Source: Isoetes taiwanensis
Taxonomy: Eukaryota; Streptophyta; Lycopodiopsida; Isoetales; Isoetaceae
Direction: 5' to 3'
Assembly: GCA_021234155.1 (NCBI GenBank)
Contig: JAJEKV010000510.1
Coordinates: 62,001 to 126,000 of the forward strand
DNA length: 64,000 nt
Each line of letters starts with the position of its first letter. The first letter of the stretch is position 1. Below, one piece after another: positions 1-64,000 of the stretch. The notes under the pieces were generated by a model. It saw only the letters and a program-made list of their open reading frames with translations. It had not been told where the DNA came from and ran no database searches. Both the position numbers and the translations under genes were made by a program.

Positions 1-572
1 CTAGCCATCATGCCATGTCACCTAGAAGTGGTGACTAGGCAAATTCGTGCTTAGCTTTTTCCTTCTTTTTTTTTTTATTTTGGTTAGCAAAAATGCTTTT
101 TTAGCTTTAGCTACTTGGTGTGAAGTGCATGATAATGGAATGGTGTGATGAAGAATAGTAACATGAAACTTGATGCTAGGCAATCTCTTTGGTGTAACAA
201 CTTTCTTGGAAATTGTGCCTTAGGTAGTGGTAGGTCAACTATGGAACAAGAGGCTATGTGTGAGATGAATAATGGTATAGGGTATGGAGATGCAAAAAAA
301 AACAAAATAAGGGTAATGGTATATTGGAAATGAGGTCAATGTGAAGGAATAGAGTAGAAATGACAATATGAAGGAGAAAAATACCATTTTCATAGCTTGC
401 AATCTTCATAGGGGTCTTCCAAACTTCTAGATGCTTAGATCCTCTCAATGTGTGACCTTGATTCCAGTTCAATGTCTTCACTTGGTTCTTCAACATAGTA
501 TCTTCTCTTTTTTTTTTTGTAATATGAATAAGATTTGATGGCATCTTGCCATGTTGCCATAGCAGGGCAACA
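1..572 (-). repeat. Partial LTR of Ty3/gypsy copy 1 (3' LTR, cut by window edge)
   Basis: This stretch repeats almost base for base at 16885-17456 and again at 27762-28334. The shared block stops at the same place in all three, after the bases GGGCAACA, giving a canonical CA terminus. In the minus-strand orientation of the element this is the start (TGTTGCCC) of the 3' LTR. Only about a quarter of the roughly 2.1 kb LTR is inside the window. It differs from the other two copies at only a handful of positions, so the insertion is young. Confidence 0.85.
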
Positions 573-1355
573 TCATGCTAAACAAGGAAAAGAAATGGCT
601 GGTCCCCTCAGCCTTGTGAGCAAAAATGGAATATGGAATATGAGGAAAGAGTAATGATGGTAGTGCAAGAGAATGAAAATTCGAGAATATGGGCAACAAA
701 GGTGATAAAAGAGATGAAAAAATGGGAATGAAGTTGGAGAAAGTCATGCGGATGGACATAGTGATGTGAATGATGCTTGAGTGAATGTCTTGAGAAGGAT
801 GTTTGTATGGAGCTGGAGCGGGGACTTGATTTTGAGAGTGATTTGACTCGTGACTGACTTGACTTGTTTGACTTCTCTTGAAAGATGTGTGGAGGCGAGG
901 AGCGGTGACTTGAGTTGGGAGTATTTTTATCTTTTTCTAAAACTTGAGCCACCTTTATGGAAGGCTTATGGAAGGTAGCAGGCTGTGTTCTCTCTTTTTT
1001 GAAAATGATTTGGGAAGCAAGGGCTAGATGAGAATGGAACAAAGGCAGATGAAAATGAATGGAATGTATCGGTGGACCACCCGATTGGTGGAAAATATGA
1101 TGTCGATTACCACGCTCTCGATAAGCGTAGTAATGTTTAGTTTGTTTGGGATCTGCATCAATGAAGAATTCTGGCCGATATGAATTGGAGGGCAACTATT
1201 TGCTTTCAGGTGGAGATTATTCAGGTGGTGAACTGTCATGACAAGTTCTACATATGTTAGAAAACAATTCCTCCTATGCTTTCATATTTGTGAACTCAAC
1301 TGCAACATCATAATACACACAAGATATTAAAGTTAAAACCTATTCTCTCTCTTTT

Positions 1356-1386
<31 letters not shown>

Positions 1387-1508
1387 GAAAGTAATTTCAA
1401 AATAATGTCAAAAAAAGCACAAGCACCCACATCTTTAAGGAACATGCCTATTAATTTTAAAGCTAGTGTCTCTAATAATTCAAGTGGCTAACTATCCAAA
1501 TGGCTATC
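573..1508 (-). other. 3' region between integrase and 3' LTR, copy 1
   Basis: About 0.9 kb lies between the end of the integrase C-terminal region and the 3' LTR. A Ser/His-rich stretch that is open over long distances on the minus strand (608-1195) recurs in copy 2 (17492-17992), so it may be a tail of the pol product or a small extra frame. I recognise no domain in it. The segment also contains a long T tract near 1360-1386, shorter in copy 2. Confidence 0.5.
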
Positions 1509-1980
1509 CTATTCAAACAAACTCATACAAACATGTTGTTGCCAATATCTTTTTAGATGTAATATGTTTATAGGGTTCATGAGCATTTGTCTGTTATGAT
1601 ATCTTCTAGGAAGTAAGAATTTGTACACCTTGTCCACAGATTTTGTATGGCCCTTCCCATAAACGATCAAATTTACCTTTGTGTTTTCCCTTGCCTTGTC
1701 CCATTTGAGAACTAGCTCCCTTCTTTGAAACTTCCTTGCAATTTGTGAATGGCTTTGAATCTGCTTTGCATCTTTTGCCTTCTTAAGCAAGATGGCATTC
1801 TCTACTTCAAATCTCTCTTCTTCTAGATGGAGCAACCTATCAAACCTATCTTTGTATGCTTCCTCCATGCGCATTTGAATCTTTAGAGCTAACCTTAAGG
1901 AAGGCAACTCTAGTTCTTTGGAACAACAACCTCAACACCATAGACAAGAGCAAAAGGAGTATGATTAGTAGCATTTTTAA
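1509..1980 (-). pseudogene. Integrase C-terminal region, copy 1 (fossil)
   Basis: The segment is rich in Glu, Arg and Lys (for example HLEEERFEVENAILLKKAKD) and then shows the usual post-integrase SH3-like pattern, with K-F/V-x-C-L-W-E-G-P-Y-K type residues clearer in copy 2. This fits the C-terminal, DNA-binding region of a gypsy integrase. The same block is present in copy 2 at 18439-18780. Confidence 0.7.
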
Positions 1981-2658
1981 TTGTAGTTCTATATGCCCAA
2001 AGTGCATCATGTAATTTAAGGTGCCAATCCTTTTTATGTACTTCTATTGTCTTCTTGAGAATACCTTTTAGAACTTTGTTGGTGGACTCGGCTTGGCCAT
2101 TGCCACGAGGGTAGTATCTTTGAGCTTTTCACATGCTTTACTTTCAAGGTTTTTAGGAGGTTGCTGATCACATCATTTATGAACCGTGTGCCTGCAGCCG
2201 AAACTATTTTCAGGAGGAATACCAAATCTAGTGCAAATGTTTTCATGGAGGAACCTAGCGGTTGTTAAAGCATTTGCTTGTCCATTTGGTGAAAAAATCT
2301 GTTGCCACCGGTATGTATTCATCTTTGAGAGGGAGAATTTGGATGTATAGGCCCTATGAAGTCTAGTCCCCAAGTTTGGAATGGACCTGGAGGCGTGATG
2401 CTAGTCAAGGCAGCAGGTGAAGAATTCTTTTCCATGTATCGGCATTTATGGCATCTCGATAGTCTCATAACAATCTTTAAACAATTTTGGGCGGTAATAT
2501 CCGGACCTGAGTATCTTCTTTGCAGTTGTATCAGCTGCATAATGGCCTCCACAAATTCCTTCATGGCAAGCTTCTAGAATCAACTCAGCTTCTGACCTAT
2601 CAACACACCTTAGTAGAACACCAGATTGATCAATCTTACATAATACCTCTCCAATCAT
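1981..2658 (-). pseudogene. Integrase zinc-binding and catalytic core, copy 1 (fossil)
   Basis: The zinc-binding HHCC region is visible (EACHEGICGGHYAADTTAKK, then RCHKCQ-like residues), followed by the core with PFQTWGLDFIGPIHP, which carries the first catalytic Asp, and later the DALWAYRTT signature. The layout matches Ty3/gypsy integrase. The same block in copy 2 lies at 18771-19600. Confidence 0.85.
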
Positions 2659-2749
2659 TACGTATGTTTTTGCTTTTCTTTGAATCTTCTCAAGTATTTG
2701 CTTGTAAAGTTTTTACGGTGCCTCTTCATGTTTGAGAAACTTGATGATT

Positions 2750-3232
2750 TCATCCCCGGTCCTCTTGCATCTTACTAGATAGCACAAGGTTAGTAGCAAT
2801 GTCACACACTTCATCAGTACTTAAACCATTAAAATCTTCAAACTCAAACACCTTATTGGTCAAATAATCACTAGGACTCTTAATTGTTTTGACAGTCCTA
2901 ACCTTTAAATTGTAATCCTGTATCTTGCATGCCCATCTACATAATTTAGCCTTACTCGAAGTTTTACGTAACAGCATGGGAATAGGATTTTGATGTATCA
3001 TTACTTTCACCTCATTGTGTTGAACTATATGACCAAGCCTTTGCGAAAAAAAACATTATTCCATTTGCACTTTTTTCCATTCTAGGGTATCGTTCTCGAC
3101 ATCGGACCAAATTTTCTTTGGCAAAAGATATTATTCCATGTTTACGCATGAGTGCTATGCCTCTGACTTTGCTAGTGACAGCGATATATGCCCGGAATGG
3201 TTGAGCAAGGTCTGGTGGTTTGAGAATCTCGA
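2750..3232 (-). pseudogene. RNase H-like segment after the RT, copy 1 (fossil)
   Basis: This segment lies between the RT and integrase, where gypsy elements carry their native RNase H. It ends in the usual RWACKIQDYNLKVR pattern at the RNase H-integrase border. Because a separate archaeal-type RNase H lies upstream of the RT, this one may act as a connection domain, as is known for dual-RNase H gypsy lineages; that role is inferred. Confidence 0.6.
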
Positions 3233-3243
3233 TTGGCATATGG
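3233..3243. repeat. Target-site duplication, left copy
   Basis: The 11 bases TTGGCATATGG occur immediately left of the DNA transposon and again immediately right of it (11109-11119). The uninterrupted retroelement copy 2 has a single copy at the matching place (near 20098-20108). If the first two T are coincidental, the duplication would be 9 bases. Confidence 0.85.
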
Positions 3244-3539
3244 CGGGGGTGCACCTCTATATATGGACAGATGGCATCTGCGTTCGAGGGGTCATAGAAA
3301 AACCCCTGTATACGGCTTTTTGGAGTAGAAAAACCCATACCATACGGTTTTTCGAACTAATATACAATATAGACCCTATCCGTAGATTTACGATTGATTG
3401 TGCCAAATTATATAATCCCTTTCCGACTTTGTACCATATGCTTGCATGGACCATATGCTTGCACGGACCACCATGGACCTTGATCACGTTGAGTTGGTCA
3501 CGTTGCAGGGTAAACATGGCAGATTGATCACGGGGGTGA

Positions 3540-3800
3540 ATAATCGAAATATTTTTCCCATTACACCATTGGACTTGGTTTTCCTATTACACCATTGGAC
3601 TTGATTTTTCCCATTACACCATTGACTTGGTTTTCCTATTGGTATTATTTGGTTTTCCTATTAGTATTATTTGGTATTGCCAAGGTATTGCAAATTGTAG
3701 GTATATGGTATTGCAAATTGGTATTATATGGTTTGTATATGGTTATTGCAAATTATTATTGTAAGGTTTGCAAATTTGTATTATATTGGTATTGCAAATT
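3540..3800. repeat. Short direct repeats in the left subterminal region
   Basis: A unit containing CCCATTACACCATTGGACTTG recurs three times between 3555 and 3630. It is followed by repeats of GGTATTGCAAATTG from 3665 to 3800. Clustered subterminal repeats like these are often transposase-binding sites in TIR transposons; here that role is inferred from position only. Confidence 0.7.
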
Positions 3801-3824
3801 GTGTGCAATGGTTCGATTTTCCTA

Positions 3825-3853
3825 TTGCATGGCTCGAAAATCGAGCCATGCAA
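3825..3853. repeat. Perfect 13-base stem hairpin in the transposon subterminal region
   Basis: TTGCATGGCTCGA is followed by the loop AAA and the exact reverse complement TCGAGCCATGCAA. It lies about 580 bases inside the left end of the DNA transposon. No function is evident. Confidence 0.85.
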
Positions 3854-5288
3854 ATAATAGGCTTTAATGTAGGCTTTAATTATTTTGATTGGACACATTC
3901 TCCTTCATTCTCTCTCACTTTGGTGCAGGTTTGGCCAGCTCCTCTTCATTCCTCTTCTCTTCAATTTGCTCATTTGCTCTTCTCTTAGATTTCCTTTGAA
4001 AAATGGCTAGAACTAAATGTCTTTGCCAAGAAGCATGGTGGAATCGACCTCCTCCAACCATCAGGGCATGCAGATGATTTGGTGGCCAAGTTCTCGTGCT
4101 TGGAGGTGCAATGCTTGGTGGAGCAGGGGAGCGGTGTTTTACGAGAAGGTGCGGCGATGGATTGGCCAGGGCAGCCCCACTGGATGGCGTGTTTTGCAGT
4201 TTAATGTTGAAGCAGATGGGATTCTCCTTCATTTTGATTTCAAGATGCCCCCTCCCGGCCACCCAGTTTTAGCACAAGTGCCACAAGTCTGAGTGCAAAG
4301 AAATCTGAAGTTTTTTCTTTAAAATCTGCTTGTTTTTTGTTCTCGGCTGTATCAGATCTTCAAGTTTTTTTCCCTGCTGTAAATCTTCAAACATGCTGGT
4401 CCCTGCTGTAAATCTTCAAGTTTTTGGTTCCCTGCTGGAGTTTTAAACATGCAATGCTCATTGCTGTTATGTAAACATAGTTTCTGTAAAGAACTTGTAA
4501 GCTTTTTTTGATGTGCTGTGTTTTGGAACCGGCTGGCAAGTCTACACTTGCTGTTTTTGTAAAGCAGGTTTAAATATTTGAATATAAAATGGTTTTTAGA
4601 ACAAGTTGGCGAGTTTACAATCTTTTGTTTTACAATCCTGTTATTACAATTCCAGTTGCAACAACCTAAAAGAACAATTCAATACAATTCCAGTTGCAAC
4701 AACCTAAAAGAACAATTCAAAACATGCATACCAAAACATGCATGTGACAAATTTATAAGTAAACAGAACATGCATGTATGAGAAAGAGATAAACAAAAGA
4801 CACAAAAGGCCCCACTTAGAAACGTGTATTCCAGCTTAACTAAAAGAGTAGTATCTTTTTCTCTGCTCTTTCCATTGCAGACAGTTTAAAGACAACTCCA
4901 TCAGCCCCACTTAGAAACGTGTATTCCAGCTTGTAATGTACAGATAAACAAAAGATAAAAAGATTTAGCCAGTAACATAAACCCTGTGTTAAAAAAGCCA
5001 AGCCTGATGCTTAGAGATTTAGATCCGAGCTGAAACCTGAACTATTAATCCTAACAAAATGCCTTAAGCATGAAAACAATCTGTAGTGTTGGACAGAATC
5101 CTTAAGATGACAACAAAATGCTACTGTTTATGATCAAATGCTCACGTTCACGCTTAGGCAATCCTTGAGGCAATCACACCTTCTGCTTCCCTTTGTTTCC
5201 TGAAATGCAAGAAAGAGAAACACAAATTATTAGACTACATTATCCAAACACAATGAAATATACAAACATATTAATTAGATGCTAGATG
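3854..5288. other. Non-coding stretch with small duplications (DNA transposon, 3' side)
   Basis: There is no supported gene here. A CCCTGCTGTAAATCTTCAA unit repeats near 4370-4430. A unit of about 37 bases containing AGTTGCAACAACCTAAAAG is duplicated in tandem at 4635-4715. The block CCCCACTTAGAAACGTGTAT occurs at about 4810 and 4904. A small plus-strand open frame at 4017-4292 has no recognisable domain. Confidence 0.6.
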
Positions 5289-8200
5289 CTAGACACCTTT
5301 CATTTGATCATTTAGAAAGCCATTAAATTGTCTTCTATCATTGTCATCAAGAAAGTATCTACCATTTTCAGGCTTATATGTCAAACAAGCCAATGAGATG
5401 ACAGAATCAAGCGATATTACTTGATTATCCACGTTGTCATAGGTAAACCATGTCCTCCTTCCCGTCTTGTGTTCATTGTACCATGCCAAATTCAACTCCA
5501 CCAAGTATGAGGGCCTATCAATGAGGTCAATGCTTTCTCTACTTTCCTTCCAAGCTCTTCCAATCTTTTTGAATAGAAAGCACACGCCCCAAGTACCAAA
5601 CCAAGCTCTTACATTTGCTCTCTTCCACCAAGACGCTTCTTTTTGCTTAACTCCTCATCATTCTCAAAATAAAGCGCACAATCGAGAACCTATTCCAAGT
5701 GAAGTTGCTGCATTTACTACCTTCGGAATTTGCATCGGGGAAAATCATGATGTTTAACTTTTGTCAATCTATCTTTTGACAACCAAGGATTGCCATAAAA
5801 TTTGGCTCACTAAAGTGGCCTTGCATACTACTTTACCGTCTACCTTCACAGTTCTATCTACACGGGAATGCGAAGTTTTCGGTCTCATCAAGCATGGCTT
5901 CAAGCGTGTGCCTAAGCTCCATCTCACCACAATGTCATAGGATTCACTTGCACTATTGTCTCTTGTACTTGTATTATCTTCTTCAATCTCAACAACATCG
6001 GATTCATCTTCAATTTGTGTAGTGTCTAACTGCTTGAAGTAGTCACGATGAAAATAATCTTCATGTTTCCATGGTGTTTCCCACCATGTTTCTGCGCCTT
6101 CTTTATCACATGTAATGCCTACTTGAGCACATAATTCTTGAGCATACTTAAAACCGTCCTTTAAGGCATCCACAATCTTGTCATTGGTACTTACTTCACT
6201 TAGATCACATAGATCAGCCCTGATTTCATTTCCTGCACTATCTACCTTTCTTTCCAGCACTTGCCAAATGTTCTCTTGTTTTATATGTGCAGCAGGGAAT
6301 AACAAGTCACCTAGAGCTTGGAATTCGGCCACCCTATTCAAAGCATTACATGTTTCTAGTAGATCAGCCCCTGTATAGGATCTTTCATTCCTAACCATGC
6401 CGCCCACTTTGGAGAAGAAATTCTCACAACAATCTGACCCTGTACAATGCAATGGGACAGCCATACCTGTGCATGTTTCATTGAAGTACCTTACTAGCAA
6501 AACTACAAAGTGGCATGAGAGCTGAATATCAAGAAAGGTCTCGCGGGATATGAAGTTCTTGGTCAAAGAATGTGTCTCATGATTGATTATCCATAGTCTC
6601 CATAACCTACAATTAGAATATGAGAAGGAAAGACTATTAAGCATAAGTTCAATTGCAGTTCAAACATACCTAAAGAAAAAAGAGACCGTTGAAGCCGCTT
6701 TCACGCGTGCGAAGATCAAATGTGGTGATAGAAATATGTCAATGTAGTGGGAAACAACATGCAAGTATATTTCAGTCCCTAAAGTTCTCATAGGTTTAGA
6801 AGTACTTGGATCTCTTAATCTTTGCAAACATCCCTGAACCTTTCTTGAAGCTATCCTTTGAGCAGCCCTCCAATTTTGTCTATCTTTCCTTTCGACATCT
6901 CCCAATTGGAGTCCATGTTCCCCTTGAAACATGTTGAAGACATGCCATACATCATTCAATGTCACGTACTCATTTCCTAGATACAATCTTCTTGAAGCAT
7001 TGTCCATCGGATTAATTAGTTTCTTGCCATTATGGATGAAATCTTGATCATGAAGTCCACAAATGCTTCCATCATCTCTTATGGCAGCAGTAAACACCCA
7101 ACCCTCCCAAGGTATGGCATATCTTCCATTCACTTGCTTGAAGGACGTGTAATCTTCAAGCATACATGCCCTACGACGTGCATCTCCATCAGAGCTATGA
7201 CCGATTAATGGTCCCAATACATGCCTCAAGTGTGAATCCCAAAAGGCTTGAACCTTTTGCCATTGGATTCTTACCTCATCATGGTTGAACTTATTGCATG
7301 TAAGTTGGATAGACAAGACAAGTCTAGGCGGCGTGGATGCAAAGGATTCACAATTAGAACTTCGTGCAAAGTGTGCAATGGTGTTTAACTCAAATGCATC
7401 CATTATGGTTGTGTATCCAACCTCTCCACTACCAACATGAACTACAAAATTCATTTCACAAGTATGCCGTTTCTTTCAAACCACAAAATCCAATCAAGGT
7501 GTCATCTCTTGCAATCCATTGTACTGCTCTCTTTATAACAGTCTCATCCTCTGCCACAATGGATGGTACTGATCCAAGTGGCAAGCCAATTCGTGTCATA
7601 TGGCTGGAATACACACCTCCTAGAAAGGCAAAGGTTTCTTCCCTTATGCCACATTTGTAAACAAAATTCTTCCTCGTCGATCGCTAAACATGGTAGACAA
7701 ACTAGGGCCCTGAAAAGTTAATGGATAAAAGTTATGCATTCTTTGTCCGCCCCATATTTTGATTGTCTCAAATAGGTCTTTTGTGGTCTTCTTGTATCTT
7801 CTCTTATGACCTGGCCTAATTATGTTTTGGGCAACATCTGTAAGGAAGTTCCATAGAGCTGTCTTACCTTCAAATTTTCCTCGTGTATGGGCCTCAACAA
7901 TGTCTCTACAAAACTTTTTTCACATCCGCACGATTCATGGATTCACACAAAGGAATCCCCTAATTGTTCTCACCTTCAGCGATAAAGCCACATTTTTCTT
8001 TTACAAAACATCAAATCTTTTCTTAACAATCTATTTTCGGCCCTTGAATCTTTAGCGATATCTTTTAGCTCCGTATTAGTTAGGTAATCCACTCTTATAT
8101 GCTGATTTGTACGTCTTAGACCTCTACTAACTTTTCCTCGTTCTTCTCTATAAATTCTCATACGAAAATCACTTTCTTTTGGTATTGAAGCACAAAATGA

Positions 8201-9861
8201 GCATTGGAGATTCGAGAACTGCTGGCCACTCTCACATATTCTACGACAAGAGACGTGCCTAAAGGTGCCAGCAATGCAAATGCGTCTCCCATCATGCTCA
8301 AAACTTGCATTTAACATCGGTTCACAGTACCAATTTCTTCCAGCCTTTGATTCATCCAAAAAAGTCCTTAAGTCCCTTGTGTTGGAGCCATATCTATACT
8401 TTAATTGCCAAAATCCCCAACATAATGAAGCCAAATAGAGATTTCCTGTTTTCAAGAGGCTAAGACTAGAAATATAGAGGAGATAATGCAAGAATAATGT
8501 AGAAAACAACACGTTGGAATGTAGAAGAACATAAATCGGGGCCTTTGCACTTACTTGAAGTACTACATTCGGCCTCGCTTTGTGTTCCCGGCTCTATAAA
8601 AAAGTGCAATGATCCAAATTAGTGTCTTTAGATTGGTCAATATAAGCGAAAGAGAGGAACAAACAAAATCCAATAAACCAAAATTATTGTGGGCAAAGCA
8701 GGTCTGCTGTAAAACAGAGATTAGTAGACAAATTAGAGCCTCAACTAAATATAAATGGTATAAATAACTAAAAACAAAGCAAGTGCAGACTTACCTCTTC
8801 GAAAGAATGCAAGCATGTTTTTTTTTTGTGATCGCCCACCCACGATCTCTCTCCTTGGTCTTCCAATTTGCCTTGGTGCTTGGCATTCATTTTCTTTTCT
8901 TTCATTTGCTGCCCATTTCTGAGCATGACGAGTACTTTTGATGTGCTCCTTCATATTTTCAACCACATCCCCTCGATCTGGAAAGAGACGAAGGGGTTTG
9001 TTGCAAAGTTTACAAACAATGCAAATATCCTCGTTTCATTGTACAAGTCAAAGTCTACATGTGTCTTCTCCACAAAAGGCCTCACTTTAGTGGCCATACA
9101 AGCCTCCACATCAGCCTTGTTTTCAGCTATAATATCTTCCTTACTACTCACTTTCGAGACATTCTCTTGGCTGGCATCAAGGTTACTTTGAAGATTCATC
9201 TTATGTTCTTTGGATTGTACGTGACGAGCCGTGTAATTGTACATCATATCCTCTCCTCCCTTTCCATATCGTGCATGGCACTCCACACACCAAATACAAA
9301 ATACAGCAGCACCATTAAAGTCATAAGACATTAGCTCAAAACGATCTTTCTTGCCTTCAAGCTTCATCTTCATTTTTGCCCTTCGATATGCATACAACCA
9401 CTTATTAGTTAGAGACTTTGTAGCTATTTTGGATTGTAATCTGCTCATAGACTCTTGACTCTCAAGTGGTTCGATGGGTTCAATGTCATCTTCTTGCTTT
9501 ATATTGGTACTCACCCCTTCCATAGTGATCACTTCTACATCCTCCTCTTCTTCTACAAGCACCAATTTCCTTCGTTTAGTGGGCTGATTGGGCTGATTAT
9601 CATTTTGAGACACCCCACGATCTTCACACACACCTCATCCTCATTCACTATAAATCTTGCCTCTTGCTTCTTGGACAAGGCAAGCTTTCTTTCCCCTAAA
9701 AACACAAATTCCTTGCCCTCCAAAGCTTCTAGCTCATCTTCTTGAATCTCTCGCCGTAAATCCGAATAATGTGCATTCACATGTACCTTTACAAATCCAA
9801 CTTCTTGCTTGTTTTCATCTCCCTCGCTAAGGCAAATAACAACATTCCTGTGTGTCGCCAT
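5289..9861 (-). pseudogene. Transposase gene of the DNA transposon, decayed
   Basis: Read on the minus strand, the gene starts near 9861 (MATHRNVVIC...). An acidic, Lys-rich stretch follows. A zinc-finger-like block (CVECHARYG...HVQSKEHKMN, about 9210-9310) and a second C-x2-C...H-x4-H finger (CKLCNKPF...STRH, about 8920-9010) suggest a BED/C2H2-type DNA-binding region. Canonical splice sites appear, for example a GTAAGT donor near 8790 and a small exon at about 8565-8600. The core (6660-7454) has the motif GHSSDGDARRR, and the C-terminal part (5769-6644) has TGSDCCENFFSKVGG, whose Glu may be the last acidic catalytic residue. The product is interrupted by several frameshifts, for example near 9620 and 8960 and between 7454 and 7980, so the copy is not autonomous. 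hAT-like is possible but not shown. Confidence 0.65.
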
Positions 9862-11023
9862 TTATCTGCATGTGAAGCAAGCACGTGAGCTACACAGTAT
9901 GAAAAGAAATCTAACAAATACTAGCTAGCATGCAAAAGAACATTCCCAACATTCCGAGCATTGCATTGCACAAATGGGGCTGAAATGGGGCAGCAAAAGG
10001 GCAGGCCAATTAGGGTCTGTTACAGCCCTGATATAAGCAAGAAGGAGGCTACTTAAAGGCTCCTTTGAGTCTGAAATAACATGTTATGACAGCCCAGAAA
10101 GCTAAAGCACTAACCACATTGACAATTCAAACATAAATCAGCCCTAAAATGATAAAAATCTGAATTCTGAGCTTAAGAAGGTTGCAATAATCATACATGT
10201 GATCAAATACTAGGCAATGAAGTCGTCTTGGCTAGCTTCTTGATTGCTGCATTAAAAAATGAGAAAGAGTATTAGTGACAATGCTTGAAAGGGAAATTTG
10301 TTTATGATCTATAATCAGGTATATGCAATGCAATGATGAGTTAGTGGTATGAATGCGGCTTTAGGAACCCTGAACCCTGATTTTGGGGCATAAACATCAT
10401 TAAGAAATCATACAAAATTAAGATGGCAAGTATTCAAATAAGTGACAAACCCCTTATTCTCAAACAATGCATTCTTTATGCATAAAGTTGGCAGCAAACT
10501 GACCTTCAATAATAAATCAGTCCTAAAGAGACCTGAAACGATTTTTCATCTTAAGAACTTCCAAATAATGCATACCTTTGATCAAATAAGAACAATGAAG
10601 TCTTCTTGGCTGCTGCATTAAGAAGATCAAGCCAGAAACTGCCAGAAACCCTGAATTAGTTGTTTTCTTTGAAGAAAGCAATGACTTCCACTTTCACCTT
10701 GCAAGGAATTTGCTGCAAATGACTTCAAAATCGAGTAAGAAATTGAGTGGTGGTGAGTAAATGCAATTTGGTGATCAAGTTCTTGAGTTGTTCTTGAGCT
10801 CCCTTGTTGCCAAAGAAGAACATGAAGCCGACTACATCAACCACAAATGTGCAAACGGTTAGCTCCTTCTCAAATCCACCACACTAAATACCCAAATCGA
10901 CCACCTACGGGTTCTCAAATCCACCACTCAAAACCCAAATCGACCACCTACGGGTTCTTGGTTCCCGCCTTTGCTCCCTTACGTCCAAAGCTGGAAATTC
11001 AATAGTGGAGGCGTATAACCTCC
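9862..11023. other. Upstream region of the transposase with internal duplications
   Basis: There is no supported gene. Two related blocks of roughly 120 bases, 10130-10260 and 10510-10625, share TGATCAAATA, CAATGAAGTC and CTTGGCT. A second pair, 10875-10915 and 10917-10960, shares ACCCAAATCGACCACCTACG. As the region upstream of the transposase start it would hold the promoter. Confidence 0.55.
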
Positions 11024-11039
11024 CGACCGTATACGGTCG
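11024..11039. repeat. 16-base perfect palindrome near the right end of the transposon
   Basis: CGACCGTATACGGTCG is self-complementary. Its core GTATACGG also occurs in direct form about 60 bases inside the left end. The position suits a transposase recognition site, which is inferred. Confidence 0.75.
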
Positions 11040-11108
11040 AGTGACCCCTTAAAAAACCCCTTTACGTTCACGCAGTTGGCACGTACGTGTACATATGGTG
11101 AACCCCCC

Positions 11109-11119
11109 TTGGCATATGG
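11109..11119. repeat. Target-site duplication, right copy
   Basis: TTGGCATATGG matches the left copy at 3233-3243 exactly and marks the point where retroelement copy 1 resumes. Confidence 0.85.
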
Positions 11120-12255
11120 AAGTTATCAATAGGTCAAATGCAGCTTGGCATTCATCTGTCCATTCTATTGTAATGAATTTGCTGTCACTCTTATTATACT
11201 TGCCAACACGTGTCAAAGCTGCCAAAGGACTTATGATATGTGAAAAGTTAGGCACATACATTCTTAAAAAACTTGTCAAGCCCATGAAACTCTTCACCTG
11301 TTTTAGGGTTTTAGGTGGAGCCAATTTCTTCAAAGCCTCCATTTTTCCTTCAGATACTTTGATCCCTTGAGTAGATACCTCATGGCCTAGCAACTCACCT
11401 TTAGAACAGAAAAATACACACTTCTTTGGATTCAAACACACTCCACCATTCATGCACAACTCCATTGTCATTGTCAGCAACTCTATATGTTTGGTTAGAG
11501 AAGTTCCCAGGCATAAATCATCCAAAAAAACCCTAAAGTTTGACATTGGCATGCTTTGGAATATTTTGTCCAGTGCTCTTTGAAAGGTAGCAGATGCATT
11601 CATTAAGCCAAATGGCATTTTCATCATGGCAAAAGTGCCCCAAGGGGTTATGAAAGAGGTCTTAGCTTGATCTGTCTCTTTTATCTTGATTTGATTGAAA
11701 CCTGAAAATCCATCTAAAAAAGAATATATTTCTTTCCCTGCAGTTGCATGCAACACTTCTTCTAGAAATGGTAATGGATAACAATCCTTAATAGTGGCCT
11801 TGTTTAGATCCCTGTAATCTATGCAAATCCTAATGCTCTTATTCTTTTTTTTTTCTGAGGGGAACAATGCAAATGACCCGGTCGGGGTTTGTTATCTCTT
11901 TAATAACCTCAGCTTCTTTCATCTTCAACAATTCCTCTCTGATCAGGGTAAGCAGTGATGCATTTATTCTTCTGAGTTTTTGCATTACAGGTTTAGCATT
12001 TTCTTTTATCTTTATTTCAAATTCACAGATATCAGTCCTCACTCCTACCAATTCTGTATAATCCCAGGCAAATACATCTTTCCAGTTCTCAAAGAAAACT
12101 TTTAAGGAAGCCTCATCTTTGCTATCAAAAAGATCTCCAAGGAAAAGTGTTCTTACCTGTCCATTTTTGTTGATGGTTAACTCTTTTACCTCTTTCTCCT
12201 GTTGTGCATCTATCACCAGAATAGGATAAAGTTGTGTTGCATCTTCCTTGTTCAA
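11120..12255 (-). pseudogene. Reverse transcriptase, copy 1 (fossil)
   Basis: The RT motifs appear in order: IDYRDLNKATIKDCYPLP, YSFLDGFSGFNQI, TSFITPWGTFAMMKMPFGL, NASATFQRALDKIF, then FLDDLCLGTS at the catalytic site, and finally the thumb with LKQVKSFMGLTSFLRMYVPNF. This is the Ty3/gypsy RT layout. The retroelement sequence continues on the other side of the DNA transposon. The equivalent in copy 2 lies at 20007-21046. Confidence 0.92.
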
Positions 12256-12277
12256 TTCATCTTCATTTATAGCTCCC

Positions 12278-12791
12278 TCACCAAATAGTCAAGGACGCGG
12301 TTCGCAAAAGTGCATCCGCTTCACAATTCTCCTCCCTAGGTATATGTTTGATCTCCCAAGCCTTGAACTTGCTTAGAAGTTGCAGTACCCTTTCTTTGAG
12401 CTCGACATGTCTTGGTTTTGGTGCGGTATTCTCCGGTGACTTTGTCACGCATATCAATTGAGAATCACCAAAGATAGATATGTTAGTCAAACCTAAAGCT
12501 AAAGATTCTTCTAGGCCAGCTATGAGTGCCTTATATTCGCCATATTTGAAGTGATTCCTTCATGCACTCTACCAACTTTGGATAAGAGTTTATTGGCACG
12601 AGTTTACGATCACAGTATGCTAGAGAAGATGCTATATTCAATTTGGTTGAAATTCCACCATCAAACCACAACACACCTTTATTGAGATTTGCTTCCATGC
12701 CAAGGTCACCTAAACGGTAGGTATGATTTCTATTGGTTTGCAAAAAGCGAAATGAGGCATTTTTAACACACGGCTCATCTTCAATCAACAT
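12278..12791 (-). pseudogene. Archaeal-type RNase H upstream of the RT, copy 1 (fossil)
   Basis: Motifs of the RVT_3/archaeal-type RNase H are visible: LWFDGGIS with the first acidic residue, GDSQLI around the second, and HIPREENCEADAL near the end. In this element it sits between protease and RT, whereas the better-known dual-RNase H gypsy elements carry the extra domain downstream of the RT. Copy 2 has the same arrangement (21258-21790), so it belongs to the family. Confidence 0.8.
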
Positions 12792-12799
12792 GTCTTGTT

Positions 12800-13210
12800 C
12801 TATAAAGTTGTGCTTTGATTAGCATCACCTGTTTTGTTGTATAGAGTTACAGTTCTTGCTCCATTTGAAATGGTTTTATCAATTTGCCCTTTGGACGAGA
12901 CAGGTCTAGCATCTACAGTGGATAACCATCTCCTTCCCAACAACAAGTCATATATGTCAGTCACATCACAATTATCTTCAAAAGCCACAACTATGAAACT
13001 GGCCTCAACAATTATACCTTCAATTTCTATTGGCACCTTTGTCACCAGTCCTATGGGTTTTATCTTAGCATTGGAGAATGACCTTAATATGACGGTGATG
13101 GTTGTTAGTACAAACAAGACCACATTTCTTCATTACATCTTTGAGGCATGACATTTAGTGGAGAGCCTCCATCTAGCAAGACCCTAGATAAATGCAAGTT
13201 ACCTAAACTA
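12800..13210 (-). pseudogene. Aspartic protease, copy 1 (fossil)
   Basis: The retropepsin signature LLDGGSPLNVMP is readable in the region around 13150-13200, matching copy 2 at about 22120-22170. It is followed by a beta-rich segment ending in YDLLLGRRWL, the typical end of a gypsy protease (ILGRxWL). The position between gag and pol fits. Confidence 0.8.
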
Positions 13211-13479
13211 GCTGAGCAAGTGAAGGCACCTGGATCTTTTTCTTCTTGAGGGGTAACTTTTTTATTGACCTACCCAGTTTTTTGACCATCACAGCACATA
13301 TAAGCACCTTCACCAAATAATTTATGTCATCATCATTTGCATCACTAATATGCTCATTATATCCTTTATATAATAGAAAACACTCATGATTTTTTGAAGG
13401 GCAATGAAGGGCTATGGAAGGGCAATGAAGGGCAGTTTGAAGGGCAATGAAGGGCAGTCGGCACCTCTCAAAGCACATG

Positions 13480-14997
13480 TGCAAGCCCACATGCTTTTTG
13501 AGTATGTGAATTAAAAACCACCTGAGTTAATATAACCTTCTCTGTCTCATGCACATCAGCAAATGAAATTTGTTCAACATTATTAGACCTCAATATTTTC
13601 TCTCTATAGCTAGGTGCAATTCTGAGAAGCGTGAGGAGATCTATGCTTACTTTAGAACTTTTTAGGATCATATCTAGCTCATCTAACTCTTTGTCCTTTT
13701 TATTAAATTTCTCAAAGGAGGTGGAGCTATCACCTAAACTTCTTTGTTGATGAGGAATGTTCTTGCTCATACCTTTATCAGGGTGTTCCACTTTCCACCA
13801 TTTTTTCTTGTTTGCACCACCATGATCTCTTCCTGCTCCTCATATTCCTCTACAAACCTAATGGCAGATGTTCCTTCCAATTTCTTGCCTTTGTCCTGCT
13901 TGTCAAAGTATTCTTTAACAAAACATTTGTCCTCAAGATGACCTATTTCCTTGCGAGAAATTGCACACAGTGCAGATCTTTCCAAAATGACCTTTCTTTC
14001 CACATTTTAAGCATGCCCTGTAATAGCAAATATCAGAAGGATGAGTATCTTTGAAACAATGTGCACAAGGAGGATAAGTTTTTTTGCTGTTCTTCAACTC
14101 CAAAAGTTGTTTGGTCAGCTCTGCAATGGTCTCAGACATTTTGGCCATCTCACTCTTGGATTCACCGATTTTAGGTGTAGCTTCTTCATCTTTGGATTTT
14201 CTTCTTTCTTTTTTTACTTTGCATACCGCAGAGGCGGATGCTCATACTCCCCTGCTCATAATCTGGATAAAAAGGGTCAAAGCACAATGGTTTACATGAT
14301 TATCAGGTAGAAAAAGACATATCATTAGATTTTAGTTGCCTTTTCAAAAGCCTTGTGTATGGTATCAAAACCTTCCCGATTTTGAATTTTTAGCATCTTT
14401 TCATTGCACCTTAGGCCTTGGTGACAGTCCTTTAATGAAAGCAGCCACGAAATAGAGTGTGGGAGTAGGTACCGACTCTTTTGGCATTTTCTCAAGTATG
14501 CACTAAGCCTTTCCACATAGTGGTTGATACTTTCACTGCCCTTATGCAAAAGTTTGTAGCTCGTTTGCTAACTCTTGAGGGGCAGATAGTTTGCCAAACC
14601 TAGCCAAAAATTGCTGCACAAGACTCTCATATGTATCAGTACCCATAACTGAGGTCACATGCTCACACCAAGCATATGCCTCATCAGATTTCATGCATCT
14701 CTTAAACTCAGAGAATCTACAGCCCTTTTTACAACCATAATCTCTATAATATTCATCAAATACTTTCAGAAAATGGTTAGCATTCATAGTTGGTTCAAAT
14801 ATGGGTGGAGTAATGGGCAAACTTAGCTCAAAATACTGTGGGATTGCACAATTTGGCTGCACCACAGTTGCAACAGGTACTCCTTGTGGTTCCAATGATT
14901 CTGGGGCTTCTTGTTGTTCATTTCTTCCTCTAGGAGCCATGAGTTCTTCGAAAACCAGGTGGAAATCTCGGTAGGACCTCCAAAATGTTGATGGCAA
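13480..14997 (-). pseudogene. Gag with zinc knuckle, copy 1 (fossil)
   Basis: The frame starts at MAPRGRNEQQEAPESLEPQG (ATG at 14940) and continues through the usual gypsy gag core (NANHFLKVFDEYYRDYG, EAYAWCEHV, QQFLARFGK). A C-x2-C-x4-H-x4-C zinc knuckle (CLKCGKKGHFGKIC) follows at about 14000-14045. The segment 13480-13800 links gag to the protease. Matching sequence in copy 2 runs from 23645 down to about 22300. Confidence 0.85.
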
Positions 14998-14999
14998 AC

Positions 15000-15338
15000 C
15001 TGGCTAAACCACCAACCTCAGGTCAAAGAAGTGATAATCTTGGTCTAGGACCTCCAGATCACTTGAGGTGATCACTCGTCTTTGGAATATCTGTGTTTAG
15101 ACCTCCAGAAAACAAGATTTCACTAGTTTCCCTAAAGCTAAAAAAGCTAGTCTTGTTCAAACAGGCACAGAAACCAATGCACTCAACATTTTGAGCCCAA
15201 ATAAGCATAGCATGATACAATGATATGTGTAAAAAGTGTTGTAGAAAGTCTATGCAAAGAATCTCCACGGTTGGTGAGGAATATTGATTCTTGATTGAGT
15301 CAGAAACTAGTCAATGGACTGGACAGTGCACCAAATTT
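15000..15338 (-). other. 5' leader and likely primer-binding region, copy 1
   Basis: This stretch lies between the gag start and the inner end of the 5' LTR. On the minus strand the first bases past the LTR are AAATTTGGTGCACTGTCC, a TGG-initial sequence where a tRNA primer-binding site is expected. Which tRNA it fits is unclear. The same sequence precedes the third LTR at 24025-24043. Confidence 0.5.
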
Positions 15339-17456
15339 TGCCAAATGAAAACGATGATGAATTTTTGATTCAACTATATTCTGACAGTGAGCACAGGACC
15401 TGCACAATAAGTGCATGCTATTTTCAAGGTCAAAAAATCAGTATGTGATTTAAAAAACATGTTTAAGCATCAAATATCTATAGAAAAAATGAGACAGACT
15501 TTGAAATATTAGATGATTGCTCTTCCCCCCTTTTTTTACTTTTTCAACTTTTCCTTTTCCAAATGATTGTACTAGATGCAACTGTAGCCTCGGATGCAAC
15601 GAGATCTGAGATATGTAGTTTTTTCTATTTTTTTCGAGTTAATTTAGATGCAAAGCGCAACAAATAATATTTTCCAAGGTCAAATTTTCATTCAACTGGA
15701 AGCAGAGTCATCACATTTGATATCATGTTAATGATCAAGATGATCAATTAACAAGTCATCTCTAAAAACACACAAATCATGAATTTTTTTGGATACAAAT
15801 TGATCATAATATGCCTCAGGATTGATTTCTTAAGGCAGGAGGATCTCTCAGCATCAATTCCGACTTCACTCTTGGTGCCGTCTTGAATGCGCAAAAGCCC
15901 ACGAAATTTTTTGAATCGATTTGCCCCCTTTTTGAAAATGCTACATTACGTTTCCATTCTTGCAAAATCCAACAGATTACTCGTCGTTTAGCACAGGCTT
16001 AGGGTTCTTGAGGTCAATCAGGTTAAATCGGGAGGATATAGTCATGATTAGGTAGTTTCCAGCTGCTAAAAATCCGTTTCTTGGCCTGCAAATTTTAGGG
16101 TTCTTGATTTTTCTTGCGAAGAAATATCCCACAGGCAGGAATGAAAAAGTGGGCCAAGGTATAAATATAGATCCATTTCCACTTTTTTTATTGATTACGT
16201 GGTCTCCTCCCACGCCAAGCTCGGCTCGTGTTTCGACTTGGCATGCCAGGGGGGACGCCACTTGGCAGAGGATGAGAGGGTAGATAGATGGGGGGTAGAT
16301 GTAGGTAGGTTTTACCATTTTTTTCAATGAGGCGCGTTTTCCAAGGAAGCCATTTAGAAGGTCAATATAAACTCTTTTTTCAAAAATGTTTGTGCCAGGT
16401 GGCATGATTTCATGAGGGCTACCAGGTGGTATCATCAAATTTTCGAATGGAATACTTTGATTTTTTTTTGTGGGAAAAATAAATGAAGTGACTAGGCATG
16501 GGACTTGGTGAGGTGGCAAAAATGATGATGATGTGGCACTTAAGGGTTGGTAACCATCTTTTCCCCTAGTCAAAATGATTTTTGGCAATAGGTTAGAATG
16601 AGGTGGCAAGGAGGAAGAACAAGGCTAATAGGCTCATTTTCCAAGCATTTCAATTTTATGGTTGACCAACTTTTGGGTTTGGTCAAAACTTGCCTAGTCA
16701 TCATTTGATGATGTAAAGTGATGTGATGATGTAGAATGATGTAATGATGTTGAGTGATATAATGGTGTGGAGTGATGTGATGATGTGGACACTTGTTGCT
16801 TAGGTGGCAACTTGGTGGATGACATATGGAAGTAACAAATAATGAGTGGACCAAAGTAGCTTTGTAGGTGATGACATGTGTGTCTAGCCATCATGCCATG
16901 TCACCTAGAAGTGGTGACTAGGCAAATTCGTGCTTAGCTTTTTCCTTCTTTTTTTTTTTTATTTTGGCTAGCAAAAAATGCTTTTTTAGCTTTAGCTACT
17001 TGGTGTGAAGTGCATGATAATGGAATGGTGTGATGAAGAATAGTAACATGAAACTTGATGCTAGGCAATCTCTTTGGTGTAACAACTTTCTTGGAAATTG
17101 TGCCTTAGGTAGTGGTAGGTCAACTATGGAACAAGAGGCTATGTGTGAGATGAATAATGGTATAGGGTATGGAGATGCAAAAAAAAACAAAATAAGGGTA
17201 ATGGTATATTGGAAATGAGGTCAATGTGAAGGAATAGAGTAGAAATGACAATATGAAGGAGAAAAATACCATTTTCATAGCTTGCAATCTTCATAGGGGT
17301 CTTCCAAACTTCTAGATGCTTAGATCCTCTCAATGTGTGACCTTGATTCCAGTTCAATGTCTTCACTTGGTTCTTCAACATAGTATCTTCTCTTTTTTTT
17401 TTGTAATATGAATAAGATTTGATGGCACCTTGCCATGTTGCCATAGCAGGGCAACA
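15339..17456 (-). repeat. Shared middle LTR, about 2.1 kb
   Basis: The boundaries are where the sequences of both flanking internal regions meet blocks found three times: TGCCAAATG at the left, GGGCAACA at the right. Its 2118 bases agree with the third LTR once the LINE is discounted. It serves as 5' LTR of copy 1 and 3' LTR of copy 2. It contains a run of TGATG-type short repeats (16700-16790). Confidence 0.85.
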
Positions 17457-18438
17457 TCATGCTAAACAAGGAAAAGAAATGGCTGGTCCCCTCAGCCTTG
17501 TGAGCAAAAAATGGAATATGACAAAAGAGTAATGATGGTAGTGCAAGAGAATGAAAATTCTGAGAATATGGGCAGCAAAGGTGATAAAAAGAGATGAAAA
17601 AAATGGGAATGAAGTTGGAGAAAGTCTGTGCAGATGGACATAGTGATGTGAATGATGCTTGAGTGAATGTCTTCAGAAGGATGTTTGTATGGAGCTGGAA
17701 CAGGGACTTGATTTTGAGAGTGATTTGACTCGTGACCTGACTTGACTTGTTTGACTTCTCTTGAAAGATGTGTGGAGCAGGAACAGTGACTTGAGTTGGG
17801 AGTATTTTTATCTTTTTCTAAAACTTGAGCCACCTTTATGGAAGGCTTATGGAAGGTAGCAGGCTGTGTTCTCTCTTTTTTGAAAATGATTTGGGAAGCA
17901 AGGGCTAGATGAGAATGGAACAAAGGCAGATGAAAATGAATGGAATGTATCAGGTGGACCTGCCAGTGTGGAAAATATGATGTCAGTACCACGCTCTCCG
18001 ATAAAGCGTAGTAATGTTTAGCTGTTTGGGATCTGCATCAATGAAGAATTCGCTGATATGAATTGGAGGGCAACTATTTATTTTCGGTGGAGATTATTGA
18101 TTTGGTGAACTGTCATGACAAGTTCTACATATGTTAGAAAATAACTCCTTCTGTGCTTTCATGACTGTGAACTCAACCTGCAACATCATAATACACACAA
18201 GATATTAAAGTTAAAACCTATTCTCTCTCTTTTCCTTTTTCTTTTTTTTTGAAAGTAATTTCAAAATAATGTCAAAAGAGCACAAGCACCCACATCTTTA
18301 AGGAACATGCCTGTTAATTTTAAAGCTAGTGTCTCTAATAATTCAAGTGGCTAACTATCCAAATGGCTATCCTATTCAAACAAACTCATACAAACATGTT
18401 GTTGCCAATATCTTTTAGATGTAATATGTTTATAGGGT

Positions 18439-19923
18439 TCATGAGCATTTGTCTGTTATGATATCTTCTAGGAAGTAAGAATTTGTACCGCTTGTCCTGA
18501 TTTTGTATGGCCCTTCCCATAAACAGTCAAATTTTGCTTTGTGTTTTCCCTTGCCTTGTCCCATTTGAGAACTAGCTCCCTTCTTTGAAACTTCCTTGCA
18601 ATTTGTGAATGGCTTTGAATCTTTCTTTGCATCTTTTGCCTTCTTAAGCAAGATGGCATTCTCTACTTCAAATCTCTCTTCTTCTAGATGGAGCAACCTA
18701 TCAAACCTATCTTTGTATGCTTCCTCCATCTGCATTTGAATCTTTAGAGCTAACCTTAAGGAAGGCAACTCTAGTTCCTTTGGAACAACATGACCTCAAC
18801 ACCATAGACAAGAGCAAAAGGAGTATGATTAGTAGCATTTTTAATTGTAGTTCTATATGCCCAAAGTGCATCATGTAATTTAAGGTGCCAATCCTTTTTA
18901 TGTACTTCTATTGTCTTCTTGAGAATACCTTTTAGAACTTTGTTGGTGGACTCAGCTTGGCCATTGCCCTGAGGGTAGTATGCTGAGCTTTTCACATGCT
19001 TTACTTTCAAGGTTTTTAGGAGGTTGCTGATCACATCATTTATGAACTGTGTGCCTCTGTCAGAAACTATTTTTAGAGGAATACCAAATCTAGTGCAAAT
19101 GTTTTCATGGAGGAACCTAGCAGTTGTTAAAGCATTTGCTTGTCCATTTGGTGAAAAAATATGTTGCCACCAGTATGTATTCATGCTGAGAGGGAGAATT
19201 TGGATGTATAGGCCCTATGAAGTCTAGTCCCCAAGTTTGGAATGGACCTGGAGACGTGATGCTAGTCAAGGCAGCAGGCTGAAGAATTCTTTTTCCATGT
19301 ATCTGGCATTTATGGCATCTCCTGATAGTCTCATAACAATCTTTAAACAAGCTGGGCCAGTAATATCCAGACTTGAGTATCTTCTTTGCAGTTGTATCAG
19401 CTGCATAATGGCCTCCACAAATTCCTTCATGGCAAGCTTCTAGAATCAACTCAGCTTCTGACCTATCAACACACCTTAGTAGAACACCAGATTGATCAAT
19501 CTTACATAATACCTCTCCAATCATTCTGTATGTTTTTGCTTTTTCTTTGAATCTTCTCAACTGACTGCTTGTAAAGTTTTCTGGTGCCTCTTCATGTTTG
19601 AGAAACTTGATGATTTCATCCTGCCAGTCCTCTTGCATCTTACTAGATAGCACAAGGTTAGTAGCAATGTCACACACTTCATCAGTACTTAAACCATTAA
19701 AATCTTCAAACTCAAACACCTTATTGGTCAAATAATCACTAGGACTCTTAATTGTTTTGACAGTCCTAACCTTTAAATTGTAATCCTGTATCTTGCATGC
19801 CCATCTACATAATTTAGCCTTACTCTGAGTTTTCTGGAACAGCATGGGAATAGGATTTTGATGTATCATTACTTTCACCTCATTGTGTTGAACTATATGA
19901 CCAAGCCTTTGCAGAAAAAACAT
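18439..19923 (-). pseudogene. Integrase with preceding RNase H-like segment, copy 2 (fossil)
   Basis: Continuous similarity to copy 1 covers the end of the RNase H-like segment (RWACKIQDYNLKVR), the HHCC zinc region (EACHEGICGGHYAADTTAKK), the core (WGLDFIGPIHP; ENICTRFGIPLKIVSDRGTQ with the second Asp; YYPQGNGQAESTNKVLK with the Gly/Asn-rich and Glu region) and the C-terminal segment. The Ty3/gypsy integrase assignment is firm. Confidence 0.9.
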
Positions 19924-20006
19924 TATTCCAGCTGCACTTTTTCCATTCTAGGGTATCGTTCTCGGCATCGGACCAAATTTCTTTGGCAAAAGATATTATT
20001 CCATGT

Positions 20007-21046
20007 TTACGCATGAGTGCTATGCCCTCTGACTTTGCTAGTGACACTGATATATGCCTGGAATGGTTGAGCAAGGTCTGGTGGTTTCAGAATCTCTGAT
20101 TGGCATATGGAAGTTATCAATAGGTCAAATGCAGCTTGGCATTCATCTGTCCATTCTATTGTAATGAATTTGCTGTCACTCTTATTATACTTGCCAACAC
20201 GTGTCAAAGCTGCCAAAGGACTTATGATATGTGAAAAGTTAGGCACATACATTCTTAAAAAACTTGTCAAGCCCATGAAACTCTTCACCTGTTTTAGGGT
20301 TTTAGGTGGAGCCAATTTCTTCAAAGCCTCCATTTTTCCTTCAGATACTTTGATCCCTTGAGTAGATACCTCATGGCCTAGCAACTCACCTTTAGAACAG
20401 AAAAATACACACTTCTTTGGATTCAAACACACTCCACCATTCCTGCACAACTCCATTGTCATTGTCAGCAACTCTATATGTTTGGTTAGAGAAGTTCCCA
20501 GGCATAGATCATCCAAAAAAACCCTAAAGTTTGACATTGGCATGCTTTGGAATATTTTGTCCATTGCTCTTTGAAAGGTAGCAGATGCATTCATTAAGCC
20601 AAATGGCATTTTCATCATGGCAAAAGTGCCCCAAGGGGTTATGAAAGAGGTCTTAGCTTGATCTGTCTCTTTTATCTTGATTTGATTGAAACCTGAAAAT
20701 CCATCTAAAAAAGAATATATTTCTTTCCCGCAGGTTGCATGCAACACTTCTTCTAGAAATGGTAATGGATAACAATCCTTAATAGTGGCCTTGTTTAGAT
20801 CCACCGTAATCTATGCAAATCCTAATGCTCTTATTCTTTTTTTTTCTCTGGGGAACAATGCAAGATGACCCGGTCGGGGTTTGTTATCTCTTTAATAACC
20901 TCAGCTTCTTTCATCTTCAACAATTCCTCTCTGATCAGGGTAAGCAGTGATGCATTTATTCTTCTGAGTTTTTGCATTACAGGTTTAGCATTTTCTTTTA
21001 TCTTTATTTCAAATTCCACGGATATATCAGTCCTCACTCCTACCAA
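20007..21046 (-). pseudogene. Reverse transcriptase, copy 2 (fossil)
   Basis: The motifs are as in copy 1: LNKATIKDCYPLP, YSFLDGFSGFNQI, MKMPFGLMNASATFQRAMDK, FLDDLCLGTS, then the thumb and the start of the RNase H-like segment (ILKPPDLAQPFQAY). The N-terminal part reads EAEVIKEITNPDRV. The matching stretch in copy 1 is interrupted by the DNA transposon. Confidence 0.9.
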
Positions 21047-21257
21047 TTCTGTATAATCCCAGGCAAATACATCTTTCCAGTTCTCAAAGAAAACTTTTTA
21101 AGGAAGCCTCATCTTTGCTATCAAAAAGATCTCCAAGGAAAAGTGTTCTTACCTGTCCATTTTGTTGATGGTTAACTCTTTTACCTCTTTCTCCCTTTGT
21201 GCATCTATCACGAGAATAGGATAAAGTTGTGTTGCATCTTCCTTGTTCAATTCATCT

Positions 21258-21790
21258 TCATTTATAGCTCCCTGACCAAATAGTCAAGAAGCACGTTTCG
21301 CAAAGTGCATCCGCTTCACAATTCTCCTCCCTAGGTATATGTTTGATCTCCCAAGCCTTGAACTTGCTTAGAAGTTGCGGTACCCTTTCTTTGAGCTCGA
21401 CATGTCTTGGTTTTGGTGCGGTATTCTCCGGTGACACATGCATATCAATTGAGAATCACCAAAGATAGATATGTTAGTCAAACCTAAAGCTAAAAGATTC
21501 TTCTAGGCCAGCTATGAGTGCCTTATATTCGGCCATATTTGAAGTGATTCCTTCATGCACTCTACCAACTTTGGATAAGAGTTTATTGGCACGTTTACGA
21601 TCCGCAGCTGCGAGAAGATGCTATATTCAATTTGGTTGAAATTCCACCATCAAACCACAACACACCTTTATTGAGATTTGCTTCCATGCCAAGGTCACCT
21701 AAGCGGATAGGTATGATTTCTATTGGTTTGCAAACGTAAAGCAGGCATTTTTAACACACTGGCTCATCTTCAATCAACATGTCTTGTTCT
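21258..21790 (-). pseudogene. Archaeal-type RNase H upstream of the RT, copy 2 (fossil)
   Basis: This is the same domain and position as in copy 1, with GITSNMAEYKALIAGLE-like residues around 21490-21550 and HIPREENCEADAL near 21310. The conserved location in both copies shows that the order protease, RNase H, RT is a feature of the family. Confidence 0.75.
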
Positions 21791-22068
21791 ATAAAGTTAT
21801 GCAGATTAGCATCACCTGTTTTGTTGTATAGAGTTCTGAGTTCTTGCTCCATTTGAAATGGTACACGCGCCCTTTGGACCGGACAGGTCTAGCATCTACA
21901 GGTGGATAACCATCTCCTTCCCAACAACAAGTCATATATGTCCGGTCACATCACAATTATCTTCAAAAGCCACAACTATGAAATTGGCCTCAACAATTAT
22001 ACCTTCAATTTCTATTGGCACCTTTGTCACCGATCCTATGGGTTTTATCTTAGCATTGGAGAATGACC

Positions 22069-23645
22069 TTAATATAACAGGGTGATGGTTGAGTGGCAAC
22101 AAGACCACATTTCTTCATTACATCTTTGAGGCATGACATTTAGTGGAGAGCCTCCATCTAGCAAGACCCTAGATAAATGCAAGTTACCTAAACTAGGTGA
22201 GCAAGTGAAGGCACACGGATCTTTTTCTTCTTGAGTTAATATAACCTTCTCTGTCTCATGCACATCGACAAATGAAATTTGTTCAACATTATTAGACCTC
22301 AATATTTTCTCTCTATAGCTAGGTGCAATTGAAGCGTGGGGAGATCTATGCTTACTTTAGAACTTTTAGGATCATATCTAGCTCATCTAACTCTTTGTCC
22401 TTTTTTTATTAAACTTCTCAAAAGGAGGTGGAGCTATCACCTAAACTTCTTTGTTGGCGGGGAATGTTCTTGCTCATACCTTTATCTGCAGGTGTTCCAC
22501 TTTCCACCATTTTTCTTGTTTGCACCACCATGATCTCTTCCTGCTCCTCATATTCCTCTACAAACCTAATGGCAGATGTTCCTTCCAATTTCTTGCCTTT
22601 GTCCTGCTTGTCAAAGTATTCTTTAACAAAACATTTGTCCTCAAGATGACCTATTTCCTTGCGAGAATTGCACCGCAAATGAGATCTTTCCAAAATGACC
22701 TTTCTTTCCACATTTTAAGCATGCCCTGTAATAGCAAATATCAGAAGGATGAGTATCTTTGAAACAATGTGCACAAGGAGGATAAGTTTTTTTGCTGTTC
22801 TTCAACTCCAAAAGTTGTTTGGTCAGCTCTGCAATGGTCTCAGACATTTTGGCCATCTCACTCTTGGATTCACTGATTTTAGGTGTAGCTTCTTCATCTT
22901 TGGATTTTCTTCTTTCTTTTTGCACTGCATACACAGGCAGATGCTCATACTCCTGCTCATAATCTGGATAAAAAGGGTCAGCACAATGGTTTACATGATT
23001 ATCAGGTAGAAAAGACATATCATTAGAGATTTTAGTTGCCTTTTCAAAAGCCTTGTGTATGGTATCAAAACCTTCCTGATTTTGAATTTTTAGCATCTTT
23101 CTGTGCACCTTAGGCCTTGGTGACAGTCCTTTAATGAAAGCAGCCACGAAATAGAGTGTGGAAGTAGGTACGACTCTTTTGGCATTTTCTCAAGTATGCA
23201 CTAAAGCCTTTCCACATAGTGGTTGATACTTTCACCTGCCCTTATGCAAAAGTTTGTAGCTCGTTTGCTAACTCTTGGGGGCGGATAGTTTGCCAAACCT
23301 AGCCAAAAATTGCTGCACAAGACTCTCATATGTATCAAGTACCCATAAGCGAGGTCACATGCTCACACCAAGCATATGCCTCATCAGATTTCATGCATCT
23401 CTTAAACTCGAAGAGAATCTCTGACCCTTTTTTACAACCATAATCTCTATAATATTCATCAAATACTTTTGGAAAATGGTTAGCATTCATAGTTGGTTCA
23501 AATATGGGTGGAGTAATGGGCAAACTTAGCTCAAAATCTTTGTGGGATTGCACAATTTGGCTGCACCACCGGTTACAACAGGTACTCCTTGTGGTTCCAA
23601 TGATTCTGGGGCTTCTTGTTGTTCATTTCTTCCTCTAGGAGCCAT
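22069..23645 (-). pseudogene. Gag and protease, copy 2 (fossil)
   Basis: Gag begins at the ATG at 23645 (MAPRGRNEQQEAPES). The core (NANHFPKVFDEYYRDYG), the zinc knuckle (CLKCGKKGHFGKI) and the protease motif LLDGGSPLNVMP follow in order. Two stretches near the gag-protease junction that are present in copy 1 (13240-13490) are absent here. Confidence 0.85.
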
Positions 23646-24432
23646 GAGTTCTTCGAAAACCAGGTGGAAATCTCGGTAGGACCTCCAAAATGTTGATGGC
23701 AAACCTGGCTAAACCACCAACCTCAGGTCAAAGAAGTGATAATCTTGGTCTAGGACCTCCAGATCACTTGAGGTGATCACTCTGTGCTGGAATATCTGTG
23801 TTTAGACCTCCAGAAAACAAGATTTCACTAGTTTCCCTAAAGCTAAAAAAGCTAGTCTTGTTCAAACAGGCACAGAAACCAATGCACTCAACATTTTGAG
23901 CCCAAATAAGCATAGCATGATACAATGATATGTGTAAAAAGTGTTGTAGAAAGTCTATGCAAAGAATCTCCACGGTTGGTGAGGAATATTGATTCTTGAC
24001 TGAGTCAGAAACTAGTCAATGGACTGGACAGTGCACCAAATTTTGCCAAATGAAAACGATGATGAATTTTTATTCAACTATATTCGGCCGGTGAGCACGG
24101 GGGACGCACAATAAGTGCATGCTATTTTCAAGGTCAAAAATCGTTATGTGGTTTAAAAAACATGTTTAAGCATCAAATATCTATAGAAAAAATGAGACAG
24201 ACTTTGAAACATTAGATGATTGCTCTTCCCCCCTTTTTTTACTTTTTCAACTTTTCCTTTTCCAAATGATTGTACTAGATGCAACTGTAGCCTCGGATGC
24301 AACCAGATACAGATATGTAGTTTTTTTCTATTTTTCGAGTTAATTTAGATGCAAGCGCAACAAATAATATTTTCCAAGGTCAGATTTTCATTCAACTGGA
24401 AGCAGAGTCATCACATTTGATATCATGTTAAT

Positions 24433-26599
24433 TTGATTTGATTTGATTTGATTTATTGTCACGCCATTTCAGACCCTCAGGTCCATTAGGCGACAAGAGA
24501 AATACATGTAGCAAGAAACACTAAACGAGGCCATTTGCCTCAAGATTATCTGCAACATCATTTAGTTCTAAAATTATCTTACGATGTTTCCACCAAGCTT
24601 GAAGGTAAGCTCCTAAGTGGGCTGCTGGTAATGTAAGTAGCATAGAAAAATTCCCATAAATCCCATAGATCTCCGTATTTCTTCAAACCTGGAGCATTCA
24701 AGGAATCGCGTGTTCTTCATCCTCAACCACCGCTTCTTCGCAACAAGGACAAAACCTCAACTCCCTTGGCAAGTCATATCGTACTTTCGATTTCCAAAGA
24801 ATGGGGGCGTAGGCGCGCTTGGGAGATGAGCTTACGTGTTTTTCTCGATATCGACTATTAAGATAGTCCTGTTCAACATACATCATCATGAGGTTGACTT
24901 TGTTATAATAGAAGCCCAATTTGGGTGCCAAAGGTGGCATCCATATTGTGCTCAACACCTTTTCTGAAAGTAAACTACGAATCCCCAATTCAGTTGCTGG
25001 TATCTCATCTATATTTAGTGCCCATCTTTCCAACCATTCCTTCAATTGTGTGTACCAGCCATTTTGGTGTTTCATTGATTCACTTAGAGCATGTCGAGGT
25101 AGCCTATCATCTTCTAGACTTTGTATCCTTCTTAAATATCCAAGTGTCAAACATAGTGCTTCTGCCTCTAGCGGAAGAAATCCTGCCTCAGCAAGAAGCA
25201 TCGCATATGGTGTTTGTACTTTGGCACCAAGCTCTGCTATTAAGAATCTCTTTTGTATTTGTTCAATATTTGCCCAATTCTTCTTTGACAAGCCTGGTCC
25301 CCATACTGGACAACCATATAGAATAACTGGCTGCACTAACATTTTAAACATAAGTTTCTTCAAAGACCATTCCTGGACATGTATGTTCTTCCATATGCTC
25401 ATGATGCTGTATAAAGCTCTCATCCCCCCAGATATTCTCTTACTTACCCCAGCATTCCATTTGTAATTATCCGTGAACTCAACACCCAAATATTTATACT
25501 GATGCACCTGTTCTAGAGCTTCCCCTTCCAAATAAAAGCTGATATTCTGCCGCTTTCCTATTATCATGACTTTTGTCTTTTCTTTATTCACTGTCATGCC
25601 TTTCTCCCGACAAAACATCTCCAATGCAGTTAATTCTTTCTGAAGCCCTGTTTCTGTTCTAGAGAGAAGAACCACATCGTATGCATAAAGCAAAAGTTGA
25701 ACAGCATATTTATTAAGGTGCACTCCTGTTCCTCCTTCCCTTTCCATCCACTCTTCTAATTCATCAATAAATATTCCAAACAGGGTGGGTGAGAGCGGGC
25801 ACCCTTGCTTCACTCCTATATTGCTTTCCACCTTTTCTGGACCATCCATGGGAAATGACAGCTCAACCAAAACCTTTTCATAAAGTCTGATAACCCCCTG
25901 ATGCAATTCCCTAGGCACCTTTAGACGCGCTAATCGATGTCCTAGTTTACTTCTCCACACCCTATCAAAAGCTTTAGAAAAATCAACAAAGCAACAATAT
26001 AAAGCATTTCCGGCTCCTTTTGCCCCTTACGCCACTACACGCAATGTGAAAAGATGATCAACAAAGAGAGTGTTTTTTGAGGAAACCCGCTTGTCCATGT
26101 GCACGGACCCTACTAGCTTCAGCCCATATGGTAATCTTCTTCTCAAGCCGCTGACCAAAAAGCTTTGCCATGACACTCACCGACCATAATAGTTCGTAGT
26201 TTTTTTTTACCATATTTCTATCTCCACTTTTATGTATGGGCACAATCCGATTCATGCACCATTTATTCGGGAAAGCCATGGATTAATGCCATATTAAACA
26301 ACTCGGCTAGTTTTTGTGTGCAAACTGTCCTCCCCATTTTAAGAGTTCAATTGCCAATCCCTATTTAATCACGTGCTTTGCCATTTTTCATTTTACACAA
26401 GGAATGTTTTACATCTTCATTTGTGAAAATATCAATCATTTCCCCTTCTACGCTCCATAGGTTCACCACGGGACATTATACAAAGCGGTGCATACTCTAG
26501 CAAGTCACCTCTCTCAAAATTACCTAAAGGGGCTTGGGGCGGCGAAAATTCCTCCAAAATTGCTTAGGCATTCCTTTAAGCTCTTCCATCAACTTCTCA
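24433..26599 (-). mobile_element. 5'-truncated LINE with AAATC-repeat tail
   Basis: The insert is absent from the middle LTR, which fixes its ends. Read on the minus strand it ends in about four AAATC repeats rather than poly(A). It is flanked by the 5-base duplication TTAAT (24428-24432 and 26600-26604). It is about 2.2 kb and contains the C-terminal half of an ORF2-type protein, so it is strongly 5' truncated, as expected from target-primed reverse transcription. Confidence 0.9.
24698..26420 (-). pseudogene. Non-LTR reverse transcriptase (ORF2 C-terminal part)
   Basis: A 420-codon open stretch (24698-25960) carries the palm and thumb of a non-LTR RT: GVKQGCPLSPTLFGIFIDEL, then YAYDVVLLSRTETGL at the catalytic site, then NKEKTKVMI and YKYLGVEF. 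It ends in a Cys/His cluster (CPCCEEAVVEDEEHAI). The fingers region lies upstream in other frames (26058-26279: NRIVPIHKSGDR, MAKLFGQRLEKK, AHGQAGF). The catalytic motif reads Y-A-Y-D where F/Y-A-D-D is normal, so the first Asp is replaced. With frameshifts between 25960 and 26060, before 26279 and near 24705, the copy is inactive. The microsatellite tail points away from plant L1 toward RTE/I/Jockey-like groups; the clade is not assigned. Confidence 0.85.
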
Positions 26600-28334
26600 T
26601 TAATGATCAAGATGATCAATTAACAAGTCATCTCTAAAAACCAAAACACACAAATCATGAATTTTTTTGGATACAAATTGATCATAATATGCCTCGGGGA
26701 TTGATTTCTTAAAGGCGGGGAGGATCTCTCGACATCAATTCCGACTTCACTCTTGGTGCCGTCTTGAATCGCGCAAAAAGCCCCGAAATTTTTCTGAATC
26801 GATTTGCCCCCTTTTGAAAATGCTCATTCTGTTTCCATTCTTGCAAAATCCAACAGATTACTCGTCGTTGCTTAGCGGGCTTAGGGTTCTTGAGGTCTTT
26901 CGGGTTAAATCGGGAGGATATAGTCATGATTAGGTAGTTTCCAGCTGCTAAAAATCCGTTTCTTGGCCTGCAAATTTTAGGGTTCTTGATTTTTCTTGCG
27001 AAGAAATATCCCACAGGCAGGAATGAAAAAGTGGGCCAAGGTATAAATATAGATCCATTTCCCTGTTTATTGATTACGTGGTCTCCTCCCACGCCAAGCT
27101 CGGCTCGTGTTTCGACTTGGCATGCCAGGGGGGACGCCACTTGGCAGAGGATGAGAGGGTAGATAGATGGGGGGGTAGATGTAGGTAGGTTTTACCATTT
27201 TTTCAATGGTAGCGTTTTCCAAGGAAGCCATTTAGAAGGTCAATATAAACTCTTTTTTCAAAAATGTTTGTGCCAGGTGGCATGATTTCATGAGGGCTAC
27301 CAGGTGGTATCATCAAATTTTCGAATGGAATACTTTGATTTTTTTTTGTGGGAAAAATAAATGAAGTGACTAGGCATGGGACTTGGTGAGGTGGCAAAAA
27401 TGATGATGATGTGGCACTTAAGGGTTGGTAACCATCTTTTCCCCTAGTCAAAATGATTTTTGGCAATAGGTTAGAATGAGGTGGCAAGGAGGAAGAACAA
27501 GGCTAATAGGCTCATTTTCCAAGCATTTCAATTTTATGGTTGACCAACTTTTGGGTTTGGTCAAAACTTGCCTAGTCATCATTTGATGATGTAAAGTGAT
27601 GTGATGATGTAGAATGATGTAATGATGTTGAGTGATGTAATGGTGTGGAGTGATGTGATGATGTGGACACTTGTTGCTTAGGTGGCAACTTGGTGGATGA
27701 CATATGGAAGTAGCAAATAATGAGTGGACCAAAGTAGCTTTGTAGGTGATGACATGTGTGTCTAGCCATCATGCCATGTCACCTAGAAGTGGTGACTAGG
27801 CAAATTCGTGCTTAGCTTTTTCCTTTTTTTTTTTTTTTATTTTGGCTAGCAAAAAATGCTTTTTTAGCTTTAGCTACTTGGTGTGAAGTGCATGATAATG
27901 GAATGGTGTGATGAAGAATAGTAACATGAAACTTGATGCTAGGCAATCTCTTTGGTGTAACAACTTTCTTGGAAATTGTGCCTTAGGTAGTGGTAGGTCA
28001 ACTATGGAACAAGAGGCTATGTGTGAGATGAATAATGGTATAGGGTATGGAGATGCAAAAAAAACAAAATAAGGGTAATGGTATGTTGGAAATGAGGTCA
28101 ATGTGAAGGAATAGAGTAGAAATGACAATATGAAGGAGAAAAATACCATTTTCATAGCTTGCAATCTTCATAGGGGTCTTCCAAACTTCTAGATGCTTAG
28201 ATCCTCTCAATGTGTGACCTTGATTCCAGTTCAATGTCTTCACTTGGTTCTTCAACATAGTATCTTCTCTTTTTTTTTTTGTAATATGAATAAGATTTGA
28301 TGGCACCTTGCCATGTTGCCATAGCAGGGCAACA

Positions 28335-29800
28335 ATGATGTATATAATTCCTCATGTGAGTTTCAGAGATTTAGGTGCTTTGATAAGATTTTGAACACAG
28401 GTTGCATATCCCTCATTCTAAAGTGCAAGGAACCCAAGACTATTTCTGACTGGCGACCTATTATATTGCTTTCCTCTGTGTACAAGATCTTTGCTAAGAC
28501 ATTAAACAGAAAAAGTTGGAGACATTTTAACAAATTCTATCTTGTCAACACAATCTGGTTTTTTCCCTTGTCGTTGTATTCTCAAAACGTGGTTGCGGCA
28601 TAGAGGGAATATATTGGACCCAGTTACATGGTCATAGAGCAGTGTATCTTAAGCTTGATTTTGCTAAAGCTTACGATAGTATTGATTGGGGTTTCTTGGA
28701 GAAGTGTCTTCTTGCTCTTGGGTTCAGGGAGTCATTTACAAGAGATGTCATGAAGCTTCATATGGCATCAAGGTCTACTGTACTTTTCAAGGCGAGCCAT
28801 CTAATATTTTTGTAGTGAGTAGAGGAATTTATCTTATCACCCTTGCTCTTCACAATTGTGGCAAAAGTATTATCCCAGTTTTTCTCTGTGGCTATCCAGG
28901 ATGGCATCATTCAAGGTCTGCCAATGGATGATGGTGCTCAAGAGGTGTATAATCAATATGCAGATGACACTTTATTGTTCCTAATTGCCGAGACTAAAAA
29001 TCTCCATAATGTTAAGCTATTGTTAGGCACATTCTCCTTAGCATCAGGAGTTTTTGTAGGTTGGCAAAAGTGTACTGCTTTGTGGACACTGGATAGTCCC
29101 ATCCCTCCCTGTCTTCTAGACTATCCATGGAAGATTATTCTACATGGCAATACCACAAAGTTGCTTGGTATTCCTGTCAGAATTCACGTCTCCGCTTTAG
29201 GTGCTTGTGATGAAATTATTACAGGATTGCAAAAACACTTGTTTTGGTGGAATACATCTAAACTATCCATGCTCGGAAGAATCACTGTGGCTAAATGTGT
29301 TCTTAATAACATTCATGACATCTGCTCTATTAGCTCCTCAATGTAAGATGGAGGAGATTATGCGTATCATCAGGAATTTTATTTGCGGTGTAAATGAAGT
29401 AGGAGTTGTGGCGGGAGAAGTGTATTAAACCTAAGGTAGCTGATGGTCTTGGAATGTTGGATTTTCGCCTTCAAAGTAAGCGGATGATATCCAAGTTTAT
29501 TTGGAGGATTCTCATTAGTAAGGATGATGCTCCTAGCCTTAGGTTGCGGATACAGTCGATTCAGCATTGTCTTTGATTTCATAAGGCCACCATTAAGCCT
29601 CTCCTTCCTTGAACTTTGCTTTATCATATACATCCATATCCTAACGCTTCTCCCTTTCTAAAAGGGTTGCTTGCTGCCTGGGATGCTGTCAAGTCTCTTT
29701 TTCATTTTAATCCTGAGCCGTATCTTCAGTTGTCTACGTCATGTTGGTGGATTCCTTTGTAGGACACTCTTGAGAATGTGCCTCTAAGTGTTGTTGTTCA
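28335..29800 (+). pseudogene. Old L1-type LINE reverse transcriptase relic
   Basis: On the plus strand, scattered over all frames, the order of an L1-type RT is readable: NTGCISLILKCKEPKTISDW and RPIILLSSVYKI at 28400-28480, AYDSIDWGFLEK near 28670, QYADDTLLF (catalytic YADD, about 28955), GVFVGWQKC, TTKLLGIPVR, LSMLGRITVAK, then KxADGLGMLDFRLQSKRM at 29430. Numerous stops and frameshifts show it is far older than the LTR array that landed in its 5' part. It fades out around 29750-29800. Confidence 0.85.
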
Positions 29801-29836
29801 TCATCCAAAAACACAACACCGATGGATAGCAGCTGG

Positions 29837-29902
29837 TATAAGCATTATTGCAGCTTGGCATGAGTCTGGTATAAGCATTATTGCAGCTTGGCATGAGTAC
29901 AG
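29837..29902. repeat. 33-base tandem duplication
   Basis: A unit beginning CTGGTATAAGCATTATTGCA and ending CATGAGT is present twice in direct tandem just downstream of the LINE relic. Confidence 0.85.
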
Positions 29903-31158
29903 TAAATTCTGTTGTCTGAAATGCTTGAATTAATGCTTGAGAAATGATGGTCTTTCCTGGTCTAACGGCAGCTGCCATGTTGCATTAACCCACTAGCACT
30001 GCTCACACCCAAGAGAGAGAAATTTTGCTGCCAGAAAAATGAACAGAAACAACAAAAATACCTTGGAAGAAGAAGTTTGGCCGGAAAACCCATTTTTTAC
30101 TTCCAAAAGTCACACCCGAAAAAGAGCACACCGGCATGAAAGAAAAAGCCCAAAAACTTTTTAAGTAAGTAGATAAAATGGGTGTCCTTAGTATGGTCTT
30201 TAAATACCAAGTTGGGAGAAAAAGAAGCATTAAGTGATACCATCCAAGGCCTAAGCTGACATTGATGTTCGTGTTTATGGGGGAAAAGATAGATGACATG
30301 TGATCTCAGAAGTAATACAAAGTCCGAAATAATACAAAGTAATAATAACATCTTTTTCAAAGCATCTTAGAAGAAAGGTGGTGTGGATGCCAAACAATCC
30401 TAGAAGAAACAATAAATGAATTAAAAGTCTCCTTGATGTTGTGGATGAACAAGGAGACCCATAACCAAAATCAGTTTGGTCCTCGTAGCATAAAATTGAA
30501 GATAAAGCAGATGGAATGCATATTTAGCCCACAAGACCCCAACCACGTGGATAATGCTTGGAGTTGCAACCCCTAAAAGTTGGACATTATAAACACAATT
30601 GACTTATTACAATTGAGACTCTTTAGCAAATATGTATTGGCGACATAGAAATCTGCCAGATAGATATTATCGCACTATAAAAAGTGTAACTTAGCTAGAT
30701 AATACAAGCCTACAAATCCCTAAATTCAAATTTTGAAAACTGTTTAAACAAAAAATGCACACTTTGTCCTTTTACGAAGAGATGGCATCATATTCATAAT
30801 CAAGCCAATTTGTAAAGTCCTATTCTTCCCTCCAGCATTGTACTTCCAAAGGTCGCACATATAAGATACTCACATGTATTGCATTCTGAGTTTTCATAAA
30901 CACTAGAATCTTGGGTATGCCACATGCGATTGTGTGCTAAACTCTAAAATTGCCAAGTTTCTTTTCAAAGAGCCAGCGTATCAAAAGGACTTGTATGAAG
31001 ATAGCAGAAATCAGAACTAACCCCACTAGAATTGCCCTATAAATTACCCCCTTACTCATGTTAATATTTAATGTAAATAAAACCAATATCCTATTAGAAC
31101 TTATCATCATGTATAAAGCCAAACCAATAAAATTCAAATTATACATTGTGCTTCGTGG
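29903..31158. other. Intergenic, no gene seen
   Basis: The only open frames are short and lack recognisable domains. I see no RNA gene and no obvious repeat in this stretch. Confidence 0.5.
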
Positions 31159-31453
31159 AATAATTTAAGGGCTAAATTTAGCTATTTGGCAATTTTTTAG
31201 CACATTCTCAAAAAATATTGGCTAAAGTAAATGGGAAACGAATTGGGAAAAAAAATATTAATTTTAGCTTAACATTTTTCGCGCCTGCACCAACCTTTGA
31301 TCTCTTTAGCCAAATGCTAGAAAGTAAGAGAGTGAAATTTTAGACTATTTAGCTAAACTATAGAAACTTCTGGAATGAAATTCGAGTTAGTTTAGCTAAC
31401 ATCATTCTAGATTATAAGAAATATATAGTTAGTAAATTATTTTCTAACATCTA
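31159..31453. repeat. AT-rich MITE-like unit, copy 1
   Basis: A unit of about 295 bases starts GGGCTAAATTTAGCTA and is full of TTTAGCTAA/TTAGCTAAA motifs in both orientations. It is followed directly by a second, diverged unit starting at 31454. A related sequence lies at 50615-50790. It is non-coding. The motif-rich, AT-rich, short nature suggests a MITE, but no clear terminal inverted repeats were established. Confidence 0.6.
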
Positions 31454-31547
31454 TGGAATTATTTGAGGCCTAAATCTAGCTAGCTTGCATTGTTTTAGAA
31501 TATTTCCACAAAGAAAATGACTAAAGTAAATGGAAACAATAAAAAAT
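31454..31547. repeat. AT-rich MITE-like unit, copy 2, left part
   Basis: This aligns with the first ninety-odd bases of copy 1 (GGCCTAAATCTAGCTA..., ACTAAAGTAAATGGAAAC). The rest of the unit resumes at 37434, beyond element A. Confidence 0.65.
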
Positions 31548-31858
31548 AAGGTGCTACGCACGAAGGGTTGCCCTCCAGTGCCTCGAGGGTGTGTTTGCAT
31601 ATTTTTAGATGTTCTTTGTTTAATATTGAGCCTTTATAAATGTTGTATCTGAAAAAGAGCATGGTTAATCTTACGGGAAGAAAGCATAGAATTGACTGCA
31701 AAACTCTAGCGCTGCTTAGATGGATCTCACCATGTAGCCAACTTAACTCTAATTACTTCTAACTTCTTCCTTTAATCCTACTTCTAGGATCTCGCCATAT
31801 GGCCACTTTCCCTCAACCCAATGGCTCTAAAAGTTTCTAACCTAACTTTATGCAGGAA

Positions 31859-31960
31859 AAGGTGCCCTTGCAGGCCCTTACATCTGGCTTGGGCACTGGC
31901 TCGCCCTAACGGGCCCGCCAAGCCCTTACCTCAAGTAAGGGCCTGCAAAAGGCGCCACCT
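31859..31960. repeat. Foldback of about 100 bases inside element A
   Basis: The arms TTGCAGGCCCTTAC and GTAAGGGCCTGCAA are perfectly complementary and are extended by AGGTGCC-type bases outside. A second inner pairing involves CTTGGGC and GCCAAGCCC. It is GC-rich in an AT-rich setting. It could be a small foldback element or a structured transcript. Confidence 0.7.
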
Positions 31961-33464
31961 TATCCCTAACAATAGGACTATACTAACCTTCATTTCATGC
32001 AGCACTACTCCCCTTTTGTTTGGGTCCTATAGGCCAATTGGTCTCCGCAGACGATAAAAATCAATTCAATTCCATTTAATTCTCTGGTCTACAATAGATT
32101 CGGCTGCATGAATGCTTCTTAATGCTAGAGGTTAGGAGTTGCAACACCATTGGCACTCCAATAGCCAGTCTCAAGAAATCTTGTTTTTTAATTTAAGGCT
32201 CACTCTTCTTGTGTATATCTCTTGCTATCTTTGTGTCATTACAACATGCTTATTTAGTCTGTGATGAACCATAAAACAGAATAATAGCAGGAATGCTTAC
32301 ATGCAAAGGTGCCCGGGCAACAATACGTCATTGTTGTCGGTGGGGCAATCCATGTACTTGTACTTTGGTGACACCCCTTGGAACATTTTAGACTACTGTA
32401 CATTACATTTACAACTCTACATTCTACATTCTACATTAACATGTCTACAATGTCCTTGTAACATCTGCTCTATTTGCTATACATACAATACTTTCTGTAC
32501 AATACTTTCCTTGCATGATTAAGTACACGTGATGCAACATTTAAAGAGATCCAATGTCTACATTTTTTAAGGTGCAAAATAGACCAGCAACTAAGTTAAC
32601 TGGTGCAGATTAGAGAGTTTTAAATAAACCACTTAAAAGGCTGACAATCTAAACATGTATGCTCTTGTCACTGCTGATGCCAACGTGAGTTCTTTTAGAA
32701 ATTTAAGACCTAATTTATCATATTGTGTGCAGCTGCTATTCGTAAAAGACCAAAACAAAAATATGCGTTGAATGTAGAAAACAATATCTCTTTATAAAAG
32801 CCTGTCCAGTATGTGCAGACTTATCGGCCATTACCATTCATTCTAATACAAAGGTAGTGGTTTGCCATCATTCGCGCATGCCTTCTTTCGCAGCAATGTT
32901 AGGCCTCAATGCTCAGGTTGGAGCTGAAACTGTAGCTTGGAGACTACCTCGACCAAAAAACGTGCGTGCAAGCTGCAACTATGGTCTTTTCTGTGCCTGT
33001 CATACTTCAAATAGAAGGTTCTCTTTCCAGCCCAATGTCCAGAGGCAATGCAAATTTCACCCAGAATACTGTTAGAATTTGAAGCCCTCGCTTCAAAAAG
33101 TGGACAAATCTGCAAGCTTCTGCAATATCCAACACTACATTGTTAAAGCTAATAGATTTTGAGAAGGGACATGAATTATACATAGGACTCATATTAATGC
33201 TGCTTGGCCTATCTTTCACTTGTAAATATGCATATACAGTTTCAAAAGAAACTAGAAATTGGTTGTGCTTTTTATGCCTCTTCCTACTTTAAAGAGACAT
33301 GTTCTTGTACGAAATGCATCCGCAGAAAGAGAAGGCTTTGTAAGAAAATAACGTAACAATAACCCCACTCCCTTCTCCTTTATCACAATTGATCAAATAC
33401 AATGTACAGATGCAAATGTCAGACATCTATGAAAGCCATTACCTGATTGAACTTGGGGAGTTAG

Positions 33465-36400
33465 TCCACTGCATCATTTCCCACCAGAGCTTCTCCAACA
33501 AACACTACTGTATCTGGTCCGTTCACATTTATCAGCCTGGATAAAGCCTGCCTCAAGGGTTGATTGTCCTGCACAAATAAAAGCTGTTATTGAAGGATGG
33601 TTCCATTGCCACCTTTAAAACAACCCAGCATTGTTTCAAAAATTTCACTCTATGTTTGTTATGTATCTCCTTGGCAATCTTCAGTAACACATAAACTCCT
33701 CTCCTTTCGTTTAGTATTTTCTTTTGCAGTTCAATTGACATGTCTGTGCAACTTCCAATGTAAAAATTTTAAAGAACCATTTAATTGCTCATGTATAAAA
33801 AGAGTACTTTCCATTATCTTTGTGTTTCAACTAAGATAATGAAAGCACTTTTTATAAAATGTACCCGGTAAGGCTCTTCCATCAGGTTTGAGTGCTTCCA
33901 TCGATCTGCACAAAGCTAATATAACTGCAAACGCTTCATAATAAAAAATGACAGCAAAATCATCTTAAACCTGCTGTGTCAAATCTGATAAACAACTCTC
34001 TTGACAAGCTTGACTAGACTCTATTCTTGAGCTCCCATCTAAGTTGCTTTCTTTAGTAAATTTAAATATCGCCCTTGAACCAACATTCCCAACAAACAAG
34101 ACAATCAAGAGTCTAACAAGAACTATTATCCAGGGACATGTGGTTTTCGCAATACGGTAAACAATCTTTTTCGTCACCCTCAATCAGTTTCTTGAAAGTT
34201 GTTAGCAACTTCTTTTATGGGGCTTCTTTGATTCAGACAAGATGTCCAAGACACGTCCCAAAGAACCTAACTTGGTCGCTCTATTCTTGATCAATGATCT
34301 CAAACTTCCCTGGCTTTGGGTCTAGATATGGCCAACAAGGTCTCATCTCTGTTCATCCTCAAAACAATGCAGTATAAACCTAATCTACTTAAAATGCTTT
34401 CAAGCATCAAGCTTCAACCTACTCAATTCAAGAACGTTACCAATTCGTTATTCTGCCCTATCTGTCTTCAATGTCTGGTAGTACAATAATATTTGAGTGG
34501 CATCCATTTTCTGACATAAAATTTCATTCTACTTAGGAAAAAGACAATTTCTCAGATTCTCTTTGTCAAAGAAAATGAAAAGCTGCTTCATCTCTTATCC
34601 CATACATCCGTTCACCTAGCACCTTAAGAGATTGAGCAATCAAACCAGTTGCCTGCACACCCACTCGGGTATTCAGAATGTAGGCAATAACATCACATGT
34701 TCGTGGGTTGCCTAGACTTTGACATTAAATATGGAGGCAAAGTTATTTGTTGGATTAATTTCTAGACCATTAGGCGAAGATAAAGTCTTTCAAATGCAGG
34801 GTTACACTCATCTGTATGGCTCTATATATAAATCTTCACATACCAGACACTAATGTAGGACCGAAATATCTCCTAGTTTCTAAAGCATTTCCTCTTATAC
34901 CCTTCCTATAGTACTTGTTTCAGGTTAAAATCCCTTCCTATAGCACTTGCTCCTGTAGATATTGGAGTCCCCCTAACAGATACTCATGCCCTGAGGTACA
35001 TGGTTCCCAATATTCTAAGCCTGATGTGGTCAGGTCTCTATGGAAAGTATGGAAACTATACTTTTGCAACCATAGAAAGTACATCAACCACATACTGTCT
35101 ACACATAATGACATTACTGTAAATAAGTCCCATAAGTCCCACTAAAAATAACATTTAGATAGAGATAGGTAGAGGGTGCTCATATAAGTTGTTTTTGCTG
35201 TAAATACTTTTGTACCTCGTTATCACTTCTATTTCCTCCAGCATATCACAAGGGCTCCAGCAATTTCTTACAACAGTTTAGTTACAGTGCCCTAACAATA
35301 TCAGCAATGGCAAAGGATGCCCTCAAATACGCCATAACAGAGTAGATGCTCACATCTAAAGAAATTTCCCCACCAAACCTATTGAACTATTTGTTCTAAA
35401 ATATAGACCTTTGGTTCACATAATAGATGCAACTATATCTTTACTCCACAATACTAATTAGCTTTCTTAGCAAATAATGATGACATTGTTGTTCCTAAGA
35501 CTTTCCATGAGAAGAGCCAATGTTTGTGAAAACCCATGCAACCCTGTGCTATTCTCATAGAAATTTCGCAAGAACAATGGCATGATTAGCTTATGGTGTT
35601 GGACCTTGCTCTTGGCAACTCCAATTTACAATGTTATTCTCATTGAAGATCAGACCATGCAATGTGCTGTGCTATTGAGTGAAGGCATCAAAAGCTTGGC
35701 AGAAGCCATCGGATGAGTAATTGACTCACTATATATTTTAAACCTCGCTGATTTATAGGTAAGATTTGCCAAAACCATTGCAAGTGGGACAATGGCTACC
35801 ACTTCCAAATCAAAAGCTGGTCATATACCAAGGTCTTCCAGCGAGTGATACGAGGTGTTTAGAGTTTTCTTAACAATGTTTTCAGAAGATGTGCTCTGAG
35901 TTATGGGGCATGACAGCCATGATAATGGCAAGGATGCACTCAGTCAGAGTTGCTTGTGAAAAAGAAATTGTACATTCCATCAGAATCTAAGGTTACCTGC
36001 AATCTTCTGGCATGGGTACGCAGTTGTTCAACAGCACCAGATCTGAATGTGTCACATGCAGCCGTCATGACACTAATATTATGTTGGAGAAGCCAGTATG
36101 CCACTTGTAAACATATCCCTTTATATTAGCTTCTCAAATTGAATAAAAGATATGAGATCAGCATTGAAGTTAGTTGACTTTCCAACGCCATTAACCCCTA
36201 CAAAGACAATTACGTATGTCAATTGAACGTTTTGGAGTTGAAATTCTCACCAACACATCCTCCATAGCCCCCTGTACGGGAAGTGTAGTAGAATTTTAAC
36301 AAACATGTTCCATTTCTCCAACAAATACTTCTCCTATAGGAAGGACAAAGAATTCAGCACAGATAGCACAGTCAACCGCTGACAAACAAAAGATTTTATT

Positions 36401-37122
36401 AGGTTGTCAGTGTGCACTTCATTTCCCAGGTTAATTTATTGTAATAAATTTAATGTGAACTTAGAGGTGTTGGCAAAAAATCCTATTTGGCAGCCAGCTT
36501 GCAAAAAATATACAAATTCCATTGTGCAATGCATGCATCATTGCATGAGGTTAGGTACGCTAAGAGAAATGAAGGGAAGGTGCAGTTAAATGAAGGAGCA
36601 GTCTATTGCTGGCATCTACATGCACTGAGCCCGTATCATGAGTTCTAAATTTTCTTTGCCACTGACATATCATTAACATTTTGAGTAGTCAAATTAATGC
36701 ATTTGTTTGACCAGAAAAAACTTATCAAATTCGTGGCTAAACCAAAACACGATATACGTACAATTGAAGAAATGCGAACAAAAGAACCCTGCTTTTCCCC
36801 TAAAAGGCTAACTGCTGCAGAATCACAAAGTTTTTCTGCTATCTCTTCAGCCTAAGAGAGTAAGACAACATAGTTATAAAAGTATATCATACCCTGTTGC
36901 ATGCATTAAGAGGCACATGATCGAATCATACCACGTTCTTGGTCATTAGCCTCTCCTTGAAGACCTTCAGAGCTGGTTCAAGGTCCACCATGTCAATAGC
37001 CGATTTGCCTGCAACAATGATAGAAATCGATTTATACCACGTTCTTGATCATTAGCCTCTCCTTGAAGACCTTCAGAGCTGGTTCAAGGTCCACCTTGTC
37101 AATAGCTGATTTGTCTGCAACA
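33465..37122 (-). pseudogene. SRP receptor alpha (SR-alpha) GTPase gene fragment, captured
   Basis: Minus-strand exon pieces occur in the correct order. DLEPALKVFKERLM is at 36931-37015 and again at 37037-37117 as part of a 106-base tandem duplication. EEIAEKLCDSAAVSL is at about 36780-36853, and AMEDVLVRISTPKRSID at about 36210-36280. The P-loop FVGVNGVGKSTN is at 36170-36205, and AYWLLQHNISVMTAACDTFR with SGAVEQLRTHARR at 36000-36100. The [17 protein letters not shown] strand is at 33475-33560. These match the NG GTPase domain of the signal recognition particle receptor alpha subunit, which docks ribosome-SRP at the ER. Introns are retained. An in-frame stop follows GNDAVD and the P-loop exon is disturbed, and the 5' and 3' ends of the gene are missing. 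It lies wholly within element A, so it is best read as captured genomic DNA. Confidence 0.8.
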
Positions 37123-37140
37123 CTGATAGAAGAAAGAACA
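36929..37140. repeat. 106-base tandem duplication of one SR-alpha exon
   Basis: The block containing CTCCTTGAAGACCTTCAGAG occurs at 36929 and again at 37035, differing by a few C/T changes. It covers the exon encoding DLEPALKVFKERLM plus its flanking splice signals, so the duplication happened after or during capture. Confidence 0.85.
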
Positions 37141-37433
37141 AATTATACTACTGAAAACAAATGCACAAAATGTAGGCACAAAAAGCTTTGATTCATTGAT
37201 TTCAATCTGAATCCCCTGCAAATCGTTTACACTGGCGGAAACACACAGCCACACACAACCGGTTAGACGATTCGAACAACGGCCCCCCAGCAACAGGGGT
37301 GACTACCAATTTACTGATAGTAGCAAGTTTATAGCAGTTTCCAGCATATTCTAAGGATATACTAGCATATATCAAGAATATGCCAAAAACCCACACAAAC
37401 AAGGGATTGCCCCCCTAGGGGCAACCCAAAAAG

Positions 37434-37640
37434 GTATTGTAATTTTAGCTTAATTTTTTCCTTGACCACACCATAGAAAATTTTGGAATGAATTTTGGGT
37501 TAGTTTAGCTAAACGCTAAAAAGTATGAGAGGAAAAATGAGTAGAGTTTAACTAAACCACAGAAAGTTTTGGAATTAATCATAGGCAAGTTTAGCTAAAG
37601 CCATTTTGGCTAATAAGAAATATGCGATTAGAAATTTATT
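37434..37640. repeat. AT-rich MITE-like unit, copy 2, right part
   Basis: It continues the unit broken at 31547: TATTGTAATTTTAGCTTAA aligns with TATTAATTTTAGCTTAAC of copy 1 (about 31254). Then GAATGAATTTTGGGTTAGTT aligns with GAATGAAATTCGAGTTAGTT. Confidence 0.65.
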
Positions 37641-39494
37641 CCCTGTTGTGCTTGGCATTCTGTCATCGCTTGAAGCCAATGCTGCGAAGACATAGAATAG
37701 AGTGCATCTTTAAGCCTTACAACCTGACTGAGTAATGGATCAGTATGTTCTGCATAAACCATAAAAAATTAGTGATCTAAAAAACTTGCAATTCCATCAA
37801 GCAATAATAGATAGCCTTGATTATTACTATTCAACTGAGATATCCCTTGCCCCTAGCCAAGCACTTTATTAAGCCAAACTTGCATTCAACTGTTCTTTTT
37901 TGCCAATTTAGCAGTAAGCTTGTGATTATTTCTTATGCTTTAAAACTAGCAATCAGATGTGCTGCTAGAGCATCTTTTCGTGAGAAATATATCTTCTCGA
38001 GGATCCCAGAAAGACTTTATCGGTAACAATAAACTTATAATGGAACAGGAAGGAAATTACAACAAACTCCAGCATTCGCCTATTGGTTTTGGAGTCTATT
38101 GATGATTGGCTTGGCTTACAAAATGCATTCGAGTCAATTGAACAATAGAGCAAAACTTGTTAACATTACCAACAGTTGCGTGCCCGCCTGGACCAGAAAA
38201 ATGACCAACTTGTACATCAAACTACACCGTTTCATGGATAGGAGAAAGAGTATAGAAACAAAACTAGTAAAGTCCACTTTCGGTTGCATAAAAGTCGAAC
38301 TTATCATCAGATTTGTGCCTAATATTGTGAACTTGGTAACCTCCTGGGCCTTTCACCTAAAGGAAAATAATTCTCAGTATTAGCCAGCAGGATCTTGTGC
38401 ATATCGGAAAACTTAATTCTCTCTTAGTAGCTGAGCTTCAGGAGTAAAATGGGATGTTCGTAAAGTTGATCATCATGAATGTTACGATGAGTTGGATTGG
38501 CAAATTAAATGGAAAAAAGATGGAGATTCATTAGCTCGTTATTTGGTATGGCTAGAGATGCTATCCGGGGTAAAATCGATTGGTTGAAAGGCTTAAAAGA
38601 GAATGTCATTCTTAGTGGAATAGTTCTTGCTGGTACTGGGTGCAGAGAAGCAATTTGGCAAGTAACTCCAAAGTGCAGAATGGTAGTCAAGTCTACCATT
38701 CCGCATCTAGTTTCTAGCCAGTTAACAATCCCATGTTTCCATCCTCTTCCTCTGTTTCCACATTCTCTCTGCTATAGCAAAGCCCGTGCAAGCAAATCTT
38801 GTCTCAGCAAAGCAAGGCAAACAAATCTTTGCCTGCAAATCTAACAAAGCCTTGTGCAAGTCTAACTATGGCAAAACCTCTTTCTGCATTGGAAACCGTG
38901 AAGATCGTTGAAGGAAGGGCAGGCTATTTTGCACTAGGTCATTCGAGCAGGTCGAAGCAGGGAAATCGTCTGTAAGTTTCTTCTAGCTAGTTAACAATCA
39001 TCTCTTTCCATCCTCTTTTTTTTTGCCAATAAACATCCTCTGTTTTGAAAGAGCCAAGCTTGAATCCGGCCCTGTTCAGACCAAGACAGGGCCAGAGCTT
39101 GAATCCGTAGCATGAATCCATAGATAAACTATAAAAATGGGCATAGCTTCTTTACCCTGTTCGGAGCAACACAGGGCCATAGCTTGAATCCATAGCTTCT
39201 TCAGCCGCCGCCATAGCTTGTATACACAAGCATCTTATAGTCTGCTACTTAGCTCCGTTTCATGAAAAAGGGGATTAAACTATGGCTGGCAAAACTCCCA
39301 AGATCTTACATGCAAACAAAAAATCGCCGGCAAGGCCTCAAAATTTCTACCAAAATCCTAAATAAAAAAAAAAAACCTTGTTTTACTTCACGAAAAACTC
39401 AGAATGAGAAGGTATGGTGCCCTGCCATAGCAAGATCCCTCACACCGACGCCATAGCCACCAAAACTGCCGAAATCGCTCCTCAAATACCATAT
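37641..39494. other. Intergenic, no gene seen
   Basis: No supported gene. A plus-strand open frame at 38509-38844 has no recognisable domain. Around 39060-39210 the words AGCTTGAATCC and CAGGGCC recur several times, as a short local repeat. Confidence 0.5.
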
Positions 39495-39615
39495 TGGGGG
39501 CGCATGGCATTTGGTTTGCCTTTCTAGCACGTACCGATGACCCGCTCCTGGCCAACGCCGATCGCAGGACCCCACCGGTACGCGTCAGAAAGGCATCCCA
39601 AATGCCATGCCCCCA
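39495..39615. repeat. 121-base imperfect foldback with about 40-base arms
   Basis: The left arm (39496-39536) and right arm (39576-39614) are near-perfect reverse complements. Paired blocks include ATGGCATTTGG/CCAAATGCCAT, GCCTTTCT/AGAAAGGC and CGTACCG/CGGTACG, and the outer edge is GGGGG/CCCCC. A 39-base GC-rich loop separates them. The arm length and small bulges resemble a plant pri-miRNA or a young MITE. Neither is shown. Confidence 0.85.
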
Positions 39616-39889
39616 TACATATACTTACTATATACACGATCAGGATACATGTGTTTAACAACATGGAAAATGGGTCGCGTTTTTTATCGGAAGATGAACT
39701 ATGTGATGCCACGTGGCACATCCCTACACTCCGGAATGGAAAAGGGGACGCCAATTCTGTGACTATCAAAAATGAACCGGTTACTCCAGGTCAAAACTTC
39801 TGTGGGATTTGAATTACCATCCTAAAACAAGGCGTAAATTTATCCATGTTAAAGAGTTAACTGCCGGATCTCTAAAGTCTCACCTTTAT

Positions 39890-42850
39890 TAGCCATTCAA
39901 CGTTATTTTCTATTTTTATTAAAGGGCTCAAACAGATCTCTAACTTATTCCTTTTGTTGGGTTGGGTGTCAAGAAGCATCCAAAAATGAGACTTATTTAT
40001 GATGCATGCAAAAAAGGACAAAGAAAACTAAATAACATTTTGCAAAGTCCAGATTCAGGTAAGGTATCCCTAACCAGTTCCCCTTTCTTCCATCTCCTTC
40101 ATATGTCTGCCATGCTCCATAAAAACGAATATCCAATCTCGGAAAAACGGGGTAGGTAATAACTCACAAGAATGAAGGGCCAAAATCAATAATACAGCTT
40201 TTCAGACCATATTTTTCTTCGGCCTTAGGCCATAGCCAATCATGTGTGCTCACTCTTCAATGAGACATCAAAATGGACCTCCAGGGAAACCAATAAGTTA
40301 CAAATATTTAAAATTTTATCTAAAACGTGAAGGTTGAATTAAATTAGGAGGATTTCAAGCATAAACATTGGCCAACGAATGCATGGATAGGTTGCAAACT
40401 ATTGCCTTAAATCGGTGTTACCAGTGTGCATATTGTCAGCGCCTCATTCTAAGCTTGTTTCTTTGTCTACATACTAAACCAGCTGATATAGCATACCAGG
40501 CTCTTTTGTATACATTGCATGATTTATTTATATGCCAAAAAGAATCAGATTGGATTGAGCTTATGTAGTGGGCATAAGTCCTTTTTATAATCTTAGCCAA
40601 TAAAAAGTAATCGCCAGACCTGCACCAAAAACTTTTCAAATCATATACCATCCCAATTACATGTGGAGTGTTATCGGCTAGTCGCTTTCCGGATTCGAAC
40701 CTAATTTCTCATATTGGCCCATATGGTTGTGGAGGAATGTGCTAGAGATATTCACCGGAAACAGATCTCCATTGGGCATTCCCTGAAAGATCTCAAATGG
40801 GTTTTAAATAATATACATTCTTTGGAGAATACAAGTTCCACATGATTTATGGTGGATTCAAAAACCTTATCTTTTAGGTTAGTTGAAGCAATACATATCA
40901 TCGCCATGTCCTACTGCTTTATCTGCCCCCATTACCCAATATGCCCTCCACGTTTGGGACATTTTCCAAAATAACATCAAGATCTAAAAGTTTGGGTTAT
41001 GCCCTTACGTATTTTTCTATTTGGCTATTAAAGGGCTCAAACAGAAAGGACTTTTCCATGCAAATGTTGAAATGGGTGTCAAGGAGGGTCGAGAAAAAAT
41101 GCTTATTTATGATGAAAAAAGGACATCGCTTTGAAACACTATTATAACCTTTTGATTCAATTAACGTATGAGTATCCTTTTCCAGTTTTCCTTGACTCAG
41201 TCCATGTCCTCATATGCTGCCATGCAGCTATATTAAAAACAGAAATTATTTGCTCGGCAAAAATTGGTTTGTTTTCATATCGAGAGGGCCAAGGCACTAG
41301 CTTGGAGATTTTCTTCAACCTTTCCAACGGTTTCAAAAACTTGGGAAGGACATTGCTTCCAACAATTCAAGATTTGCATTTGTAGTTGAAACGTTATAAA
41401 TAGGACCTTAGGGGAAGGTTATGGCTATTGAATCGTATTTAAAACTTATCTTCGTGAGGTTGCATTGGTCTTTATGGAAAAGAAATATAAACATTGGACA
41501 AAATGCATGTTGGATGGGAACATTGGGGTTAAAACAAGGATGAAAACAATGGGATTGTGGACTATAGTCATAAGTCTTCTAGCCTTTAGAATATGGATTG
41601 GTGAAAGACATTCTCTTTATTGTGACATTGTCAAGTACATTGTATAATTTGAGTTGTAGATTGTTCTCAACTACAATCCGAGGAATTCAACCAATTTGAG
41701 TTGGATGAGATTTTTCTAATCTAAGCCAAGGAATTCGTTGAGATGGCTAATGCTTTTCAATGTCATAAAACATAATTTGCCTACCAAGCCATGCACTTTA
41801 GTTTGTAAAATTCGAACCTGCAATGGCATATTGGGATTATGCTTGTGGAGGAATAGCCTAGAGATAAAAGAGTGCAATTAGTCTCCATTGCCCCATTTCC
41901 TGAAAGGGAGAAATACTTTTAAATAATATACATTCTTTGGAGAATACAAGTTCGACATGATTTATGGTGGATTTAAAAGTGTGATCATTTAGGTTATGAA
42001 GCATACATATCAAAGATGTTCTATCTTTATCAAGGGAAAGTTACCAATATGCCATCCGATTTAAACATTTTCGGGAAAGGGGCACCTACTTGTACATGTG
42101 TTGAGATACCCTGCAGAGTCTAGACTCTAGAGGCAGATGATGTGGAGACAAAAGATAGTAAGTTAAATTCCAATATATGGAGACAAAAGATAGTAAGTTA
42201 AATTCCAATATATGGATACAAATAAAGTTGGAGTCTTAGAAGCTGAACTTGCAGATGTCAGTGGACACTGCCATCCATGGTGCTAGGTTCCCTCTCAGGA
42301 CACGTTACATAAGTTGGATCTGGCTTATATTATTGACCTGTGTTTTTCGTTGTTGCACTTGTATTCTCCTTCAAGTGCTTTTTTTTCACTTCTTGTTTCT
42401 ATTGATCGAAGCCTTTGGATAAATCAAGTTAACATTATATTAGATGTGAGACGTTATAAATAGCATTAGGAAGGTTATGGCGAGAAAAAGTGGAACCACT
42501 TGAATCGACATAGCCTTAACATTCTTGTTTTGGGAAAAGAACTTCCAAAAGCTAATTTTTTGATTGGTGCATGGATGGACCTTTGCCTTAAAACAAGGAT
42601 CCAAAACAATGGGTCTTATTTTTTATTAGATTTGGTTGGTCAAGCCTTTAGAATATAAGACATGAGAGTTTTTCCTCTTTTTTGTGACATGTCGTAAAGC
42701 TCGGTTGGTATAATTTGAGTTGTCATTGTTCTTACAATCAGGGATTTCAACCGCCACAAGTTGGATAGCATTCTTGAACCAATCACGAGGAATTCAAGTT
42801 CGCTAATGCCACAATGTCACACAAAAAATAATTTTTCATCAAGCCGGGTT
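39890..42850. repeat. Three diverged copies of a roughly 1.1 kb segment
   Basis: Copy 1 lies at about 39890-40920, copy 2 at about 41005-42040 and copy 3 at about 42440-42850 (partial). Shared landmarks include TTAAAGGGCTCAAACAGA (39922, 41026), ATACATTCTTTGGAGAATAC (40812, 41928), GTTATAAATAG with AAGGTTATGG (41393, 42452) and TATAATTTGAGTTGT (41644, 42710). No domain was recognised in any copy. Its origin, whether transposon or segmental duplication, is open. Confidence 0.75.
42138..42224. repeat. 37-base tandem duplication
   Basis: A unit with GGAGACAAAAGATAGTAAG and TTAAATTCCAATATAT is present twice in tandem, and a partial third copy (ATGGATACAAA) follows. A variant (GTTAAATTCCAATTCTTGG) appears inside the minisatellite at 43229. 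Confidence 0.8.
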
Positions 42851-43024
42851 CTTGGATAGCGGCGGGCCAGTTCGCTCAAACCTTCAAATGGTCAAAAGCG
42901 TGATCTTTGAAGCGGGGAGAACCTTTCGCTAAAAGAGTGCAATTCGAGCCCAAAACACGGCGCCCACCCATCGGATTCAAGCCCAAAAGCAAGTCGAAAA
43001 TCGGATCTTTTAGAAGGTTTTTGG

Positions 43025-43330
43025 TTGATTCTTCAAGCAAAGATGATTTTTTTGAAGCTAAAAAGGATCATACAAACAGGGATTCTTCAAGCGGCCATGA
43101 TGATTTTGAAGCGGGATCATAGGGGCACCTACTTGGATTCTTCAAGCGGCATGATTTTTGAAGCCACGATCATACAAACAAAAGATCGGATTCTTCAAGC
43201 GGCATGATTTTTGAGACAAATCATACAAAAGTTAAATTCCAATTCTTGGATACAAAATGATTTTTGAAGCCACGATCATACAAAGCGGTCGGATTCTTCA
43301 AGCAAAGATGATTTCTTGCCATCCATGGAT
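43025..43330. repeat. Minisatellite, unit about 54 bases, about six units
   Basis: The core GGATTCTTCAAGCGGCATGA then TTTTTGAAGC and GATCATACAAA recurs with starts near 43028, 43081, 43136, 43190, a degenerate one near 43238, and 43291. Units have diverged and vary in length. The open frames in this stretch are by-products of the repeat. Confidence 0.8.
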
Positions 43331-44572
43331 GATTTTGAAGTCGGGAATCATAGAAGTTGGATCGGATTTTTCCTTTACTTTGTGTTGAATCTCTTGCATC
43401 TTGTTTTCTCCTTCAAACTCAAATTGTATAGTCACTTCTTGATTATAAGACATGTCTTTGATAAATAAGACATGTCTTATATTAAAGTAGTGGAAAACCA
43501 TTTCTTTTAAGACATGTCGTATAGGTGACGTGGAACCCAAAAGGATGTCTTATAAGAATAAGACAGCCATAAAATAAGACTGCTGTGGAAAAAGGGCCTA
43601 AATTCTTTAAGAACATTATTTTTTATACATTTCGTGAGGATTCTACTTTTTGCAGCAAATCAAGCAATGATTCAGGCTGTTGTGGACATCGTGCTTAAAA
43701 TACAGGGATGAAAATGATCCTGATGTGTGCTAATATACTCATAATAGAAATCGACAGCGTGTTCTGTCATGCCTGATCGTTTGGGGAACATATAACCAAT
43801 AGACAACACGTCACCTTAATCTGCCCGTTGCCTGCCCGAAGGGCATTTGAGAAAAATATGATCTTTCAGGGATAGTTTCAAAAATGTCCTAAACATAAAG
43901 GCCAATTTGGTAACTTTCCCCTTTATCAAAGGCATTCTATCTTTGTAAAATTTTTGTCTTTTTCCAAGCAATTCTAACTCCTTTCCTCTTGTCCACCATA
44001 ATCCTTGGTGCAGGCGCATTTTTTAAATTCCGATTTAGGGAACTATTTGATAAACATTTACTAATTTATTCAAAATAAGAAATTAGTAAAACAAATTCAG
44101 GTCGTATTAATGTTTGATTAAATCATGATATGTTAGCAGAAGATTTGTACAAAATATTACTTGCTATATCAGAACAACATCTCTACAAAATGGTCAAAAA
44201 AATGTCAGCAAATTTATGATCCTTGCTGTTTAGAATGCATTATAGACCCTAAACATGCAAAAAAAGATTTGTACACCTAACTCGGATATAGCTTGCAGTT
44301 ACTAATCTGTGTTGCACTGAAAAAATAGCTTTTCATATTGCATGTAATACTAAACCTCGCTTGGTATTGCCAAATGGTAATCGTTGTGCAAATAATGATA
44401 TGTACGTCAACAAAGCCTTAAAATAGATACAAGTAGAAATATTTACAATTGAACCCAAATACCCAACTCGAAAAGCAGAACATACATCGAGAGAGACACA
44501 CCCAATGCAAATACAGTGCTGGTGGAACAGGCAAACTATAGAGTGTTGCCAACAAGGCACATGATGGACTAG
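43331..44572. other. Intergenic region downstream of the RMR gene
   Basis: No gene is seen. The first few hundred bases below 44573 should include the 3' UTR of the RMR gene, but I could not place a polyadenylation site. A cluster of GACATGTCTTAT-like words occurs at 43448-43560. Confidence 0.5.
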
Positions 44573-47500
44573 CTACAGAGGGATTTGAGGAGTGGATGCA
44601 ACACGACGACAGTCAGGATTGAGACGAGGGGCCTGCATAGATGATGCAGCCACAGGAGATGACAAGGGACTAGAATAAGATGAATGCGATCTTAAGATTT
44701 GTGGCCGAGGTGCTGGAGAACCAACATTCGGGACTGGCGCGTCAAATGAACCCAGTGAATGCACTGACATCCGGCCGAGGGAAGTGTGGGTGACAATAGG
44801 AGTTGGAATTGGCACACTAACAGGAGAAGCAAGCAACGGTGTATTTTCTGAAACAACAGGTACTTCACATTTAGAGTGAGCATCTCTCTTACATACTGGA
44901 CAAAAGGGTCTCCTCGTTGTTAGCCATTGGTCCACACATGCCACATGAAATTCTGCAGCAAAATCGGCAGAGAGTCATATCTTCACAAGAAGAGAAACAC
45001 ATTCAAATAGAAAGACTAATAAATGCCACAAAGGAAATACCATGATGGCACGGCAAAACTCGCAACTTCTGGCCAGTTTCATAATCTTCCAAACAAATTG
45101 CACAGGTTTCAGATGTTACACTTCCTACAGGATGCCTGAAAGTTAAGCTTGGAAGTGCTTTAACTTCCCTTGCACTCATTCCAGAGGACTCGCGTGTCAA
45201 CAGCCTAGATCCTAGATGTCGTAACTGATGCCTTCGGACAAAGAAAAATGTGGCTAGAACGGCTGTGACAGCAAGCAGGGATATGAAAGACACAGCCATA
45301 ACAGACCAAGCAGTGTACTCAAAGGCAGGAAGAATATAGCATCTTGATCCAGAATCTCTTGCATATTCCAACAGCACATCCCCTGCTCCTTTTGAAATAA
45401 ATACAGCTGGAATGTGTATACCAGCTGAGTCACCAGACACTGCATCCAACGAAAGAAGATATCATTAATGTAACAGTCTTTTCCTGTTGTTTCTTACAAG
45501 TTGAGCCAATATCAAACATGCATGAAATCACCCACCCCATTGGTTACTCTAATTGTCAGCAGAAGCCTGACCACAGGCTAAAAATATTAGAAAAACTCCA
45601 GCATTGAGAAAAATGCTGATCACAAAAATATTGTGTAGTCCAAGTTTAATGACTGCCAGGTTCTGCCCAAAAAAGAACCTGCCAATCTATCATAAACAAA
45701 TCAAGTATAGATAACTATAAAGGAGCTCAGGGAAGTCCAAACGAAAGTACAGTTATCATAGTCAGTGTTATGGGAATGACAAGCCATAGTGGAAATAGGT
45801 AATGAATTACAACTTTACCCTAAGTTTAGAAGAGATTAGGTTTAAGCTTTTTAACATGCACAACTTAGAAAACAGGTCAGTCTAAAGTAAAAAAATGCAT
45901 TGGATAAGTTTAAGGTTAAGACAAAAATTTCAATAGTTTGAGCAGCTATAAATAAGTTGAATCTGAAGTCTGGCTATCGTGTATAAGCCAAATATCTCAT
46001 AAAACTGTTTTTCTGTAACTGTATGAGTTAAGAATTTGGTCTTACGTGCTTGCAAGATTGAGAACTTAATTATGTCAAAACTTAACGCGAGTTTTGCCGT
46101 GCCATCATGGCCTTTGCGCCTTGAAAGGTCTGTCCGATTTTTTAGTTGAAGTATAGCTAATATGTTAAGTTATGTCAGTTTCAGCCATGAAAGATGTTTA
46201 CGATCAGAATGACGAGTTGTGGAACAAGGGAAGAATGACACAAATTTACTTGCATGTTGTTTTGTAACGACTTGGTGAAGTCCAAAGGTCCGTTCAGCAT
46301 GAAATATGTCTAAAGTTTTCATTTCCAGTCCTTAATTATGTCAACACTTGATGTGCTCGCAAATTTGACAAGTTATGTTCACACTAAACATAATCTCCGA
46401 GCAAAGCTTGCTGTTGGATGCTATTATGTAAAAAAAAGCAGACCATATTTAGCATCTGATAACTTTAGGGACAGCAAACTTTATTTTGAGAATCATAATG
46501 AACATCCTCCTTTTGAATCAAAGTGAACCCAGCTAAGGTACATGAAATAAAAGAAGAAACTCAAAATCTTTTGGAAAGCTACCAGGATCTGCTGTTTGTT
46601 AACTGCTCATTGGCTTTCTTTGGTAGTTATTGCCACTATACAAGTTTTTGGTCTCAGTGGCGAGATTTCTCTAAGCACTTCCTTGCTTTATTTGCTTGTA
46701 GCTCTGGAAAATCGTGCCATTGTTTTCAAAACAATAAAACTCTGTTCAGCAGGGCTAAACTCTTGCTCGTCTGCTAAATATTTGTAAACTCGTGGTCGTC
46801 TTTCATTTCACAGGTGGTAAAAATTTAAATTGAACAGCAAAGCATTCAAATTTAAATTGGGCAGCAAAGCATTCAATTTTTAGCGATCTCAAATTTTGGT
46901 TACCCCTCGTATAAAAGAAAGTAGCTACCCTTCTCTAAATATTAGAGGTATTTTTATGCTTGGCATTTGGTGTCTTAAAATGTTAAACATAGTGTTTAAC
47001 ATGTCAAAATACTAAAGATATCCATGCAATAATTCCTAAATCACTAATGGCCTTAAGCGTTCTAGAATCTGTAGGTGTTCTCAGTAGCAACAACAGACAA
47101 ATTACATATTGTTTCAGCAAATTCACCTTAGTAACTGACTGCCCTTGTTAGAAGATATGTATCATGTCATATTCAAACCGGCAGTCAAGTCAGAAGTCAC
47201 CTGCAGAAGATTTTTAACAAGGAAGACACTAGCTGAAGGCACTATAGACATACATGAGGTTTGCAGCTCAAGCCAAGTATACTCAAGCAAAGTATAGTCA
47301 TCAGGAATCATAGAACAGCTGATGATCAAACTGTCGAACAATGGCCTGATGAAGAGAAGTATGATCTTGCAGAGTATGATAACTATTTCTATCCTTGGAA
47401 AGATTAGTCCTAATTATCCTTGAATTGACTTGGATAAAAAATCGCTTTAATATCTTTCCATCACCAAACTGAGAGTCAATCTCACCCAACATCGCTATGC

Positions 47501-48550
47501 AAGTGAACATCGTTATGCAAGCGGATGGAATTGGAAACATGGAAGTGATATATTTCTTGGACACACATTCAGTAACAAGGATGGCTTCATTCCTATGACA
47601 CGATCCATTTTACCACCAACTACCGTTATTAAAAGTATTTACTAAACCAGCTTAAGGCAGAACAAATTGTACTTTAACCATGATACTGGAACATATGATA
47701 AGAGAAGAAAGACCTCAATGGTAAAGCAGATGCATTAATATACATAAAACCAAAAATAGATCTGAAAGTCTTACTTGTTACAAGCTCCTGAGTCTCCTCA
47801 TTGTTGTATATAATTGCAGCTGCATATCCAGCATTCTGCGCATTACGAACTTTTGATTCAAACGTGCACTGACCTCGAATTATGACGACAAATGAAGAAA
47901 ATGGACTCTTTGATGATGCTGGACCGTTTACAAGAGGCAGGCATCCATTCGAGGGGTCCGCAAGATGTATGAGCCCAAGAATGCCAGCACCTGGAATTCT
48001 CGGGGCTGAAAAGGGGAACACACATTGGATCAAAAACCTTTACAAGGTAGCCAGTTAAAACATGGTACAACCTTCCATCACACTGACAAGAAACCTTGTG
48101 AAACATATCAGAATGTCACCTGTGAAAAGAAAAAGGAACTAGGCTGGAGAGAATTCTTTTAAATGTTGACCAAAATGCTACTAATACATATGCCAGCGGA
48201 TCCAGTTTACATAAGAATACTTTACCTCGTCTATCTTTTGACACTAAGGAAATCTAGTGCTAATTCTCAACTGCACAAACGATAACTACAATTGCATGAC
48301 CCCACCTCATTTTGTAAAGCATGAAATTCTATCATTAAGAAAAAAGAGCCAAGCGTGAATCACATATCTATGTGTTTTACTGACATTTTAGCAGAAATGG
48401 TCTTACAATTAGAAACTTACCGAAGTTTGCTTCCGTGTCTGGAAATGGAAGTGATTCATTTGCAGAGGTAATCAAGACAACAGTCCCTCCCACCTTCCCA
48501 AATGCCAAAATAAAAATAAACACAAAGCCCGGCGGCATGGCCGTTTTCAT
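44573..48550 (-). CDS. RMR: RMR-type receptor: PA-TM-RING-H2 protein, four coding exons
   Basis: The exons, on the minus strand, are 48421-48550, 47775-48005, 45041-45439 and 44573-44952. All junctions are GT-AG and the frame is open, giving 379 residues. The start ATG (48548-48550) follows an in-frame TGA at 48569-48571. Residues 1-24 are signal-peptide-like (FVFIFILAF). A protease-associated (PA) domain follows at about 30-150, with GLIHLADPSNGCLPLV, IIRGQCTFESKVRNA and GIHIPAVFISK. One membrane helix lies at about 165-188. The RING-H2 finger uses Cys233, Cys236, Cys251, His253, His256, Cys259, Cys271 and Cys274. The tail is rich in Ser and Pro. Family knowledge: plant RMR proteins sort soluble cargo, including storage proteins, to vacuoles through the lumenal PA domain, and the cytosolic RING suggests ubiquitin-ligase activity. 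Intron 2 is about 2.3 kb. The gene appears intact. Confidence 0.95.
46040..46110 (+). pseudogene. RING-exon scrap in intron 2, opposite strand
   Basis: Bases 46087-46109 on the plus strand equal the last 23 coding bases of RMR exon 3 (45041-45063 on the minus strand), which encode part of LRVLPCHH, and the match extends one base into the donor. Weaker similarity to the upstream part of that exon continues back to about 46040. It looks like an inverted partial duplicate of the RING exon, from this gene or a close paralogue. Confidence 0.7.
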
Positions 48551-49458
48551 ACAAATAAACTTTTTCGATCACTTTCTAAATCCTTCACAGCAAATTCTTC
48601 AGATGATGCTAGGCCCATACCAATTATAGTAGAGCTCTTCCTTTACAATACTGATCAACGAAATCTCCTCGGGATTGCCCTGCAAATATTAACATCAGAA
48701 CCATGAAACCTAACAACTGTGCAAGGAATAAAATTACCTAAGGAACATGTTCGATCTCGAAGGAAAGAAGGTTATGATACCTGAGAGATGGGCACGGCAA
48801 CATGACGATGGATTAGGCATCCTGGAAAGCAGGAAGAAATGGCCAGCCATGGCCATGTAAGCAAGAAAAAATTTCATCAAAATAACAAGATGGGAGCGCA
48901 CCAAAATAGTGGACCACTTAAGAGCCATGGCCAAGAAAAGGTAAATTTTTAAAATAATTTTGTCAAATAGATTGCATGGCTACCAACTACCAAGATCTTG
49001 ATTTGAGCTATAGATAATGGTTTATCCAACAGTTAGGGGTAGTTTGGCATGGGTTATCTATGGTTCCTGGTTCCTTCACAGACTTCAATGACTCGACAAA
49101 AGTGGGTGCTCATCTCTCACGTTGTGAAGCATTCCTGATTGCTCTCTACTGTTTCCATATCTTGGTAATTTACTCTTGGTAATTTACTGACAGTAGTGAT
49201 ATAGGATTGGAGAAGCCTAGTTTGACATGTCTTGAAAAATTGGCTCCAAAAATGCATGCTGCATGGACATGCAAAGAGGTTCTTGATAGAACTTTTATCT
49301 CCAATATGTCTATGGCAGCTCCTTTTTCTTCCAGTTGCAAGTTTTCGCATAATATTTGCGGTAATATTACAGGGTTGAGATGACACCCATAACACTTCGA
49401 GGCATGGGCATCAAAAGACGCTTGTTGTAGGGTGGATCATTTTTTGTTATGGTGTAAC
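48551..49458. other. Region upstream of RMR, no gene seen
   Basis: It should contain the RMR promoter and 5' UTR. No TATA box or other element could be singled out with confidence, and the open frames here are short and featureless. Confidence 0.45.
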
Positions 49459-49459
49459 C

Positions 49460-49778
49460 TATGTGGAGCTCTCTTCTGTTTAGGAAAGATGCTTTAGCGA
49501 AGCTTTTTGATTTGAATCTAACCAAATTTGTTTGAGTCTTTTGTGAAGTTGGGAGTGTAAGGAGGATTTGAATATGTATGTAGATTGCAGATGCTGACAG
49601 GAATTGGCAGGCATCTCTTATGTGGAGCTCTCTTTTGCTTAGAGATGCTTTAGCGAAGCTTTTTGATTTGAATCTAACCAAATTTATTTGAGTCTTTTGT
49701 GAAGTTGGGAGTGTAAGGAGGATTTGAATATGTATGTAGATTGCGATCCTGAGGAATACCGAATGAGCAATTGGCGGT
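49460..49778. repeat. 159-base tandem duplication
   Basis: Two units begin TATGTGGAGCTCTCTT (49460 and 49619). They share TAGCGAAGCTTTTTGATTTG and GAAGTTGGGAGTGTAAGGAG, and run into GGCAGGCATCTCTT and GGCGGTGCATCTCTT. They are nearly identical over most of their length, so the duplication is recent. Confidence 0.9.
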
Positions 49779-50614
49779 GCATCTCTTTTGAGAGATGGTC
49801 ACCATCCCTTTTTGAGAAATGGGCTTTCGAGCTTGTTTGGGGCTAATGAAGCTCTCAAAAGCTAATTAGTTCTCAAAACTAATAAACTAAATAACTAACT
49901 AGAGAAAATTCCAAATATATCTCGCCCATTTATGTATGTTAAATATACCCAATTGAAGTTGTCCTAATGCGGTTAAGCGATCTAATTTTTAAGCAATCAA
50001 ATTTAGAAAGATCACCCACTCCTACTTTCAAATCCATCTTGGCACAAACAATCTACCGTGATAAAAATAAATAGGACAAAGGAGGTGCATCAAAAGATAA
50101 GTTGTACAAAATGTAGATTGTGGCATGTTATTAAATTAAATGTTCATCTATGCCATTGTAAAATAACATAAAGTAATAATCAAAGATGATGTTGCAGAGG
50201 AACAAAGATTGATCGAGAAATTGGACACCAAATCAAAATTCTAGATCAAAGAAGATTTGTTTTACACTTGTGGATCAACGATTTCTTGAACTTTAGATGA
50301 AGGCTTACATACCCTTACTTTCCTCACCTTTTTCTTCGTACCAAAAGAGCATTGCAAAGCTTTTATTTAGCGGGTCCATTGGGGATATGTTGGTGGATAT
50401 TACGAATGTAAGGCCAATATTGGTGGGTTGTTCTAGAGCAAAAGCTTCATTTACCCTATCCCAAGAGAATTCAAGCTCTTTCCCACCTATAACCATTGTC
50501 CACACAACTTCACTCTTTTCCTAGATCATTGCCATTTGAGAAGTCAAGAAGATGGTAATTTTCCCTAATCCGGAGACATACACCATCACCACATTAGCAA
50601 AATTTGCTCATGGA
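49779..50614. other. Intergenic; possible retroelement-derived frame
   Basis: A minus-strand open stretch at 50305-50505 reads like the alpha-helical Gag-related part of a plant element (for example LEFSWDRVNEAFALEQ), but no diagnostic motif supports it. Nothing else was found. Confidence 0.3.
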
Positions 50615-50800
50615 ATAAAATAATGGCTAAGGTTAGCCAAATGGCCATAATGGCTAAAGTAAATGGAAAAAATTGCCCAAAAAAAGAAAAATTTTAGCCC
50701 AATTTTTTTTTGTCGACTAAGTGATTTTCTAGATAGAATAGCCAAGCCTTCACCTCTAGACAACTCCACCAGGACAACAATTAGCCAAACCTAAGAAAGA
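50615..50800. repeat. Relative of the AT-rich MITE-like unit
   Basis: It shares GGCTAAAGTAAATGG, a run of A and TTTTAGCCCAATTTTTTTT with the units at 31159-31547. A further patch with TTAGCCAAGTGTTAGAAACT occurs at about 51180-51345, so two or more diverged members may be present. Confidence 0.5.
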
Positions 50801-51349
50801 GTGGACTTGGGAAAATCGATGGATTAGCCTAGTAGCAGGCACCAAGATATACAAGAACTTTAGGAAATCACCAAACAACTTCTTGTTTCAAGTACAAAGT
50901 TGAAGTAGTAACCCGTATTTCAAGTTTAAACTTAAATTTTAGAGGGAGGACCACATTTAGAAGGAACACTGCACTTCTTCTTTGAGCTTTGAACACGTGC
51001 GTATATGTTTATGTTTTAATTTATGTCTTTGTTTTATTTTTATATTAAGAAAGTTATAATCATGATTATAATTGTGCCATTTATATTACATTATGCACCA
51101 TTTATTTTTCTATATTGAATTACACTGTAATAACAATGAGTTCAATGTCTTTGTGCAAAGGCTTGGATCTTTTAAAATAAGGATAGTGTGATGGCTAATA
51201 TTTGACTCTACATTTTGTGAAAGTTTAGCCAAAGGCAAGAAACCATGATGGAGAAAAACCATTTAGGTTAGCCAAGTGTTAGAAACTTCTAGCTCCAATT
51301 TGAAGTATTTGGCTATATTAAAAATATAGGAGTAGTAATTTATTCAATG

Positions 51350-53640
51350 TTGCTCATTAAATCATTATTCTACTCGTCCAAAGTGGCATTGTCTCTCTAG
51401 AAAGAAAACAAAGAAAAAGAAAAAAGAAGAGAGAGAAAATCCACTCTTGAGGTGCCACTTCAATAAGAAATCAAAAACTAGTTTGAACTTGTCAAATCTC
51501 AAGTTCCATCACCATTCACATGTTATGGTTGCTCCCTTCAATCAATGCTGTGCGGAGTATTTGCTATATCATTCTTTCATGATATATATGAAACTAAACC
51601 AGACTCAGCTTAGATAAACCAACAGGTAGTCCTCCTCTTTGTTTTTCATAAATCTTTAATAAAACATTGCAGACCATCACATGATAAATCCTACTTTCGC
51701 ACACCCTTTGGCATCACTTTTTTTCTTTGGACCTTGTGTATGCTTAAGCTAGGGAGGTCCACAACTTAGAAAGCTTTGTAATAATCTGAGCAAGACGAAT
51801 ATATGAAGTCTGTCATATCTTGTCATAATTGATTATATGGTAGACCTAAGCATGGCCATTCTGAATCATATTGTATTTCAGTTCAATGTAGAGCAAACAG
51901 GTTTCTTAAAAAGATTGCAAGCTATTCCTGCAGACAAATAAGACACCAAAGGATTTGGCCATGGCATTGAGAAGAAATTTTAGCTAATAGGGCATAAATT
52001 GGTTGTTCACAATGTACATTTTTGGAGGTTTATAAGTCGCGAGGATATTGATTTTTTAGATGTCTTCAAAATGCCACTTTTGTTTGAGTTCTTGATGAAG
52101 CCTGACTAGAAATTTCATCAATGATTCTTCAACTTGCCTCCATTACAAGCTTCTCTTACTTTAGCTGATTTTATGTTCAAGTACCAAGAGCTCTCCATCA
52201 TAGCTGGTCTGTAATGTGCCATCATAGCTAAGTGCTTTAGTGATCTAGAGCCAAATTCATCCACTGCAATGTACTACTCCGTGGACGTTAAAATATACTT
52301 CCTTCCTTCCTTCCTAAAAGTAGAAAGCCAAAGTGCCCTCCAAGTTTCAAAAACCCCTTTTGCAAGTTTCCAAGTTTCCAAGTGCCCTTTTGCAACCCCC
52401 GCCTCAAGCCTATCCTACCCCAAACACTTCAAAACTAAAGAGGAAAGATAAATTCAAACATTTGACTAAACATTTTCCACCATTGCACCATGTATATTTG
52501 GCACAAGAACTGAAAGAGAACCATTTAGCACTATTGTTCACCCCAACCTTCACCCCAACCCCGCGTTTCTGCTAGTTTTTTTTTTTTTTTAAATCTTATA
52601 TATAGTTAAATCACCCATGCACAACTTATATTAGATGCCACTTCCTCGCTTCTATCTATAGCAGAGAAAAATTTGTCGAAAAAGAGCATTTAAAAAAAAT
52701 GTAGATAATTCCAATAATTAATTTTTTATTCAATAATATTAATAGTTCTAAATTTAAGGATTTTAAAAGCATCACGAAAAGTGTATATACGTGCTCTCTA
52801 CAGTTTTTGGAACTTGGCAATTTGCACAAGCTAAAATGATGGTTTACAATTTTCTTTGTAGTAAGCATGTCTATTCATAACTTCGCGACAAGTCGAGGAG
52901 GTACAAGTAGTTGGGATGACTAAAACGCAATTAAGATCCTCGATTACGAAAAATAAATCGACTTTGCAACTCTTTTAGTGAGGAGATGAGCTCTTTAATA
53001 TCTACGACTCTGAATGAGCGGTGATGCGAGAACAGAATTCCTGCAGGGGAAGACTACACTTGTCCGTAATTGAACGTTTTCCCCAGAAACAAGAATAGAT
53101 TCCTCCTCGAGCATCTGTAAATTAGAAGCCATGTTGACAAATTGAATAGGAAATTCCTAGATTTTTTATAAAAGACAATCCTTACTCTCTCCGAATCTGG
53201 CGTAAAATGGCCACATCCTCTTCAAAACACCCCTTTGAGTTTCGCAGATGCGGGAAAATAGCGGTGATAAATCATGTCCTCCAATTGAAAATCCAGGGGA
53301 CTTGAAAGACACGAAGTGCACTATGTGCCTTAGTATATCCAATCTCAAAAATAGCTTAAAGTCACCAAAATTGCATTACCTTCAGGAGAAGTTTAATGTT
53401 CCTTTGTAGAGTAACAAAGCAATCCAGGATTTTTGTTCTAGATGCTCAATTGTTGCAAGAGAAGTGAGAAAAAGGTGGCAAAGATTTTGAGAATACGAGT
53501 TAAAGACCACTCGGTATTTGATGAAACAAACATATAACTTAAAGTTAATAAAATGACAGAGTAATAAAAATGGCATAGCTTGACATAATCTTGCAACAAT
53601 CAAATTTGGTATTTTGTAACATATGATTTATTAAGGTTAA
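51350..53640. other. Intergenic, no gene seen
   Basis: No gene with a recognisable domain. Around 52340-52400 the words CAAGTTTCCAAG and GCCCTTTTGCAA are repeated in a short local array. Long A/T tracts are common. Confidence 0.5.
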
Positions 53641-53911
53641 TAGGTGGTATTCAGATACAAACCATTATGAATACGAGAGAAAGGCAGGGGGTTGCGAGCG
53701 CGACAGATCCATTTTTTTTTTCCCTAGGTTTGGGAGGCGGCGTCCTTCCCAAGCGCTCCAAAGACTTGGCGCTTCAATCGGGAGGATGGGCGGGAAAGGG
53801 ATCGGCATGTTGGCTTATCTTCTGCGAGGGCTTCAGTTTCGATTTCTGTCTTCCTGCGCAGTGAGTTAGCGCCTGGTACGTGTGTTTTACCTCTTTTCGG
53901 TGTTGCTTGAG

Positions 53912-54914
53912 ATGTCTTTAAGAAGGAGGCCGAGGAGGGCAAGGGGCATGCAAAATCTTCCATCCAGTTCGATGGCCTCTATGGCACGCTCATCTCGCAC
54001 TGATGCTGATTCTATCCCTTTGCGGATACTAGCCCGGTTTGGGATTCAATTGATGTTTACGTTACTTTAGGCCTTTACGGACAAGATGTTCCCAAATCTT
54101 TCTATGATGCCCTTGTCGGATTTTGTGACTCCAAATGTCTAGCAGGGGCGTTAGCCTGGAAAGGGGCTCCTCTACTGATCACTTACATGTTGAGGGTGTT
54201 TTGAGAGGTCGATTGGGAAGTCCCTAAGGCCTTGAATGATGCTATCAAAAAGACTTCAACTGGTCTCCCAAGCTTCTTGGCGTGGTGTTGGTCTCGCAAA
54301 GCTTTGAAAAATAATAGAACGCATTGTTTTGAGGGAATGGTAGGATATTGTATGAAAGATTTTTGGAAAAGTTCACTATAGTTGTCATATGCACAATATC
54401 TACGAATCTATGATTGAAAAGGTAAGGATCTTTATTTAAGGTGGGGTGGGGTGATACTAAAGGGTTGTGTGTCTTGGATAATAGGAATCTTTTAAATAAG
54501 GCATGCCATTACGTGATGTATCATGGGGTCGAGACTATCCCCAAGTCGACCTTTACTTTGTGCAGGATGTTGAGGTCTGGAAAATACACATTAAGTAGTT
54601 CTTGGATTATTCCTCATAATTCTGCCCATGTGAATGAACACAGTCTTGGGCATGCATGGAGTGTTGCTTAATCTGGCGGCTGCGCCTCCGACATAAGAAC
54701 TATTATCTTTGGTTATCCTTCAGGGTTTGTTCCTGTTGAGAGGAATGGGCCTGGTAGAAGGCGCTATTGGGATGATGCCATTCCAGCAGACGAACAGGAC
54801 TCAAACTTTGAGGATCTGCATGAGAGAACCTTTAGCTCTGAGGCGGATATCCCTGATGTTGGTGCAGACTATATCCCTGTGTACACAGGGGACCACACCA
54901 TGGCAGTGGGTTGA
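53912..54914 (+). pseudogene. HUH (Rep-like) endonuclease gene, decayed; Replitron-type or viral Rep relic
   Basis: An Arg-rich start (MSLRRRPRRARG) is followed by DVYVTLGLYGQDVPKSF. Bases 54177-54203 read DHLHVEGVL, an H-x-H metal-binding motif of HUH endonucleases with the usual hydrophobic context. Bases 54343-54360 read GYCMKD, which fits the YxxK motif that carries the nicking Tyr and the Lys. A later block reads TLCRMLRSGKYTLSSSWIIP. HUH enzymes nick and join single-stranded DNA during rolling-circle replication or transposition. Single-Tyr YxxK enzymes are known from CRESS viruses and from Replitron transposons. No helicase was seen. The reading frame is broken about half a dozen times, so this is a fossil. 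The assignment rests on two motifs in the right order about 160 bases apart. Confidence 0.6.
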
Positions 54915-55024
54915 TTTCTTTCATGTGGTTCCTTCTTGTACAGTGTATAGTCTTTTGTATTTATCTGCTGTTGTATTTCTCTGGTTTATGGTTGGTACAG
55001 ATTTGTGCAGGGTCTTCTTGAGAA

Positions 55025-55437
55025 ATGGATGGAAATGGCGACACCATGGATGAGACCCCCACCGTGGTTGTTAGTATTGGTCCTGATATCATCAGTTCTA
55101 CCATTGATGATTCTCATCCAAACCCGCATGCTTATCCTCCTGAAAGTGAGGAAGTCTTTACTGCTGAGGAATTTGTGACTAGCATTGTGCAGGTTGGTAC
55201 GCGAGGCGCCTGGGGATTGCAGCCTCATTGAGGATCCCGAGAAGGCGTATAGGAAGCTTCTATGTTGCTATAAGTGCGCCTTTATGGCACGTGCAATGGG
55301 ACATCTTGGTGTGCGGAATCCGGAGTCGCATGTGTTGCGCTCACACATGAGCTTGGCAAGGGGCTCTCGACCACGGGGAGATACGCCCACTGATCGGCTC
55401 ATCGGGCATGCTAGCTCTGGGCCGACCGGGAATTGAG
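55025..55437 (+). pseudogene. Unrecognised frame downstream of the HUH relic
   Basis: An acidic start (MDGNGDTMDETPTVVVSIG) leads into EDPEKAYRKLLCCYKCAFMA and a basic Arg-rich end (SRPRGDTPTDRLIGHAS), with one break between. It keeps a coding look and lies between the HUH gene and the hairpins, so it may be a second product or a later exon of the same element. No domain was recognised. Confidence 0.35.
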
Positions 55438-55622
55438 AAGCTTTTGTGTTCAACTTGCATCGGTTATCTGGTTATGTGTGATGAACTTATATGTTGTTGT
55501 GATCTCGAACTATTTCTGCCATGTAATACGTATCTTTGGTATTTCAATGTAAATATTTGACATTTGTTTGCTTGATAATTGGACACCGTTTCCTGTTTAT
55601 ATTTCGGCGGTGTTTATTTATT

Positions 55623-55673
55623 GGGGCATTGGCCCCTTGCATAAGGGAGCTCCATTAGTTGGAGCTCTCTTAT
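55623..55673. repeat. Two adjacent hairpins downstream of the HUH relic
   Basis: GGGGCATTGGCCCC (55623-55636) folds on itself. It is followed at once by ATAAGGGAGCTCCA, the loop TTAGT and TGGAGCTCTCTTAT (55641-55673), a 14-base stem with one mismatch. Hairpins next to a terminus are typical of elements moved by HUH endonucleases, so this may be the right end or the origin of the element. Confidence 0.75.
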
Positions 55674-55940
55674 GTCGGTGGCTAATGGGTTCATTTGGGG
55701 GTTCGATTCCCAGTGCTCAGGCCTGATATTTGATCTACAGGTATAACAAAGATTCTTTGGAGAATACGCCATGGTTTTATTTATAGTTGCATGTATTTTT
55801 TGTTCAAGTCAAACAAGCCAGGTATGACTTGTAAAGGACTTGAAATGGAGGGCAGGGATGCTCTTAGAGAGCATCTTGACTTTTGGACCATTGTCTTTTT
55901 TTTTAAATGGCTGTCATCTAACGGCCCAAAATCCATAATA

Positions 55941-56016
55941 CAAGGTTCTAAAATTGTAAAAAAATTACGGTCTAACGAGATTGTTAATGGCTATTGGGTT
56001 GTATTGGTATTAGCAC
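55941..56016. repeat. 75-base direct repeat, left copy
   Basis: Starts AAGGTTCTAAAATTG and contains GATTGTTAATGGCTATTGGG. Near-identical sequence lies at 56200-56275, directly after the Helitron 3' end. Confidence 0.9.
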
Positions 56017-56168
56017 CACCACATTAGCAGCAACATTGGAGTCCATCAAGGGTGCCCTCAATCCCCGAATCTATTTAGGAGTTAACTTGGATAAAACCAA
56101 ACTACTTGGATAATCAAACTCGACACATTGCTATGATGCAACCCTAACATCATACACAATTCGATCAA

Positions 56169-56198
56169 GCCCGGCAATGCCGGGCATGCGTTTACTAG
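56169..56198 (+). mobile_element. Helitron 3' terminus
   Basis: GCCCGGCAATGCCGGGC (7-base stem, 3-base loop) is followed 9 bases later by CTAG and then T. This is the textbook end of a Helitron: a GC-rich hairpin shortly before a CTRR terminus, inserted before T. The matching 5' end (TC after A) is not established; TCTATTTAGG near 56067 is one candidate, which would make a very short non-autonomous element. Confidence 0.8.
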
Positions 56199-56199
56199 T

Positions 56200-56275
56200 A
56201 AGGTTCTAAAATTGTAAAAAAATTACGGTCTAACAAGATTGTTAATGGCTATTGGGTTGTATTAGTAGTTTTTTT
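56200..56275. repeat. 75-base direct repeat, right copy
   Basis: This is the second copy of the block at 55941-56016, differing at very few bases. It starts right after the Helitron CTAG/T junction, so the repeat and the Helitron end are probably linked in origin. Confidence 0.9.
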
Positions 56276-56420
56276 TCGTATAATGTTGACGGTGGACGTG
56301 CGCTTTTGGAACTAGGGAGAGAGGAAGCTCAAACCTATGGTTGATTAGGGCGTGGAGGCGGATATGGAATCCGCATATGAAGGAGGCAGCTGTAACAAAG
56401 TTTTTAGACCGCTTCTTCTT

Positions 56421-57037
56421 TGTAACGGGCCCATGGTTGATCGCTCGAGTATTTGATCCTTGAATGTGCCTGCGGGGCGTTCCCGAGACACCGACATAAA
56501 TGGGTAGAAGTGACTATTCATAAACATCTAGACGGTTAGGAACATTACATTTGGTATCAGAGCAGATCTCGAGTTTGAGTCTCCATAGATGTATACTAGA
56601 GCAAGTCTCGAGTTTCTCGTCTCCATGGGTGCATATGCACGTGCAATTTGGTAACCTTGGTAATCATCCGATCAATGGTATAGTAGTCTTGGATTCTCGA
56701 GAACGAGCATAGTCAGGTAATTTGGTAACCTTGGCAATCATCTAGTCAGTGGTATAGTGGTTAAACCATAGTCTTGGATGCTCGAGGTCGAGCATAGTTC
56801 TAGTGAAAGAGATTGTGGTATAGTGGTTAAACCATAGTCTTGGATGCTCGAGTACGAGCATAGTTCTAGTGGAAGATATTGTAACGGACCCATGGTTGAC
56901 CACTTGAGTATTCAATCCTTGAATGTGCCTGTGGGGTGTTCCCGATACACCGGCATAAATGGGTAGAAGCGACTACTCATAAAATGTTTAGGCAGTTTTG
57001 CCCAGTTAATTAAGGGCATGTCAGTTAGAAATGTTAT
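56421..57037 (+). mobile_element. TRIM: miniature LTR retrotransposon
   Basis: LTR 1 (56421-56549, 129 bases) runs from TGTAACGGGCCC to AACATTACA. Two bases later comes TGGTATCAGAGC, the classic primer-binding site for initiator tRNA-Met. A non-coding internal region (56550-56879) ends in a purine-rich tract (AGTGGAAGATAT). LTR 2 starts at 56880 (TGTAACGGACCC) and runs to about 57000-57037, with a length difference near its end. It has no coding capacity, as is usual for TRIMs, which depend on other elements. The LTRs are clearly diverged, so it is not recent. Confidence 0.85.
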
Positions 57038-57344
57038 ATTCTTTGCAAAGGTTCTTTGCAGAGTAGATGCCTTATCTTATTTTACTGAAGATCCAAAGGG
57101 CCAGTTTCGTGATGGACTTAGAAAACAGAGCTTCTTCACAGGGTTGATCCGTGGCCAAAAGATCTTCGGATGGAAGATTATTCCTTCCTATCTTTTTTCT
57201 TATAGTTTCTTAGGTTGCAGCCTTCTTTTTATCACATGTTCTTTGTGTTTCTGTGGTTGAGAAGGAACAAGCGAAAATGTTTTTGGGGCCAGTTTAGAGA
57301 GGCAGTTTTATGCAGCTTATCTTTGTGACGCCTCCTACTCACAT

Positions 57345-57484
57345 ACGAGGCAATCTTCAATGCTCGAGGATGAGCATAGTTCTAGTGGGAGCAATTATAA
57401 CGGGCCCATGGTTGACCACTGGAGTATTTGATCCTTGAATGTGCCTGTGGGATGTTACCGAGACATCGGCATAAATGGGTAGAA
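57345..57484 (+). repeat. Third TRIM LTR with a piece of internal region
   Basis: The end of a TRIM internal region (ATGCTCGAGGATGAGCATAG then AGTGGGAGC) is followed by an LTR start (TATAACGGGCCC) that matches to about 57484 (GGCATAAATGGGTAGAA) and then stops. This implies a tandem or truncated second TRIM sharing LTR 2, in which most of the internal region has been replaced by unrelated sequence (57040-57340). Confidence 0.75.
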
Positions 57485-57499
57485 CAAGGTATTAAACGA

Positions 57500-59507
57500 G
57501 AGTGTTGCAGCAGTCCCGTTTGAAGATTTCCTTCTAAAAAACATATTAATTATTTGAAATGGCCATTTTGTGGGTTAAGTCCAAAAACTCATGGTGATTA
57601 CAATTTAGCTCCCATTTATTTTTTACCACTGCATCAAGATACCAACTGCTTGACTGAAACTACTTGAAGGTGAATTGAAAATCTAATGCCTCTTCAAAAT
57701 TTGATATACTACAATATTAGGGTAATTTTTGTTGCATTACACATCTCCATACTCATCATTTGCGATATTCTATCAAGCTTTCTTCATAGTACATAAAAAT
57801 TTAGCACGATATAAAGGTGAATATTATCCTACTGAGAGATCTACAATTCAAAAGTAGATCTTTCTCATTTCAAGGTTGTTAAGGATGTTGGTAAAGTATC
57901 CAAAGCAAGCATCTTCTTAGAATTCTTAGACTATCATTTGTTTCCTTTTATTGTGAAGGTAAGCATCCACTCTTGTTCTGAATATCAATCAAACAAATTT
58001 TGCAGATTTTAATTGAAGATAAGTGAAGGCGAATTAAAAATCTAATGCCTCCTCAAAATTTGATATAGTACAATATTCAGGATAATTTCTGTTGCATTAC
58101 ACATCTCCATACCCAAATTGGGATCATGAACAACAAAGAACCTCTACAAAAGCTTGCTTTTTATGTTAAGGCAATGAGAACTGTTGACTTGCTAATCTCA
58201 CTATACCAAGAACTTTTGCAGAAGCTATCTATTTCTCTTGGTGACAATAATCAGCCCTTGTGTGCACATGGTAGTGCATGGAAAGGATCGTAAAAAATCA
58301 AGCAATTTCTAGATTTATGCTCCCAGGATCCTGCATCGGTTTCAATGAGTTCAATTTAATAGCAGGAATGCTTCAGAACATGGCTGACATGAATCATTGT
58401 GGTAAAAATTTGTATATAAGTCCAATGTTTTGTGGTTTGCTACAATGTTACAATATGTCTGTTACATATTTAACAATGCAAAAGGAACCAAATTTTAGCA
58501 AGACTTTGCAAATAAAGAACATTGCAAAATATATAGAGGCATGCTTTTCAATGTAATTACAAAGTCCGTACACACGCTCCATAAAGCCATTCTTTAAACC
58601 TACATGCTCCATTACTTATAAAGCATCAATTTTATCTTTCATAGTTATAATGCTAGAGTCCTTTGTAGTTCGATTCTTGCATGCCACCTTAGAATAGAGA
58701 AGCATCTGCGAAACAGTTGGGTTACAATCTATGACAATATGGCAGGACGAAAAACAAACGGACCATGTAAATGCTTTATATATCCTTTTTTGATGTACTA
58801 TGATTATCAGAACTGACTCTGAGCACTTTACGAAAGAACAAATTTGTTCCTGTGCTCTCGAAAAGAAACATGCATAAAATCTAGAATTGAGACAAAGAAC
58901 TTACAAATATAGAGGAATAACTCACTCGCAGACATAAAGAATTATGCAAAGCATGTCTACTTAATCGCTACTTGCATGATCGGAATCTATTTTTTTGTAT
59001 AAAGAAAAAAGTCTAAAAGCAAACATGGGAGGAATGTTGCAGAATTCAATGTATGACTTGTTAACTTTTATATTGTTTAGGCTCCTCTTTGCAACGATCC
59101 AAGTTCATAGCACGGCCTTGTAACATGTCTGAGGAAATAAAAAATTCCATCATTTTTTTGCTCTTTTAGATGCCATAAGACGACGTTTTCACACAAATAG
59201 AATAATACCCCTAATTTAATAGACCTATTTGTCAAGATTGAAAGCTTATCTTCTCCATTCTAAAAGGTTTGGACCTATCAAAAGTAAGATCATCGTATTC
59301 TAGTGCCAAAGGCAATCCATAAAAAGAAACAGAAAAAGCATTTGATTGCTTCTAAATGATTTTGCCAAAGCAAATGCTCTGGACCAGGACCGGATTGTTG
59401 GATCATTACATTCATAAATAAGTTTCTTCATAAAGGCCCTCAAGTTTGGTAATAGTAACAGAATCATTTAGATAGAAACTAAGATATGAGATTTAACCAA
59501 CAATAAC
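57500..59507. other. Intergenic with one direct-repeat pair
   Basis: No gene is recognised. Blocks of about 95 bases at 57665-57760 and 58025-58118 share AAATCTAATGCCTC and GTTGCATTACACATCTCCAT. They are direct repeats about 360 bases apart, perhaps remnants of a repeat pair around an insert. Confidence 0.6.
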
Positions 59508-60343
59508 AAGGTGCTGCGCACGACGGGTTGCCCTCCGGTGGCCCGAAAGTGTGTTTTCATGTTTCGTCTTTTTGTGTCAGATAAGCAGATTTGAGTGACT
59601 AGTTTTCAGCACGGTATTTAGTATCAGATCCCTTTGAAATTGCAAAATTAAACAAGCAAATTCAACAAACATTAACTAGTCCACAAGTATTAATACAAAT
59701 CTGAACTCTCTACTTGCTAAGGAAATGAGAATCAACAAAAACTATGGTACCTAGAAGTTATGACTCTGTACTTTATAAAGCAAGCAAACTCTAATATATC
59801 CACAAAGCTAGACTCTTATAAAAGATAAGTGCAACAGGCTAATATCTAAACAAGAGGAAAAATAATATTGGATCTAAAATGCTTCCAAAGATAACCTTCC
59901 ATTTAGTAAACCTTAAACTCCACCACTTAACACATCTTGCATTGGAAAAAATCTGCAAGCTTTGTGTTCACCACTTTTATTTATCATTATTACCACTACG
60001 GGTTTATCTAATGCACCATAAACCATGAAATTTTGAGTGGTATAAAAAAATTATGTTTTAATCTAAATGAACGAAATGTGTTAAGAAAAAATTAATCTTC
60101 ATATCTTCCTAATTCTAATGTTCCCATGCATTGTAGCATGAGTAAAATCATCCATGTATAGATGTGGGTTGCCTTATAGCTTTCAAATATACCTTTAGCT
60201 TCCTAAAGTATGACCCAAAAAAGGGCAACATGTGCATACAATGATATAGATATATGTCTATGCTATGGCATTTTAGCATTGCACTAAGGATTGCAGGGAG
60301 CAAGATATTTTACCGACCGGATCTTGTCATAGTGCCGCATACT

Positions 60344-60679
60344 CTAGAGGCAAATTACAGCCATGCCAAGATCGTCATCACCCAAGGCACATCTTGTTAT
60401 CATTTTAAGCCATAATGCCACCTCCTTCGGTGGCTTATCAAAGATCTGACGAGTCTCCTCCATGTTTTCATGCCTTTGCAAACATATTATTTTCGGTTCG
60501 CTTAACAAGTTCACGCATGCACCTGTCATGCTCTCTTTAACTCCAACGCTACCACATGCTTTGAAAATGCTTGAGGATGTAATTTCATTTTGCATATCAT
60601 TGCATCTTTGTAAAGCAAAAACCCTTGTCATGTTGAGCATATAATGAAACTCGTGATATCGGTTGGGCCCTAGACACAT
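60344..60679 (-). pseudogene. PPR protein fragment inside element B
   Basis: The 111-codon minus-strand stretch reads like about two PPR motifs of a plant organelle RNA-binding protein: SSIFKACGSVGVKESM, then ENMEETRQIFDKPPKEVALW and LKMITRCALGDD. Family members are usually several hundred residues, so this is a fragment without N- or C-terminal parts. It lies entirely between the ends of element B and is most simply a captured piece. Confidence 0.75.
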
Positions 60680-62104
60680 CTATTGCCACAATAGCAATTG
60701 CTTTTCCATAGCCAAGCTCTTTTTGCACTAATACTTCATATTGCAATTGCAAGTGAGATGTTATATCTATCGGACATTTATTCCATCACATTGTTTTGTG
60801 AGCTTTTACACAATCTTATCTTTGTCCCACCTTCAAGTTCCCGTAACCTAATGTGTCAAACCTTATACATCATTTGATGCTTAGCTTGTAAGATAAATAG
60901 TTCTTATTTATGTTTCAACTTCTTAACATGTTCAAATTCATAGCAATTATGGGAAATAAATCATTGAAGAAGACTTTACCATATGTTCTTTTTGAATGAG
61001 CAAAAGCACAAAGAATATCTTTTCTCGCTTCTTCTTTGGCACATCAAATTTTCACAAAGATACTATGTGATAGCATTCATACGTTGATTGCATCACCTCT
61101 TTATTTCTCGAGACACTCAAGGTTGTAGTCTACATCCCTATGTCATCGCTTGAATTACTCCGTAATATATATATAGTTAAATAAACTTCCAAATGGGCTC
61201 CTTTCTTTAAACAATCTAGACTACATGTTCAACCGGGCTTATCCAGGTTCTTTTGATTTGAAAGATCGGTTGCCCCGAGAGCTTTGGTCATTAAACAAAT
61301 GCGAACAAGACATATGCAAGATATGATCTCTATTTTGCAAGAAAGAATGAGAGTGATAAATAAATACCCTTGTTGAACTTAAGGTGGTTGGTATTAATGC
61401 CAATTATTCCGAAGCAAAGCAGCCATTTTTGCACCTATCATAACCTCGCATAAAAAATAATTGTGTCAATAAAATGCACATGTGCAACATTACGTTTAAT
61501 ATAAATTGAAAAACCTTAACAGAAGTCCAAGTGCACCTAGACCAAAGACTGCAATGGCGGACTACTTTCAGTGTTTATACATAACAATAGAGATTGAAGT
61601 GCAAAGCACAATAGAATCACATATCCTTCCCAGCATGTAACATTTGTGTGATAGAGTGGAGTGTGAGTAATTTTAATTCGAACTTCTCCAGCCGAGGAGG
61701 ATCAACTTGGCATTTTTCCCGAAAAAATCAAGAAATGGAAACTTCCATCTTAAACCCTTTCATGTTGCAACTGAACATAACTTGACACAAATGAATAACC
61801 CATACGAAAATAAGAAAAGGCAATCACAAACAACATACAGGAGTATTGAATCTATTACACAAATACTAGAAATTAAGCAAGACAAGGTCAGTGCACAACA
61901 ACATTAGCATTTTACAAATTCTATAATACTACATAGATATGTTGTGCCTTTTAGAATGTCCTGAGATGAGATTTGTGAGAAAAAGGTACCTATTCCGGTG
62001 CCTAGCCTCCATGACACTATATCATGGTCTCGCATCTTAATAATATATAGGAAGCATGGGTTCCAATGGATCCGGATGTGGCCATGGTCCACCAAAATAT
62101 CATG

Positions 62105-62174
62105 CCTACCAACATGGACATGGTCAGTCTTTGGGTTTTACAACCGCCTACCAACATGGACATGGTCGGTCTTG
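62105..62174. repeat. Short direct repeat inside element B
   Basis: CTACCAACATGGACATGGTC occurs at about 62105 and about 62151, 46 bases apart. Confidence 0.9.
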
Positions 62175-62585
62175 TTTTTTTCTGACCTCTTCTGAAATCT
62201 ACGAACCGTAGATAGCTTAACGAAGGAGTATTTCCCCTGCTATATGTCTCAATACTTGATGATAGAACACCCGTAGGAAAAGCTTGAGGCTGCTTAGATA
62301 TAAGCATGGATTCACCGGAAAAGACGAAACCTAAGGCAAGGCTAGCTATACACGCTACTATATGAAGAAACAACCGGAAAAACGAGAACCCATTGGATGC
62401 CCACCCAAATGTTTCTAATTCCGAACTCTTTTTTTCTATATAGCCATAAGCAAATTTATCGCCTCCTCGCCGTGTTCTTATTCATCAGATTGAGCCGCCA
62501 GCCATCTTGGCCCGTAACATCCTTGATCCACAACGCAACTGACCGTGCATTTACAAGGAACAAAGGGTTTTTAGCAGTCATCAAC

Positions 62586-62621
62586 ATATACTGAGTATAT
62601 TCCAGCATATACTCAGTATAT
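62586..62621. repeat. 15-base perfect stem hairpin near the right end of element B
   Basis: ATATACTGAGTATAT, loop TCCAGC, ATATACTCAGTATAT. The matching place in element A (37343-37384) has GCATATTCT paired with AGAATATGC, so the structure is kept although the sequence has changed. Confidence 0.85.
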
Positions 62622-62673
62622 CCCACAAACCCACATAAACGAGGGTTTGCCCCCCTAGGGGCAACCCAAAAAG

Positions 62674-63390
62674 CTTGACCGCATGCATGCCTTCTGAAAT
62701 GTGTTATATGCAAAAGGAAAAAAGATGAACTTTCTTGAATTTTCGAAAGGAGCTGAGAGTCATCATCCTCATCCAAATAACTTCCGGATTGTGATAACAG
62801 AGATTAAAAATTGGAGCTCGTTGCGAATGATGAAGAGAAGTAGAAGATGTTCTCACCTTCTCACCGCCTCATGATTAATCTATATCACTATAATTCAATG
62901 CCACACACCTGCATTCTTACTGGGGTCTAGCAGATATCAAGGTCTAGTTGGTCTAAGTAGTCCATGGGGTCTAGACAAAGTACATTGTGCATGATTTAGC
63001 ATATACTTTAATGCAGGAAAACATGCCAGTATGAGATATGTTGACTGATAACCATTTCGGTAGAGCATACGTTTTGGCAATCTAAATAACTTTGAACACT
63101 ATGAACTTACCTAAGATACGTTCAATGACATTCTAATGTGATATTCCATGAGGGGAGCGAGCTATGCAGAGCTATACAATACCATTATATGCATGTACGT
63201 AAGATGGAATGTAGCAGGGCGACACTGCATGCCATTCACTTTACTGGCTCTTCTCGCTCTTCATACTATCTAATTCCGAACTAACATGCGCTATCAGATG
63301 GTCAATCTAGACCTGATCTGGAAATGGCAAGAACCAGTAGCTACATTTGCAATAATCCATAGTACAGCTTTTGGATGAGGTTCAACTTAC
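62674..63390. other. Possible intron or 3' part of the edge gene
   Basis: No firm gene. On the minus strand, 62700-62860 reads DEDDDSQLLSKIQESSS, which could be a further exon of the gene at 63391-64000, but splice sites were not fixed. Confidence 0.3.
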
Positions 63391-64000
63391 TTGTGCAGCT
63401 CCTTGGACATTTCCTCCAATGTAAGACCTTGTCCATAACTTTTTGCAGTAGTCTTTCCAGCAATTCTATATCAGTGAAGTCCTGCATTTCTCTCCAGACG
63501 ATTATGGTCATCTTTTTTTTTGGAACATCGGAGCTCTTCTTCCTGTCTGAGACCTTTCCTTTGCTTTTTAACTCCTCGCGCTCAATTATATTGAATATCT
63601 CATTCTGGAGTTCCCAGATCTATACTTGCAATTGAAAAAATATTAGTGGGAGACAATAAAACTTATTCCAGAATACAAGTAGAACTTACTCTGCCGTCTC
63701 TAAATGCAAGTTGGAACCAATTGTCGTGGCTTATCAGAGACTGCCTTTTGTTTGCCTCATCATACTTGAGGCAGCACTCGATAACACATGCCTCTTTTAG
63801 CTCCAACGAGTTGGCCGGTTTCTTAAGATCTTTTCCATATTTTTCTTTAAAAATAATGTACTCCCTGTGCATGAACCTTATCTTGTCGACGAAGCTCATT
63901 TTCAGTTTGTACTCGTTGTCAGCATTGTGCATGTTGGCAACGATCTTTGCTTCTTCGTCTGTCAAGCCACAATAAACAGCGCAGAGGACAGATAGGTATC
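63391..64000 (-). CDS. Unrecognised protein, partial, at least two exons
   Basis: Exon 63690-64000 (5' part outside the window) encodes a Cys- and Glu-rich helical segment starting YLSVLCAVYCGLTDEEAKIV, with ANMHNADNEYK and IRFMHREYIIFKEKYGK. It joins in phase across a 70-base GT-AG intron (63620-63689) to exon 63391-63619, which encodes IWELQNEIFNIIEREELKSK and a Lys-rich stretch. That exon ends at a possible GTAAGT donor (63385-63390), though the frame reaching the donor would need a one-base shift. The GLTDEEA...HN pattern recalls ParB-like or transposon-associated proteins of unknown role, but I cannot name the family. Confidence 0.45.

Follow-up and report, generated by a model that had tools for sequence, protein, structure and literature searches.

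Two short motifs in the window, the whole 64,000-nucleotide stretch of Isoetes taiwanensis DNA analysed here, raise the question of whether an HUH endonuclease gene once functioned at this locus and, if so, to what kind of element it belonged. A sequence-only reading had described positions 53912-55673 as the relic of a single-tyrosine YxxK HUH endonuclease gene, perhaps from a poorly described family of rolling-circle-type transposons in seed-free plants. The locus is very probably a young Replitron copy with a precise 5′ and a ragged 3′ end, and most of its frame breaks are probably nanopore miscalls. Replitrons are DNA transposons that move by means of a single-tyrosine HUH enzyme; the genome holds at least 41 copies of this one, the window copy among them, with an HUH gene (ORF1) and, in this clade, a second gene (ORF2). 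The element is longer than the region first described, running from about 53585 to 55944, and has the following features.

53585-55944, + strand: whole Replitron copy, delimited by aligning it with 20 further copies from this genome
53585-53611, + strand: precise 5′ end (ATAATCTTGC...); in the window and 20 copies the first base is A in 20 of 21 and is followed by TAATCTTG in 21 of 21
53912-54914, + strand: ORF1, the HUH endonuclease gene, broken in the assembly; from tblastn with the ORF1 of copy L012 and from Pfam scores of the window and siblings
54180-54188, + strand: HUH motif (H-L-H); D149, H150, L151 and H152 invariant in 11 aligned same-genome proteins
54346-54360, + strand: catalytic motif Y-C-M-K-D (YxxK); Y205, C206, K208 and D209 invariant in same-genome proteins (n = 11)
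55025-55436, + strand: ORF2, 136 residues in intact relatives, broken in the assembly; from tblastn with the ORF2 of L012 (two pieces, E = 4e-20)
55618-55723, + strand: structured block of two hairpins, a stem resembling a tRNA acceptor stem and a hairpin resembling a tRNA T-arm (GGGTTCGATTCCC, 55699-55711); from covariance model R1, pair counts and fold z = -5.1
55933-55944, + strand: start of the 18-bp tandem unit CCATAATACAAGTTATAT; the 3′ ends of the copies fall in such units, and the window copy has 12 bases of the first

The HUH endonuclease gene

Both motifs lie on the + strand, in the order and exactly at the coordinates first claimed for them. The frame shifts between them, since 54180 is a multiple of three and 54346 leaves a remainder of one. 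By itself the motif pair is weak evidence that does not beat chance: with both strands counted, and with YxxK taken in any frame of the same strand, the window has 33 cases of H-hydrophobic-H followed 90-270 nt on by YxxK, and its reversed sequence has 13. That the gene is real follows instead from homology to an intact protein of the same genome. The ORF1 of L012, which belongs to a sister subfamily and scores 78.5 bits for Replitron_HUH, matched the window in tblastn at 54147-54911 (E = 1.3e-84) and 54025-54450 (E = 6.6e-32), with no further match in the 64-kb window at E ≤ 0.01 and none in the reversed window at E ≤ 1.

The profile search of individual frame segments that had been suggested as a check did return the expected family, though below its threshold. 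Of nine stop-to-stop + strand pieces scanned against Pfam, 54205-54381 matched Replitron_HUH (E = 0.051, 14.4 bits, cut-off 28.5) and 54426-54671 matched Replitron_C (E = 0.13, 13.1 bits, cut-off 27) as well as Gag_p10 (E = 0.16, 12.3 bits, also under its curated cut-off), while the other seven had no match at E up to 10. Adjacent pieces pointing to both domains of one protein are an initial lead. Four sibling copies, chosen among 20 for their long open frames, score 69.4, 69.4, 71.1 and 53.1 bits for Replitron_HUH (PF21859, cut-off 28.5) and six intact relatives 75.4-79.2 bits. Replitron_C (PF21860) was seen in five of ten scanned ORF1 products at 12.6-16.5 bits, every score being below the cut-off of 27; membership is firm at the HUH domain.

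The intact relatives bear out a single-tyrosine YxxK enzyme, as H150, H152, Y205 and K208 do not vary among the 11 proteins and the motif YC(M/L)K contains one tyrosine. The absence of a helicase also held: Pfam gave no helicase family above cut-off in six intact ORF1s, the AAA_11 match in L036 reaching 13.2 bits against a cut-off of 27. Eight pairs compared between subfamilies show 0.76-0.95 synonymous and 0.16-0.46 nonsynonymous differences per site, and ORF1 is under selection at the protein level with its synonymous sites saturated. Elsewhere, sequence searches of the PDB at E up to 10 gave no match for L012 ORF1 or the A1 profile, two ORF1s had no match in NCBIfam, and L012 ORF1 had a single weak match in PHROGs, to a family without an assigned function (E = 0.0017).

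Copies of the element in the same genome

The genome searched comprises 1,658,258,908 bases (1.658 Gb) in 1110 contigs. The exact 5′ 27-mer occurs in it 41 times, the window included, and its reversed control not at all; a DNA search with 53900-55700 gave at least 48 matches, again with the window, 40 of 753 candidates being scored. All 20 copies fetched share the 5′ end from its second base on (TAATCTTGCAACAATC) and have unrelated flanks, and over 20 copies the element measures 2339-2507 bp, the units of the 3′ tail not being counted. The 150 candidates scored, from 2165 in the whole genome, all passed the Replitron_HUH cut-off, so that there are at least 150 HUH loci. None was found in 14 control genomes (0/14). 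The idea of a Replitron-type element in a seed-free plant is therefore upheld, by Replitron_HUH in the siblings and by the homology to L012, and the proposed search for related copies found both the shared 5′ end (41 exact) and, in the 19 other copies folded, the downstream hairpins. The family is not a new or poorly described one, since lycophyte Replitrons are already in print (PMC10741241).

Three tail-to-tail pairs of window-family copies were seen, at C1041:12896486-12901263, C1018:39970326-39975436 and C1018:40005950-40011120, and the two on C1018 have common flanks and look like one segmental duplication. Directly 3′ of the window copy, 55942-56267 holds a pair of direct repeats of 68 bp, 97% alike and spaced by 258; the sequence they enclose closes with a small GC-rich hairpin and then CTAG at 56195-56198, an arrangement we take to resemble a Helitron 3′ end. 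Farther on, 56379-57484 contains direct repeats, three of them 131 nt long (66-100% alike) and several others of 30-66 nt, and within it TGGTATCAGAGC at 56552 is presumably similar to the primer-binding site of a plant LTR retrotransposon.

Frame breaks and the age of the copy

ORF1 is broken in the assembly; to call the gene a relic is probably an overstatement, as the differences cluster in or beside CG and CHG motifs and some siblings keep an open HUH domain. For the window and 19 copies (L049, a split match, was dropped and insertions were uncounted), differences from the commonest base amount to 21.5% at CG/CHG sites, 7.1% within 4 bp of them and 1.1% at the remaining 1097 sites. Inside the motifs transversions (7.4%) are as common as C>T or G>A changes (6.7%), with other transitions at 3.8% and deletions at 3.6%, and deamination alone is therefore rejected. 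Away from CG/CHG the divergence is 0.2-2.5% per copy. The window copy differs there at 18 of 1097 sites, 10 of them deletions, and is thus young whether its breaks are errors or mutations.

According to PMC8566536, the probable source assembly combined R9.4.1 nanopore data with Guppy flip-flop, racon and pilon, and nanopore consensus errors at methylated motifs have been documented in bacteria (PMC6591954). Such miscalls would escape correction because short reads polish near-identical repeats poorly. From the distribution of the differences it would seem likely that the frame breaks are mostly miscalls at methylated cytosines. Against this, nine pairs of loci drawn from other Replitron subfamilies have a CG/CHG excess of just 1.3- to 2.8-fold with gaps counted; if only substitutions are taken, L009-L012 reaches about 8-fold and L011-L022 about 1.4-fold. 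The smaller excess would fit better polishing of diverged copies.

That modest excess could be cited for a truly dead Replitron relic with real mutations as frame breaks, as could the spread of ORF1 over at least two frames and the tally of the window copy, which differs at 201 of 1286 sites near CG/CHG, the second most among 20 copies (L054 has 235), in addition to the 18 off-motif differences with their 10 deletions. We consider a dead relic unlikely, since an off-motif divergence of 0.2-2.5% is low for an old one and since transversions match C>T and G>A changes, with deletions besides. If miscalling is the main source of the breaks, other transposons that look like relics in early nanopore assemblies of plants may likewise be artefacts at methylated cytosines.

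A second gene and a structured block

An ORF2 of 136 residues lies 3′ of ORF1 in L012, L019 and L037, and is open in L045 of the window family. Over 11 pairs between subfamilies it shows 0.64-0.76 synonymous and 0.23-0.36 nonsynonymous differences per site, with a dN/dS of 0.19 for L019-L037, and its protein sequence is under selection between subfamilies. Three pairs inside the window family give a ratio of 0.51-0.91, which is expected if these differences are errors or neutral. No Pfam family matched the ORF2s of L010 and L019 at E up to 10; that of L012 had no match in PHROGs and nothing credible in NCBIfam (a 13-bit match, cut-off 162.6). L021 and L028 have a similarly placed ORF that does not align to L012 ORF2, and we therefore claim ORF2 just for the clade of the window, L012 and L010. 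A possible intron separating ORF1 from ORF2 was also considered.

The two strong hairpins noted downstream of the gene were recovered at 55623-55636 and 55640-55674 when 55600-55720 was folded as DNA (z = -5.1 against 200 shuffles). Both form in the window and in all 19 further copies that were folded, the longer of them being imperfect in L058. They belong to a block of about 105 nt, 3′ of ORF2, that is common to the window family and two sister subfamilies. Its first hairpin has the form GGGC-loop-GCCC, the long second one is built on GCATA/TATGC, and after them the stem (A/C)TGAGC/GCTCA(T/G) closes on the hairpin TGGGG-TTCRAYT-CCCCA. We take the layout and the T-loop letters of this last stem and hairpin to be those of a tRNA acceptor stem and T-arm.

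The block is conserved in sequence as well as in pairing. Among three representatives 55 of 118 columns are invariant in the block, against 51 of 512 in the preceding stretch, where one representative lacks sequence in some columns, and 13 of 78 in the following one. Pairing was evaluated for 27 pairs in eight sequences, which represent three lineages rather than eight independent samples; one of these sequences also supplied the structure, four inner pairs were excluded for gaps, and the window-family copies L055 and L039, which align poorly, were left out. Pairing holds in 95.4% of cells against 88.0% after shuffling (0/500) and 35-53% when slid, 18 cells are changed on both sides against 7.6 (0/500), and the covariation score is 0.254 against 0.111 (0/500), while the number of pairs with a two-sided change (6 against 4.3, 64/500) and of further pair types (12 against 10.4, 98/500) is not outstanding.

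Covariance model R1, which includes the siblings L041 and L048, scores 53.4 bits in the window (E = 2.5e-10), the sole match there above 15 bits. It reaches at least 40 bits in 11 of 30 other Replitron loci, of which six contributed to the model, two are truncated by the end of the locus and three (L009, L027 and L033) are independent full matches. The block was not found in deeper subfamilies such as L021, L028, L030, L031 and L036, where the DNA examined may end too early. ARAGORN with the bacterial code found no tRNA in 53500-56200, and Rfam at E ≤ 5 gave two matches in five loci, both under their gathering scores and neither on the T-arm. The block may act in RNA processing, in tRNA mimicry or as a DNA stop signal.

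Two further observations concern single copies. The T-arm-like hairpin occurs twice in L009, at 3159 and, about 195 nt farther downstream, at 3354. In L012 the 3′ portion of the element contains, close to its end, a long hairpin (3273-3359) with a sub-threshold Rfam match to the plant miRNA precursor MIR4387, which scores 29 bits where the gathering score is 84.

Ends, target duplications and insertion

Across 32 copies the 5′ end is precise and the 3′ end ragged. The 20 copies behind the 5′-end count were not chosen by that end, and eleven more come from a set chosen by the 5′ 27-mer. Measured by exact matching, the 3′ ends fall 4-47 bases inside the run of 18-bp units; single-base changes in the units shorten this measure in some copies, L041 among them. 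Eleven out of 19 additional 3′ ends were counted, the exclusions being six without an available 5′ flank and two segmental duplicates (C1018c and C1018d). The 5′ end and the 3′ unit share the 5-bp sequence ATAAT, which at this length could be due to chance.

Target duplications reaching the 5′ end were found in three of the 32 copies: L055 (19 bp), L044 (29 bp, with ten extra bases ahead of its 3′ copy) and C512 (29 bp). Two more, C909 and C1030, have duplications of 6-7 bp that abut both sides, and the other 27 have no duplication abutting the 5′ end that is longer than chance would give. Suffix matches of at least 6 bp occur in 9 of 32 true pairs of flanks against 21 of 992 mismatched pairs, where the longest is 7 bp. 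Repeats of 40 bp in L056 and 24 bp in C940 do not reach the 5′ end.

An empty site confirms the duplication in L055 and shows that the element has moved: C1038:10152294-10152493 is 97% identical to the joined flanks and contains the 19-mer just once. L050 has a related empty site, where a related repeat runs on uninterrupted; the 3′ joint of L050 carries about 51 extra bases of filler that match another dispersed repeat and its 5′ joint three extra bases relative to the empty site, so not every 5′ joint is clean. The joined flanks of L053 gave no clean empty site.

The simplest reading is that the 5′ joint is made by the enzyme and the 3′ joint by repair. Extrapolating the catalytic steps from HUH enzymes in general, the HUH tyrosine would cut one strand at the 5′ end (ATAATCTTG...) and stay attached, the cut strand would be displaced by host replication, and the 5′ end would then be joined to the target. 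The 3′ end would have no fixed cut, being freed somewhere in the 18-bp tandem repeat that contains ATAAT and sealed by host repair. Such release and sealing would account for the ragged ends, the filler DNA and the variable length of the duplications. A broader proposal, to which we give somewhat less than even credence, is of a lycophyte Replitron clade that combines ORF2, a tRNA-imitating block and half-precise insertion, in which HUH fixes the 5′ end only, repair seals the 3′ end, and the block has either an RNA role or that of a single-stranded DNA signal that halts the rolling circle.

Other origins

Target duplications of 19-29 bp and a 3′ end that varies within tandem units are LINE-like, and with the sub-threshold Gag_p10 match of one window piece (12.3 bits, E = 0.16) they could speak for a retroelement that carries a captured Replitron gene. 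We regard this as very unlikely: in LINE copies the 3′ end is the exact one and here it is the 5′ end, no reverse transcriptase family was found in the nine + strand window pieces, and the ORF1 protein sequence is under selection. Less probable still is a Helitron or its relic, even though an HUH endonuclease, hairpins in the 3′ part and an adjoining Helitron-like end (56195-56198) would all suit one, since the six intact ORF1s contain no Helitron family or over-cut-off helicase, YC(M/L)K holds one tyrosine, and L055 has its 19-bp duplication with an empty site.

The rolling-circle Rep of a CRESS DNA virus has HUH and YxxK motifs in the identical order, but that the locus is an endogenised one seems scarcely credible. 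A search of IMG/VR with alignment A1 gave 192 pattern matches, none confirmed, the intact proteins have no viral Rep family in Pfam up to E = 10, and the element is present in numerous copies that have their ends in common, with an empty site as well. For want of a confirmed relative in IMG/VR, and given the transposon copy structure, a virus relic was rejected. The same alignment gave 26 pattern matches in GTDB genome contigs, none confirmed.

Relation to known systems

With at least 150 HUH loci, copies of low divergence, an empty site and a conserved structured block, the insertion step at which Replitrons choose and join their ends is testable in this genome. ORF2, the tRNA-like block and half-precise insertion were not reported in the literature searched, the founding Replitron paper lying outside that search, and the ORF2, structured block and ragged 3′ end of the Isoetes Replitrons are worth following.

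Helitrons are defined by a Rep-helicase fusion with two tyrosines. The Isoetes element is like them in its HUH endonuclease and in the hairpins of its 3′ part, but has no helicase, one motif tyrosine instead of two, and target duplications in some copies; Helitrons insert between A and T without duplication, according to the review PMC10741241. With the Reps of CRESS DNA viruses it has in common a single-tyrosine HUH endonuclease, and it differs in having no viral relative confirmed in IMG/VR, no viral Rep family in Pfam and the copy structure of a transposon instead. Replitrons were first reported in 2023 (Craig 2023, via PMC10741241) and, according to that review, have direct terminal repeats of 5-11 bp, target duplications of 2-8 bp and a length of 900 bp to 4 kb. 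The Isoetes element agrees with them in Replitron_HUH, one YxxK tyrosine, no helicase and a lycophyte host, its 2.4 kb fall within this range, and a few of its copies have short target duplications (6-7 bp in two of 32). From Replitrons as PMC10741241 describes them, the Isoetes copies differ in duplications that may also be of 19-29 bp or absent, and the family in its ragged 3′ ends within 18-bp repeats, its ORF2 and its tRNA-like block.
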